DNA from: Nitrospira sp.
GTDB lineage: Bacteria; Nitrospirota; Nitrospiria; Nitrospirales; Nitrospiraceae
Direction: 5' to 3'
DNA: 43,172 nucleotides
Assembly: GCA_016788885.1 (NCBI GenBank)
Contig: JAEURX010000063.1
Coordinates: 1 to 43,172, forward strand
Shown piece by piece: positions 1 to 43,172 of the stretch. How positions within the stretch are numbered: the first letter of the stretch is position 1; every line of letters begins with the position of its first letter. The position numbers were made by a program, and so were the translations under genes. The notes below the pieces were generated by a model, which worked only from the letters and a program-made list of their open reading frames with translations, did no database searches and had not been told where the DNA came from.

Positions 1-27
1 CAGTCAACACAAAATCCTCCACCTATA

Positions 28-56
28 TTGACCACTGGGCAACGAATCTCTATAGT
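28..56 (+). promoter_or_regulatory. Sigma-70-type promoter of the XRE gene
   Basis: A -35 box TTGACC (28-33) and a -10 box TATAGT (51-56), each one base from consensus, are separated by exactly 17 bases. The XRE-family start codon follows at 77, preceded by GGAGG at 66-70. Spacing, match and position all fit a vegetative promoter. Confidence 0.7.
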
Positions 57-76
57 GCGCTTCACGGAGGCTGCAC

Positions 77-343
77 ATGATCAAGAATCATCTGAAAGAA
101 TGGCGGGCGCGGCAAGCGCAACGCGGCATTTCCAAGGCTACTCTGGCACGCAGGATACGGGTGAATCGTTCCTACGTCACTAAACTGGAGCAGGGTAAGG
201 CGGTCCCGAGTCTGCAGGTTGCCCTTCTACTCGCTGAGTATTTCGGCTGTACCGTGGATGAGCTGTTCGAGTTACAGGCTGAAACGACGCCTGATCTTTC
301 TCATGACAATATGTTGCCCAATGGGCATCTACATGAAGATTGA
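77..343 (+). CDS. XRE-family HTH transcriptional regulator
   Basis: This 88-residue protein is almost entirely a Cro/C1-type helix-turn-helix domain (about residues 5-65). The recognition-helix region reads VNRSYVTKLEQGKAVPS, followed by the usual LLLAEYFGCTVDELF helix. It should bind DNA as a dimer and act as a small repressor. The start is fixed by GGAGG seven bases upstream and by the near-consensus promoter at 28-56. It lies upstream of a Rep-like gene and a Cys-rich gene on the same strand, an arrangement typical of plasmid- or phage-derived elements, where such regulators control copy number or excision. The target operator was not identified. Confidence 0.88.
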   Translation: MIKNHLKEWRARQAQRGISKATLARRIRVNRSYVTKLEQGKAVPSLQVALLLAEYFGCTVDELFELQAETTPDLSHDNMLPNGHLHED

Positions 344-519
344 AGTACATTTCATCCCCATCAATTCACACGCGCGGGAAGAACGCAGCTCACGCCTGCA
401 GGCTCTTCTACTCCAGGGTGCGCGACGGCTCACCGGCTTGCCTGCCTGTAGTTCTACGGGTCCCCAGGATTCGTCTCTCCCATCTTTCTCGCCACCTCCA
501 CCATCTCAGGAGACCTTTC

Positions 520-1266
520 ATGGCTGAGGCTTATTCATCCAGGTTTGAATCAGCCGCTCAAGACCCTGAATCAGGCGGGCGTCCAGTCAGACCGGAGTGG
601 TCGCGCAAACAAAAGCGTGGATATCAGCGAGTTCGTTCGCTGTTGTGGTTTTGGGAGGCCCATCACTTTCAGGTGTTATGGGTCACCCTGTCTACCGCAG
701 AAGGCGGTCAGGCCGACAAGTTGACCTATCACCACAAGCAATTACGTCAACGGATCGAACGACAGCTCGGCTTTCGAGGCTTGGAGTATTACCAAGTTCG
801 TACGGAAGAAGGTCACGGCGTGTTGCATATCTTTTGGGCTTGGCGAGTCCCAGATGGTGAACGCGCTCGCCGGTTCTGGATCTCGCAAGAATGGCTGTCT
901 GCGCAATGGCAAGGCCTCCACGGGGCTCCGGTGGTCTGGATCAAAGCCTACCAGCCGGGGCATCGCTCCAGGAACCGCCTGAGTCGATATGTCATCAGCC
1001 AATACGTTCAGGATCAATCAGGCTACGTGAATATGTGCTGGTCGTGGAAACGGTCGCTCGGTTTCCCCATGAGCACCCTGTGGGAAGAGATGCGCAATCA
1101 ATGGTCGAGCAGGAATGCCTTTCGCCGGATTCGAGGGGAAATCGAAATCCCTCGGGTCGTGCTCTTTAAAACCTGGGAGGACCTGCTCGCCGGGCATGCG
1201 ATCTGGTTTGACGGTTTCATTCTGCAACTGGTCTTAGGCAAAGGCCTGACTTTTTCGAAACCATGA
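520..1266 (+). CDS. Putative rolling-circle replication initiator (HUH Rep-like)
   Basis: The 248-residue product is basic and aromatic-rich. I read it as a divergent HUH endonuclease from three motifs in the expected order. WVTLST (motif I-like) comes first. EEGHGVLHIFW resembles the HUH strand, but only one His of the HxH pair is at the usual position. SRYVISQYV is a Tyr motif like the YxxKY of Rep proteins, without the Lys. Such proteins nick the origin and bind the 5' end through Tyr. The start at 520 is preferred over the in-frame codon at 340 because AGGAG lies at 508-512. The stop overlaps the next gene by ATGA, implying coupling. Family assignment is inference; a degenerate or inactive Rep is possible. 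Confidence 0.45.
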   Translation: MAEAYSSRFESAAQDPESGGRPVRPEWSRKQKRGYQRVRSLLWFWEAHHFQVLWVTLSTAEGGQADKLTYHHKQLRQRIERQLGFRGLEYYQVRTEEGHGVLHIFWAWRVPDGERARRFWISQEWLSAQWQGLHGAPVVWIKAYQPGHRSRNRLSRYVISQYVQDQSGYVNMCWSWKRSLGFPMSTLWEEMRNQWSSRNAFRRIRGEIEIPRVVLFKTWEDLLAGHAIWFDGFILQLVLGKGLTFSKP

Positions 1267-1514
1267 CCGCTCACACCTGCGTTCGAAAAATCGAGTCCTT
1301 GTTTGGCCCGACCTGCTGCGGACGCCCTGGCCTTGTCTATGATCGAGCCCGAAAGGGCTGGCTCTGCGCGGCACACAGCCAAGATCGATTGTGCGAGTTC
1401 TGTCAGTCGGATCTGGTGTGGGGTCGCATCTGTTACCAGGGCGACGGCGTGGCCAGAGAAATCCTGCTGTGCTGCGCGTGCGCTGGCCTCACCTTTCGCA
1501 ATTCCCGCCATTAA
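1263..1514 (+). CDS. Small Cys-rich protein, probable zinc-binding
   Basis: An 83-residue protein with many cysteines in paired arrangements (TCCG, CEFC, CCAC) plus His residues suitable for one or two zinc ribbons. It starts inside the stop codon of the Rep-like gene (ATGA at 1263-1266), so it is almost certainly co-translated with it. Small zinc proteins next to Rep genes can be DNA-binding accessory factors, but no family was recognised and function is unknown. The coding call rests on the overlap with the upstream gene and the regular cysteine spacing. Confidence 0.6.
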   Translation: MTAHTCVRKIESLFGPTCCGRPGLVYDRARKGWLCAAHSQDRLCEFCQSDLVWGRICYQGDGVAREILLCCACAGLTFRNSRH

Positions 1515-1725
1515 ACACCTCTGCTCTTAGTTGCACCCAAGAGGCCCTTTCACCCCGTGCGTCTTCTAGGGGTGATAGGCCTCGTCTGATGGAGAGCTAT
1601 CAAATGATGACGGCGATGCGTCAGCTTGGCCGTCCCCTTGGAAAGTCGTCTCAAGTCGGAATGAGAAAGATGAGCACTTACAAGACCACGGGGTTTATTG
1701 AAGAAGAACTCGCCCAACGAGGCCG

Positions 1726-1763
1726 CCCGGCCGTTCCGGACCACTGGACCGGACGGCCGGGGG
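1726..1763. repeat. Imperfect 13-14 bp inverted repeat
   Basis: The arm CCCGGCCGTTCCGG is followed after a short loop by CCGGACGGCCGGG, complementary apart from one bulged T. It forms a very stable hairpin just downstream of the Rep-like/Cys-rich pair. It may be a terminator-like element, or part of a replication origin if the block derives from a rolling-circle replicon. Confidence 0.6.
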
Positions 1764-1766
1764 GAT

Positions 1767-1783
1767 CGGGGGCGCAGCCCCCG
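1767..1783 (+). terminator. GC hairpin, possible terminator
   Basis: CGGGGGC-GCA-GCCCCCG is a perfect 7-bp stem with a 3-base loop. It sits four bases after the larger inverted repeat and is followed by CTTCACTTGATATATA rather than a clean T tract, so intrinsic termination is plausible but not certain. Confidence 0.45.
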
Positions 1784-1978
1784 CTTCACTTGATATATAT
1801 GGTTAAAGTAGCAAAGAGAAGGAACGTGTGACTGTTTGCCGTGCTACTCGGAGGTTCCGGTCGTCCCTGGAAACCTCACCTTGGATAGATTGCGGCTCGC
1901 TTGATCTTTCAATGGCAGTGGCGCATCATTTTGCGGCAAAACATCCTTACTTAAAAGCGGACAATCGATTCGGGATTT

Positions 1979-2383
1979 ATGGGTAATAACGAACCGAAAG
2001 AGAAATGGAAAATTGAAACCAACGACCGATACCAACGGGTAATAGGCATACTTATTTCACTAGCCACGGCTACGCTCTTTCTACCCATAGTAATTGTTAA
2101 AGACATCTTGCCTGTTCCAAAAAATGTTGCTGTATTCGATCATTTGACTCCGAGTGTAATCATCAGTTGGTGCTTGCTATATCTCGCGATTTTGAGTGGG
2201 ATGATATTTAATTACCTCTCCGCAAAGTGGGTTAAACAAGCGTGGGGACAGGAGATTTGGTTTACCAGTTCGCGTCTTGAAACACTTTTGGATTTGACGT
2301 TTTGGATCACAGCGATTTGTTTTATCGCTGGACTTGTTATCATCATTTGCTTCGCCGCAACATTCACGCCGACAGTAAAGTAA
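1979..2383 (+). CDS. Hypothetical membrane protein
   Basis: A 134-residue protein with three predicted membrane segments: about residues 23-41 (IGILISLATATLFLPIVIV), 58-78 (SVIISWCLLYLAILSGMIF) and 107-128 (FWITAICFIAGLVIIICFA). The N-terminus is charged (NNEPKEKWKIETNDRY), and the loop after the second segment is basic and aromatic. Base composition is visibly AT-richer than the rest of the window, consistent with recent acquisition. The upstream ribosome binding site is weak. It is followed by a lipoprotein gene on the same strand. No family recognised. Confidence 0.6.
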   Translation: MGNNEPKEKWKIETNDRYQRVIGILISLATATLFLPIVIVKDILPVPKNVAVFDHLTPSVIISWCLLYLAILSGMIFNYLSAKWVKQAWGQEIWFTSSRLETLLDLTFWITAICFIAGLVIIICFAATFTPTVK

Positions 2384-2445
2384 TGATCTGGATGGTTGAC
2401 CGGAGTTCACATCGTAGAAACCTGCTTACCTTGGGGAAAAGTTAT

Positions 2446-2856
2446 ATGAAATATGCCTGGTTGTTACCACTAGGACTTTTAATGACAGGATGCAGCCATA
2501 TGCTTTGCACAGCTGGCCTTGATTGCAGTGACTACTATTTAGAGCAATTAGATGAAATGGCACCTATGTGGGATCAATGGCTTGGCAAGACTAAAGATGA
2601 GCGCATCAAATCGGAGGGGCCACCAGACAAGTGTGAAGTTCTTGTTACTGGGGAAGAGGTTTGTGAGTGGCGTTCAGGTGGTATCAGTGGACAAGGTTCA
2701 TACTCAGCTCATTCTGGCTATGGGCAATCCTCCTCATCGTCATGGGAACATCGAAGAATCTTCACTTATGACCAAAACCACATTGCTCGCGCGTGGAGTT
2801 ATCGTGGAAGCCTAGGAATTCGAAATAGCAGGGCCAATAACACGTCTTCTCAGTGA
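2446..2856 (+). CDS. Hypothetical lipoprotein
   Basis: The start at 2446 gives a textbook lipoprotein signal: MKYAW, a hydrophobic core, then the lipobox LMTGCS with Cys at residue 19. GGGGAAAAG precedes this start. The mature part (about 118 residues) begins with an acidic region containing further Cys residues (MLCTAGLDCSDYY), then CEVLVTGEEVCEW and a Gly/Ser/Tyr-rich stretch (YSAHSGYGQSSSSS). Its EGPPDKCE...GEEVCEWRSGG portion resembles the short SmpA/BamE-like motif of many small lipoproteins, but this is weak. It is AT-rich like the gene before it. Function unknown. Confidence 0.65.
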   Translation: MKYAWLLPLGLLMTGCSHMLCTAGLDCSDYYLEQLDEMAPMWDQWLGKTKDERIKSEGPPDKCEVLVTGEEVCEWRSGGISGQGSYSAHSGYGQSSSSSWEHRRIFTYDQNHIARAWSYRGSLGIRNSRANNTSSQ

Positions 2857-3010
2857 TATGCTAGCCAGTAAATCTAAAGCCACGGAATCGTTCTCAAGCT
2901 CAATCCGTCCATCAAGAAATATGGCCACGGCTTAACGGTGACTGACGGGAACAGTTGAATTGTACTGTCCGACATGGATACAGGCCGTGGAGCCAATCTA
3001 GACACATACC

Positions 3011-3043
3011 AGGGGGCTGCCGGCAGCATACCGACAGCCCCCT
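3011..3043 (+). terminator. Rho-independent terminator
   Basis: AGGGGGCTG (3011-3019) pairs perfectly with CAGCCCCCT (3035-3043) around a 15-base loop, and TTTCTTCT follows on the plus strand. It can end transcription from the lipoprotein side and also lies 42 bases downstream of the minus-strand aldolase gene. The 150 bases before it hold no gene apart from a 26-codon open frame ending LTVTDGNS. Confidence 0.65.
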
Positions 3044-3084
3044 TTCTTCTACTCTGCAGCGTTGGCGTTACACCTTCCTATTAG

Positions 3085-3714
3085 TTACGACTGCCCGGAT
3101 GACCGCGCTGCAACTCCACTTTTCAGCACGATTTCGCAGATATGGTCTAACCGCTCTATATGCTCATACGCAGCCCAAGGGTCCGTCGACACAGCACACA
3201 CACCATGATTCTTTTGCCCCACAATGTCGTATGCCAAGGTCCCGTCTTTCCTGATCCCTAAACATTCCGCCGTCACATCAGCCAAGCCTCGGGATAGCGC
3301 AGGCAATGCGGGAACCGTTGGGCCGACACGGGTATACCGGGAAATTTCAGGAAATTCAGCACTCATCGCCTGTAAGTCGATCCCGGCATACATGGCGGCA
3401 ACGATATGGGTCGCGTGAACATGAACAACCGTACGCGTTTTTTTGGTATCCCGCTGGAGGTTCCAATGCATCCAGAGTTCGCCGGAAGGCTGCTGGCCGT
3501 CACGTACGTTGGGAACCAGAAACCCACTTCCGGGGTCAACCATCACTTCCAATCGCACGACGTGCTCAGGATGAACAATGGTCTTCCGCCATCCAGAAGG
3601 CGTGATATACAGATATTTTCCCTCCCGCTTTCGCATACTGATATTCCCATCTCTGGTAGTAATCCACCCCCGCTCATACACCCGCCTCATCACATCACCG
3701 ATGGCCGTCAGCAT
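3085..3714 (-). CDS. Class II aldolase/adducin family protein
   Basis: This 209-residue protein matches the fuculose-1-phosphate aldolase/adducin fold over its full length. Visible hallmarks are DGNIS (22-26), TPSG (38-41), SGE with the presumed catalytic Glu79, the zinc ligands of HVHATH (His98, His100), and NHGV with His170. Family members cleave sugar phosphates to DHAP or glycolaldehyde plus an aldehyde, or act as epimerases or dehydratases (for example methylthioribulose-phosphate dehydratase). The sequence does not fix the substrate. The start is supported by AGGAGG five to six bases upstream. It is monocistronic and divergent from the YheT-type hydrolase. Confidence 0.85.
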   Translation of the reverse strand: MLTAIGDVMRRVYERGWITTRDGNISMRKREGKYLYITPSGWRKTIVHPEHVVRLEVMVDPGSGFLVPNVRDGQQPSGELWMHWNLQRDTKKTRTVVHVHATHIVAAMYAGIDLQAMSAEFPEISRYTRVGPTVPALPALSRGLADVTAECLGIRKDGTLAYDIVGQKNHGVCAVSTDPWAAYEHIERLDHICEIVLKSGVAARSSGQS

Positions 3715-3860
3715 ACCTGCCTCCTGTAAGAACGAATGCTCCAGCCTCTGTTATCGGTTACTCCTCGCAAACCCTTGAGAGGGAGCAAGGGCTCCTTTCC
3801 CCCAGGAAACAGCAGTTTAGACTGGGCAGCGACCTCAGCATTTGTTTATGATCGCGCGGA

Positions 3861-4844
3861 ATGCGTTCCCTGAATAATTTCAGCCCTCCATTACTGTTCC
3901 GTAATCCTCACCTGATGACGCTGGTGCCACGGTACTGGCCTCGACCGCACTGGAATCAGGGCCTTCCGCAAGTCAGGCGATTGTTCATCACTGCGCCGGG
4001 CACCCAACTCCTCGGCATGTGTCACTGGCAACATGTTCCCACCGCAGCACCCACCGTCCTGCTGCTTCACGGATTGGAAGGTTCAGCGGAGTCTCATTAC
4101 ATGCGTGGAATGGCGGCAAAAGCCTATCAGGCAGGCTTTAACGTCATTCGCATGAACCAACGCACCTGTGGCGGCACCGATCACCTCACGCCGACGCTCT
4201 ACAACAGCGGGCTCAGTTCCGATTACCGGGCGATTCTTCGAGAATTGTCACGCAGTGATGGCTTGTCACGCATCTGGCTCGTCGGGTATTCAATGGGGGG
4301 CAATCTCCTGCTCAAGGCAGCGGGGGAACTGGGACGTTCGGAGTCAGCGCTGGCGGGAGTCGTGGCCGTGAGCCCTAATATTGATCCTACGCCGTGCGTG
4401 GCTGCACTGGAAACACCCAGGAATTGGCTCTATCACTCACACTTTCTCACAAGTCTGAAGGCACGATTACGGCGCAAGGCAGCGTTGTTGCCTGGACGAT
4501 GGGATCTCTCCGTGCTCCCGAAGATCAAAACGATCTCGCAGTTCGATGAACGGTACACCGCTCGCGATGGAGGCTATCGGGATGCTGCCGACTATTATGA
4601 TCGCGCTGGGGCACGTCACGTCTTGCACAACATCGCGGTTCCCACGCTGATCATCACGGCCCAGGATGATCCGTTCATCCCGGCATCCATATTCGACATC
4701 CCCGCCATTCGCAGCAACTCACACCTAACGACAGCTCTGCTTCCCTTCGGCGGACATTGCGGATTTTTCCAGAAACAGACTCCAGAGGAAGACCGGTTTT
4801 GGGCGGAAAATCGAATCATCGAGTGGCTGGCGTTGCACCGCTGA
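3861..4844 (+). CDS. YheT-type alpha/beta hydrolase
   Basis: A 327-residue alpha/beta hydrolase of the YheT/ABHD1-3 group. The family signature at the N-terminus is present (FRNPHLMTLVPRYWPR), then LLHGLEGSAESHYMRG for the oxyanion region, and the nucleophile elbow GYSMGG with Ser144. Asp270 (TAQDDPF) and His299 (GGHCGF) complete the triad. Bacterial YheT proteins are predicted carboxylesterases of unknown natural substrate, and eukaryotic relatives act on lipids. The protein has no signal peptide and is probably cytosolic. It stands alone, convergent with the histidine kinase. Confidence 0.88.
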   Translation: MRSLNNFSPPLLFRNPHLMTLVPRYWPRPHWNQGLPQVRRLFITAPGTQLLGMCHWQHVPTAAPTVLLLHGLEGSAESHYMRGMAAKAYQAGFNVIRMNQRTCGGTDHLTPTLYNSGLSSDYRAILRELSRSDGLSRIWLVGYSMGGNLLLKAAGELGRSESALAGVVAVSPNIDPTPCVAALETPRNWLYHSHFLTSLKARLRRKAALLPGRWDLSVLPKIKTISQFDERYTARDGGYRDAADYYDRAGARHVLHNIAVPTLIITAQDDPFIPASIFDIPAIRSNSHLTTALLPFGGHCGFFQKQTPEEDRFWAENRIIEWLALHR

Positions 4845-4896
4845 TCGGCCAGGAACAGGCGGAAACCGGCACCGAAATTTTCACCGAGAGCGGGAC

Positions 4897-4919
4897 GTCG
4901 ATGTCGGGGGAACATCGAC
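4897..4919. terminator. Hairpin between convergent genes
   Basis: GTCGATGT and ACATCGAC form a perfect 8-bp stem around a 7-base loop in the 103 bases between the YheT-type gene and the convergent histidine kinase. No T tract is present on either side. A shared bidirectional terminator is the likeliest role. Confidence 0.45.
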
Positions 4920-4947
4920 ACTTGCTATCGGGACTACGATCACATGT

Positions 4948-7900
4948 TCAGGTCCTGGTCTTGGCCGTCGCGCCAGGCTTGCCGAACTGTGCCTCAAGCC
5001 CCAGGTGAGGTCTGGCCAGGAACGATCCCGCCAGCTTCCGCCCATCATCATACGCCGGTTGTGCAGCCTGCCACTCGGCCATCGGTGGGTTGACCGGAAG
5101 ATTGACCATGAACTTCGTCCCATGCCCCACTTCACTCAGCACTTCCACATAGCCACCATGCTCTTGCACGATTTGGTGGGCAATGGTCAGGCCAAGACCG
5201 GTCCCCTCACGCTCACCGCTTTCGTGCTTCGTCGTATAAAACGGATCGAAGATATGATCCAGGTCATGTGGCTCAATCCCAGGCCCACTATCCTCCACCT
5301 CAATCTGAACCCAAGGCTCGTTCAGTGGCTTGACCAGCTTTCTCGTCCGTACTGAGAGCCGGCCCCCCTGCTCATTGCCGATTGCCTCCATGGCATTGAT
5401 GAACAAATTCAGCAACACTTGCTTGACTTGCTGCCGGTCAAGTTTGACGAAGGGGAGATCGGCCTCGAGTTCCTTTTGAATCGTAATGGCCTTACTACTG
5501 GCCTTCACCTCGATAAAATACAGACAGGACGATACCACGTCGTTCAGATTCTCCAACGTCAGCTTGGGCGTCATGTAGCGGGCATAGTCCAGAATTTCAT
5601 GCACCAGTCGTTCAATCCGCTCGACATCTTCACACACCACCTGGCTGAACTGTTCCATAAACTCCACATCATCCCGTCGATCGGGGGCCAATTGGACGAA
5701 CGTCTTGATCGAGGTGAGCGGGTTTCGAATCTCATGCGCAAAACCGCCGGCCATGGTTTCCAGCGAACGGAGCCGGTCGGTACGGCGCATCAGCAGTTGC
5801 GAACGCCGGAGGTCTTCATAGAGCAACGCGTTGTCGATTGCGATGGCGGCATGTTGCGCCAACGTTTTGAGCAACGCCAGTTCCTCGGTAGAGTACATCC
5901 CGTGATTCGCACGGCGACCTAAGTTGCAGAACCCAACGAGTCGCTCCTTGCTGACGAGAGGAATGCAGACCTCAGATTCCAGTCGCCTCAACGTATCGAT
6001 AAGTCCTAGGTGGTCGGAATCGGCTTTATCGTATTCGATCTCCTCTCGGACCAGCGCGGTTTCGGTTCGAAGCAACACTCTGGGAAATTCACTTTCCATC
6101 TTGATGGGAGGCACGCTGACATCACGAGTCACAAAACCATAGGACGCGGTCAGGCTGTAAATCCCTTGCTCCTTATCAAGCACATACACCGAGGCGGTCT
6201 TGATGTTCATGACCCGAGCGAGCGTTTGCACCAATTCCTTGGTGAGCGACTTCAATTCCAAAATGGCCACGAGAGACCTGGAAAACTGCACCAACGTATC
6301 GTAGGCGTCGTACCGTTCCCGAAAGAGAGTTTGCCCGATCGCTCGCTCCACCCCCTTCTGCAGATTGGCCAAGCCGCTCGAGACAATCACAAACAGGCCG
6401 AAAAGCACGCCGGCAAGGAAATAATGGAACGTGCCGGTAAAAATCCGAATGACGAGCAGAATCATCATGTAGGCCGGAATCAGCCCCATCAATTTGATCG
6501 ACAATATGACCTTGGGGCGGCTCGGGGCGAACGAAATGTCCATCAGTTCGTATCGGGCGATTGCGTACGCAACGACTGTCACCGACAGCCCCGCCAGCAG
6601 ATAGCCGACCGGATAGAAACTGAACCCGTAGTTCTGGAGAAAATCGAGCGAGGCGAGGAATCCCAACGCGATGGCGGCAAAGGTGTATTTGAGTTGGGCG
6701 CCCAGGAGCGGGGTCGATACGAGATGGAACCGGTAGCCCTGATACAGCCGGTAGGCCGTGAAACTGCCGCCCGCCACCACGTAGGCTACCAGCCACGGGT
6801 GGAGGATGCCGGCCTTGGGATAGCGCCCCCAATAATAGAGATATTGACCATCGAGCAAATATGGCGTGAACAGCAGGCCCCAGAACAGCCCCCCAACCAC
6901 GTAGTTCCAGAGAATCAGCCGATCCTGCACCGCTCCCCAGGCAAGCCGCTGCGCGAAGTGATAGGTCAAGGCGGGCAGGAACACCACACCCGTATAGATC
7001 ACCCGCACCCACAGAAGCGCCTCATCTTCCCGCGACGCCGAGAACAACATGAAACAGCCGAATAGCCACAGGCAGGCCGCACCACAGACGGCACTGAAGA
7101 CCGTGTTGGAAGAAGAGCGGGGATTGTTGCTCAACACCCAAAAGGCACAGATGAGAAACAGGGTTCCGGCTAAGAGCGGCGGGGTGGAATGGCCTGTGGC
7201 ACGGTTGCTCAGGATTGCCCCGATTGACGTGGCCACCACAATGATCGCGAGCACAATGGCATAGCCGAGGCCTTTGTTCAGCACAACGCTGATGTTCATC
7301 AGGCGGTACCGAACAATCGTATAGGCCATCAACGCGGTGTACACCGTGATGAGCACCGTGCCGTAGGGCAACAGCGGAACGCCATACCAGAGGGGGAAAT
7401 TCGTCGCGCCGCCTGAGTATCCGATGACACTGGCCACCAGCATATAGGCATACTGATGACGTCGGATTCCGTTGGCGTCTCTCAAGGCTACCCCGACGAG
7501 AGACGTGGCATAAATGACGTACCAGAGAAAATACAACAGAAACGGGTGGAAGAAGGGCCCGGGGACCGGCCAGAAGGCGAAGGACATCGCGGGATGCACT
7601 CCGGCGACAAACCAGGGCGTCGTATCCGCCAGCAGGAAGAAGCCGGCCAACGCGTAGCCGATCTTCAGCGTTCTGGCATGCCGCGCCGTGATATCAAGAA
7701 ATGTGACCGTGTGGTGAAAATAGAGGACGGGAATGACTGAGGCGCCCGCCATGACTAGGCGCAACAGACTGACCGCGAGGTCTTTGGATTCAGTGAGTTG
7801 CCACCCGCAGTAGAAAATGCTCCAGAAGGCGATGCTCAGACAGTACAGCCCGTAGATCCGATTGCGGGCTGCGGCAGGATCCCGGAAATAGACAAACAGT

Positions 7901-7956
7901 CCGAGCCCCGTCGCAGCCAGCGCATTCACGAGCGCGCTGAGTGCGAGCAGTTTCAT
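4948..7956 (-). CDS. Membrane sensor histidine kinase with duplicated 7TM sensor and GAF domain
   Basis: A 1002-residue kinase. Residues 1-250 and about 260-480 are two hydrophobic multi-helix sensor modules. Both end in the same pattern (YTIVRYRLMNIS at 212-223, YAIARYELMDIS at 464-475), so the histidine-kinase N-terminal 7TM region appears duplicated. A further membrane hairpin (485-530) leads to a GAF domain (about 555-712). HisKA follows with the phospho-acceptor His741 (GGFAHEIRNPLTS), then HATPase_c with N-box NLFINAMEA, G1 DSGPGIE and G2 GTGLGL. There is no receiver domain and no response-regulator gene beside it. It starts 33 bases after the PilZ/LuxD/methyltransferase gene, so the two are probably one operon. 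The architecture is like PEP-CTERM PrsK kinases; the ligand is unknown. Confidence 0.93.
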   Translation of the reverse strand: MKLLALSALVNALAATGLGLFVYFRDPAAARNRIYGLYCLSIAFWSIFYCGWQLTESKDLAVSLLRLVMAGASVIPVLYFHHTVTFLDITARHARTLKIGYALAGFFLLADTTPWFVAGVHPAMSFAFWPVPGPFFHPFLLYFLWYVIYATSLVGVALRDANGIRRHQYAYMLVASVIGYSGGATNFPLWYGVPLLPYGTVLITVYTALMAYTIVRYRLMNISVVLNKGLGYAIVLAIIVVATSIGAILSNRATGHSTPPLLAGTLFLICAFWVLSNNPRSSSNTVFSAVCGAACLWLFGCFMLFSASREDEALLWVRVIYTGVVFLPALTYHFAQRLAWGAVQDRLILWNYVVGGLFWGLLFTPYLLDGQYLYYWGRYPKAGILHPWLVAYVVAGGSFTAYRLYQGYRFHLVSTPLLGAQLKYTFAAIALGFLASLDFLQNYGFSFYPVGYLLAGLSVTVVAYAIARYELMDISFAPSRPKVILSIKLMGLIPAYMMILLVIRIFTGTFHYFLAGVLFGLFVIVSSGLANLQKGVERAIGQTLFRERYDAYDTLVQFSRSLVAILELKSLTKELVQTLARVMNIKTASVYVLDKEQGIYSLTASYGFVTRDVSVPPIKMESEFPRVLLRTETALVREEIEYDKADSDHLGLIDTLRRLESEVCIPLVSKERLVGFCNLGRRANHGMYSTEELALLKTLAQHAAIAIDNALLYEDLRRSQLLMRRTDRLRSLETMAGGFAHEIRNPLTSIKTFVQLAPDRRDDVEFMEQFSQVVCEDVERIERLVHEILDYARYMTPKLTLENLNDVVSSCLYFIEVKASSKAITIQKELEADLPFVKLDRQQVKQVLLNLFINAMEAIGNEQGGRLSVRTRKLVKPLNEPWVQIEVEDSGPGIEPHDLDHIFDPFYTTKHESGEREGTGLGLTIAHQIVQEHGGYVEVLSEVGHGTKFMVNLPVNPPMAEWQAAQPAYDDGRKLAGSFLARPHLGLEAQFGKPGATAKTRT

Positions 7957-7989
7957 ATTAGGTACTCTGGCATGACCCGAGTCGAGTCA

Positions 7990-10713
7990 TCATGCAGCAA
8001 TCGTGACATTGGCCAGGCCCTTGTCCGCCACGGCAATAAGTGCTTGGTTCCCAAATGTGGAATACACGCGCGGGCGTGACACACCCGCAGCGCGTAAGAG
8101 CCCTTCGAATTCAGCTTGGTAGTGGAACTGAAACGTGCCTTCGCCTTCGCGTTCCTTGATTCTACCAGAATTGTCGAGGAGACGACGGCCTTCCTCGATT
8201 TGGTCCGCCGTCTGTGCCGTATCCACGAAGTTGCGATAGATGGCAGAGAGATCGGCATAGGGTTTCAGATTGGAAATCACCAACCTCCCCTGAGGAGCCA
8301 ACACCCGGAGATACTCACGCAGTGTGGACAACGGGTCCCGCACGTACCCGAGCACGAGGTTGCACACGACGCGGTCAAAAGAATGGTCGGGAAACGGCAG
8401 CGGATGTTCTAAGTCTGCCTGGCACACGCGCATCGACATGGGCATATAGGCCCGCAACCCCTCATAGAATTGCCCCTGCAGCGTCGCCCCAACCTGCTCG
8501 AAGTTGACCTTCGCCTGTGCCAGCGCCGCCGGCACGAAATCCAGCCCGACATAGTCGGGAGAACGGAAATTTCCTCGACGCGCATACCGCTGTCGGAATG
8601 CCTCATTGAGCTGGAGGAACACGCCGAAATTGCCGTTGCCGCACCCGGCATCCAGAATCCGCTCCCCCTGGTGACATTCCCCCATCAGACGATAGAGGTG
8701 ATCCATTAATCGCCAGAAGTCAGCCACGTTCGGAATCGTCTGAAAATTCTGTAAGTAGTCCTGCCAGAATGCGACGTGGTCGGACTTTCGCATCGGCCGA
8801 CGCGTCTTACTCCGCTCCCGTTCGGTTCGATTCTGTGCACCGATCTCTCGATGCGAGGGTTCGACCGTCCGTTCCTGGCGCCGCTCCGGCCACAACTCCT
8901 GCTGACAACAGACCGCAATCTGGCGATACACCGTGCGGGCCTTCCGCGGACTCTCCTGGATCCGATGCAAGGCTCCCGGAACTTCAAACGAGTGGCGCAG
9001 GTTCGGGCCAATCGCCGCAGCCACCGATGCGATCGATTTCGGATCGACCCAGGCATCCTGCTCGGCATGGAACAACACCACGGGAGTTTGCACGCGCTCG
9101 GCATCGCACTCCGTCGTGGCCAGATCCGCATAACCAGCCTGAACGGCGTGCTCCAGCCAACGATCCGCATCAATCGTCAGGCCTAGGATATTCACCACGC
9201 CTTTGCGCACGCCGGCCAGATGCTCTCCGATGAGATCCTCCTGATGCACAGCCTGCAACGTATGCCGAACATCCATGATGCCGTTGATCAGCATCAGCAA
9301 TCGCACATGCGAGACACGCCCCGCGACCTTGAGGGCCACGCGGCCGGCGAGGCTGGTGGCCACGAGGCCGATTGGTCGACCCGGCCATTGGCTGGCCACA
9401 TGATCGAGCACGGTCTCCAAATCCTGCTCCATGTCTTCAAGGCGAAATTGCGTGACCAGACCGTCACTTTCCCCGACATGGTTCACATTGTCGTAGCGGA
9501 CGACGTGAAAGCCATTGCCCGCAAGATAATACGCCAGTGGGACATAGTCACGTTTGCTCTCCCCATACCCGGGAGCCAATACGACGATAGGCGCCTCTCC
9601 TGCCGGAGCCGTTCGGGGCCGGTCGTGGCACAGCGCGATTCGGACTCCGGATGGCCGGACACATTCCGAAAACTCACTGATCACAGTAGGTTGCTCCGAT
9701 CGGGGCTCTCCGCCGCCCGCCGGGACCTGAGCCAGCAGATGCTCAATGACATCCTCGACCTCTTTCGCAACCGGAAGAAATCGTACTCCTACCAGCACCG
9801 TCTTCCCCGCCACCGGAACGCAACCGGGGCGCACCTCGATCGAGCCGGGTCTCGTCCAGACAACCTCACCAACCACTGAACAGAGACCCGAAGGCAGGAT
9901 GCTCTCCGAGAAGCCCTGGAGTGTGCTCGCCGGTGTCCATCGCAGTTCGAGTTCAGAACCCAACACATCCTCTTCAACCGCGAGACGCACGCACGCTCCA
10001 TTCGGCGTCAGGTCCGTCGTCACTGCATCAGACACCAGTCGCGCTCCCGCCTGATTTCGAAGACTGACCTCCGTACTCAGACCAACGATGATTCGTGGTT
10101 GCCGTCGCCGTTCCTGACGAGGACGTTCAGGCCCTCGCACAAGCTCCAAGCGGGCCTGAGCGACGGGTGCGGGCGGAGCACCGGATTCAATCAGGGCTTC
10201 TTCCTGCTCCTGGGCGATCAATGCCGCAGTCACACGAAGTGCCCGCCCCCCATTCCGGCTCTCGCTCATTAACGAGGCCAACACCCGCTCATCAGCGACG
10301 CTCAAACGCACGAACTGAATGGCCAAGGTCATCGTGGACTGCACTCGCCCTACCCCATTCTGTGCCGCACGAATACCGCAGACCATTCCTATACTCTCTA
10401 GTCCGGCGGCATCCGGGCTGAGGCTCAACATCATCTGTTGATTCAGCATCGCAGGTACTTCCGCGACAAAATCCATTGAGAGCCCGCCAAAACTGATGCT
10501 CCGAGTCGTCCCCTTCCACACCTGGCCTTGAAATCGAAGCTGGGTGGCGAGCCGAACCGTGAGGCGGCGGGAGGCACGTCGCTCCGCAACGGTGAGGGAC
10601 CAGGCATCACTCGTTTTTTTTCTCTCAGGGACCGGAGTGATCCCACTATCCTCAGGCCCGCACGGGCCGATCACAGACATGTGCAGATTGCGCGTTGCGA
10701 CCTGATTCGGCAT
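7990..10713 (-). CDS. PilZ-PilZ-LuxD-type acyltransferase-methyltransferase fusion
   Basis: A 907-residue protein with four modules. PilZ-1 (about 44-150) has ERRASRR but a degraded second motif, SISFGG. PilZ-2 (about 200-325) has RRRQPR and DLTPNG, close to the c-di-GMP consensus. Residues 345-600 match LuxD acyl-transferases: NGFHVVRYDNVNHVG aligns with the LuxD strand-loop, and the triad is Ser454 (ATSLAG), Asp553 (EQDAWV) and His583 (GALHR). Ser-Asp and Asp-His spacings are 99 and 30, against 97 and 30 in Vibrio LuxD (114/211/241). A basic linker leads to a class I SAM methyltransferase (about 640-900) with LDAGCGNGNFG and FDRVVCNLVLGYV. LuxD releases fatty acids from acyl-ACP; here the product may be methylated, but that is inference. 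GGGAGGGG supports the start at 10713 over 10833. Confidence 0.85.
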   Translation of the reverse strand: MPNQVATRNLHMSVIGPCGPEDSGITPVPERKKTSDAWSLTVAERRASRRLTVRLATQLRFQGQVWKGTTRSISFGGLSMDFVAEVPAMLNQQMMLSLSPDAAGLESIGMVCGIRAAQNGVGRVQSTMTLAIQFVRLSVADERVLASLMSESRNGGRALRVTAALIAQEQEEALIESGAPPAPVAQARLELVRGPERPRQERRRQPRIIVGLSTEVSLRNQAGARLVSDAVTTDLTPNGACVRLAVEEDVLGSELELRWTPASTLQGFSESILPSGLCSVVGEVVWTRPGSIEVRPGCVPVAGKTVLVGVRFLPVAKEVEDVIEHLLAQVPAGGGEPRSEQPTVISEFSECVRPSGVRIALCHDRPRTAPAGEAPIVVLAPGYGESKRDYVPLAYYLAGNGFHVVRYDNVNHVGESDGLVTQFRLEDMEQDLETVLDHVASQWPGRPIGLVATSLAGRVALKVAGRVSHVRLLMLINGIMDVRHTLQAVHQEDLIGEHLAGVRKGVVNILGLTIDADRWLEHAVQAGYADLATTECDAERVQTPVVLFHAEQDAWVDPKSIASVAAAIGPNLRHSFEVPGALHRIQESPRKARTVYRQIAVCCQQELWPERRQERTVEPSHREIGAQNRTERERSKTRRPMRKSDHVAFWQDYLQNFQTIPNVADFWRLMDHLYRLMGECHQGERILDAGCGNGNFGVFLQLNEAFRQRYARRGNFRSPDYVGLDFVPAALAQAKVNFEQVGATLQGQFYEGLRAYMPMSMRVCQADLEHPLPFPDHSFDRVVCNLVLGYVRDPLSTLREYLRVLAPQGRLVISNLKPYADLSAIYRNFVDTAQTADQIEEGRRLLDNSGRIKEREGEGTFQFHYQAEFEGLLRAAGVSRPRVYSTFGNQALIAVADKGLANVTIAA

Positions 10714-10922
10714 ACATCCCCTCCCGCAAGATTGAGCGCTGGTCCGTCCAGTGCTGTTCGATGAACAATGCGTGATCATCGTCGCCCGTTTACGCATTGC
10801 GCTCCGGGCGAGGCTGGACTCTTGCAAGCGCACGAATGATTCCAGAGGGGCGAGAAGAAATGAGAGAGTCAGCGCACGGAAGGTTACACGGCACGCACAG
10901 CCTCAGTGTCGGCGCAAAGCGA

Positions 10923-10935
10923 CCACTTAAAGTGG
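10923..10935. promoter_or_regulatory. Operator-like palindrome
   Basis: CCACTT-A-AAGTGG is a perfect 13-bp palindrome located about 10-22 bases downstream of the transcription start predicted from the promoter at 10952-10979. That is the classic place for a repressor to block the PilZ/LuxD/methyltransferase gene. The binding protein is unknown. Confidence 0.4.
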
Positions 10936-10951
10936 CGTAGATTCGAAGGTT

Positions 10952-10979
10952 ATTCTAGGGAATTAGACATATTTGTCAA
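10952..10979 (-). promoter_or_regulatory. Sigma-70-type promoter of the PilZ/LuxD fusion operon
   Basis: Read on the minus strand, a perfect TTGACA (10979-10974) is followed after 16 bases by TAGAAT (10957-10952), one base from consensus. It faces the fusion gene starting at 10713. The small dyad GACA-TATT-TGTC overlaps the -35 box. Confidence 0.65.
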
Positions 10980-11106
10980 CTCCTACCGCACAACACGTCT
11001 CCCGGCCTACTACAATTAACCTAGTAGTTCCCAACAGGGCCGACCGTCCGTACTACGCTCTTCTCCTTCGCCATTCACTGTGTCAGAGCCAGTCAGTCCA
11101 CTGACG

Positions 11107-11126
11107 TGTGTCACGATCCTGACACA
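11107..11126. promoter_or_regulatory. TGTGTCA-N6-TGACACA dyad
   Basis: A perfect 7-bp inverted repeat with a 6-base spacer, the geometry of a dimeric transcription-factor site, lies in the divergent intergenic region. It is about 250 bases before the plus-strand lipoprotein gene and about 130 bases upstream of the minus-strand promoter. Confidence 0.4.
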
Positions 11127-11378
11127 CATTTCGGCACCTGATCGCCTGATCCACGCCACCTTCCGCTCATTCCATTAAGAAGTCCTGACGCACCCCTCTG
11201 CCCCGCTCATGATCCGGTTTTAAGAGAGGGTGGCGGTCATCGCGCTTGGGCCGACCGCGAACCGGTCAACGTGAACCCCTCCAAGATTTCTCCTCCCGCC
11301 CCCTGACATCACGCCGGTTGCTTTGACCACAGAGGTATGCTACCCACTGGGGCTGGTCTCCACCATGGGCACACTATC

Positions 11379-11777
11379 ATGCGGCCTATACGCTTTAGAT
11401 CCCCTGCGACTCTTGTGATACTCTTCGCCACCGGCCTCCAGGTCGGCTGCCAGAGCCTTCCGCCTGTCACCGAAGGGTATCCGCATCAACAAGGACTTCG
11501 GGGACAATCGAAGCAATCCGTGCTCGCCTGTGCAGGCGCACCGCTCCAAGAACGCGAAGAGGGAGCCGTCACCATGCTGCGGTATTACAAAGAGGCACCC
11601 CTGTTAGAAGAATCCATGGTGGCGTCAAAGGGCAGCCGGCCGACCGTGCACCACGGCTGCTGGGCCACCGTCATTCTGCAGGACCAGCGCGTGAACCAGG
11701 TCCGCTATCGTTTCGTCCCGAGTTCAGTGGATGCCTCCAACGATTGCGAAGAAATCTTCGCGAACTGCCCGGAATGA
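11379..11777 (+). CDS. Hypothetical lipoprotein
   Basis: Starting at 11379 gives a signal peptide with lipobox LQVGC (Cys24), so the mature protein of about 109 residues should be lipid-anchored. Its middle (QSKQSVLACAGAPLQERE) looks like the first half of the SmpA/BamE-type fold common in small outer-membrane lipoproteins, and four more cysteines follow (HHGCWAT, NDCEEIFANCPE). The stop overlaps the ATG of the next gene (ATGA at 11774), so it is translationally coupled to the beta-barrel protein. The pair probably act together in the outer membrane. Specific function unknown. Confidence 0.72.
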   Translation: MRPIRFRSPATLVILFATGLQVGCQSLPPVTEGYPHQQGLRGQSKQSVLACAGAPLQEREEGAVTMLRYYKEAPLLEESMVASKGSRPTVHHGCWATVILQDQRVNQVRYRFVPSSVDASNDCEEIFANCPE

Positions 11778-12697
11778 TGCCGCTCCGACACACGCGACGA
11801 CAGCGGATTCTCTGGTTGGCGCTGCTGGCCGGCTGCCTTCCATTCCTGACCGACGGACCACCACCCGCCCATGGACTCGAAAAATATGGACGGCCGCTCC
11901 CCTCCATGGACGAACCGGAACACGAGACTCGGGAAGAGGAAGAGACGCTCTTTGGCGGGTACCTGCTGACAGGCGCCTTCGTGAAAAACCCCACCTTCGC
12001 CGCCCGCCCCGACAACACCGGCCTGGTGGGCATGCGTCATATGCTGCACGTGGAAACGGACATCTATAAACAATACTTGACGTTCTACACGGACCAAAAT
12101 TTCTTCTCGGACCGCAACAACGGCTGGATCACCCTGTCGGAATGGGATGCCACCTTCGCCTTCACGGGTGTCATCGATCGGTTCAACTGGCGCCTGCAAT
12201 ACGAGCGTGATGCCCCGCTCGACCGCCGCGGACTCAAACAAGCGTATGCGGATGCGCTGGTGACCGCACGCTTTCAGGCCGTTCAGGATTCCAACTGGTG
12301 GCGGCGCACGTTCCCCAATCAAAACCTCACGGCCTACGCCGGGGCCGGCTGGTTGTTTCACAACAGCCAATACTTTGCTCGCCCGAACAACACAGGCCGC
12401 GCCCTCTTTCGCTACGTGGCCCATGCCGACTTGGATATCTACAAAAACAAAATCGTGCTCTATGGCGACATGAATCTATTTACCGACCGGGAAGCGAGCA
12501 ATACGATAAACCCGTCGGAACTCGACTGGATCGTGGGCATCGCCGTGCGTTGGAAAGACATGGAACTGGCCTTCTATCGGGAAGAAGACCGACCATTGGA
12601 CCAATCGGGGCTGGTTCAGAAGTATTTTGCGGTCCAACTGCGGTTTGCGTTCGACGTGTCCAAGGGGGCGATGGAACGGGTCGGTCTTACTCGGTAG
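11774..12697 (+). CDS. Predicted outer-membrane beta-barrel protein with internal duplication
   Basis: A 307-residue protein with a cleavable signal (ILWLALLAGCLPFL). The rest has alternating aromatic and polar strands and no hydrophobic helix. About 100 residues occur twice. RPDNTG, TDIYKQYLTFYTDQNFFSD, LQYERDAPLDRRGLKQ and ALVTARF in the first half match RPNNTG, LDIYKNKIVLYGDMNLFTD, FYREEDRPLDQSGLVQ and AVQLRF in the second. The start at 11774 overlaps the lipoprotein stop. It converges on pafA 70 bases away. No named family was recognised; an outer-membrane protein is inferred from composition and its lipoprotein partner. Confidence 0.65.
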   Translation: MMPLRHTRRQRILWLALLAGCLPFLTDGPPPAHGLEKYGRPLPSMDEPEHETREEEETLFGGYLLTGAFVKNPTFAARPDNTGLVGMRHMLHVETDIYKQYLTFYTDQNFFSDRNNGWITLSEWDATFAFTGVIDRFNWRLQYERDAPLDRRGLKQAYADALVTARFQAVQDSNWWRRTFPNQNLTAYAGAGWLFHNSQYFARPNNTGRALFRYVAHADLDIYKNKIVLYGDMNLFTDREASNTINPSELDWIVGIAVRWKDMELAFYREEDRPLDQSGLVQKYFAVQLRFAFDVSKGAMERVGLTR

Positions 12698-12766
12698 GAA
12701 GGAACCAGCAGGCCGGCTGGTCACTGCGGATACTGGAGGCACTCGTCAGCGGCGATACCGCGGCCC

Positions 12767-14287
12767 TCACCCAGGATTCTCGGGATTCGGGAAGGCTGAC
12801 CGTCCGGCGAGATGGCCGCGCACGTCCTGCACATAGGTTTTGAACGGATCGGCCATGAAGAACGGTGCAGCCCCCCGCAGTTTAAAATTCGACCAGTTGA
12901 TGATGTAGTCGTACGATGCATGGTCGTCGTACTCAGGCGGAGACGCCATCTCCGGCCCGGCCCCTCCACCGGCAAGAAGGTGGCGGACCAACTCCCCTCG
13001 ACCGAACGCCCGGGTGTTTCGCGGTGGATGGTCCTGCGCCAGCTGAACGACCCTGTCTGTCGTCAAACGCGGCCCACGCCCCTCTTCTTCAAGCCCATAG
13101 CAAAGTCCTCGCTCCGGGTGGAGATTGTGGTATTCGAGGTCCAGGCTCTTCAACATGGGATCATCCCACGCCACCTGTTCGGCGTCCCGATAGGTGTCCA
13201 GCAACCACAACTTCGACGCCCAATCGATCCGCCCCACCAACGCCTCATATCCGCCACGCAAACCGGTCAACACCGACTCCCATTGATCGAGCACCCAATC
13301 CGTCTCTTCATCCTGTCCCTGACAATGGCGTCGAGCCGCCGCAAGAAACTGTTCCTGCACATCGATGGCAGAGATCGACTGCCCCGATTCCAGCCGCACG
13401 ATCCATTGGCGCTCCGGGTCACGGGAAATCTCCTGCAACGCCTCAACCGGCTCACTGATCCCGAGTCCACGCGGGGCCTGCCCCGCCTCAATCAGTTGCA
13501 ACACCAATCCCGTGGTCCCCATCTTCAATGCTGTTGCATACTCGGCCATGTTCGAATCACCGCACAGAAGATGGATGCGGCGGTATTGATTCGGATCGGC
13601 CAAGGGCTCATCCCGCGTGTTGACGATCGCTCGGTTGTGCTGCACCCATTCAAAGAAGTCGTTCACGATATAGTCGGCTCGCTGGGAGATCTGGAACGGT
13701 ACGATCGACCGGTCTTGGGCGTCGCGCAGCCCCGGCCGATGCAAAATGAGGCCGCCGACCTGTATCCACTCGTTGGGATCGCTGGCACAACCGATTCGCC
13801 CGGCGCCCGTGAAGATCTGCCGGGTGACTAGGAACGTGACCAGCGGCCCAAGCCCGCGCCTGGAGAAAGGGAACTGGCGGCTCACCAGATAGTTTTCATG
13901 CGAGCCGAACGTCGCATCAGTTTCGTGGTCGATATTGTTCTTAATCAACGAGACCGTGCCATCCAACTCCAGCGCCGTGATCGCCTGCTGAATGATACGG
14001 TCGCCGGCTCGATCCGATGCCACCAGATCCGCCAGGGTGGTGCATTCAGGCGAGGCATACTCCAGATGCCCCATATCGATATACAGCCGCCCGGCATTCG
14101 TCAGAAAGCCGCCGTTCCCTGGCGGTTCATCGTGACCGCGATGATGCAGATCGAGCACCCCTCGCCGATCGACATGAAAAACATGATCGCGAATGCGTTG
14201 GGCAACCCAGGAGGGAGAGTATTCAGGCCGATCCTGGTTGACCAGGAGGCCATACTCTGTTTCGAGTCCGAAAATACGATTCAGCAT
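12767..14287 (-). CDS. pafA: Pup--protein ligase PafA
   Basis: A 506-residue carboxylate-amine ligase of the glutamine-synthetase-like PafA/Dop family. The metal/ATP motif GLETEYG is at 7-13, the presumed catalytic Asp71 lies in RLYIDMGHLEYASPEC, and SLIKNN, GSHENYLVSRQ, INTRDEP-like NTRDEPLAD and GDSNMAEYATALK follow. It lacks the long insertion (Dop loop) present in its paralogue at 16303-17823. Its C-terminus (FKLRGAAPFFMADPFKTYV) resembles the PafA end. It should join the Pup C-terminal Glu side chain to substrate lysines. It is the last gene of the proteasome cluster, nine bases after prcA, the same position as in actinobacteria. Confidence 0.9.
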   Translation of the reverse strand: MLNRIFGLETEYGLLVNQDRPEYSPSWVAQRIRDHVFHVDRRGVLDLHHRGHDEPPGNGGFLTNAGRLYIDMGHLEYASPECTTLADLVASDRAGDRIIQQAITALELDGTVSLIKNNIDHETDATFGSHENYLVSRQFPFSRRGLGPLVTFLVTRQIFTGAGRIGCASDPNEWIQVGGLILHRPGLRDAQDRSIVPFQISQRADYIVNDFFEWVQHNRAIVNTRDEPLADPNQYRRIHLLCGDSNMAEYATALKMGTTGLVLQLIEAGQAPRGLGISEPVEALQEISRDPERQWIVRLESGQSISAIDVQEQFLAAARRHCQGQDEETDWVLDQWESVLTGLRGGYEALVGRIDWASKLWLLDTYRDAEQVAWDDPMLKSLDLEYHNLHPERGLCYGLEEEGRGPRLTTDRVVQLAQDHPPRNTRAFGRGELVRHLLAGGGAGPEMASPPEYDDHASYDYIINWSNFKLRGAAPFFMADPFKTYVQDVRGHLAGRSAFPNPENPG

Positions 14288-14296
14288 AACAATTGG

Positions 14297-15136
14297 TCAG
14301 GCCGGATGCGGCACGCCCACGCCAGACGGCAGCACCCCCCCCAATTCATCGGGACGAAGCGCGCGATATTTCGACGACCCGGGCCCCTTGCGCTCCAGCA
14401 GGATGCATTCCAGGGATTTTTCGGCAACGATCTTCCGCACATGGTCCAGCAACGTGGCCTTGCCCGGCAGGCTCGACGCCTCACTCACAGCCTTGTCCGC
14501 AGAGACGGAATTGGCAGCGGCCTCTCCCCCCACAACGTCCGAGGCCGCTTGCGCCAGGGAACCAACGGCCCATGCGCAGAGGGCCATCTCAACCGCCTGC
14601 TTCAACGGAGCCTGTTCGACTCCGGTTTGCGAGTCCAGGTACCGACCCATCTGGGCCTGGACGTCAGCGCTCGCACCTAACGAGGCCCACCGGCGGCTCT
14701 CCTCAAACGTGCCATCATAGTTGATGGTCAGAAACAAATCCCGCTCCGGCTTGGCGCCCAATTCAGCCAGGAGAATCTTCACGATAAACGGCGCCTTGTA
14801 GATTTCTTCGAAGGCCTGCTTGATGGCCGGAGCCAACCCGTACTTCATCAATCGAGCACCAGTCACATCAGACGGCGACCGGTTGAATCCCTCGATGTGG
14901 GCCATCTCCAGCAGGGAAAAGCGCAACTTTTCCAAATCCGCCGGATGCCCCATCCCGCCGAGGGCAATACGATCGTAGATTTCGTAGAGCTTGGGCGTGC
15001 CACGGCTTACCGTGAGCATCAGAATCCCGTCGGCATAGGCCAAGGCGACAACCGGCGCGCCTTTCGTAAACTGCTCATCGAGATAGTGACGTCGGTTACC
15101 GACCGCCTCGATCCACCGATAGGGTTCTTCATACAT
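14297..15136 (-). CDS. prcA: Proteasome subunit alpha PrcA
   Basis: A 279-residue alpha-type 20S subunit. Recognisable features are the start MYEEPYRWIEAVGNRR, the strand GAPVVALAYADGILML in place of the beta active-site strand, and KLYEIYDRIALGGMGHPADLEKLR, typical of bacterial PrcA. No N-terminal catalytic Thr is present, as expected. Seven copies form each outer ring of the core and gate entry. It contains an Ala/Ser-rich insertion (about 195-235). The C-terminus (SGVGVPHPA) is proline-rich. AAAGGTGATC precedes the start. It is 59 bases after prcB and 9 before pafA. Confidence 0.9.
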   Translation of the reverse strand: MYEEPYRWIEAVGNRRHYLDEQFTKGAPVVALAYADGILMLTVSRGTPKLYEIYDRIALGGMGHPADLEKLRFSLLEMAHIEGFNRSPSDVTGARLMKYGLAPAIKQAFEEIYKAPFIVKILLAELGAKPERDLFLTINYDGTFEESRRWASLGASADVQAQMGRYLDSQTGVEQAPLKQAVEMALCAWAVGSLAQAASDVVGGEAAANSVSADKAVSEASSLPGKATLLDHVRKIVAEKSLECILLERKGPGSSKYRALRPDELGGVLPSGVGVPHPA

Positions 15137-15195
15137 CAGAGATCACCTTTATTCACAATCACGTTCATGAGGTCGCACCGAGCGAACAACAGAGC

Positions 15196-15969
15196 TTATC
15201 GCCCGCGGACGACGTCCCGTTCGTACAGTCGCTTCAAATCCACATCTGCAATAGCATGAACCCCGGCAGCGGTAATCAATTTGACCACCGGGTACAGGTT
15301 TAGTTCTCGATTCACCCCACCCGTCGCCGAGTCGAACTCCGCCGCGCTCGAGAGCAATCGTAAGGCCTGGACCGTCGCCTGCTCTTCCGGCAAGGCCGCC
15401 AGTGGCTGCGGGCCCCAGGTATTCACATAGTGCAAGATCCCCCGGATCGTCGGCGATCCGGATCCGGAGACGGCGTACTCCACGGCTTCAAACTCGGCGC
15501 CCAGAATGTCATAGAAATAAATCTTGGCTGCAGCCTGCTCGTGATCATACCCGGCAAAGACAGGAACGACCGCCCCCGTTCCCGCCAATGCGGCAGGCAC
15601 ATTTTCCTTGAGCAACTTGGACACCGCACGAAGCTTCCCCTCAAAGCTCAACTCCTGCAACTGCGTCCGACGGTAGTATTTGAACGAATGCTCGAGCACA
15701 CGCACCATCTCATAGGCGGTCGCCGGCACGCCGGCAATGGCCATCACACTGTGACGGTCGATCTCCAGCACCTTGTCGGTGCGGTCGTACATGACCATGT
15801 TCCCAGCGGTCGCCCGACGATCCCCCGCAACCAAGACCCCGTCGCGATACTTCATTGCGAGAATCGTCGTGGCAGTCGGCACTTCCAACCCGGTAGCTGC
15901 CGCGACCGGATTGCCGAACTGATAGCCCTGTTCCTTCAACAGTTGAAAAAAATCCCCCTGCATCCCCAT
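15196..15969 (-). CDS. prcB: Proteasome subunit beta PrcB, catalytic
   Basis: A 257-residue beta-type 20S subunit made as a precursor. The propeptide is residues 1-33 and the mature chain would begin at Thr34 (TTILAMKY). Counting from it, Asp17 (AGDRRAT) and Lys33 (TDKVLEI) fall exactly where the N-terminal nucleophile hydrolase requires them. SGSGSP and DSATGG supply the conserved later motifs. It forms the inner proteolytic rings. The residue before the catalytic Thr is Ala rather than the Gly seen in Mycobacterium PrcB. AAAGGG lies eight bases before the start. The 136 bases up to the Pup gene hold no further gene. Confidence 0.92.
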   Translation of the reverse strand: MGMQGDFFQLLKEQGYQFGNPVAAATGLEVPTATTILAMKYRDGVLVAGDRRATAGNMVMYDRTDKVLEIDRHSVMAIAGVPATAYEMVRVLEHSFKYYRRTQLQELSFEGKLRAVSKLLKENVPAALAGTGAVVPVFAGYDHEQAAAKIYFYDILGAEFEAVEYAVSGSGSPTIRGILHYVNTWGPQPLAALPEEQATVQALRLLSSAAEFDSATGGVNRELNLYPVVKLITAAGVHAIADVDLKRLYERDVVRGR

Positions 15970-16105
15970 ATCGCTACCCTTTCCGACGCATTCACTCCCG
16001 TCATGTCAGACGGACACCAGGATGAGGACGTCACTGCGCGAGTCCGACGAGGGCCTTCCGAGGCCGCGCGTGGCGCGAGCAATGGCCCTGCCCCGGTGGC
16101 CAACC

Positions 16106-16300
16106 TCACTCCCCCGTCCGCTGCCGGTATCGTTCCGCCTGCTTCGGATCCACCTTACGCATCCGCTTCAAGAGGTTGTCTTTATCCGGCGAACCCGTGT
16201 CCGGTCGGCGCGGTCCCCCGCCTTCGTCCGACGGAACCGGAGATTTCGGCATCGGGTCGCCGGGAGCTTCCCGACGATCCGGCATCATCATATATGACAT
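16106..16300 (-). CDS. Pup-like protein modifier (UBact family)
   Basis: A 64-residue, Pro/Gly/charged and presumably disordered protein ending RQRTGE. It sits between dop and prcB, the position of pup in actinobacteria. The C-terminal half (DKDNLLKRMRKVDPKQAERYRQ) is the helical segment expected to contact the ATPase coiled coil. R-T/S-G-E/Q endings are characteristic of UBact, the Pup homologue described in Nitrospirae and other Gram-negative phyla. The terminal Glu is already present, so deamidation should not be required before PafA uses it. The start at 16300 (MSYMMMPDRR) is chosen because AAAGGAA lies eight bases upstream; upstream in-frame codons fall inside dop. The gene follows the dop stop by two bases. 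Confidence 0.88.
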   Translation of the reverse strand: MSYMMMPDRREAPGDPMPKSPVPSDEGGGPRRPDTGSPDKDNLLKRMRKVDPKQAERYRQRTGE

Positions 16301-16302
16301 GG

Positions 16303-17823
16303 TTATGGTTCCTTTCGTTTCGTCCATGCAGCCAGGGCTTCGGCTGGAGACGCCGCAGTTTCCCACAGCGCCGCACAAGCCCGCACGGCATCCGGCTCAA
16401 ACAGGTCACCCATCTCCAGTGTGCGCGACCGCAGGCCCCCGCTGAACTGTACCCGCTCCCACTGCATACCGCTGATCTCGGTCGAAAACCGCCGCACACA
16501 CAATCCGCGCAACCCGCCACGGGTATCCGCAGGTCCGGCCGTCAGCGCCTCCGCGATGTCACGATCGGTCGTCATGCGCCAGGTTTTACCTTCGGCCTCC
16601 AGCCCCAGAAACAACCCGCGCTCGGGGCTCACGTTATGATATTCCAAGTCCAAGCTGGCGAGCCATGGGTCCTCCCAGGTCAGCCGTTCTTCGCGCATGA
16701 AGGTCTCCAGCAACCACTGCTTGGTCACCCAATCCAGCTTTCCGACCAATTGCGTACGATCCTGCGCCAGCAAGCGGAGAGTCTCCTGCCATTCACGCAA
16801 GACCCAATCTGCATCGGGATCACTGCCGGCGCACGCCCGGCTTGCCGCATGCCAATATTCCTCTTGTATGGCGAGGCCTGACAATGTGCGTCCATCCTTC
16901 AGACGCACCACTGCCTTGACATCCGGATCTCGCGACAACTGCTTGATCGCGGCCACCGGCTGCTCCAACTCCAGCTCCGGGGCTGCGCCGCGTTGCAACA
17001 CCTCGAGCACCAGCCTGGTGGTGCCGACCTTGAGGGCGGTCGCGTACTCACACATGTTGGCATCCCCGAGTATCAGATGCAGACGCCGATACTTGGTTCG
17101 ATCGGCATGGGGTTCGTCACGCGTGTTGAGGATGGGGCGATTGTGCATCGTATCCACCCCCAATTCCGCTTCCATGAAGTCGGCCCGTTGCGAGAGCTGG
17201 AAGGGACCGGGCACATACCCCGACTCCTGCGCTTCCATTCCGACTTTCCCGGCCCCGGCCAACAGCTGGCGGCTGACCAGAAACGGCAACAATCCGCTGA
17301 CGAGTTGTGGAAAAGACAACGAGCGTGGAACGAGGTAGTTGTCATGGCAGCCGTAACTGTGGCCATGAAAATCCGTGTTGTTTTTGTAGAGTTGCACGTG
17401 GGCGCCGCCGAGTTGTTGATTTCGTCGATCGGCCGCCCGCTGCACGATACGCTCCCCCGCCCGATCGTGCGCCAGCAGATCTTTAAGCGTGCGACATTCC
17501 GGGGTGGAATATTCGGGGTGGGTATGGTCGTTATAAAACCGGGCGCCGTTCGGCAGCACCAGGTCACTTTTCATGTCGTGAAACGAATACGGGCGATGGG
17601 CATCCAGCTTGGCGAAGTCGTCCTCCTCCTGATCCTGCTGCAGACCCGACACCCGGAAGCCTCGCGCATCCTCGTGCGGATCTTCCCCCCGATAATCCCA
17701 TCGCCGTTCGAAATCTCCGGTCAGATGCGCACGCACCAACTCCATCGACTCCTCGACCGGATCAACCGCGTCGAGGTCTTCTCTGGTAATGCCGTATTCC
17801 GTCTCAATGCCGAACAGATGCAT
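16303..17823 (-). CDS. dop: Pup deamidase/depupylase Dop
   Basis: A 506-residue paralogue of PafA. The start MHLFGIETEYG gives the ATP/metal motif at 5-11. The insertion RWDYRGEDPHEDARGF (about 41-56) closely follows the RWDYE...DARGF stretch of Mycobacterium Dop and marks it as Dop rather than PafA. The catalytic Asp99 lies in RFYNDHTHPEYSTPEC. The C-terminus contains QFSGGLRSRTLEMGDL, as in Dop. It should remove the modifier from conjugates; deamidase activity seems dispensable because the modifier ends in Glu. The in-frame extension to 17928 overlaps arc and is rejected. It starts two bases after the arc stop. Confidence 0.9.
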   Translation of the reverse strand: MHLFGIETEYGITREDLDAVDPVEESMELVRAHLTGDFERRWDYRGEDPHEDARGFRVSGLQQDQEEDDFAKLDAHRPYSFHDMKSDLVLPNGARFYNDHTHPEYSTPECRTLKDLLAHDRAGERIVQRAADRRNQQLGGAHVQLYKNNTDFHGHSYGCHDNYLVPRSLSFPQLVSGLLPFLVSRQLLAGAGKVGMEAQESGYVPGPFQLSQRADFMEAELGVDTMHNRPILNTRDEPHADRTKYRRLHLILGDANMCEYATALKVGTTRLVLEVLQRGAAPELELEQPVAAIKQLSRDPDVKAVVRLKDGRTLSGLAIQEEYWHAASRACAGSDPDADWVLREWQETLRLLAQDRTQLVGKLDWVTKQWLLETFMREERLTWEDPWLASLDLEYHNVSPERGLFLGLEAEGKTWRMTTDRDIAEALTAGPADTRGGLRGLCVRRFSTEISGMQWERVQFSGGLRSRTLEMGDLFEPDAVRACAALWETAASPAEALAAWTKRKEP

Positions 17824-17825
17824 AG

Positions 17826-19577
17826 TTAGATAATCTGATTCACCAACCGCTCTTCCGTGGGCCTGCCACGGCGGAAAGACGAGACGCCGACCACCTGCTC
17901 GGGATGATGATCCAGCAATTTCAGCCATTCCTCGGCTGCATCATCGGGCGGCAGCATCTCTCCCTCGCGATATTCCTCCTGCACCGCATCGAGCAAATCC
18001 TGCGTCCGGATGCCGTCGCCGGAGGGGGGCCCGGCCTCGGCGACCGCACGTTCGATCGCCTTCTCCTTCGCCCGCTGCACGATCGAAGAAAGGATCGCGC
18101 CGCTGACGAGATCGCCCCGGTACAGGACTTTATTCTGCCCGTTCCGGAGTCGGATCGATAACACGCGATTCTGATCAGTACGCGAGAAGAGTTGCTCCAC
18201 CACCTGCTCGATGACAGCGCGGCGGGCAATGGCATGATCCTGATTGTTTCGATCCAGCAGCGTCTGATCGAGCGGCAACGCCGAGGTGAGATACACCGAC
18301 AGGATCTCCACGGCCGCTTCGCGATTCGGGCGTGCCACCTTGATCTTGCGATCGATGCGACCCGGCCGCAGCACCGCCGGATCGATCAAATCCGGCCGGT
18401 TCGACGCCAGAATGATCACCACATCTTGCAGCGACTCGATCCCATCCATTTCGGCGCAAAACATCGGTACCAGGGTGTTATTAATATTGAACGATCGCAT
18501 GGACCGTCTGGTTCCCAACACCGACTCCGCCTCGTCGATGAAAATGAACGGCAAGGCCCCTTCCTTGCGTCTGGCGCGGGCCTTGGCGAACAGGTCGCGC
18601 ACGATCCGCTCGGATTCACCCAGCCACATATTCAAGATCTCTGGGCCCTTGATGTGCAGGAATGCGCCGCTGGTCACCGGAGGATGCTTCGCCTTCCCCT
18701 CCGGGCCAGACTGACCGTGCGACTCCCGCACCAACTGCGACAGGCTGGCCGCGGCCGCCTGCCCGATCAGCGTCTTGCCGCATCCCGGCGGCCCATACAG
18801 GAGAAAGCCTTTCGGCTGCGTAAACTGGTACTTCGCAAACGTGTCGGCATGCAGCAGCGGATATTCAATCGCTTTCCGAATGGCCTCGATCGCCTGATGT
18901 TGGCCGCCGATTTGCGCCCACGTCACGCTCGGCACTTCGTCCAGTAGATGGGCGCGCGCCTGTCGGTTTTCGAATTTTTCGATGGCAATGCGGTGAGTCG
19001 GCTCAACCCGCACCTCATCGCCGGGCTTCAGGTCCGCCCCCACCAAATCACTGGAGCGTTGAAGAATCAGTGCCTGCCGCCCCATGTCCTGCTCAAAACG
19101 AATCCGGCCGTCCGGCAGGAGCTCCGCCACTTTCAACACCGGTCCGTTTCGGTCATAGCCGAGCGCCTTGATCACCGTATAGGCCTCATTGACGAGAATC
19201 TGCGTACCGATCTTCAGGTCCTCGACCGGAAGCCGTGGATCGGTATTGGCGTAATACTCCGCCCCGCCCACCACGATTCGAGCCACGCCTTCCCCGGGCA
19301 ACTCGACCAGGAGGCCAACACGATTGGCCGGCGCGGTCAGCTTGGCAACGACATCACTTAATTTCTTCAGTTCGCTATCGCGACGGTCCTGCGTCACCGA
19401 TTGCGCCATGACCACGTGCCGTAATTTATAGAGCAGCTTCTGGCGCGGATCACCGTCGGGAAACGCGGCCAGACATTCGTCTATCAGTTCGATCGGATCG
19501 GCCGAAACCCCGGCTTCACGGAGCGGCCCCTGATGGCCCCCAGGGGTCGGCTGATCTGGATTGCGATGGTCACTCAT
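17826..19577 (-). CDS. arc: Proteasome-associated AAA+ ATPase ARC/Mpa
   Basis: A 583-residue hexameric unfoldase. Residues about 45-80 form the coiled coil that docks the modifier, and about 85-205 the tandem OB folds. The AAA+ domain has Walker A GPPGCGKT (262-269), Walker B FIFIDEAE (344-351) and the arginine-finger region VLRPGRIDRKI. It threads tagged proteins into the 20S core. Its C-terminus is LVNQII, whereas Mycobacterium Mpa ends in GQYL, the motif that docks in the alpha ring. The pattern is similar but the Tyr is replaced by Ile. GGAGGAAG precedes the start. It is first in the core arc-dop-pup-prcB-prcA-pafA order. Confidence 0.92.
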   Translation of the reverse strand: MSDHRNPDQPTPGGHQGPLREAGVSADPIELIDECLAAFPDGDPRQKLLYKLRHVVMAQSVTQDRRDSELKKLSDVVAKLTAPANRVGLLVELPGEGVARIVVGGAEYYANTDPRLPVEDLKIGTQILVNEAYTVIKALGYDRNGPVLKVAELLPDGRIRFEQDMGRQALILQRSSDLVGADLKPGDEVRVEPTHRIAIEKFENRQARAHLLDEVPSVTWAQIGGQHQAIEAIRKAIEYPLLHADTFAKYQFTQPKGFLLYGPPGCGKTLIGQAAAASLSQLVRESHGQSGPEGKAKHPPVTSGAFLHIKGPEILNMWLGESERIVRDLFAKARARRKEGALPFIFIDEAESVLGTRRSMRSFNINNTLVPMFCAEMDGIESLQDVVIILASNRPDLIDPAVLRPGRIDRKIKVARPNREAAVEILSVYLTSALPLDQTLLDRNNQDHAIARRAVIEQVVEQLFSRTDQNRVLSIRLRNGQNKVLYRGDLVSGAILSSIVQRAKEKAIERAVAEAGPPSGDGIRTQDLLDAVQEEYREGEMLPPDDAAEEWLKLLDHHPEQVVGVSSFRRGRPTEERLVNQII

Positions 19578-19681
19578 AATCTTCCTCCGGCTGGTCTCAC
19601 TCCGGTCATCCTAACAGGTTGTTGAGAAGCTGCGCCAGCGAGTCACGATCGAGCCTGGACACCGCTTCGAACTCCTCCCTC

Positions 19682-20809
19682 TCAATTGACGGCCTGCAGT
19701 GTCACCGTCGCCTGCAGGCGGCGATTCCCCCGCGCGTATTCGATCGTCACCTGCTCACCGACCTTGTGTTTTTCCATCGCATCCATGAGATCCTCGATGG
19801 TTTCCACCGGCTTGCCGTCCACGGCCACCAGAATATCGCCCAGTTCAACGCGCCCACCCATGGTTTCCCGCGCCCCGCGCAAGCCCACCCGTTCTGCAAC
19901 ACTCCCGCGGCCGACCTTTCCGATAATGACGCCCTTGACGCCCCAGCGTCTCGCCATCGCATCGGGAACCAGGGAGATCCCCAAGCCGGGCCTGATCAAC
20001 TTTCCATGCTTGATCAACTCGGGCACGATGCGATTCACCGTATCGACCGGCACCGCAAACCCGATCCCGGCAAATGCGCCGCTGGGACTGACGATTTGGG
20101 TATTCACGCCGATCAGACGTCCGGCACTGTCCAACAACGGCCCGCCGGAGTTGCCTGGGTTGATGGCAGCGTCGGTCTGAATCACGCCTTCAATGGTCCG
20201 GTTGCTCATCGATTTGATAGTACGACCCAAGGCGCTCACCACTCCGGTCGTCAGCGTATGGTCGAGCCCGAAGGGGTTGCCGATCGCCAAGACCTTTTGC
20301 CCGACACGCAACGCCTGGGAGTTGCCGATAGTGACCGGTTGGAGTACCGACTCCGGCGCTTGAATCTGCAGCACGGCGATATCATGGTCCGGATCGGCCC
20401 CGACGACCTTGGCTTTGATTTCCGTCCGATCGGCCAAGGTCACCGTGATCGAATCAGCGCCATAGATCACGTGGTAGTTGGTTACGATGTGCCCCTGCCG
20501 GCTCCAGACGAAGCCGGTCCCCGACCCCTGTGGCACCTCGAACAGATTGAACGACCAGGGGTCGCGCTGCATGGCCGTGTTCGCAATAAAGACGACCGAA
20601 CGAGTCGCCCGGTCGAACACGGCGATCGTGGCCTGCTCTTCCGGACTGAGTTCGGTCGGCGCGACCGATTGAGCCGGCGACAATCCATGCAGGTCTTCAG
20701 CCATCACAGGCTCTGACATCGGGCACGCAGTCGCCATCAGGCCAGCGAGCACACCCGCCCGAACCCATCCACCGGCGCGCCGCGCCGTGAGCATTGCTCC
20801 TGCGCCCAT
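19682..20809 (-). CDS. HtrA/Deg-type periplasmic serine protease
   Basis: A 375-residue trypsin-fold protease with an N-terminal signal (VRAGVLAGLMATACPMS). The triad is His113 (TNYHVI), Asp143 (DHDIAVL) and Ser221 (NPGNSGGP). A single C-terminal PDZ domain (about 280-365) carries ELGDILVAVDGKPV. One PDZ domain makes it DegS/HhoA-like rather than DegP. The signal has a Cys at 29, so a lipid anchor is conceivable, but the lipobox is poor. It should degrade damaged periplasmic proteins. It directly abuts the yjbQ stop and lies 104 bases upstream of arc, so periplasmic and cytosolic proteolysis genes may be co-expressed. Confidence 0.92.
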   Translation of the reverse strand: MGAGAMLTARRAGGWVRAGVLAGLMATACPMSEPVMAEDLHGLSPAQSVAPTELSPEEQATIAVFDRATRSVVFIANTAMQRDPWSFNLFEVPQGSGTGFVWSRQGHIVTNYHVIYGADSITVTLADRTEIKAKVVGADPDHDIAVLQIQAPESVLQPVTIGNSQALRVGQKVLAIGNPFGLDHTLTTGVVSALGRTIKSMSNRTIEGVIQTDAAINPGNSGGPLLDSAGRLIGVNTQIVSPSGAFAGIGFAVPVDTVNRIVPELIKHGKLIRPGLGISLVPDAMARRWGVKGVIIGKVGRGSVAERVGLRGARETMGGRVELGDILVAVDGKPVETIEDLMDAMEKHKVGEQVTIEYARGNRRLQATVTLQAVN

Positions 20810-21232
20810 CTATTCACCAATGATTTGCAGGACCACGTCCCTGGTCCGTGCGCGTGTATCGAAATCCAACACCACTACCTGCTGCCAGGTTCCCAGCACC
20901 ATCGTTCCGTCGTTGAACGGAATCGTGAGGGAGTGTCCCTGCAACTGACCGCGCAGATGGCTGTGGCCATTATCCTCCCCCACATTCCGCTCGTTGTGCT
21001 GCCATGTCGGGTCGGCGGGAATGAGCCGTTCCCAGATCGCTTTGGTATCAGCGCGAATGCCGGGCTCATCCTCGATGATCAGGACGGAGGCGGTCGTGTG
21101 TCTGATGAACACCGTGAGAATGCCGGCGCGCAGGTGCGTCTCCTCAAGAGCCGCGCGCAGTCGGTCGGTGATGTTTTCCACCTGGCAATCGCCCTGCATC
21201 GCCACACGCAGCAACAGTGATTTCACCGCCAT
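20810..21232 (-). CDS. YjbQ/UPF0047 family protein
   Basis: A 140-residue protein of the secondary thiamine-phosphate-synthase-like YjbQ family. Signatures are IRHTTASVLIIEDEPG near residues 43-58, the His-rich HNERNVGEDNGHSHL, and TIPFNDGTMVLGTWQQVV. Some homologues show weak thiamine-phosphate synthase activity, but the physiological role is unsettled. GAAGGAG seven bases before the ATG at 21232 fixes the start; the longer frame to 21268 overlaps the HD gene. It lies four bases after the HD gene stop and abuts htrA, so all three are very likely one transcript. Confidence 0.9.
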   Translation of the reverse strand: MAVKSLLLRVAMQGDCQVENITDRLRAALEETHLRAGILTVFIRHTTASVLIIEDEPGIRADTKAIWERLIPADPTWQHNERNVGEDNGHSHLRGQLQGHSLTIPFNDGTMVLGTWQQVVVLDFDTRARTRDVVLQIIGE

Positions 21233-21236
21233 CGAA

Positions 21237-22109
21237 TTACTCCTTCTCGGGGCGCCGCAAAAACGCACGCTCGCGTGCGGTCAACGCCCGCCCCCTGGCT
21301 TGCGCCAACACCCCATCGAACACACCCTCTGCCGCAAGCTCTCGCAGGGCCCGCACAACCAGACGGCTCAGAATTTGTTCCCGTTGCAACGTCTGCAGAT
21401 AGGCAAAGGCCTCCGACAGGTCTTCGCGTCGACGCACATAGTAGTCGCGACCCCGGCGTTGGTTGCTGTAGGCCTCGAATTGCTCACAGGCGACAAGCAC
21501 TTCCGCCAGTTGGCGCACCCAGGGCTGTGCGCCTTCCAATTTTTCTGGGTAGTAATAGTACAGCATGACCCGGCCCATCCACGGCGCCCAGGCAACTCCG
21601 AGTTCGCGCAAGAGCGGCTTCACCGTCCGCAAGCGCGCGGCCAGTCTCCGGGCATACCCCAACCGCATCTCCACCTGCTCGCAGGCCCACGAATCGAGCG
21701 TGATGCCGGCATCATCCATGGCGGTGCGATAGCGAGCCACAAACGCCTCGGTTTCGCGCCCGTAGCGGGTGTCCGGGTGGAGAGCCCTCCATTCACGAGG
21801 CCTGGTCGGAATGCCGTGCGCGCGGGCCCAGGACCAAATGCGACCGAAGAGGTGCCGGTCCAGTCCAGCCCGTCCCAAATCGTGGAGGAGACAGGCAATC
21901 TGATACTGTTTCACACGTGCAGGGGGATGCCCCAGCCGTGCAGCCACCGCCGCGCACATACGGGCCGTGCGGACGGCATGGGGACCGTCGTACCCCTTGA
22001 TGATGCGCCCCGGACGACGCGGGTCAGGATAGTCATAGAACCGCAATAACTGAGAGGCAAGGGTGCGCGACACGAGCAGCGGAGGAAGCGTGATGCGTGA
22101 AGTGGCCAT
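21237..22109 (-). CDS. HD-domain phosphohydrolase-like protein
   Basis: A 290-residue protein with an HD domain: GYDGPHAVRTARM supplies His44, and IACLLHDLGRAG supplies His76-Asp77. HD proteins use a metal pair to hydrolyse phosphoesters of nucleotides or second messengers. The rest is basic and Arg-rich with no recognised domain, and lacks the GYP triad of c-di-GMP phosphodiesterases. ATG at 22109 is preferred to an in-frame TTG at 22166, because the predicted promoter (22152-22179) would place that TTG upstream of the transcript. It is the first gene of the yjbQ-htrA run. Substrate unknown. Confidence 0.8.
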   Translation of the reverse strand: MATSRITLPPLLVSRTLASQLLRFYDYPDPRRPGRIIKGYDGPHAVRTARMCAAVAARLGHPPARVKQYQIACLLHDLGRAGLDRHLFGRIWSWARAHGIPTRPREWRALHPDTRYGRETEAFVARYRTAMDDAGITLDSWACEQVEMRLGYARRLAARLRTVKPLLRELGVAWAPWMGRVMLYYYYPEKLEGAQPWVRQLAEVLVACEQFEAYSNQRRGRDYYVRRREDLSEAFAYLQTLQREQILSRLVVRALRELAAEGVFDGVLAQARGRALTARERAFLRRPEKE

Positions 22110-22151
22110 GCAGATGTGAGGCACCGGAATCGACACGTTACCGCTCGGCAG

Positions 22152-22179
22152 AATATCGTTCACCAAAAGAACGTGTCAA
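22152..22179 (-). promoter_or_regulatory. Sigma-70-type promoter of the HD-yjbQ-htrA operon
   Basis: On the minus strand a perfect TTGACA (22179-22174) is followed after 16 bases by GATATT (22157-22152), four of six consensus bases. The predicted start of transcription is about 35 bases before the ATG at 22109. The same promoter could feed the proteasome genes if transcription reads through the 104-base gap before arc. Confidence 0.5.
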
Positions 22180-22269
22180 GCCGATCGCCGCGCAGGCACA
22201 GGATTTCCTCGCACTGACGGTGGGGCTTTGTTATTCTGGCCCCGAGGCCGATCGATCAGGGAGGACATC

Positions 22270-22890
22270 ATGCGGATGACTCGGACCATGCAAATCCTAG
22301 CCGGCAGCACGGGTCTGCTGTTGGCGGCAACCATCGCTCCCGCGTTCGCCCTCGACCAACTGGTAGATGTGACCGGCAAAGTCACCCCCTTCGTCACTCT
22401 GCGGAGCCGCGACAATTTTTCGAGTGAGTACCGCTATGATGTCACGGTCCGCAACGTGTCTCCCGATCTGTTCGTCGCGGACTCCCTCATAGTCGTGCTG
22501 GATCACATCACCAATACGGCCGGCCAGGATCGCGAAAATTTGACGGGTGAATCGCTCCTCACGAGGATGGAGATCATCGGGCAGGACGGGACGACCGACG
22601 ACGGCAAACCGTTCTTCCGTGTGCCGCAGGGGTCCGGCCCCGACCTCACCCCGAACAGTGAGAGCCTCCCCGTGTCGGTCCGCATCCGGAACCGTGACTA
22701 CGTGGCCGTCTTCACGCCAGCCTTCCGCGTGATGGGACAAAAGCGTGAGTCACCCAAACAGAAGGGCGCCGCCGGGTCTGCAGCCACGACTCAGCCACCG
22801 GGCAAGGCCACGACCGACAAACTCATTCAGCTGCTCATTAAAAAAGGCCTGATCACCGCGGAGGAAGGACGGCTTCTCAACCAACCATGA
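22270..22890 (+). CDS. Hypothetical exported protein
   Basis: A 206-residue protein with a signal peptide ending near AFALDQ. The mature region (VDVTGKVTPFVTLRSR, YRYDVTVRNVS...SLIVVLDHITN) looks like a single immunoglobulin-like beta domain. A low-complexity linker then leads to a short helical end, KLIQLLIKKGLITAEEGRLL. That helix-loop-helix is also seen at the ends or starts of some porin-like proteins and may be an interaction peptide. GGGAGGAC four bases before the ATG fixes the start. Its stop overlaps the HIT gene (ATGA at 22887). Function unknown. Confidence 0.7.
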   Translation: MRMTRTMQILAGSTGLLLAATIAPAFALDQLVDVTGKVTPFVTLRSRDNFSSEYRYDVTVRNVSPDLFVADSLIVVLDHITNTAGQDRENLTGESLLTRMEIIGQDGTTDDGKPFFRVPQGSGPDLTPNSESLPVSVRIRNRDYVAVFTPAFRVMGQKRESPKQKGAAGSAATTQPPGKATTDKLIQLLIKKGLITAEEGRLLNQP

Positions 22891-23336
22891 CCGACTCCGT
22901 CTGCAACGCCTGTCTCGGCACCTGGCCTCGACAGGACCACTTCATTGCCGACTGCGGCCTCACGCGAGCCTATCTGCACGACGACCAGTTCTTTCCCGGC
23001 TGGACCGTGCTCGTGTTGAAGCATCACGCGACGGAACTCTTCCACCTCTCGCGCGAGGAACGCGGCACGCTCATCGAAGAAGTCGCCCAGGTGGCGGCCA
23101 TGCTCGTCGACGAATGGCGGGCCGTGAAGGTCAACTATGAATTGCTTGGCAACCAACTTCCTCATATCCATTGGCACCTGATTCCCCGCCTCAGCCGGGA
23201 CCCGGCACCGCTCGAGCCGGTCTGGCGCGTGGCGCATGAACCGGTGCGACTTCAACCGGACGCCCTCGCCTCCATGATCGAACGCCTCACGCAGCGGTGG
23301 CCGACGCAGCTCAGCCACACGCCACCGAAGGCCTGA
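22887..23336 (+). CDS. HIT-family hydrolase
   Basis: A 149-residue histidine-triad protein. The signature HIHWHLIP contains His93, His95 and His97, and an upstream conserved Asn lies in LLGNQLPH. CNAC at 6-9 could bind zinc, as in Fhit-like and HinT-like bacterial proteins. HIT enzymes hydrolyse or transfer nucleoside monophosphates, for example from AMP-lysine or dinucleoside polyphosphates. The start overlaps the preceding stop by four bases, so translation is coupled. Cytosolic, with no signal peptide. Substrate not defined. Confidence 0.88.
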   Translation: MTDSVCNACLGTWPRQDHFIADCGLTRAYLHDDQFFPGWTVLVLKHHATELFHLSREERGTLIEEVAQVAAMLVDEWRAVKVNYELLGNQLPHIHWHLIPRLSRDPAPLEPVWRVAHEPVRLQPDALASMIERLTQRWPTQLSHTPPKA

Positions 23337-23354
23337 CTCCATCCGCCTGCCACG

Positions 23355-24023
23355 ATGCCCGCACCAGCACCCAAGCCGGATGTCACGATGCCCCGCACAT
23401 TTTCGCAGATGGTGATCCGCACCGTGCCGCTTCATCTGCTGACATCGCTGGTCCTGGTCGGAGGAAGCGCGCTGTGTTACAGCGTTTCCATGACAGGGCA
23501 CGGCACCTGGGCGCTCGTGGGTAGCTGGTCGTTGACGGCGATCGCCATTCTCCTTGCGCTGGTCGGCGGAATCCTGGCCGGGCTGTTGGACGCATCCCAA
23601 CAAACGGTTGAGCGACTGGAACAACAACTCCGCACCTGGTTGCACACCCTCCCTGCCGCCGCAAGGGCCGACGCAGCGACAGACCGCCCCCTGGACTCAG
23701 TGCGAGCAGAGTACGAGACGCTGGTCGAGCAATGGGCCACCAGGACCGGCGAACGGCTGCGACTTCCACGCTGGTTGGAAACGCTGATTCGCAAAGCGTT
23801 ACGCGGGATCGTCGTCGATCGCTTCATTGCCTCCTGTACGGAACGTGGCCTCAGTCTCGTGGCGCCGCAAGAGTTCCGGAACTGGCTGCTCGCGGAAGGG
23901 GTCAGCCTCGGATTCATGCCCATTCAGGATCAACTCTCTTGGTGGCGCTACCTCATTTGGGGCCTGTTGCTCCTGCTCGCCGCGACGAGCTTGATTCTCG
24001 CCCTTTTCACGACCTCATCCTGA
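23355..24023 (+). CDS. Hypothetical membrane protein
   Basis: A 222-residue protein with two N-terminal hydrophobic helices (about 25-43 and 52-78), a cytosolic or periplasmic helical middle (ERLEQQLRTWLHTLPAAARAD to RWLETLIRKALRGI) and a C-terminal membrane helix (about 198-217) rich in Leu. The ATG at 23355 and the one at 23388 (MPRTF) are both possible; neither has a strong ribosome binding site. It follows the HIT gene by 18 bases on the same strand and is probably in its operon. No family recognised. Confidence 0.6.
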   Translation: MPAPAPKPDVTMPRTFSQMVIRTVPLHLLTSLVLVGGSALCYSVSMTGHGTWALVGSWSLTAIAILLALVGGILAGLLDASQQTVERLEQQLRTWLHTLPAAARADAATDRPLDSVRAEYETLVEQWATRTGERLRLPRWLETLIRKALRGIVVDRFIASCTERGLSLVAPQEFRNWLLAEGVSLGFMPIQDQLSWWRYLIWGLLLLLAATSLILALFTTSS

Positions 24024-24132
24024 TCGCTCCCGCTGCATCCGGCGCGAGATTCCCCATCAGATCCCGTGGAATTTTCTTCCCATCTATGTGTATATAGAGC
24101 GATCTTTTTCTCGTGGAGGCCTGTCGGCGCTT

Positions 24133-25500
24133 ATGTTCTTGCAACGCATCGCCTTTGGACGATGGGTCCTGCTCATCACCGTCACGTTGCCGCTGCAGTC
24201 CCTGCCGGTCGGTGCACAAGATGAGCCCTCCCCGAGCCTGTCTCCCGGATCTGTTCAACCCGAATCACCGAACGTCGAACCGCCGCCTCCGCCGCCAGGG
24301 GAAACTCCCTCGCAGGAAGCTGTGCGCGTTGAACCGCTTCCGAACGAACCCACGCCTCCTCCCCCGCCGCCGCCGGCTTCGCCATCACCCACTCCGACAC
24401 CGTCGATTCCTCCGCCAGCTCCACTGACGCCGCTCGAGCTGCTGTCGCAGGCTCGCCAGGCTCTGCATGCCGAACCGGACGCCCAGGAGCCACGACTCAC
24501 GCTGGGAAGAACACTGTTCCAACTGGGCGATACCGATGGCGCGATCGATGAATACCGAACCGCCTTGCGCTTCCATCCCACGGTTGCGCAGATCCATGTG
24601 GATCTCGGCACCGCACTCATGGCCAAACAAGACTGGCGAACGGCCATGACGGAGCTTCAGGAAGCGGCCCGCCTGGACCCCACGCTCGTGCAAGCGCATT
24701 ACAGCATGGGCACGATTCACTACACCCGTGGAAATATTCAGTCCGCCATCAAGGCCTACCAGGAGGCCTTGCGGCTGAAACCGGATTTTGCCGAAGCCCA
24801 TTACCGATTGGGATTGGTCCTGAAAGTTGCCGGGCGCGACAAGGATGCGGCACAGGAACTGGAAGCGGCGGCACTGGCCGGTCTGGCCAAGGCGCAATAC
24901 TTCCTCGGGAATGCCTACCGCTCAGGGCAAGGTGTCGAAAAAAGTCAGATCATGGCCATCACCTGGTGGGCACAGGCATTTGAGCAAGGTTTGCCGGAAG
25001 CTTCACAGGCACTGACTCAGCTCAGACGGCTCGCGGCGGTGAAGGGGAACCTGCAGACGAAACAATCCAAGGCGGCAGCCGAGGCCTTCAAGAACTATTG
25101 TGATCAACTCTGGTTGGATTTCCCCGACCTCGACCGGGACCAGCCGAACCAAACCGTCGGCACCACCTTGCTCAAGCAGGGACGCACCGCCGAGGCCCTG
25201 CCGGTCCTTCTACGGGAAGCCTATGCGCTGAATGAGATGTCCCATGCGACACTCGTACACCTGTATGAGCAGGGACTCGACGGCCAACTGCCGCCCCATG
25301 GTCAATGGATTCTGAGTTATCTGGAATCCACCGCCGCCGACGGCGCGGTTTCGTCCCGCATGGCACTCGCTCGAATCTACGCCAAGGGCCTGGGCTTGGC
25401 CCCGGATCTCGCCAAAGCCAAGAGCTACCTGAAAGGGCTCCCACGGGAAGACGTCAAACGCATCCTCGACGAAGCCGCACCCGAACCGCCTAAACCATAG
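24133..25500 (+). CDS. Exported TPR/Sel1 repeat protein
   Basis: A 455-residue protein. A signal peptide (WVLLITVTLPLQSLPVGAQ) is followed by a Pro-rich spacer (about 25-110), four tetratricopeptide repeats (from TLGRTLFQLGDTDGAIDEYR to HYRLGLVLKVAGRDKDA) and Sel1-type repeats (AQYFLGNAYRSGQG; RMALARIYAKGLGLA near the end). Such proteins are scaffolds for envelope complexes, and the Pro-rich tether suggests reach through the periplasm. The start at 24133 gives an intact signal; GGAGG at 24115-24119 is rather distant. It lies 13 bases before the CHASE2 sigma-54 activator, so the two are probably co-transcribed. Confidence 0.75.
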   Translation: MFLQRIAFGRWVLLITVTLPLQSLPVGAQDEPSPSLSPGSVQPESPNVEPPPPPPGETPSQEAVRVEPLPNEPTPPPPPPPASPSPTPTPSIPPPAPLTPLELLSQARQALHAEPDAQEPRLTLGRTLFQLGDTDGAIDEYRTALRFHPTVAQIHVDLGTALMAKQDWRTAMTELQEAARLDPTLVQAHYSMGTIHYTRGNIQSAIKAYQEALRLKPDFAEAHYRLGLVLKVAGRDKDAAQELEAAALAGLAKAQYFLGNAYRSGQGVEKSQIMAITWWAQAFEQGLPEASQALTQLRRLAAVKGNLQTKQSKAAAEAFKNYCDQLWLDFPDLDRDQPNQTVGTTLLKQGRTAEALPVLLREAYALNEMSHATLVHLYEQGLDGQLPPHGQWILSYLESTAADGAVSSRMALARIYAKGLGLAPDLAKAKSYLKGLPREDVKRILDEAAPEPPKP

Positions 25501-25513
25501 CCGCCACCATCGC

Positions 25514-28228
25514 ATGAGCACCGCCACCCGCTTGTTCGTCAGGACTCTCTGGCTGCAAGCCCTGGTCATGGCGTTGTCTGCACTCCTGCTCACCGAGATC
25601 CTGTGGACGGCGGCACCGGCAACCTACCAGACCGTGGAATGGGCACCCTACGACACCTGGGTACGACTCCGCCCTCAGCCGGTTCCCGATTCGCGCCTGC
25701 TGGTTATCACCCGGGACGAGGCCAGCGACCAGCAGTTCGGCGCGGGTCAGTGGGATCGCAGCCTTACCGCAACACTCATCACCGCGCTGCATGACGCCGG
25801 CGCGAGCGCGATCGGCATCGATATTCCGCTCGATCTCCCGAGTCCGCCCAACCTTGGCGGCGCCGTCAGCGACGCCTTGTTGATCGAGGCCATCAAGTCC
25901 GCCGGCACCGTCTCCTATCCCGCAGTTCTGGCTCAACCGCTCGATCAGGAGGGCCTCCCATCGACACCGCCCCCGCAAACGCTGGTGCAGGGAAAGAGCA
26001 CGCTGCAACCGGTGCTCGATCTCGATCGGGTAGCGCGCCGAGCCCTGCTCTACCATGGCACCGGCCCGAGCGAACTTCCCTCCTTGGGCCTCTCACTGGC
26101 TGCCGGCTTCTGGCAGACGCCTCTCGAACGGATCGAGCGACGTTCCGGCTCAGTGCGGATCCCCCGAACACAGGGCCCGGACGGCCCCACTGCCGACGTC
26201 ACGATTCCCGTCGACCGCCATGGCCGCCTGTTGCTCAACTTCGCCGGGCCGCAGGTACGTGCGCTGATCCCCACCGCCACAGTCTTGAACATCTCCCGGC
26301 TGATAGACCAGAAGGAGATGGAACGCCTTGCCGCCCTGGTCAACGGCAAAGCGGTGATCGTCACCACACAACCGCGGCCTCAACCGGAACGGACGATTCC
26401 GTCCGGCGAAGACGTCACCGACGTCCTGCTGCAAGCACAACTCCTCCACACAGTCCTCTCGCAGGACTGGATGAGAGAACTGCTCCCATGGCAACGAGAA
26501 GCCGTCGCCTTCATGCTCTGCATCAGCGTCGCCTGGGCCGTCTTCCGGTGGACCGATTGGAAAGGCCTCGTGCTGGGAACCGGACTCCTGCTGCTGTACC
26601 TGATGATCGGCCTGATGTGTCTCACCCAACTCCGGTGGGTCCTGCCATTCATGACGTCCGTCACCGCAAGCCTCCTCGTCCTCGTCGCCGGCAGCCTGCT
26701 CGGCCAGATCGTGGCCACCAGACGTCTGGTGCTGCTCGAACAGGACATGCTGCTGGTCCAGCAAAACCTGGTGGCGGTGCGGGAAGCACTGATCTTTCAG
26801 GAAACAGCCGTAGAAAGTCTGGAGGAAGACCTGGAATCGGCTCACACCAGGATGTCGCATTCCGCCTCGAAGGAAGCCGAATCGACCCAACTCGCCGCCG
26901 ATCTCCAACGCAAAGTCGCTGAGGCCCAGGCGCAGGAAGAGGCAACGAGGCAACGGATGCAGGAACTCGAAGGGCAGTTGCACAACCTGCGGGCGGCCAC
27001 GATCAGCGCGGCGCCGCTGGGGAATCTCGAACAGGAACAACTCCAGCGCGAATGCGAACAATCCGGGATCGTCACGAGAGATCCGTTGATGCTGACGATG
27101 TTTCGCGATCTCAAGAAAGGGGCACGCGCGCCGGTCACCGTCCTGATCACCGGCGAAGCCGGAACCGGCAAAGAGCTGTGTGCCAGGGCGGTGCACCGGT
27201 TGAGCCCTCGCGCCGCCAGACCGTTTATTGCCGTGAACATGGCGGCGATCTCGCCGGAGCTCTTCGAAAGCGAACTGTTCGGTCATGTGCGCGGCAGCTT
27301 CACCGGGGCGCACTCAGATCGAAAAGGCTACTTTGAACTGGCGCATCAAGGCACCATCTTTCTCGACGAGATCGGGGATCTCCGCCTGGACCACCAAAGC
27401 AAGCTGCTGCGCGTGTTGCAAGATCGAACCTTTTATCGCGTCGGGGCGACCAGTCCCACCACGGTCGATGTTCGCATCGTCGCCGCCACGAACAAGGATC
27501 TGCAACGGGGTGTGTCGGAAGGGTGGTTTCGTGAAGATCTGTATTTTCGGCTCAAGGGGCTCGTCCTGCAGCTGCCGCCCCTCCGTGATCGCGCCGAGGA
27601 CATTCCACTCCTGGCTGAAGCCTGCCTACGAGAGGCCGCCCAGAGGAGCCATCAGCCGCCGATGCCACTCTCACAGGAAGCCCTGGCGGCGCTCACCACA
27701 CACACGTGGAAAGGCAACGTGCGAGAATTGCGTCAGTGCCTCGAACAGGCAGTGGCCCTGACCGAGGGATCGATCATCACGCTGAATGATCTCCGACTGC
27801 CCGGCGCGTCGGCACCGGCTTCCGGAACTGCTATCGGTGAACCTATACTGCCGGATCCGGCCGGCGATCTCGCGGTACTGAACCAGCTACGCCGGACCCG
27901 GTTCGACATGCAAGCCACGGCTCGAGCCCTGGGCTGGGACCGCAGCACGGTCACCCAACGCCTGAAAGGGCTCTGCTTCCAAGCGCTCGTGGACTCATCG
28001 GGGGACCAGGCCAAGGCCGCCTCGGCCCTGGCCGGAGATCCATCTCTCCTGCGCACCGTTGAACTGAAACTGATGGACTATACCGCTCATCTCATGGAGA
28101 CGATCGCGCCCTTCGCCGATGTGGACGAGGCGTTGCTCGACTGCAAGCGGCGATTCAAGAACCTGCCCGAACGACACTTCAGGTCCGTCGAAACGCTCGT
28201 GCGGCGGCATTTTCAATCCAAGGCGTAA
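25514..28228 (+). CDS. Membrane-bound CHASE2 sigma-54-dependent activator
   Basis: A 904-residue protein. After a membrane helix (12-32), residues about 40-320 form an extracytoplasmic CHASE2 sensor (DTWVRLRPQPVPDSRLLVI, then SAIGIDIPLDLP). Two to three membrane helices (330-400) and a coiled coil (405-495) lead to a sigma-54 AAA+ domain: Walker A GEAGTGKE (547-554), loop GSFTGA (594-599, GAFTGA in most), Walker B FLDEIGD (616-622). The C-terminal part has a Fis-like helix-turn-helix (ATARALGWDRSTVTQRL) and about 80 extra residues. It couples an outside signal directly to transcription without a kinase. A candidate sigma-54 promoter lies 250 bases downstream, before the sortase genes. Confidence 0.92.
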   Translation: MSTATRLFVRTLWLQALVMALSALLLTEILWTAAPATYQTVEWAPYDTWVRLRPQPVPDSRLLVITRDEASDQQFGAGQWDRSLTATLITALHDAGASAIGIDIPLDLPSPPNLGGAVSDALLIEAIKSAGTVSYPAVLAQPLDQEGLPSTPPPQTLVQGKSTLQPVLDLDRVARRALLYHGTGPSELPSLGLSLAAGFWQTPLERIERRSGSVRIPRTQGPDGPTADVTIPVDRHGRLLLNFAGPQVRALIPTATVLNISRLIDQKEMERLAALVNGKAVIVTTQPRPQPERTIPSGEDVTDVLLQAQLLHTVLSQDWMRELLPWQREAVAFMLCISVAWAVFRWTDWKGLVLGTGLLLLYLMIGLMCLTQLRWVLPFMTSVTASLLVLVAGSLLGQIVATRRLVLLEQDMLLVQQNLVAVREALIFQETAVESLEEDLESAHTRMSHSASKEAESTQLAADLQRKVAEAQAQEEATRQRMQELEGQLHNLRAATISAAPLGNLEQEQLQRECEQSGIVTRDPLMLTMFRDLKKGARAPVTVLITGEAGTGKELCARAVHRLSPRAARPFIAVNMAAISPELFESELFGHVRGSFTGAHSDRKGYFELAHQGTIFLDEIGDLRLDHQSKLLRVLQDRTFYRVGATSPTTVDVRIVAATNKDLQRGVSEGWFREDLYFRLKGLVLQLPPLRDRAEDIPLLAEACLREAAQRSHQPPMPLSQEALAALTTHTWKGNVRELRQCLEQAVALTEGSIITLNDLRLPGASAPASGTAIGEPILPDPAGDLAVLNQLRRTRFDMQATARALGWDRSTVTQRLKGLCFQALVDSSGDQAKAASALAGDPSLLRTVELKLMDYTAHLMETIAPFADVDEALLDCKRRFKNLPERHFRSVETLVRRHFQSKA

Positions 28229-28350
28229 GTCGCCAGCAGGATCCGCTGTCCGGCCCGCCCAAGAGCCACACGCCATCAATACCCAACCCTCAGCAGTGAC
28301 CGACAATCGGAACATCTGCCGAAGCCTCGCGACGTGATCCCCTCGCGCTC

Positions 28351-28370
28351 ATGCGGGGCTAGCCCCGCAT
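28351..28370. terminator. Perfect 20-bp palindrome, probable terminator hairpin
   Basis: ATGCGGGGCT is followed immediately by its reverse complement, 123 bases after the CHASE2 activator stop. As RNA it would form a GC-rich hairpin, but no T tract follows (TCCCCACTG). An operator cannot be excluded. Confidence 0.4.
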
Positions 28371-28474
28371 TCCCCACTGATCCACGCATGAATGGCCGTT
28401 TCCACGCAGTGATCACTATTCGCTAACTCCTTGTTCCGTTGTTGTTTTCTGACCATAAGCCGCGCTGCGGCACC

Positions 28475-28490
28475 TGGCCTCGGCCTTGCT
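28475..28490 (+). promoter_or_regulatory. Candidate sigma-54 promoter
   Basis: TGGCC-N6-TTGCT places GG (-24) and GC (-12) exactly 10 bases apart, as RpoN requires, and matches the TGGC and TTGCT parts of the consensus. It lies between a sigma-54 activator gene and the OmpA gene at 28634, giving a leader of about 130 bases. Context raises its likelihood, but this is a sequence match only. Confidence 0.4.
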
Positions 28491-28633
28491 CTAGGCACCA
28501 GCCAACGACGGGCAACCCGGCAGGAAGGAGGTGAACATCACCCAGCCGGCCCCGCGCCACAGGGACCAGTCGATCGGTCGATCAACAACCACCGGGTCGC
28601 AGCATGCGGCCTGTACACAAGGAGCACCACATC

Positions 28634-29452
28634 ATGCAGAAAGCCCCCACAGCCACTGTCAGTGCAGGACCGGTTTCCCCCGCCATCATGGGACCCGAGA
28701 GGGACATGAAGGAGGTCTACATCCTGAGCGGATTGGTCGGATTCCTCGCCGTCGTCGTCGCCGCCTTCTGGTACTACTCCCAGGCAGACGAGGCAGCCCA
28801 TACCAACCGCTCAGCGGAGGCGCTGAACAGCGCGCAGGTGTCTCAGGTTCTCAAAGATTCGACCGAGCAGGGACCGGTTCCGGTGTCACTTCCGACCAGC
28901 CGAGTGGAGACAGCCCCCCTGGCGAGCAGGAGCATGGATATCCTGCATGACGATATCGCCTTCGAAGTCGGCCGCAAAGGCTTGACCGACGACGGCAAGG
29001 CCGCGCTGCAACGCCATGCCGAGTTCCTGAAGAGCGAGCCGGACTGGGGCGTGCTGGTCCAGGGCTATACCGATCAACAGGGCTCAAAGAGCTTTAACAA
29101 AATCCTTGGACTGAAACGCGCTGACACCGTGAAGCACGAGTTGATGGCGCTGGGCGTCCCGGAAGCCGCGATTCGCACCGTTAGCTTGGGCGAGGAAGGC
29201 GCCCTGTGCCTCGACAACAGCGATGTCTGCCGCCGGATGAACCGACGCGTGCACTTGGAACTGCGAAAGATCGGCCTGGAACATATGGTGCTTGCGCCGC
29301 TCGCGACCGAAGCCATGACCGATTCCCTCAACGAGAACCTCGAGCGATCGACCGAGCCAGGCCTGGCCGAGTCGATCAGCGACATCCCCTCCGCCCCTTC
29401 GTCCGATGCCGACCACGCCGCCGCAACCCTCGAATCGAGCACCGGCAATTAA
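28634..29452 (+). CDS. OmpA-family protein of the sortase system (PdsO-like)
   Basis: A 272-residue protein. One N-terminal membrane helix (YILSGLVGFLAVVVAAFWYY) anchors a periplasmic OmpA/Pal-type domain: ILHDDIAFEVGRKGLTDDG, GVLVQGYTDQQGS, ILGLKRADTVKHEL and a closing NRRVHLELRK. This fold binds peptidoglycan. A low-complexity acidic tail ends the protein. AAGGAG nine bases before 28634 selects that start over 28604. Its place directly before a VIT/VWA substrate and a sortase matches the proteobacterial sortase-system OmpA protein (PdsO). Assignment to PdsO rests on context plus domain, not on alignment. Confidence 0.75.
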   Translation: MQKAPTATVSAGPVSPAIMGPERDMKEVYILSGLVGFLAVVVAAFWYYSQADEAAHTNRSAEALNSAQVSQVLKDSTEQGPVPVSLPTSRVETAPLASRSMDILHDDIAFEVGRKGLTDDGKAALQRHAEFLKSEPDWGVLVQGYTDQQGSKSFNKILGLKRADTVKHELMALGVPEAAIRTVSLGEEGALCLDNSDVCRRMNRRVHLELRKIGLEHMVLAPLATEAMTDSLNENLERSTEPGLAESISDIPSAPSSDADHAAATLESSTGN

Positions 29453-29469
29453 TGTCCCGTCGGAGCGCC

Positions 29470-29498
29470 CCTGGGAAAGACCCCGTGTCTTTCCCAGG
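29470..29498 (+). terminator. Strong hairpin between OmpA and sortase-substrate genes
   Basis: CCTGGGAAAGA and TCTTTCCCAGG form a perfect 11-bp stem around CCCCGTG, 18 bases after the OmpA-family stop. No T run follows, so it may partly attenuate or stabilise transcripts rather than end them, lowering expression of the downstream pair. Confidence 0.5.
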
Positions 29499-29548
29499 CC
29501 CTCCGGTCGCCGCTTCATGATCATCACTCCAGACCATATGAGGTTCAC

Positions 29549-31687
29549 ATGCTTGCTAGACGCTCTGCTGCCCATCGACATCCATCAGGACGGCTCGCCG
29601 CCCGCCTGATACTGTGTGCACTGCTTTTCATTGGAGGCATGGGGGGGGCGCCCTCACCGGCGGAGTCCGCCGAACTACCCGCCACGCTGAGCACCGGCGT
29701 CATTCCCACTATGGGGCTCAACGACGCCACGGAAGGAGCCCTCCTCTTCCGAACCGGCCAGCCCGGCCGTTACCTCCCGGCCCCTATTCTGCACACCGAC
29801 GTGCAAATGGCCATCACGGGGACCATCGCCCGCACGACCGTCACGCAGGAGTTCACCAACCCGAGCACGCGGAAAGAGGACTGGCTGGAGGGCGTCTACG
29901 TCTTCCCCCTCCCAGAAACGGCTGCAGTCGACCAGCTGCGCATGAAGGTCGGGGAACGAATCATCGAAGGGCAGATCAAGGAACGGGCCGAGGCCAAGCG
30001 AAGGTATGAACAAGCGAAACAGGAGGGCAAACGAACCAGTCTCGTGGAACAGGAGCGCCCGAATCTCTTCACCACTTCCGTGGCGAACATCGGACCCGGG
30101 GAACGCATCACCGTCGAGATCGAGTACCAGGAAACCGTCCGGTATGAGAACGGACAATTCCTGCTCCGCTTTCCCATGGCGGTGGGACAGCGATACATCC
30201 CCGGCACGCCGGTGATCATCGAGGGACAGCCGCCCAAGGGGTCCGGCACGATGCTGGATACCGACCGGGTCCCCGACGCGTCACGCATCACGCCACCCGT
30301 ACAACCACCGGACCAAAGCGTCGTGAATCCGCTCAGCCTGTCGATCACGCTCAGTCCGGGGTTCCCCATCGAGCAAATCGAGTCACCGTATCACCCCATC
30401 ATTTCCATCCCGGATGCGGAGCAGGTGTATCACATCAGTTTAACGGAGGAGACCGTTCCACCCGATCGCGACTTTCAGCTCACCTGGCGCCAGGCGCCGC
30501 AAACCGAACCACTGGCGACCATCTTCACCGAACAGAAGAACGGAGACGCCTATGCGCTCCTGATGGTTGTTCCCCCGACTCAGCATGACGCGAAAGCCGC
30601 ACGGGTGCCCAGAGACCTGACGTTCATTATCGACACCTCCGGCTCCATGGCTGGTCCGTCCATCGAGCAGGCCAAACGTTCCCTAGCGACGGCGCTGACA
30701 CGCCTGACCGCACAGGATCGGTTCAACATCATTCAATTCAACAACCAGGTACGCTCACTCTTCGCCACTCCACAACCGGTCACGACCGCCACCATCAAGC
30801 AAGCCGTCCGCTACACCGAACGCCTCACGGCGGATGGGGGCACGGAAGTGTTACCTGCCTTGCGACAGGCGTTGGCCAGTCCGCAAGACGAGGCTCGACT
30901 CCAGCAACTCATTCTCCTCACCGACGGCCAAATCGGAAATGAAGAGGAGCTGTTCGAACTGTTGCACCATCGCGTCGGCAACCGCCGCCTGTTCACCATT
31001 GGCATCGGCTCGACTCCGAACAGCTACTTGATGCGGAAGGCGGCAGACTTCGGCCACGGCACCTTTACCTACATCGGCAAGGTCGAGGAGGTGAAGCAGC
31101 AGTTGGATGCCTTGTTCAAGAAATTGGAGCGGCCGGTGCTCAGCGATATCACACTGGACAGCGCCGGCTGGTCGACGCTGGAGTCGTATCCCGCCACCAT
31201 CGGTGATCTGTACGAGGGCGAGCCGATTGTCCTCGCAATCAAAGCAACATCGTTTCCCGAGCAGGCGACCTTGCGCGGAAAGGCCGGAACCATTCCCTGG
31301 TCGCTTCCGGTCTCCTTCCACCATGCTGCGACCCAGAACGGACTCTCGATCAATTGGGCGCGACAAAAAATCTCGGCCCTCATGGACGAGGCGTCCAGGG
31401 GAGGGACTGACGACAGGGTTCGGCAGACCGTGCTCGATCTCGCCCTGTCGCACCATCTGGTCAGCCGGTATACGAGTCTGATCGCCGTCGATGTGACACC
31501 GGCACGGCCGACCGGGACACCGGATGCAGATCGGAATCGCGCCACGAACCTGGCGCACGCCCAGGAGCAGACCGTACTGGCCGACCTGCCGAGAACCGCA
31601 ACCAGTGCGCCTCTCCATCTACTGCTCGGCCTGTCGGCCCTGCTGTCTGCCGCACTGTTGTGGAAAATCAGGGCGACGGCCGGATGA
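29549..31687 (+). CDS. VIT/VWA-domain sortase substrate (marine proteobacterial sortase target type)
   Basis: A 712-residue secreted protein. After the signal peptide (ILCALLFIGGMGGAPSPAESA) comes a VIT domain (about 65-200: ITGTIARTTVTQEFTNPS, ERAEAKRRYEQAKQEGK). A von Willebrand A domain (from about 355) has the MIDAS DTSGS (362-366) and TDGQIGNEEE. It ends with a sorting signal: LPRTA at 680-684, a hydrophobic helix and a short basic tail (WKIRATAG). VIT/VWA proteins of this layout are the dedicated clients of single-target sortases in Gram-negatives. It is presumably cut at LPRT|A and linked to a nucleophile on the cell envelope. The stop overlaps the sortase start (ATGA at 31684). Confidence 0.9.
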   Translation: MLARRSAAHRHPSGRLAARLILCALLFIGGMGGAPSPAESAELPATLSTGVIPTMGLNDATEGALLFRTGQPGRYLPAPILHTDVQMAITGTIARTTVTQEFTNPSTRKEDWLEGVYVFPLPETAAVDQLRMKVGERIIEGQIKERAEAKRRYEQAKQEGKRTSLVEQERPNLFTTSVANIGPGERITVEIEYQETVRYENGQFLLRFPMAVGQRYIPGTPVIIEGQPPKGSGTMLDTDRVPDASRITPPVQPPDQSVVNPLSLSITLSPGFPIEQIESPYHPIISIPDAEQVYHISLTEETVPPDRDFQLTWRQAPQTEPLATIFTEQKNGDAYALLMVVPPTQHDAKAARVPRDLTFIIDTSGSMAGPSIEQAKRSLATALTRLTAQDRFNIIQFNNQVRSLFATPQPVTTATIKQAVRYTERLTADGGTEVLPALRQALASPQDEARLQQLILLTDGQIGNEEELFELLHHRVGNRRLFTIGIGSTPNSYLMRKAADFGHGTFTYIGKVEEVKQQLDALFKKLERPVLSDITLDSAGWSTLESYPATIGDLYEGEPIVLAIKATSFPEQATLRGKAGTIPWSLPVSFHHAATQNGLSINWARQKISALMDEASRGGTDDRVRQTVLDLALSHHLVSRYTSLIAVDVTPARPTGTPDADRNRATNLAHAQEQTVLADLPRTATSAPLHLLLGLSALLSAALLWKIRATAG

Positions 31688-32271
31688 CTTCTCTTCGACC
31701 GACGAACCCTCTGCTCTCCGGGTTGATGGCGGCCCTGCTCGCCATCAGCCTCTGGCAGGTTGGAGAAGGCTCGTGGATCGTGGCGAAGGCCAGGCTCGCG
31801 CAGTATCTGCTGCAGCGAGCCTGGATTCGTGCACTGTCGGGAGAAGCCAACCCGAAGCCTTGGCCCTGGGCCGACACCTGGCCGGTCGCGCGCCTTCAGC
31901 TGAATCGGCTGGCCGTAGATGAGATCGTACTGGCCGGCGCCTATGGGCGAACGCTGGCGTTCGGGCCCGGCCATGTGAGTTCGAGTGCGCGACCTGGGGA
32001 TAGGGGCACCGTGATCCTCACCGGCCACCGGGACACACACTTCCACTTCCTCAAAGCTGTCCGCCCCGACGATCGCCTGGAGCTCACAGGCACGGACGGG
32101 ACAACGATTCACTATCGAGTCACGGAACAGCGGGTGTTGGATTCGCGGCGGGACGGGCTGCCGATGGCACGGGACAGTCAGGACGTGATCTTTGTCACCT
32201 GCTTTCCATTTGACGCCATCACGCCAGGCGGTCCGCTACGTTATGTAGTCCGAGCGGAGCGCACAGACTGA
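31684..32271 (+). CDS. Sortase, class GN (marine proteobacterial type)
   Basis: A 195-residue transpeptidase with an N-terminal membrane anchor (LLSGLMAALLAISLW). The sortase core holds His115 (ILTGHRDTHF), the nucleophile Cys173 (VIFVTCFPFD) and Arg186 (GGPLRYVV). It should cleave the LPRTA signal of the protein encoded immediately upstream and transfer it to an amine acceptor on the outer face of the inner membrane. The four-base overlap with its substrate gene makes a strict enzyme-client pair. Dedicated sortases are unusual in Gram-negatives. The start at 31684 is preferred to 31660, which lies within the substrate gene. Confidence 0.92.
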   Translation: MTSLRPTNPLLSGLMAALLAISLWQVGEGSWIVAKARLAQYLLQRAWIRALSGEANPKPWPWADTWPVARLQLNRLAVDEIVLAGAYGRTLAFGPGHVSSSARPGDRGTVILTGHRDTHFHFLKAVRPDDRLELTGTDGTTIHYRVTEQRVLDSRRDGLPMARDSQDVIFVTCFPFDAITPGGPLRYVVRAERTD

Positions 32272-32292
32272 GGGGATCAAGTGGCAGGCTGC

Positions 32293-33672
32293 CTACCAGG
32301 CGATTTTTCGATCCGGTGCGTCAACCGGCACATCCGCCTCGTGCACGCTGGGGGATAGATGGTCCTGCACTGCCACGGACTTCGCCGCAACCAGCCGGAG
32401 ATGCTGGACCTCGACCACCCGCCAGCGCGCATAGGCCAACACGCCCCACAACAACAACGCCCCCATCACATAGTGGGAGAGGAGAAGGGTCTCCACCAGT
32501 CCGTTCGAAACGGCCCCCGCCGTAAACCTCACTGGAGGTGCAAGCAGTACCGTCGCGGCCATCACCGCCACAAGCCACCCGCCGCGATCAGGCATCGTCA
32601 GGCGGTTCCCCGCGTACAACGACAAAGGCAACAGGAGGAGGAGATAGTAATGCGTCCAAGAAATCGGACTGATGAGCAGCGCGAGGCAAAGCACCATCGA
32701 CAATTCGAGATACATGGTGTCCCGATGCATCGTGCCGGGACGGCGCAACAACAGCAGAGACGAGAGCCCGAGGAGGAAGGCCGCAGAGATTCGCCCCGCC
32801 ATCCGGATGTTCGGGGAAACTGCCGTTGGCGTCCACTCATATAGGCGTGCATCATCCTGCATCCGTAGCAATACTCCTTCGATCGATTGCACATTGAATG
32901 CGCTCAGCCCCTTATCGGACAACGGGAGAATCACCTCGCGGTACCAGGCCACATGACTGGCCCACCCCGCATACCAGAGGGAGAGGCCCGTGATCGTGGA
33001 CAGGGTCACCCCGTATCCAAACACAACTCGCCACTGCCGCATTCCGACAAAGTACAGGGCGAACAGGAGCAGCGGAAGCTTGATGATGGCCGCCAGCGCG
33101 AAACACGCCCCCGCACTTCGCTCCCAGCCACGATCCAGACAGACCACGCCAACAACCAACACGAGCAACGTGGCGTGCGTCAGATTCCCTTCCTTCAAGC
33201 TGTACACCAGCGGCCCGTTCATCACAAACAGCATCAGGATCACCCATCGTCGCGACGGGTGCCGATCAGTCAGGCTCCACAGTAACAACACCGTCACGAC
33301 CACCCCGACCAACGAGATCGCGACAAACAGCCACTGCGCATGCCGAAGGGTCAGCATTGAAAACGGGGCAAACAACAACGCCACGATCGGAATATTCACG
33401 AACCCGCAGACCGGCGTATCCCAGCATCGCTTGAAGAGATGAGGAAGGTCTTCGATGACCGCACGTCCGGCGGGGTAATAGGCCACATTGAAATCAGACA
33501 AGGGCACGGTCGGCTCGGAGAGACTCCATATCCCGAGCCAAATGCCGAACCCTCCCAGGACGGCCAGGAAGCGCCCATTACGTGGCACGGGAGAGGACCG
33601 GAAGGCACCACACCACCACAAACCCAATAAGAGGATTCCGGCATAACACAGCAGGGTGTACAGCAGGGGCAT
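32293..33672 (-). CDS. GT87-like polyprenyl-phosphate-sugar glycosyltransferase
   Basis: A 459-residue polytopic membrane protein with about ten membrane helices, beginning MPLLYTLLCYAGILLLGLWW. The first periplasmic loop, PLSDFNVAYYPAGRAV, has the Asp and aromatic pattern of the GT-C family GT87/DUF2029, which includes mannosyl- and arabinofuranosyl-transferases of actinobacteria. KEGNLTHATLLVLVV, AAIIKLPLLLFAL and SPISWTHYYLLLLLPL are the other conserved GT87 stretches. It would move a sugar from polyprenyl phosphate to a glycan in the periplasm. It converges on the sortase gene (21-base gap) and diverges from the large membrane protein. Substrate unknown. Confidence 0.8.
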   Translation of the reverse strand: MPLLYTLLCYAGILLLGLWWCGAFRSSPVPRNGRFLAVLGGFGIWLGIWSLSEPTVPLSDFNVAYYPAGRAVIEDLPHLFKRCWDTPVCGFVNIPIVALLFAPFSMLTLRHAQWLFVAISLVGVVVTVLLLWSLTDRHPSRRWVILMLFVMNGPLVYSLKEGNLTHATLLVLVVGVVCLDRGWERSAGACFALAAIIKLPLLLFALYFVGMRQWRVVFGYGVTLSTITGLSLWYAGWASHVAWYREVILPLSDKGLSAFNVQSIEGVLLRMQDDARLYEWTPTAVSPNIRMAGRISAAFLLGLSSLLLLRRPGTMHRDTMYLELSMVLCLALLISPISWTHYYLLLLLPLSLYAGNRLTMPDRGGWLVAVMAATVLLAPPVRFTAGAVSNGLVETLLLSHYVMGALLLWGVLAYARWRVVEVQHLRLVAAKSVAVQDHLSPSVHEADVPVDAPDRKIAW

Positions 33673-33881
33673 TCGACCCTATCGGCAGAACGTCCGCACA
33701 ACTTGACGCCCTGCTTGGGCCGGTCCCCACGGGCATCGCTGCAGCACGCTGCCTGAGCCGCTTCTACATGACTGTGGTTCGTTGTTTCCCTGCTTCAGTC
33801 ACGGCACAAATTGTCCGATCTGTCACTACAACACTCCGTTCGTGAGTGTTCGAGTCGGCCTGTACTCAATCTGAAATCTGT

Positions 33882-36800
33882 ATGATGATCGACGGAAATA
33901 CCGCGCGCCCACTGCCCCCGCTCGAACCAGACGCGCTACCTGTTTCGCCGCAATCGATTTCACCGCCGGCCCCCGAGCCGCCTCCTGAGCAGGTGGCCCT
34001 CGGTTTGGTCGATTGGCTCATCGTCGCATGCCTGGTCGTCTCCGTCGGGGTCACGTCGATCGTCATCGCCGGAAGTATTCCCTTGTTTCTCCTGCAATCG
34101 ATGGATTTTTGGTTCGAGGCCGATACGATCCGTGAAGTCTCGAACATGACATCAACGACGGACGATCATTCCCGCACCTCGGTGCACCCCCTCTTTTCGA
34201 TTCTTGCGTTTACACCCGTCTTTCTCGTCAAACACATGTTCGGCATACCGGCACTGCAAGCCGTACTCTATGTGACGGGACTCCTTGGCGGCCTGTGGAG
34301 CGGAACCCTATTCCTGATGTTACGGGTGATGGGATGCCGATCCTTCGATGCCGGCATCTTCACCCTACTCAGTCTTTCCAGCGCGTCGGCGATCTTCTGG
34401 CTGCCCGTCCCCAACTCCTGCACCTGGGGCTCGTGGACGATCATGCTTGCACTGATCCTGCTGCTGGTTGACGAGGGACGGCGGCTGGGAGCCACTGCCT
34501 ATGTGGTCGCCAGCGCCTTCACCCTCAGCATTACGGTCACCAACTGGATGAGCGGTCTCTTGGCCACCGTGGCACGGTGGCCCTTGAAACAGGCGATCCA
34601 ACTGTCGGTCAACGCCCTCTGTCTCGTGGTGCTCCTATGGGGTGCTCAGAAGTTCATCTTCCCATCCGCCCAGTTTTTCATCGGAAGTCGGAGCGAAACC
34701 AATTGGGTCAACCATCCACAATCAGGACAGATGCAGCACAAAGCCGCTTCGTTTGCGTTGCATACGCTGGTCGCCCCGGCAGTACGACTCATGGACGATG
34801 ACGGGTATATCCAGTATGGAGAAGATTCCTTCCGTCTTTCTCAACGTCTCGCCTTTCAGTTCTCGACGCCAGGCTCAGGAAGTCTGCTTGGTCTCGTAGC
34901 CGTCGGATTGTGGTCAGTCCTATTGCTGACCGGCCTCTGGAGTGTCCTGACCGTCAAGCGGCATTGGCGCTTCCGAGCCGTGCTGGCCACCATGCTGCTG
35001 TTCGAACTGGCCTTGCACATGGTCTATGGCGAAGAAACGTTTACCTACAGCATGAATTTTCTTCCTCTGCTCATCGCGTTGACCGCCTTCGGGACCTTGG
35101 GGCGACAACGCGCCTGGGTCTTGGTGCTGGCCGGCACCCTCACCTTGTGCGCAGGGCTCAACAATTGGCAGCAGTTTCGTCAGTCGGTCGAGTTGGCCAC
35201 GCACTTCACGCCACAGCGCGAGGCCATGCTTGATCAGATGCAGAAGGATCCCGGGCGACCATGGCCCAGGTCGGTCGGGCACATTCCACTGGCGGTTCCG
35301 GGGTCCTCAGAAGCCGAACACGCGTATCACGAACCAGGAGGCGATTTCAGTCCGCAGACGCCAAGTTTCGGCGTCTCATTCTGGCTGTGTGATGCACAAG
35401 GACACCCTCTGGTCACTAGCCAAACCATGCCTCTGGCCGACATTCAACAATCGTTCGGGCCATCCGCATCTCCGGCTGTGCCCGCGATTGCCACCAAGAC
35501 GCCCTACTATGACGCCTCCTGGTCGAGGCTCGACGCCACACACTGGGAGCTTCGGTTGAAGCACCATAGTCCCCATCAACCCGCGATCCTCATACGGAGC
35601 GTGGGGCCAGCCGGTGGGCCAGTCACGGAATTACACCGGGATGGGAATGAGGTCACGGTCAACCGTCGGTGGGTAATCCGCGTGACGCCTGCCCCCTCCG
35701 ACATCGCCTTGGGGGACGAGAACGGCCCTGAAGGCTTGACCACCCGTTCCTCCGGCTCGACCTGGAAGGGAGCATCAGGCTGGGGCTATGCCCGCTTGAC
35801 GCTTGCGACCGATGCCGGCGAACCGGAGCGGGAATTCCGGCTCGTGCTGGAGGACCAGCGAGTGCCGATGGAGATGCAACACTATCGTAAGAACGCATCG
35901 CAGATGATCCACGTCGACCTGCCGGACCCGCAGTTCCAGCGGTCCATGGATGCACAACGCTCGCATCTCATGATGGGGTTGATCAGCGGAGAAACGAGAC
36001 CGGGCGATCCCGCAGTGTTCTTTCGCGCCTGGCAGCGTCCGGGCGCGTATATCACGTCGGCTCTTACCCGCGCGGGCGATCCCAATGTCGGCTGGGTTCT
36101 TTCACGATTCCTGGCAACCCATGACTTTGCCGGAGGGGCCGGACCGGAAGCCGACGCACCGGGTCTGGCGATCTGGGCCCTCACGGAGTCGGCGGCATAC
36201 ATCGCAGATCACCGTCATGATCAATGGCTCTGGCCGCACATACTCCGGAAAACCCGACTGATCGAGGACATGCTGCACGCACGCGCACCAGTCATGGCAC
36301 CATTTGTCGTACCGTCCCCCTACGATCTGCTGCACGGGCAACAGCCACGGATGGCCCTGCTTGCCAAACCGGCTCGAGAAGGTGTGATCGTCGGCCGCAT
36401 CGGAAATCACTGGCCGTCGCTGTACGTGAATGCCGTCAGCTACCGAGGGTTGCTCGCCGGAGCGGAATTCGCGGAACGACTCGGCAAACATCGCCAAGCA
36501 GCCGCATGGAAAGACCAGGCCAGAATCCTGCTGGAGACCTGGCAACGCCGAAACGTCAACGGCCACGCTCATCTCGACGAGTCACCGATGCAGCAGGCCG
36601 CGTTCTCCGTCTCCAGCTCACCTCGCAACCTGTTGGCGCAGCCGATGACGACCTATAGCCCCTCGCCGAACAACCTGACGATTGCGGGAGAACTGATTAG
36701 GGCACACTGGCTCCTAAGACAGGGACGACCGGAAGAGGTGTGGAGCACCCTTCACCATGTGTGGGAAAACCAAGCGTCGCCCGGCTTGTATACCTGGGCG

Positions 36801-37172
36801 ACAGCAAGAACGGCGACCGACGACGTCGCCGACGGCTGGCAATATGCGCGGGGCTGGCATGACCGGACAACGGTGTCGCCGGACTATGAGACGGCGGCCT
36901 TGCTGCTGCTGTTGCAACAGGATATGCTGGCGTATCTCGACACCGAGGCCGCAAATTCACCGGTCGTCATCGGCGCCGGCATTCCACCGAACTGGATCTC
37001 GCAATCCTTCTCTGTCTCCACCCTCCTGCTTCCCGGTGGCTCGATCGCGTGGAAATGGGATGGGCACGTCATGCATGTCACGCTCAAGGGTCCGAACCGG
37101 AAGATCGAGCTCGGCCCGGCCTTTCCTCCTGGCACGACACTGACCATCACACACGAGCCGCTACCCGGGTAA
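33882..37172 (+). CDS. Very large membrane protein with toroid-like C-terminal domain
   Basis: A 1096-residue protein of unknown family. After a Pro-rich N-terminus there are about nine hydrophobic helices (residues about 40-420), arranged like a GT-C-type glycosyltransferase or oligosaccharide protein. The rest is soluble: a beta-rich segment (about 440-660) and then an alpha-helical region (about 670-1030) with paired helices (SLYVNAVSYRGLLAGAEFAER, NLTIAGELIRAHWLLRQGR) and a beta cap. That succession resembles (alpha/alpha)6 glycoside-hydrolase toroids. ATG at 33882 is preferred to GTG at 33846; neither has a good ribosome binding site. It lies divergent to GT87, suggesting glycan assembly, but function is not proven. 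Its stop overlaps that of the RND gene. Confidence 0.7.
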   Translation: MMIDGNTARPLPPLEPDALPVSPQSISPPAPEPPPEQVALGLVDWLIVACLVVSVGVTSIVIAGSIPLFLLQSMDFWFEADTIREVSNMTSTTDDHSRTSVHPLFSILAFTPVFLVKHMFGIPALQAVLYVTGLLGGLWSGTLFLMLRVMGCRSFDAGIFTLLSLSSASAIFWLPVPNSCTWGSWTIMLALILLLVDEGRRLGATAYVVASAFTLSITVTNWMSGLLATVARWPLKQAIQLSVNALCLVVLLWGAQKFIFPSAQFFIGSRSETNWVNHPQSGQMQHKAASFALHTLVAPAVRLMDDDGYIQYGEDSFRLSQRLAFQFSTPGSGSLLGLVAVGLWSVLLLTGLWSVLTVKRHWRFRAVLATMLLFELALHMVYGEETFTYSMNFLPLLIALTAFGTLGRQRAWVLVLAGTLTLCAGLNNWQQFRQSVELATHFTPQREAMLDQMQKDPGRPWPRSVGHIPLAVPGSSEAEHAYHEPGGDFSPQTPSFGVSFWLCDAQGHPLVTSQTMPLADIQQSFGPSASPAVPAIATKTPYYDASWSRLDATHWELRLKHHSPHQPAILIRSVGPAGGPVTELHRDGNEVTVNRRWVIRVTPAPSDIALGDENGPEGLTTRSSGSTWKGASGWGYARLTLATDAGEPEREFRLVLEDQRVPMEMQHYRKNASQMIHVDLPDPQFQRSMDAQRSHLMMGLISGETRPGDPAVFFRAWQRPGAYITSALTRAGDPNVGWVLSRFLATHDFAGGAGPEADAPGLAIWALTESAAYIADHRHDQWLWPHILRKTRLIEDMLHARAPVMAPFVVPSPYDLLHGQQPRMALLAKPAREGVIVGRIGNHWPSLYVNAVSYRGLLAGAEFAERLGKHRQAAAWKDQARILLETWQRRNVNGHAHLDESPMQQAAFSVSSSPRNLLAQPMTTYSPSPNNLTIAGELIRAHWLLRQGRPEEVWSTLHHVWENQASPGLYTWATARTATDDVADGWQYARGWHDRTTVSPDYETAALLLLLQQDMLAYLDTEAANSPVVIGAGIPPNWISQSFSVSTLLLPGGSIAWKWDGHVMHVTLKGPNRKIELGPAFPPGTTLTITHEPLPG

Positions 37173-40100
37173 CGTCGTGTCGTCCGACAGCCCATCACTC
37201 CGATTACCATGTTTCCCCAGATGTCCTCCAGCGCGTACCACTTCGGAAGAGGCCGAAGGTCGCCGGTAACGGTGGAGCAGCTGATACAGCACCGGCAACA
37301 CCAGCAGGATCAGGGCGGCAGAGGTCAACATGCCTCCCACGACCACCCTCGCCAGCGGCTGCTGCGATTGCGCGCCGATCCCGTTCGCAATGGCCGCGGG
37401 CAACAGGCCGATCGCCGCAGCCAGGGAGGTCATGAGGACCGGTCGCATCCGAACCTCCGCGCTCTTCATGATCGCCTCGCGGATGTCACATCCTTCGCGC
37501 AACAGATCCTGCATCCGACTGATGAGAATCAGCGCCCCCTGCACGGCGACGCCGAACAGTGAAATAAATCCGACCGCCGCCGAAATACTGAAATGCGTGC
37601 CCGTGACCAACAGGGCCAGCACCCCGCCGACCAGCGAGAAGGGCACGGCGGCCAGTACGAGCAACGCGTCCCGAAAGTTGTTCAAGACCAGATAGACCAG
37701 AATCAGAATCAGCGCCAGCGTAATCGGCACGATCCTGGCCAGGCGCGATTTCTCCTCCTGCAACTGATCGAATTCGCCGTGCCATTCGATCCGATAGCCA
37801 GCCGGAAACTGAATTTGCTGTTCGATGCGTTGTTGCGCGTCCCGCACGGTTCCTTCTAGGTCACGGCCGCGAACGCTGAACTTGATGGGAATATACCGTT
37901 CGTTGTTTTCACGATACACGATGAACGCGCCGGTCTGCTCCGTGATGGAGGCCAATTGCTTGAGCGGGATGCGCGCGCCGTCCGGCGTGCTGACCACGAT
38001 ATTGCCGATCGACTCGATGTCCCTGCGGAACTCGGGCAAAAAACGAACGACCAGGTCGAACCACCGCTCGCCCTCGTAAATTCTGGTCACGGCTTGCCCA
38101 CCGATGGCAGCCTGCACCACATCGTTGACATCATCGACCTTCAAGCCATATCGCGCGCATTCCTCACGATTGACCTCGATGACCAGGTTGGGCTGGCCCA
38201 GCAAGTGCAGCACGCCCAAGTCCTTGACCCCCTGCACGTCCTTCATCACCGTCTCAATCTGCTTCGCCAGCTGCTCCAGAGTCTGCAGATCACTCCCGTA
38301 CAGCTTGACGGCGTTTTCTCCCTTCACGCCCGACATCGCCTCCTGGACGTTGTCCTGAATCGCCTGGGAAAAATTGAACGTCACCCCGGGAATCACGCCT
38401 AATCGTTGTTCAATCTGATCGATCAGAGCCTTTTTCGTCGGCACCTCGGCCCGCCACTCCTTGAAGGGTTTCAACGTGACGAGAAATTCTGCATTGAAGA
38501 AACTGGTCGGATCCGTGCCGTCGTCGGGTCGCCCCAGTTGCGACGCCGCACTGATGACCTCAGGGAACTGTCTGAACACGCCGCGAATGTCCGTCACCAG
38601 GCGAGCAGCCTGCTCAAACGAAATATCGACCGGGAAGGTGGTGCGCATCCAGATGTTGCCTTCTTCCAGCGCAGGCATGAATTCACCGCCGATGAACGGC
38701 ACCGCCGCCATCGCCACCACCAGAACCGCCACCGCAATCCCGACCACCAGCCATTCACGCCGCAATCCCCAGTTCAACAGCGCCATGTACCGACGGCTCA
38801 GAAATTCCACGACCGCCGTGTCCCGCTCCTTGATGGGGCCGGTCAGCAGCAGCGAGCACAAGGCCGGTGCCAGGGTAAACGCCATCAGCAAGGCTCCGCT
38901 CAGCGCAAACCCGTAGGTCAGCGACATCGGAGCAAAGACCTTCCCCGGCACGCCGGTCATGGTGAACAACGGCAGAAATGCGATCACGATGATCGTGGTG
39001 GCGAAAAAGATCGGACGGCCGACCTCACGCGCCGCCCGCATCACGTGCATGGGCACCGTCACGCCCCGCGAAGGCTTGTGTGCGAGATGGTAAAAAATGC
39101 TCTCGACCATGATGAGCGTGGAGTCGACGATGATGCCGAAATCCACCGCGCCCAACGAGATCAGATTCGCCGACTGCCCGCCGAGCACCATCATGCCGAA
39201 CGTGAACAAAAGCGCCACCGGCACCGTCAACGCGACGATCATCGCCGTGCGGAAGTGGCCCAAGAATACATAGAGAATGATCGACACGAGCACGACGCCC
39301 GCAATCAGAATATCGATGACCGTTTCGATGGTGGTATGAATCAACACCGTGCGGTCATAGAAGGTCTTGATTTGGACCCCCTTGGGCAACTTGCGGGTAT
39401 TGAGGTCCTGCACCTTCTCATGCACCTTGTCCAACACCGACAGGGCCTTGGCACCACGCTGCAACAGAACGACACCCTCGACGACGTCATCCCGATCATC
39501 GATGCCTACTTTTCCCAATCGCACACGCGACCCGATACTGGTCTTCCCGAGGTTGCGAATGAAGACCGGCGTGCCTTCCTTCTGCGTCACGACGGTATCG
39601 GAAATGTCGTCGAGTTTTTTGATCAGGCCCATGCCCCGAATGTTGAAACTCTGCTCCCCCATCGTCAGATAGTTCCCGCCGACGTCGGTGTTGCTCTTGG
39701 CCAGACCGTCCATGACCTGGTCGAGCGTCACGTTGTAGCTCATGAGCTGCCCGGGATCTAACTCGACATGATATTCCTTGGTCGTACCGCCATAGGTACT
39801 CACATCGATCACGCCGGGCACCCGTTTGAACTCACGCCGGATCTGCCAATCCTGGGTCGTCTTCAGGTCGGTCAGGGACACATGGTCGCCGGTGAGTTCA
39901 TAGCGGAAGATTTCGGCGATGGCGGACCAGGGCGAAATGGTCGGCTGCACGTTCTGCGGCAGCACGGTGAGCTGAAGCCGGTTGAGAATTTCCTGTCGAT
40001 CGCGGAAATAATCGGTGCCGAAATCGAAGTAGACTTTGATATCGCTCAACCCAAAGATCGACAGCGAACGGATTTCCGTCAGTCCCGGCATGCCCTGCAA

Positions 40101-40316
40101 CGCTATCTCGATGGGCAGCGTAATCGCCCGCTCCATCTGCTCGCCTGACCAGCCTGGGTATTGCGTGATGACCTCAATCATCGGGGGGGAGGGATCGGGA
40201 TAGGCAACCACGTCCAAGATGTGGAACGCGTAGAGGCCGCCGAACAGCAGCGCGAGTCCGGCAAGACAAACCATGAACCGTTGCGCCAATGCAAAGCCCA
40301 CCAACCGCTCAATCAT
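37161..40316 (-). CDS. CzcA/CusA-type heavy-metal RND efflux pump
   Basis: A 1051-residue inner-membrane transporter of the HME-RND family, full length. The N-terminal helix and YPDPSPPMIEV start the first porter domain. Helix 4 carries the proton relay Asp392, Asp398 and Glu405 (VDFGIIVDSTLIMVES), with the same 6- and 7-residue spacing as CzcA Asp402/Asp408/Glu415. GAGAGG-like AGAAGG upstream and position favour the start at 40316 over 40382. It should export divalent or monovalent metal ions through a tripartite complex, but no membrane-fusion (CzcB) or outer-membrane (CzcC) gene is adjacent. A small exported protein gene lies just upstream. Metal specificity cannot be read. Confidence 0.93.
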   Translation of the reverse strand: MIERLVGFALAQRFMVCLAGLALLFGGLYAFHILDVVAYPDPSPPMIEVITQYPGWSGEQMERAITLPIEIALQGMPGLTEIRSLSIFGLSDIKVYFDFGTDYFRDRQEILNRLQLTVLPQNVQPTISPWSAIAEIFRYELTGDHVSLTDLKTTQDWQIRREFKRVPGVIDVSTYGGTTKEYHVELDPGQLMSYNVTLDQVMDGLAKSNTDVGGNYLTMGEQSFNIRGMGLIKKLDDISDTVVTQKEGTPVFIRNLGKTSIGSRVRLGKVGIDDRDDVVEGVVLLQRGAKALSVLDKVHEKVQDLNTRKLPKGVQIKTFYDRTVLIHTTIETVIDILIAGVVLVSIILYVFLGHFRTAMIVALTVPVALLFTFGMMVLGGQSANLISLGAVDFGIIVDSTLIMVESIFYHLAHKPSRGVTVPMHVMRAAREVGRPIFFATTIIVIAFLPLFTMTGVPGKVFAPMSLTYGFALSGALLMAFTLAPALCSLLLTGPIKERDTAVVEFLSRRYMALLNWGLRREWLVVGIAVAVLVVAMAAVPFIGGEFMPALEEGNIWMRTTFPVDISFEQAARLVTDIRGVFRQFPEVISAASQLGRPDDGTDPTSFFNAEFLVTLKPFKEWRAEVPTKKALIDQIEQRLGVIPGVTFNFSQAIQDNVQEAMSGVKGENAVKLYGSDLQTLEQLAKQIETVMKDVQGVKDLGVLHLLGQPNLVIEVNREECARYGLKVDDVNDVVQAAIGGQAVTRIYEGERWFDLVVRFLPEFRRDIESIGNIVVSTPDGARIPLKQLASITEQTGAFIVYRENNERYIPIKFSVRGRDLEGTVRDAQQRIEQQIQFPAGYRIEWHGEFDQLQEEKSRLARIVPITLALILILVYLVLNNFRDALLVLAAVPFSLVGGVLALLVTGTHFSISAAVGFISLFGVAVQGALILISRMQDLLREGCDIREAIMKSAEVRMRPVLMTSLAAAIGLLPAAIANGIGAQSQQPLARVVVGGMLTSAALILLVLPVLYQLLHRYRRPSASSEVVRAGGHLGKHGNRSDGLSDDTTLPG

Positions 40317-40442
40317 ACCCACCTTCTCCCTGTGCGTTCCCTCGCCCACGTCCGAGCCACGCGCGGACGACGAGTCCACCAACGACCGGCCCCGAATGAG
40401 GACCGCGTCGATGAATCCTCCCTTAGAACGGAGTTCGACGGA

Positions 40443-40781
40443 TTACAATCGATAGACGGAGAGTTTGGAGAGCAGATCGCAGGTCGGCAGCGGGATGTCC
40501 TGCGCAGAAGACGGAACGGAGGAACTGATCGCGGACGCGTAAAGCACATGGTTCGCCGGAAGTGCGTCTTCCGTGAGGACCTTGGTCGTCGCATCATCCC
40601 GCAACTCGTCCAAATCCGGCTCGGTCGCCCACTGGGCATCCGGCGGTACTCCGTGCGATTCGGCTTGCACGCCAATCAAGTCGGCCCAGGACAGACCGGC
40701 CATGACGACCCAGGCGAGCATGAGCACGAACACTCGCAGGCCCATGCGTGGCGATGTACGCGGGATAGTGGTGACGTTCAT
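40443..40781 (-). CDS. Small exported protein upstream of the RND pump
   Basis: A 112-residue protein with a clear signal peptide (GLRVFVLMLAWVVMAGLSWAD). The mature part of about 80 residues is acidic and Asp/Glu-rich (DAQWATEPDLDELRDDATT) with one Cys near the end (LPTCDLLS). It lies 126 bases upstream of the CzcA-type gene on the same strand, where metal-binding periplasmic helpers are often found. No His-rich metal motif is visible, however. ATG at 40781 gives the intact signal, and the ribosome binding site is poor. The in-frame extension to 40958 is rejected. Function unknown. Confidence 0.55.
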   Translation of the reverse strand: MNVTTIPRTSPRMGLRVFVLMLAWVVMAGLSWADLIGVQAESHGVPPDAQWATEPDLDELRDDATTKVLTEDALPANHVLYASAISSSVPSSAQDIPLPTCDLLSKLSVYRL

Positions 40782-41021
40782 AGGAGCGGGTAACGATTTG
40801 CGCAAACACTCCAGTCCAAACGGCTTTTGGCGCAGAGTATCACAGGCGCCGCGCGCCAACAAGCCGGCGCCAGAATCCTTACTCGAGACAGGCAGACCTC
40901 CCTGCCGCACTGCATCGGTGCCACAGACGCCGCCCCCGAAACCAGTGGATGCGGTCATGGACCGAGGTAGAATGGCCCTGCTTGAATTGATGGCCTGGCC
41001 TCAGTGTGGTAGGGTCCGCGC

Positions 41022-42407
41022 ATGTCAGGTCCGGTTCAGTCCTTCACGCTGGTGGATGTCCCCGGCGGTACGCGATTCCTCCGCCACTTGCAGGCGTTCA
41101 AAACGAGCCCGCTGGAAACGATGGCGGGTTGGTGGCGTCAACACGGCGACGCACTTCGCTTCCGGCTCGGCCCCAAGGTGATCTATCTGCTCAGTCATCC
41201 CGACTTGGCGGAAGCCATCCTGGTTCACCACGCTGACCGCTTCCTCAAAGTGTATGATCCCCGGCGACCAGCCGGCCTTGCGCTGGTGCTGGGCAATGGA
41301 TTGGTGACCAGTTCGGGAGAAACCTGGAAACGGCACCGTCGCATCATTCAACCGATCTTTCACCGTTCACGGATGGCGGCCATGGCCGACCGGATGGTCC
41401 AAGTGGGCGAACACCGCCTGGCTGAGTGGGCCAGCCTCCAGGGGCGGCCGGTCGACATCGCGGTCGAGATGATGCAACTGGCCCTGGAAGTCATCTCTCA
41501 AACGATGTTCACCACCAGCATGGCTCAGCACATCGACCGGATCAACCAGTCGTTGCGCGTCAGCTTGAGATACGCCTTCGACTCGTTTCACAACCCGTTG
41601 CGCCTCCCCCCCTGGGTCCCGACGGCTCGCAACCGTGAGTTTCGCGCCGCGATGGAATTTCTGAATGGCCTGATCTATGGACTGATTGCCGAACGGCGTC
41701 AGAGCGGAGTGCGGCACGACGATTTGCTCAACCTCCTGCTCCAAGCCCGTGACGAGGAAACGGGGACCGGCCTCACCGACCAAGAATTGCGCGATGAAGC
41801 CCTGACGATTTTCGCAGCAGGCCACGAGACTACCGCGAATGCACTGGCCTGGACCTGGTATCTGCTCGCCACCCACCCTGACGCGAGAGCTCGTTTCCAC
41901 GAAGAAGTCGATCGCGTGCTTCAGGGGCGAGCACCGAACGCCGGTGATCTCGTGAATCTCCCTTACACACGTGCGGTATTTGACGAATCACTCCGGCTGT
42001 ACCCACCTGCTGTCGCTGTTCAGCGCAAAACCTCGAGCGCCATCACGATCGGCGGCATCGCCTTGCCGGCCGAAGCGATCATCCTCGTCGGAGTGTACAA
42101 CCTGCATCGGCACCCGGCCTTCTGGCCGGACCCGGATCGGTTCATGCCGGAACGATGGCTGGATGGTGAACGCCCGGATACCCGATGTGCATACCTTCCC
42201 TTCGGCGCAGGACCGCGGGCCTGCGTCGGGACACACTTCGCGACCGTAGAAGGGCCGTTGCTCCTCGCGCTGATCGGCCGCCACTACGATCCGCGCCTGG
42301 CTCAGGAACACGTCGAGCCTGAACTCATGGTCACCCTGCGCCCCAAAGGCGGCATCCGAATGATCCTTCACCCACGCAGCCACGTACCAGCTACTTCCGC
42401 AGTCTAA
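41022..42407 (+). CDS. Cytochrome P450
   Basis: A 461-residue soluble bacterial P450. The I-helix oxygen-activation motif AGHETT is at 266-271, the K-helix ESLR at 322-325, the PERW-type meander at 376-379, and the heme loop FGAGPRACVG has the proximal ligand Cys401. It lacks a membrane anchor and a fused reductase, so it needs separate ferredoxin partners, none of which is encoded here. The sequence is of the CYP110/CYP102-like fatty-acid or hydrocarbon hydroxylase type, but substrate cannot be assigned. The gene is monocistronic with a short leader; TTGATG-N17-TAGGGT at 40987-41015 is a possible but very close promoter. Confidence 0.92.
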   Translation: MSGPVQSFTLVDVPGGTRFLRHLQAFKTSPLETMAGWWRQHGDALRFRLGPKVIYLLSHPDLAEAILVHHADRFLKVYDPRRPAGLALVLGNGLVTSSGETWKRHRRIIQPIFHRSRMAAMADRMVQVGEHRLAEWASLQGRPVDIAVEMMQLALEVISQTMFTTSMAQHIDRINQSLRVSLRYAFDSFHNPLRLPPWVPTARNREFRAAMEFLNGLIYGLIAERRQSGVRHDDLLNLLLQARDEETGTGLTDQELRDEALTIFAAGHETTANALAWTWYLLATHPDARARFHEEVDRVLQGRAPNAGDLVNLPYTRAVFDESLRLYPPAVAVQRKTSSAITIGGIALPAEAIILVGVYNLHRHPAFWPDPDRFMPERWLDGERPDTRCAYLPFGAGPRACVGTHFATVEGPLLLALIGRHYDPRLAQEHVEPELMVTLRPKGGIRMILHPRSHVPATSAV

Positions 42408-42539
42408 TCGCATCACTGTAAGCGGACCATCAGGGAGGGTGACGACGGTCACTGCGTCAAAGGTCGCGGCGTGCCATGCCGAAAGATGAGCACACCGGTG
42501 TCGCAAACCGCCAACAGGTTGAAACGTCGGGGAATTTTC

Positions 42540-42581
42540 TGGAGCCGGCGAGTGGAATCGAACCGCCGACCTGCGGTTGAC
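42540..42581 (-). other. tRNA 3'-end fragment (possible attachment-site core)
   Basis: On the minus strand this reads as a T arm with GGTTCGATTCC and an acceptor 3' strand ending CGCCGGCT-CCA, complete with encoded CCA. No matching 5' acceptor strand GCCGGCG or D arm exists upstream, and the T stem has one mismatch, so it is not a functional tRNA. Such fragments are left where integrases recombine into tRNA genes. The tRNA identity is not resolvable. Confidence 0.5.
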
Positions 42582-42739
42582 GAAGCGATCCCGAAGTAAT
42601 TTCTCCACCTCATTCCACGCCACAAAAACTCACAGAATCCCCTGATCCACCATTGGGTTAGGTGGGTCGTGCTTCGTCCTGTGGTGTGGTGTCAAAAACC
42701 GCCGGAAACGGTCTCGACGGTTACACTTTTGGTTACACT

Positions 42740-42766
42740 GCACGCCTCGCTTCTTGCGGGGCGTGC
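42740..42766 (-). terminator. Hairpin downstream of the DUF5615 gene
   Basis: GCACGCCTCGC and GCGGGGCGTGC form an 11-bp stem with one G-T pair around TTCTT, immediately after the minus-strand DUF5615 stop at 42770. It lacks a T tract but is well placed as a terminator. Confidence 0.5.
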
Positions 42767-42769
42767 AAC

Positions 42770-43150
42770 CTATTGAGGTCGGGTCCGCACGCGGATTCGA
42801 GAGCGGTCTACGATGATGAGAGACGTGGTGAGTTCGGCTTCGGTGACCTCACTGAGCAATCGTCCCAAAGCCTGTTCGGTTTCTTCGATCGTTGTCGGCC
42901 ACACCCGAAGGCGCACAATTCCATGGTGTCGCTGTGCCGGAAAGGAACGGCCATCGGCGAAGTCTTCATCAAAGGTCACCACGACAGCGCTCCGTTGCTG
43001 CGCCCAGGCGAAGACCTCTTCATCAGCCTTCCCGGACAATCCCACATCGCCCGTGTGGAAGACGGCCCACGTCGGCTTCAACAGCTTCAGCCATGAAACG
43101 ACGGCTTGGGGAACATTTTGGTCGAGAAGGATGGTCAGGCGGTCAGGCAC
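42770..43150 (-). CDS. DUF5615 PIN-like toxin family protein
   Basis: A 126-residue protein of the DUF5615/Mut7-C-like PIN fold. Acidic active-site positions are visible in ILLDQNVP (Asp10), DVGLSGKADEEVFAWA and VVVTFDEDF. These proteins are usually the second gene of a toxin-antitoxin pair with a DUF433 antitoxin and are predicted RNases. The start is GTG at 43150. It overlaps the end of an upstream frame that leaves the window, as expected for such pairs. Its position by the tRNA fragment supports accessory origin. Confidence 0.78.
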   Translation of the reverse strand: MPDRLTILLDQNVPQAVVSWLKLLKPTWAVFHTGDVGLSGKADEEVFAWAQQRSAVVVTFDEDFADGRSFPAQRHHGIVRLRVWPTTIEETEQALGRLLSEVTEAELTTSLIIVDRSRIRVRTRPQ

Positions 43151-43172
43151 GCGGAATGACTTTCTCTTCGTC
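43143..43172 (-). CDS. 3' end of upstream gene, probable antitoxin (partial)
   Basis: Nine codons (DEEKVIPRA) and a TGA lie at the window edge. They overlap the GTG start of the DUF5615 gene by eight bases. The overlap and gene order suggest the C-terminus of the partner antitoxin, commonly DUF433, but the visible part is too short to prove it. Confidence 0.35.
   Translation of the reverse strand, partial: DEEKVIPRA

Follow-up and report, generated by a model that had tools for sequence, protein, structure and literature searches.

A LuxD-type acyltransferase fused to PilZ and methyltransferase domains next to a 7TM sensor kinase in Nitrospira: a candidate fatty-acyl signal synthase

Results

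Gene organisation of the locus

The window, a contig of 43,172 nucleotides from Nitrospira sp. (assembly GCA_016788885.1, JAEURX010000063.1), contains a gene for a 907-residue protein in which two PilZ domains are followed by a LuxD-type acyltransferase domain and a class I SAM-dependent methyltransferase domain (Table 1). The reading frame is not interrupted and stays open up to position 10833, and the ATG start at 10713 is preceded by the Shine-Dalgarno-like sequence GGGAGGGG. In the Pfam search the protein matched PilZ in two stretches (61.9 bits), the LuxD family PF02273 and several methyltransferase models at about residues 681-821. The initial annotation had placed the four modules in one polypeptide. 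This was borne out, since they are encoded by a single open frame that is intact in 12 genomes, and the frameshift check returned one gene, not separate genes. A frameshift or an assembly join behind the fusion was ruled out, as the protein is also encoded, free of internal stops, in 11 further genomes of the genus.

Table 1. Features of the LuxD-methyltransferase locus in the window
Feature	Position	Strand	Remarks
PilZ-PilZ-LuxD-methyltransferase gene	7990..10713	(-)	907 aa, stop codon counted in
PilZ domain 1	10267..10584	(-)	residues 44-149; RxxxR kept, Asp/Asn of DxSxxG is Ser
PilZ domain 2	9748..10113	(-)	about residues 201-322, end approximate; motifs RRRQPR and DLTPNG
LuxD-type acyltransferase/thioesterase domain	8917..9597	(-)	residues 373-599, from Pfam and fold
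Catalytic Ser454 codon (VATSLAG)	9352..9354	(-)	from alignment with LuxD; conserved in 39/39 active members
Catalytic Asp553 codon (AEQDAWV)	9055..9057	(-)	from alignment with LuxD; conserved in 39/39 active members
Catalytic His583 codon (ALHRIQE)	8965..8967	(-)	from alignment with LuxD; 37/39 active members, other two gapped there
Class I SAM-dependent methyltransferase domain	8251..8673	(-)	Pfam core, residues 681-821; whole fold about 625-900
Partner sensor histidine kinase gene	4948..7956	(-)	1002 aa; ATG 34 nt downstream of enzyme stop, same strand
HisKA_7TM sensor domain, copy 1	7291..7929	(-)	
HisKA_7TM sensor domain, copy 2	6535..7176	(-)	
Kinase GAF domain	5833..6255	(-)	
Kinase HisKA and HATPase_c core	5089..5760	(-)	
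Sigma-70-like promoter match TTGACA-16-TAGAAT	10952..10979	(-)	upstream of operon; weak, 1 seen vs 1.3 expected by chance

The enzyme gene forms an operon with the downstream gene of a tandem-7TM-GAF sensor kinase, and no terminator was found in the 34-nt gap between the two. The two sensor domains of this kinase are the only matches to PF16927 (HisKA_7TM) in the genome. A related kinase is encoded directly downstream on the same strand in nearly all relatives of the enzyme, which come from four Nitrospirota groups and from Verrucomicrobiota, and the enzyme and kinase genes there often overlap by ATGA. Kinases of the 7TM type exist also without the enzyme. Neither a response regulator nor FadL is adjacent to the locus in the window itself.

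Two divergent genes for proteins of 146 and 317 aa lie upstream of the operon (11337-12697, forward strand), and their synteny is kept across the genus. Neither protein had a Pfam match; the 146-aa protein appeared lipoprotein-like by eye. The window also holds a Pup-proteasome cluster (12767-19577, reverse strand) that encodes two PafA/Dop-like proteins, a proteasome beta subunit and a Mpa/ARC-type ATPase, with a probable alpha subunit at 14297-15136. Every score of the cluster proteins was below the NCBIfam equivalog cut-offs.

The LuxD-type domain

The hydrolase part was assigned by profile, alignment and structure. PF02273 (Acyl_transf_2/LuxD) was its top Pfam match with 84.6 bits against a cut-off of 20.3 (87.7 bits in the genome-level search), followed by Hydrolase_4 with 67.8 bits. 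A generic hydrolase was therefore rejected: PF02273 scored best, and the dienelactone hydrolase and peptidase S9 families, which the initial annotation had named as the alternative to the expected PF02273, were absent from the Pfam matches. Among the NCBIfam models LuxD also ranked first, yet with 81.9 bits against the equivalog cut-off of 420 (NF052253). Because of this low score the hydrolase part is classified as a LuxD-superfamily enzyme and not as LuxD itself.

In an alignment with the LuxD protein of a luxC-D-E block (L165), ATSLAGR, DAWV and ALHR of the window protein corresponded to ASSLSAR, DNWV and SSHD. This confirmed the previously proposed triad of Ser454, Asp553 and His583, with spacings of 99 and 30 residues. 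The structure 1tht of V. harveyi LuxD, a myristoyl-ACP thioesterase/acyltransferase, was the sole solved structure with strong sequence similarity (E 5e-17). Residues 345-907 were modelled with AlphaFold2 (pLDDT 87.8, pTM 0.82), and in the comparison of the model with known structures 1tht was found at rank 1 by Foldseek (E 1.6e-17) and as the best match by VIA-align (Z 31.5, rmsd 2.8, 281 of 293 residues). The two share the fold, the Ser/Asp/His triad (97 and 30 residues apart in LuxD) and a nucleophile elbow that is not of the GxSxG type (ATSLAG in the window protein, ASSLSA in LuxD). They differ in that the identity is only 22% (20% over the residues aligned by structure), the score is below the equivalog level, and the window domain is fused to PilZ and methyltransferase domains and coupled to a sensor kinase.

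The window genome also differs in the partners of LuxD. The earlier statement that no luxC or luxE lies nearby could be extended, as a profile search of the whole genome detected no LuxE and gave for LuxC only a marginal match in a 1003-aa frame elsewhere. A role in bioluminescence or fatty-acid reduction was excluded by the absence of LuxE from the genome.

The methyltransferase and PilZ domains

The methyltransferase domain has an intact motif I, DAGCGNG, and a class I fold (CouO, for example, matched with Z 20.8, rmsd 2.6 and 208 aligned residues). The structural matches were generic and tied, and the fold gives no clue to the methyl acceptor.

The two PilZ domains differ in their c-di-GMP motifs. 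PilZ2 keeps RxxxR and DxTxxG, whereas in PilZ1 a serine replaces the Asp/Asn in 12 of 12 short-form proteins. From these motifs PilZ2 of the window protein looks competent to bind c-di-GMP and PilZ1 does not. Relatives that carry a receiver domain have canonical RxxxR and [DN]xSxxG motifs in both PilZ domains. Our literature search found no paper that joins PilZ with LuxD and none on PilZ-methyltransferase fusions, either in Nitrospira or generally.

Distribution and relatives

Each of the 12 genomes sampled from the window genus, which falls in lineage I Nitrospira, carries an intact copy of the gene, and most of the proteins are about 65-85% identical to the window protein. One short-form protein of 816 aa (L045 8179-10629, G141) has a partly deleted or rearranged PilZ region and intact LuxD and methyltransferase parts. 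The search for the architecture across Nitrospirota recovered the whole genus sample and members of other Nitrospirota families, and relatives were also present in 5 of 388 Verrucomicrobiota genomes.

The LuxD-methyltransferase part is the constant core of these proteins. The amino terminus consists of PilZ-PilZ in the window genus, of receiver-PAS-PilZ-PilZ in L082 and L085 (similar in L083) and of one PilZ domain in L051; it has no recognised domain in L046, L047 and L049 and is absent in L094. At some of the loci there are also genes for response regulators, a c-di-GMP phosphodiesterase, the lipid transporter FadL or an acyl-CoA dehydrogenase. In genus g6 a receiver-PAS-PilZ-methyltransferase protein without the LuxD domain is encoded near a tandem-7TM kinase (L054 7697-9913), a natural domain deletion.

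Proteins for acyl compounds were found at two kinds of loci. In Verrucomicrobiota, a FadL/TodX outer-membrane protein is encoded in 5 of 5 loci, divergently with a GAF kinase, and a receiver-kinase protein lies nearby. In Nitrospirota, FadL and an acyl-CoA dehydrogenase are encoded next to the enzyme at a class-level locus (L056), and an acyl-CoA dehydrogenase and a receiver-kinase at L055; the enzymes of both loci are distant members, and PF02273 does not pick up their hydrolase part.

An inactivated paralogue is accompanied by a kinase without the membrane sensor

The window genome also encodes a paralogue of about 1,400 aa with the order receiver-PAS-PilZ-PilZ-LuxD-methyltransferase (L002/L034), and most sister genera in the family encode orthologues of it. 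Its nucleophile position is Asp, the acid and histidine positions are not conserved across the orthologues and the SAM motif is eroded. The accompanying kinase is a soluble GAF kinase of 420-450 aa that is predicted to lack TM helices in almost all members. It is followed in the operon by an NtrC-type sigma-54 regulator and then by a receiver-HD-GYP protein. The PilZ domains and this HD-GYP regulator point to c-di-GMP.

With TM helices assigned from hydropathy alone, a kinase with a TM sensor accompanied all 29 tallied members with an intact triad and was missing in 21 of 22 dead members. The exception, L087, has a Ser to Asn change of the nucleophile and a TM kinase 2.1 kb away. Since the dead members form one clade in the tree (support 90/97), the association reflects few events and not 50 independent ones. 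In g2, g4, g7 and g9, none of the 10 genomes sampled in which the dead paralogue is the sole version of the gene had a HisKA_7TM domain; G127, another genome with the dead paralogue, has a single unrelated copy at a different place. L088 (5373-9680) shows decay by a third route: the nucleophile is changed from Ser to Gly, no kinase is present and the NtrC-type regulator follows directly.

In the paralogue clade the active site of the hydrolase and the SAM site have thus been lost together with the membrane sensor, and the kinase core, the PilZ motifs and the regulators persist. The joint decay of both active sites is as would be expected if the two reactions were coupled. Likewise, the loss of the sensor along with them is as expected if the membrane domain of the kinase sensed the product of both catalytic domains.

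LuxI and the active enzyme do not co-occur in the sampled genomes

LuxI was surveyed in 56 genomes. It was encoded in none of the 19 genomes with an active LuxD-methyltransferase, versus 26 of 34 genomes of the same family without one (Fisher p 3e-6 within the family, with ancestry ignored and with the contrast there being essentially that of one genus with the others). The two were never found together in the sampled genomes. LuxI has been reported in several lineage II but not in lineage I Nitrospira (PMC5767232). The anti-distribution fits a replacement of one acyl signal system by another.

Discussion

The initial annotation had described a LuxD-type enzyme fused to two PilZ domains and a methyltransferase, without LuxE and perhaps making a lipid signal, and this part stood. 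The proposed c-di-GMP control, with one PilZ motif degenerate, and the methylation of the released acyl chain did not gain the same footing. The 7TM kinase neighbour, the inactivated paralogue with its response regulators and HD-GYP protein, the FadL and acyl-CoA dehydrogenase genes of relatives and the complementarity to LuxI go beyond that description and make the odd fusion a candidate signalling system. We consider it an even call that the LuxD-methyltransferase is the signal synthase of a fatty-acyl two-component system, with the 7TM kinase as its sensor and with c-di-GMP and the receiver as inputs. The fusion in one polypeptide, the LuxD-type sequence, fold and triad, the intact SAM motif, the kinase operon, the co-loss in the paralogue, the linkage to regulators and FadL in relatives and the LuxI anti-distribution are observed. 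From these we infer an acyl-ACP donor, a methylated acyl product, its export, its sensing by the partner kinase and a gating by c-di-GMP.

In such a system the LuxD-type domain would take an acyl chain off acyl-ACP by means of Ser454, Asp553 and His583, and the fused methyltransferase would then methylate what is released; the simplest outcome would be a fatty-acid methyl ester or a methoxy-acyl derivative. The product would be exported or partition into membranes and could be sensed by the 7TM-GAF kinase encoded in the operon with the enzyme. Related loci have this type of kinase beside an NtrC-type regulator and a HD-GYP c-di-GMP phosphodiesterase, or beside a PhcR-like receiver-kinase. The PilZ domains, together with the receiver-PAS part in relatives, would make synthesis respond to c-di-GMP and to the phosphorylation state. 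The enzyme would have decayed in sister lineages, many of which use LuxI instead, to a receiver-PAS-PilZ-pseudoenzyme scaffold next to a soluble kinase.

One known parallel is the Phc quorum-sensing system of Ralstonia, where the SAM methyltransferase PhcB makes 3-OH fatty-acid methyl esters (3-OH PAME/MAME) for the kinase PhcS encoded next to it, and which also comprises the receiver-kinase PhcR and PhcQ (phcB-phcS-phcR-phcQ; PMC8578825). In both systems a methyltransferase gene stands beside a sensor kinase gene, and among relatives of the window locus there are further a receiver-kinase protein (in L055, L094 and L183-L186) and neighbours that handle lipids. As described, however, PhcB is a methyltransferase that has no hydrolase domain, whereas the window protein joins LuxD and methyltransferase and adds PilZ. 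No PhcB model was among the Pfam and NCBIfam matches listed for the window protein, and a tblastn search of plasmids with the full-length protein brought up generic methyltransferases and one LuxD. The likeness is drawn from descriptions and not from sequence; on the signal-synthase reading the pair would function like PhcB and PhcS.

The main alternative is that the enzyme is the output of the pathway, where the kinase senses another cue and, through the receiver or PilZ inputs, switches an acyl-transferring, methylating enzyme that acts on membrane lipids or an envelope glycolipid. Several relatives bear a receiver at the amino terminus of the enzyme that the neighbouring kinase could phosphorylate, and the two PilZ domains suggest a regulated enzyme output. 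Also, the kinase operon resembles PrsK-PrsR of the XrtA/PEP-CTERM system, which is tied to exopolysaccharide export (PMC1569441), in the GAF-HisKA-HATPase layout of the kinase and in the NtrC-type regulator of the long-form operon. The window kinase scored 143.8 bits against the cut-off of 300 of the PrsK model TIGR02916, however, and the long-form regulator scored 436.3 against 502.6 for PrsR (TIGR02915) and was nearer to AtoC-type models. Against an output role speaks the dead-enzyme clade, where the TM sensor is gone but the receiver, PilZ, kinase core and regulators remain; the kinase signalling has therefore survived the loss of the enzyme, and the sensor has not. In addition, the minimal Verrucomicrobiota enzyme, without receiver or PilZ, still keeps the 7TM kinase. 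We regard an output role as unlikely.

Less probable still is a role of the enzyme in signal turnover or quorum quenching, in which it would break down or modify an acyl signal or an exogenous fatty-acyl ester and the kinase would sense the substrate. Hydrolases of the LuxD fold are structurally near to monoglyceride lipases and feruloyl esterases, and some loci encode the importer FadL and an acyl-CoA dehydrogenase. But a purely degradative role does not readily account for a fused methyltransferase whose SAM motif is conserved, and the best match in sequence and fold is the acyl-ACP thioesterase LuxD. A housekeeping lipid enzyme for the synthesis of methyl-branched or otherwise modified membrane fatty acids is very improbable. 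Acyl release and a methyltransferase could tailor fatty acids, but the gene is not universal in the family, where most sister genera have the dead paralogue instead, and it is linked to sensor kinases. A primary-metabolism pair such as BioH-BioC, with an accidental regulatory fusion, is hardly credible: BioC/BioH likewise combine a methyltransferase and an alpha/beta hydrolase that act around acyl-ACP, but the weak BioC match (TIGR02072, 37.8 bits) lies far under the cut-off of 185 and below the scores of 8 other methyltransferases of the genome, the hydrolase is LuxD-type and the neighbours are signalling genes, and a BioC/BioH identity was thus discarded.

Two-component systems for lipid signals are already known as a kind; there is a real chance of a new autoinducer class among them. 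A stronger form of the signal-synthase reading is possible but falls somewhat short of even: that lineage I Nitrospira and Verrucomicrobiota use an undescribed class of cell-cell signalling, with a methylated fatty-acyl autoinducer, an adjacent 7TM kinase and direct gating by c-di-GMP, and that LuxI and AHLs replaced it in many other Nitrospira and left the pseudoenzyme scaffold. Nitrospira are key nitrite oxidisers of soils and wastewater plants. The module is a candidate route for signalling in lineage I, which includes Ca. N. defluvii and has no LuxI, and offers a concrete, clonable candidate for a synthase and its receptor that ties acyl signalling to c-di-GMP. The loss of the catalytic sites together with the membrane sensor where LuxI is common is a natural experiment.

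The LuxI systems of lineage II Nitrospira (PMC5767232) are likewise acyl-based, but LuxI belongs to an enzyme family unrelated to the LuxD-methyltransferase. In rhizobia, FadL imports long-chain AHLs (PMC9938287). In two Nitrospiraceae genomes (G036:C6:660560-663432 and G085:C19:175642-178442) we observed LuxI (PF00765) about 1.3 kb upstream of FadL/TodX on the same strand, and this proximity suggests a FadL-assisted uptake of long-chain AHLs in both.
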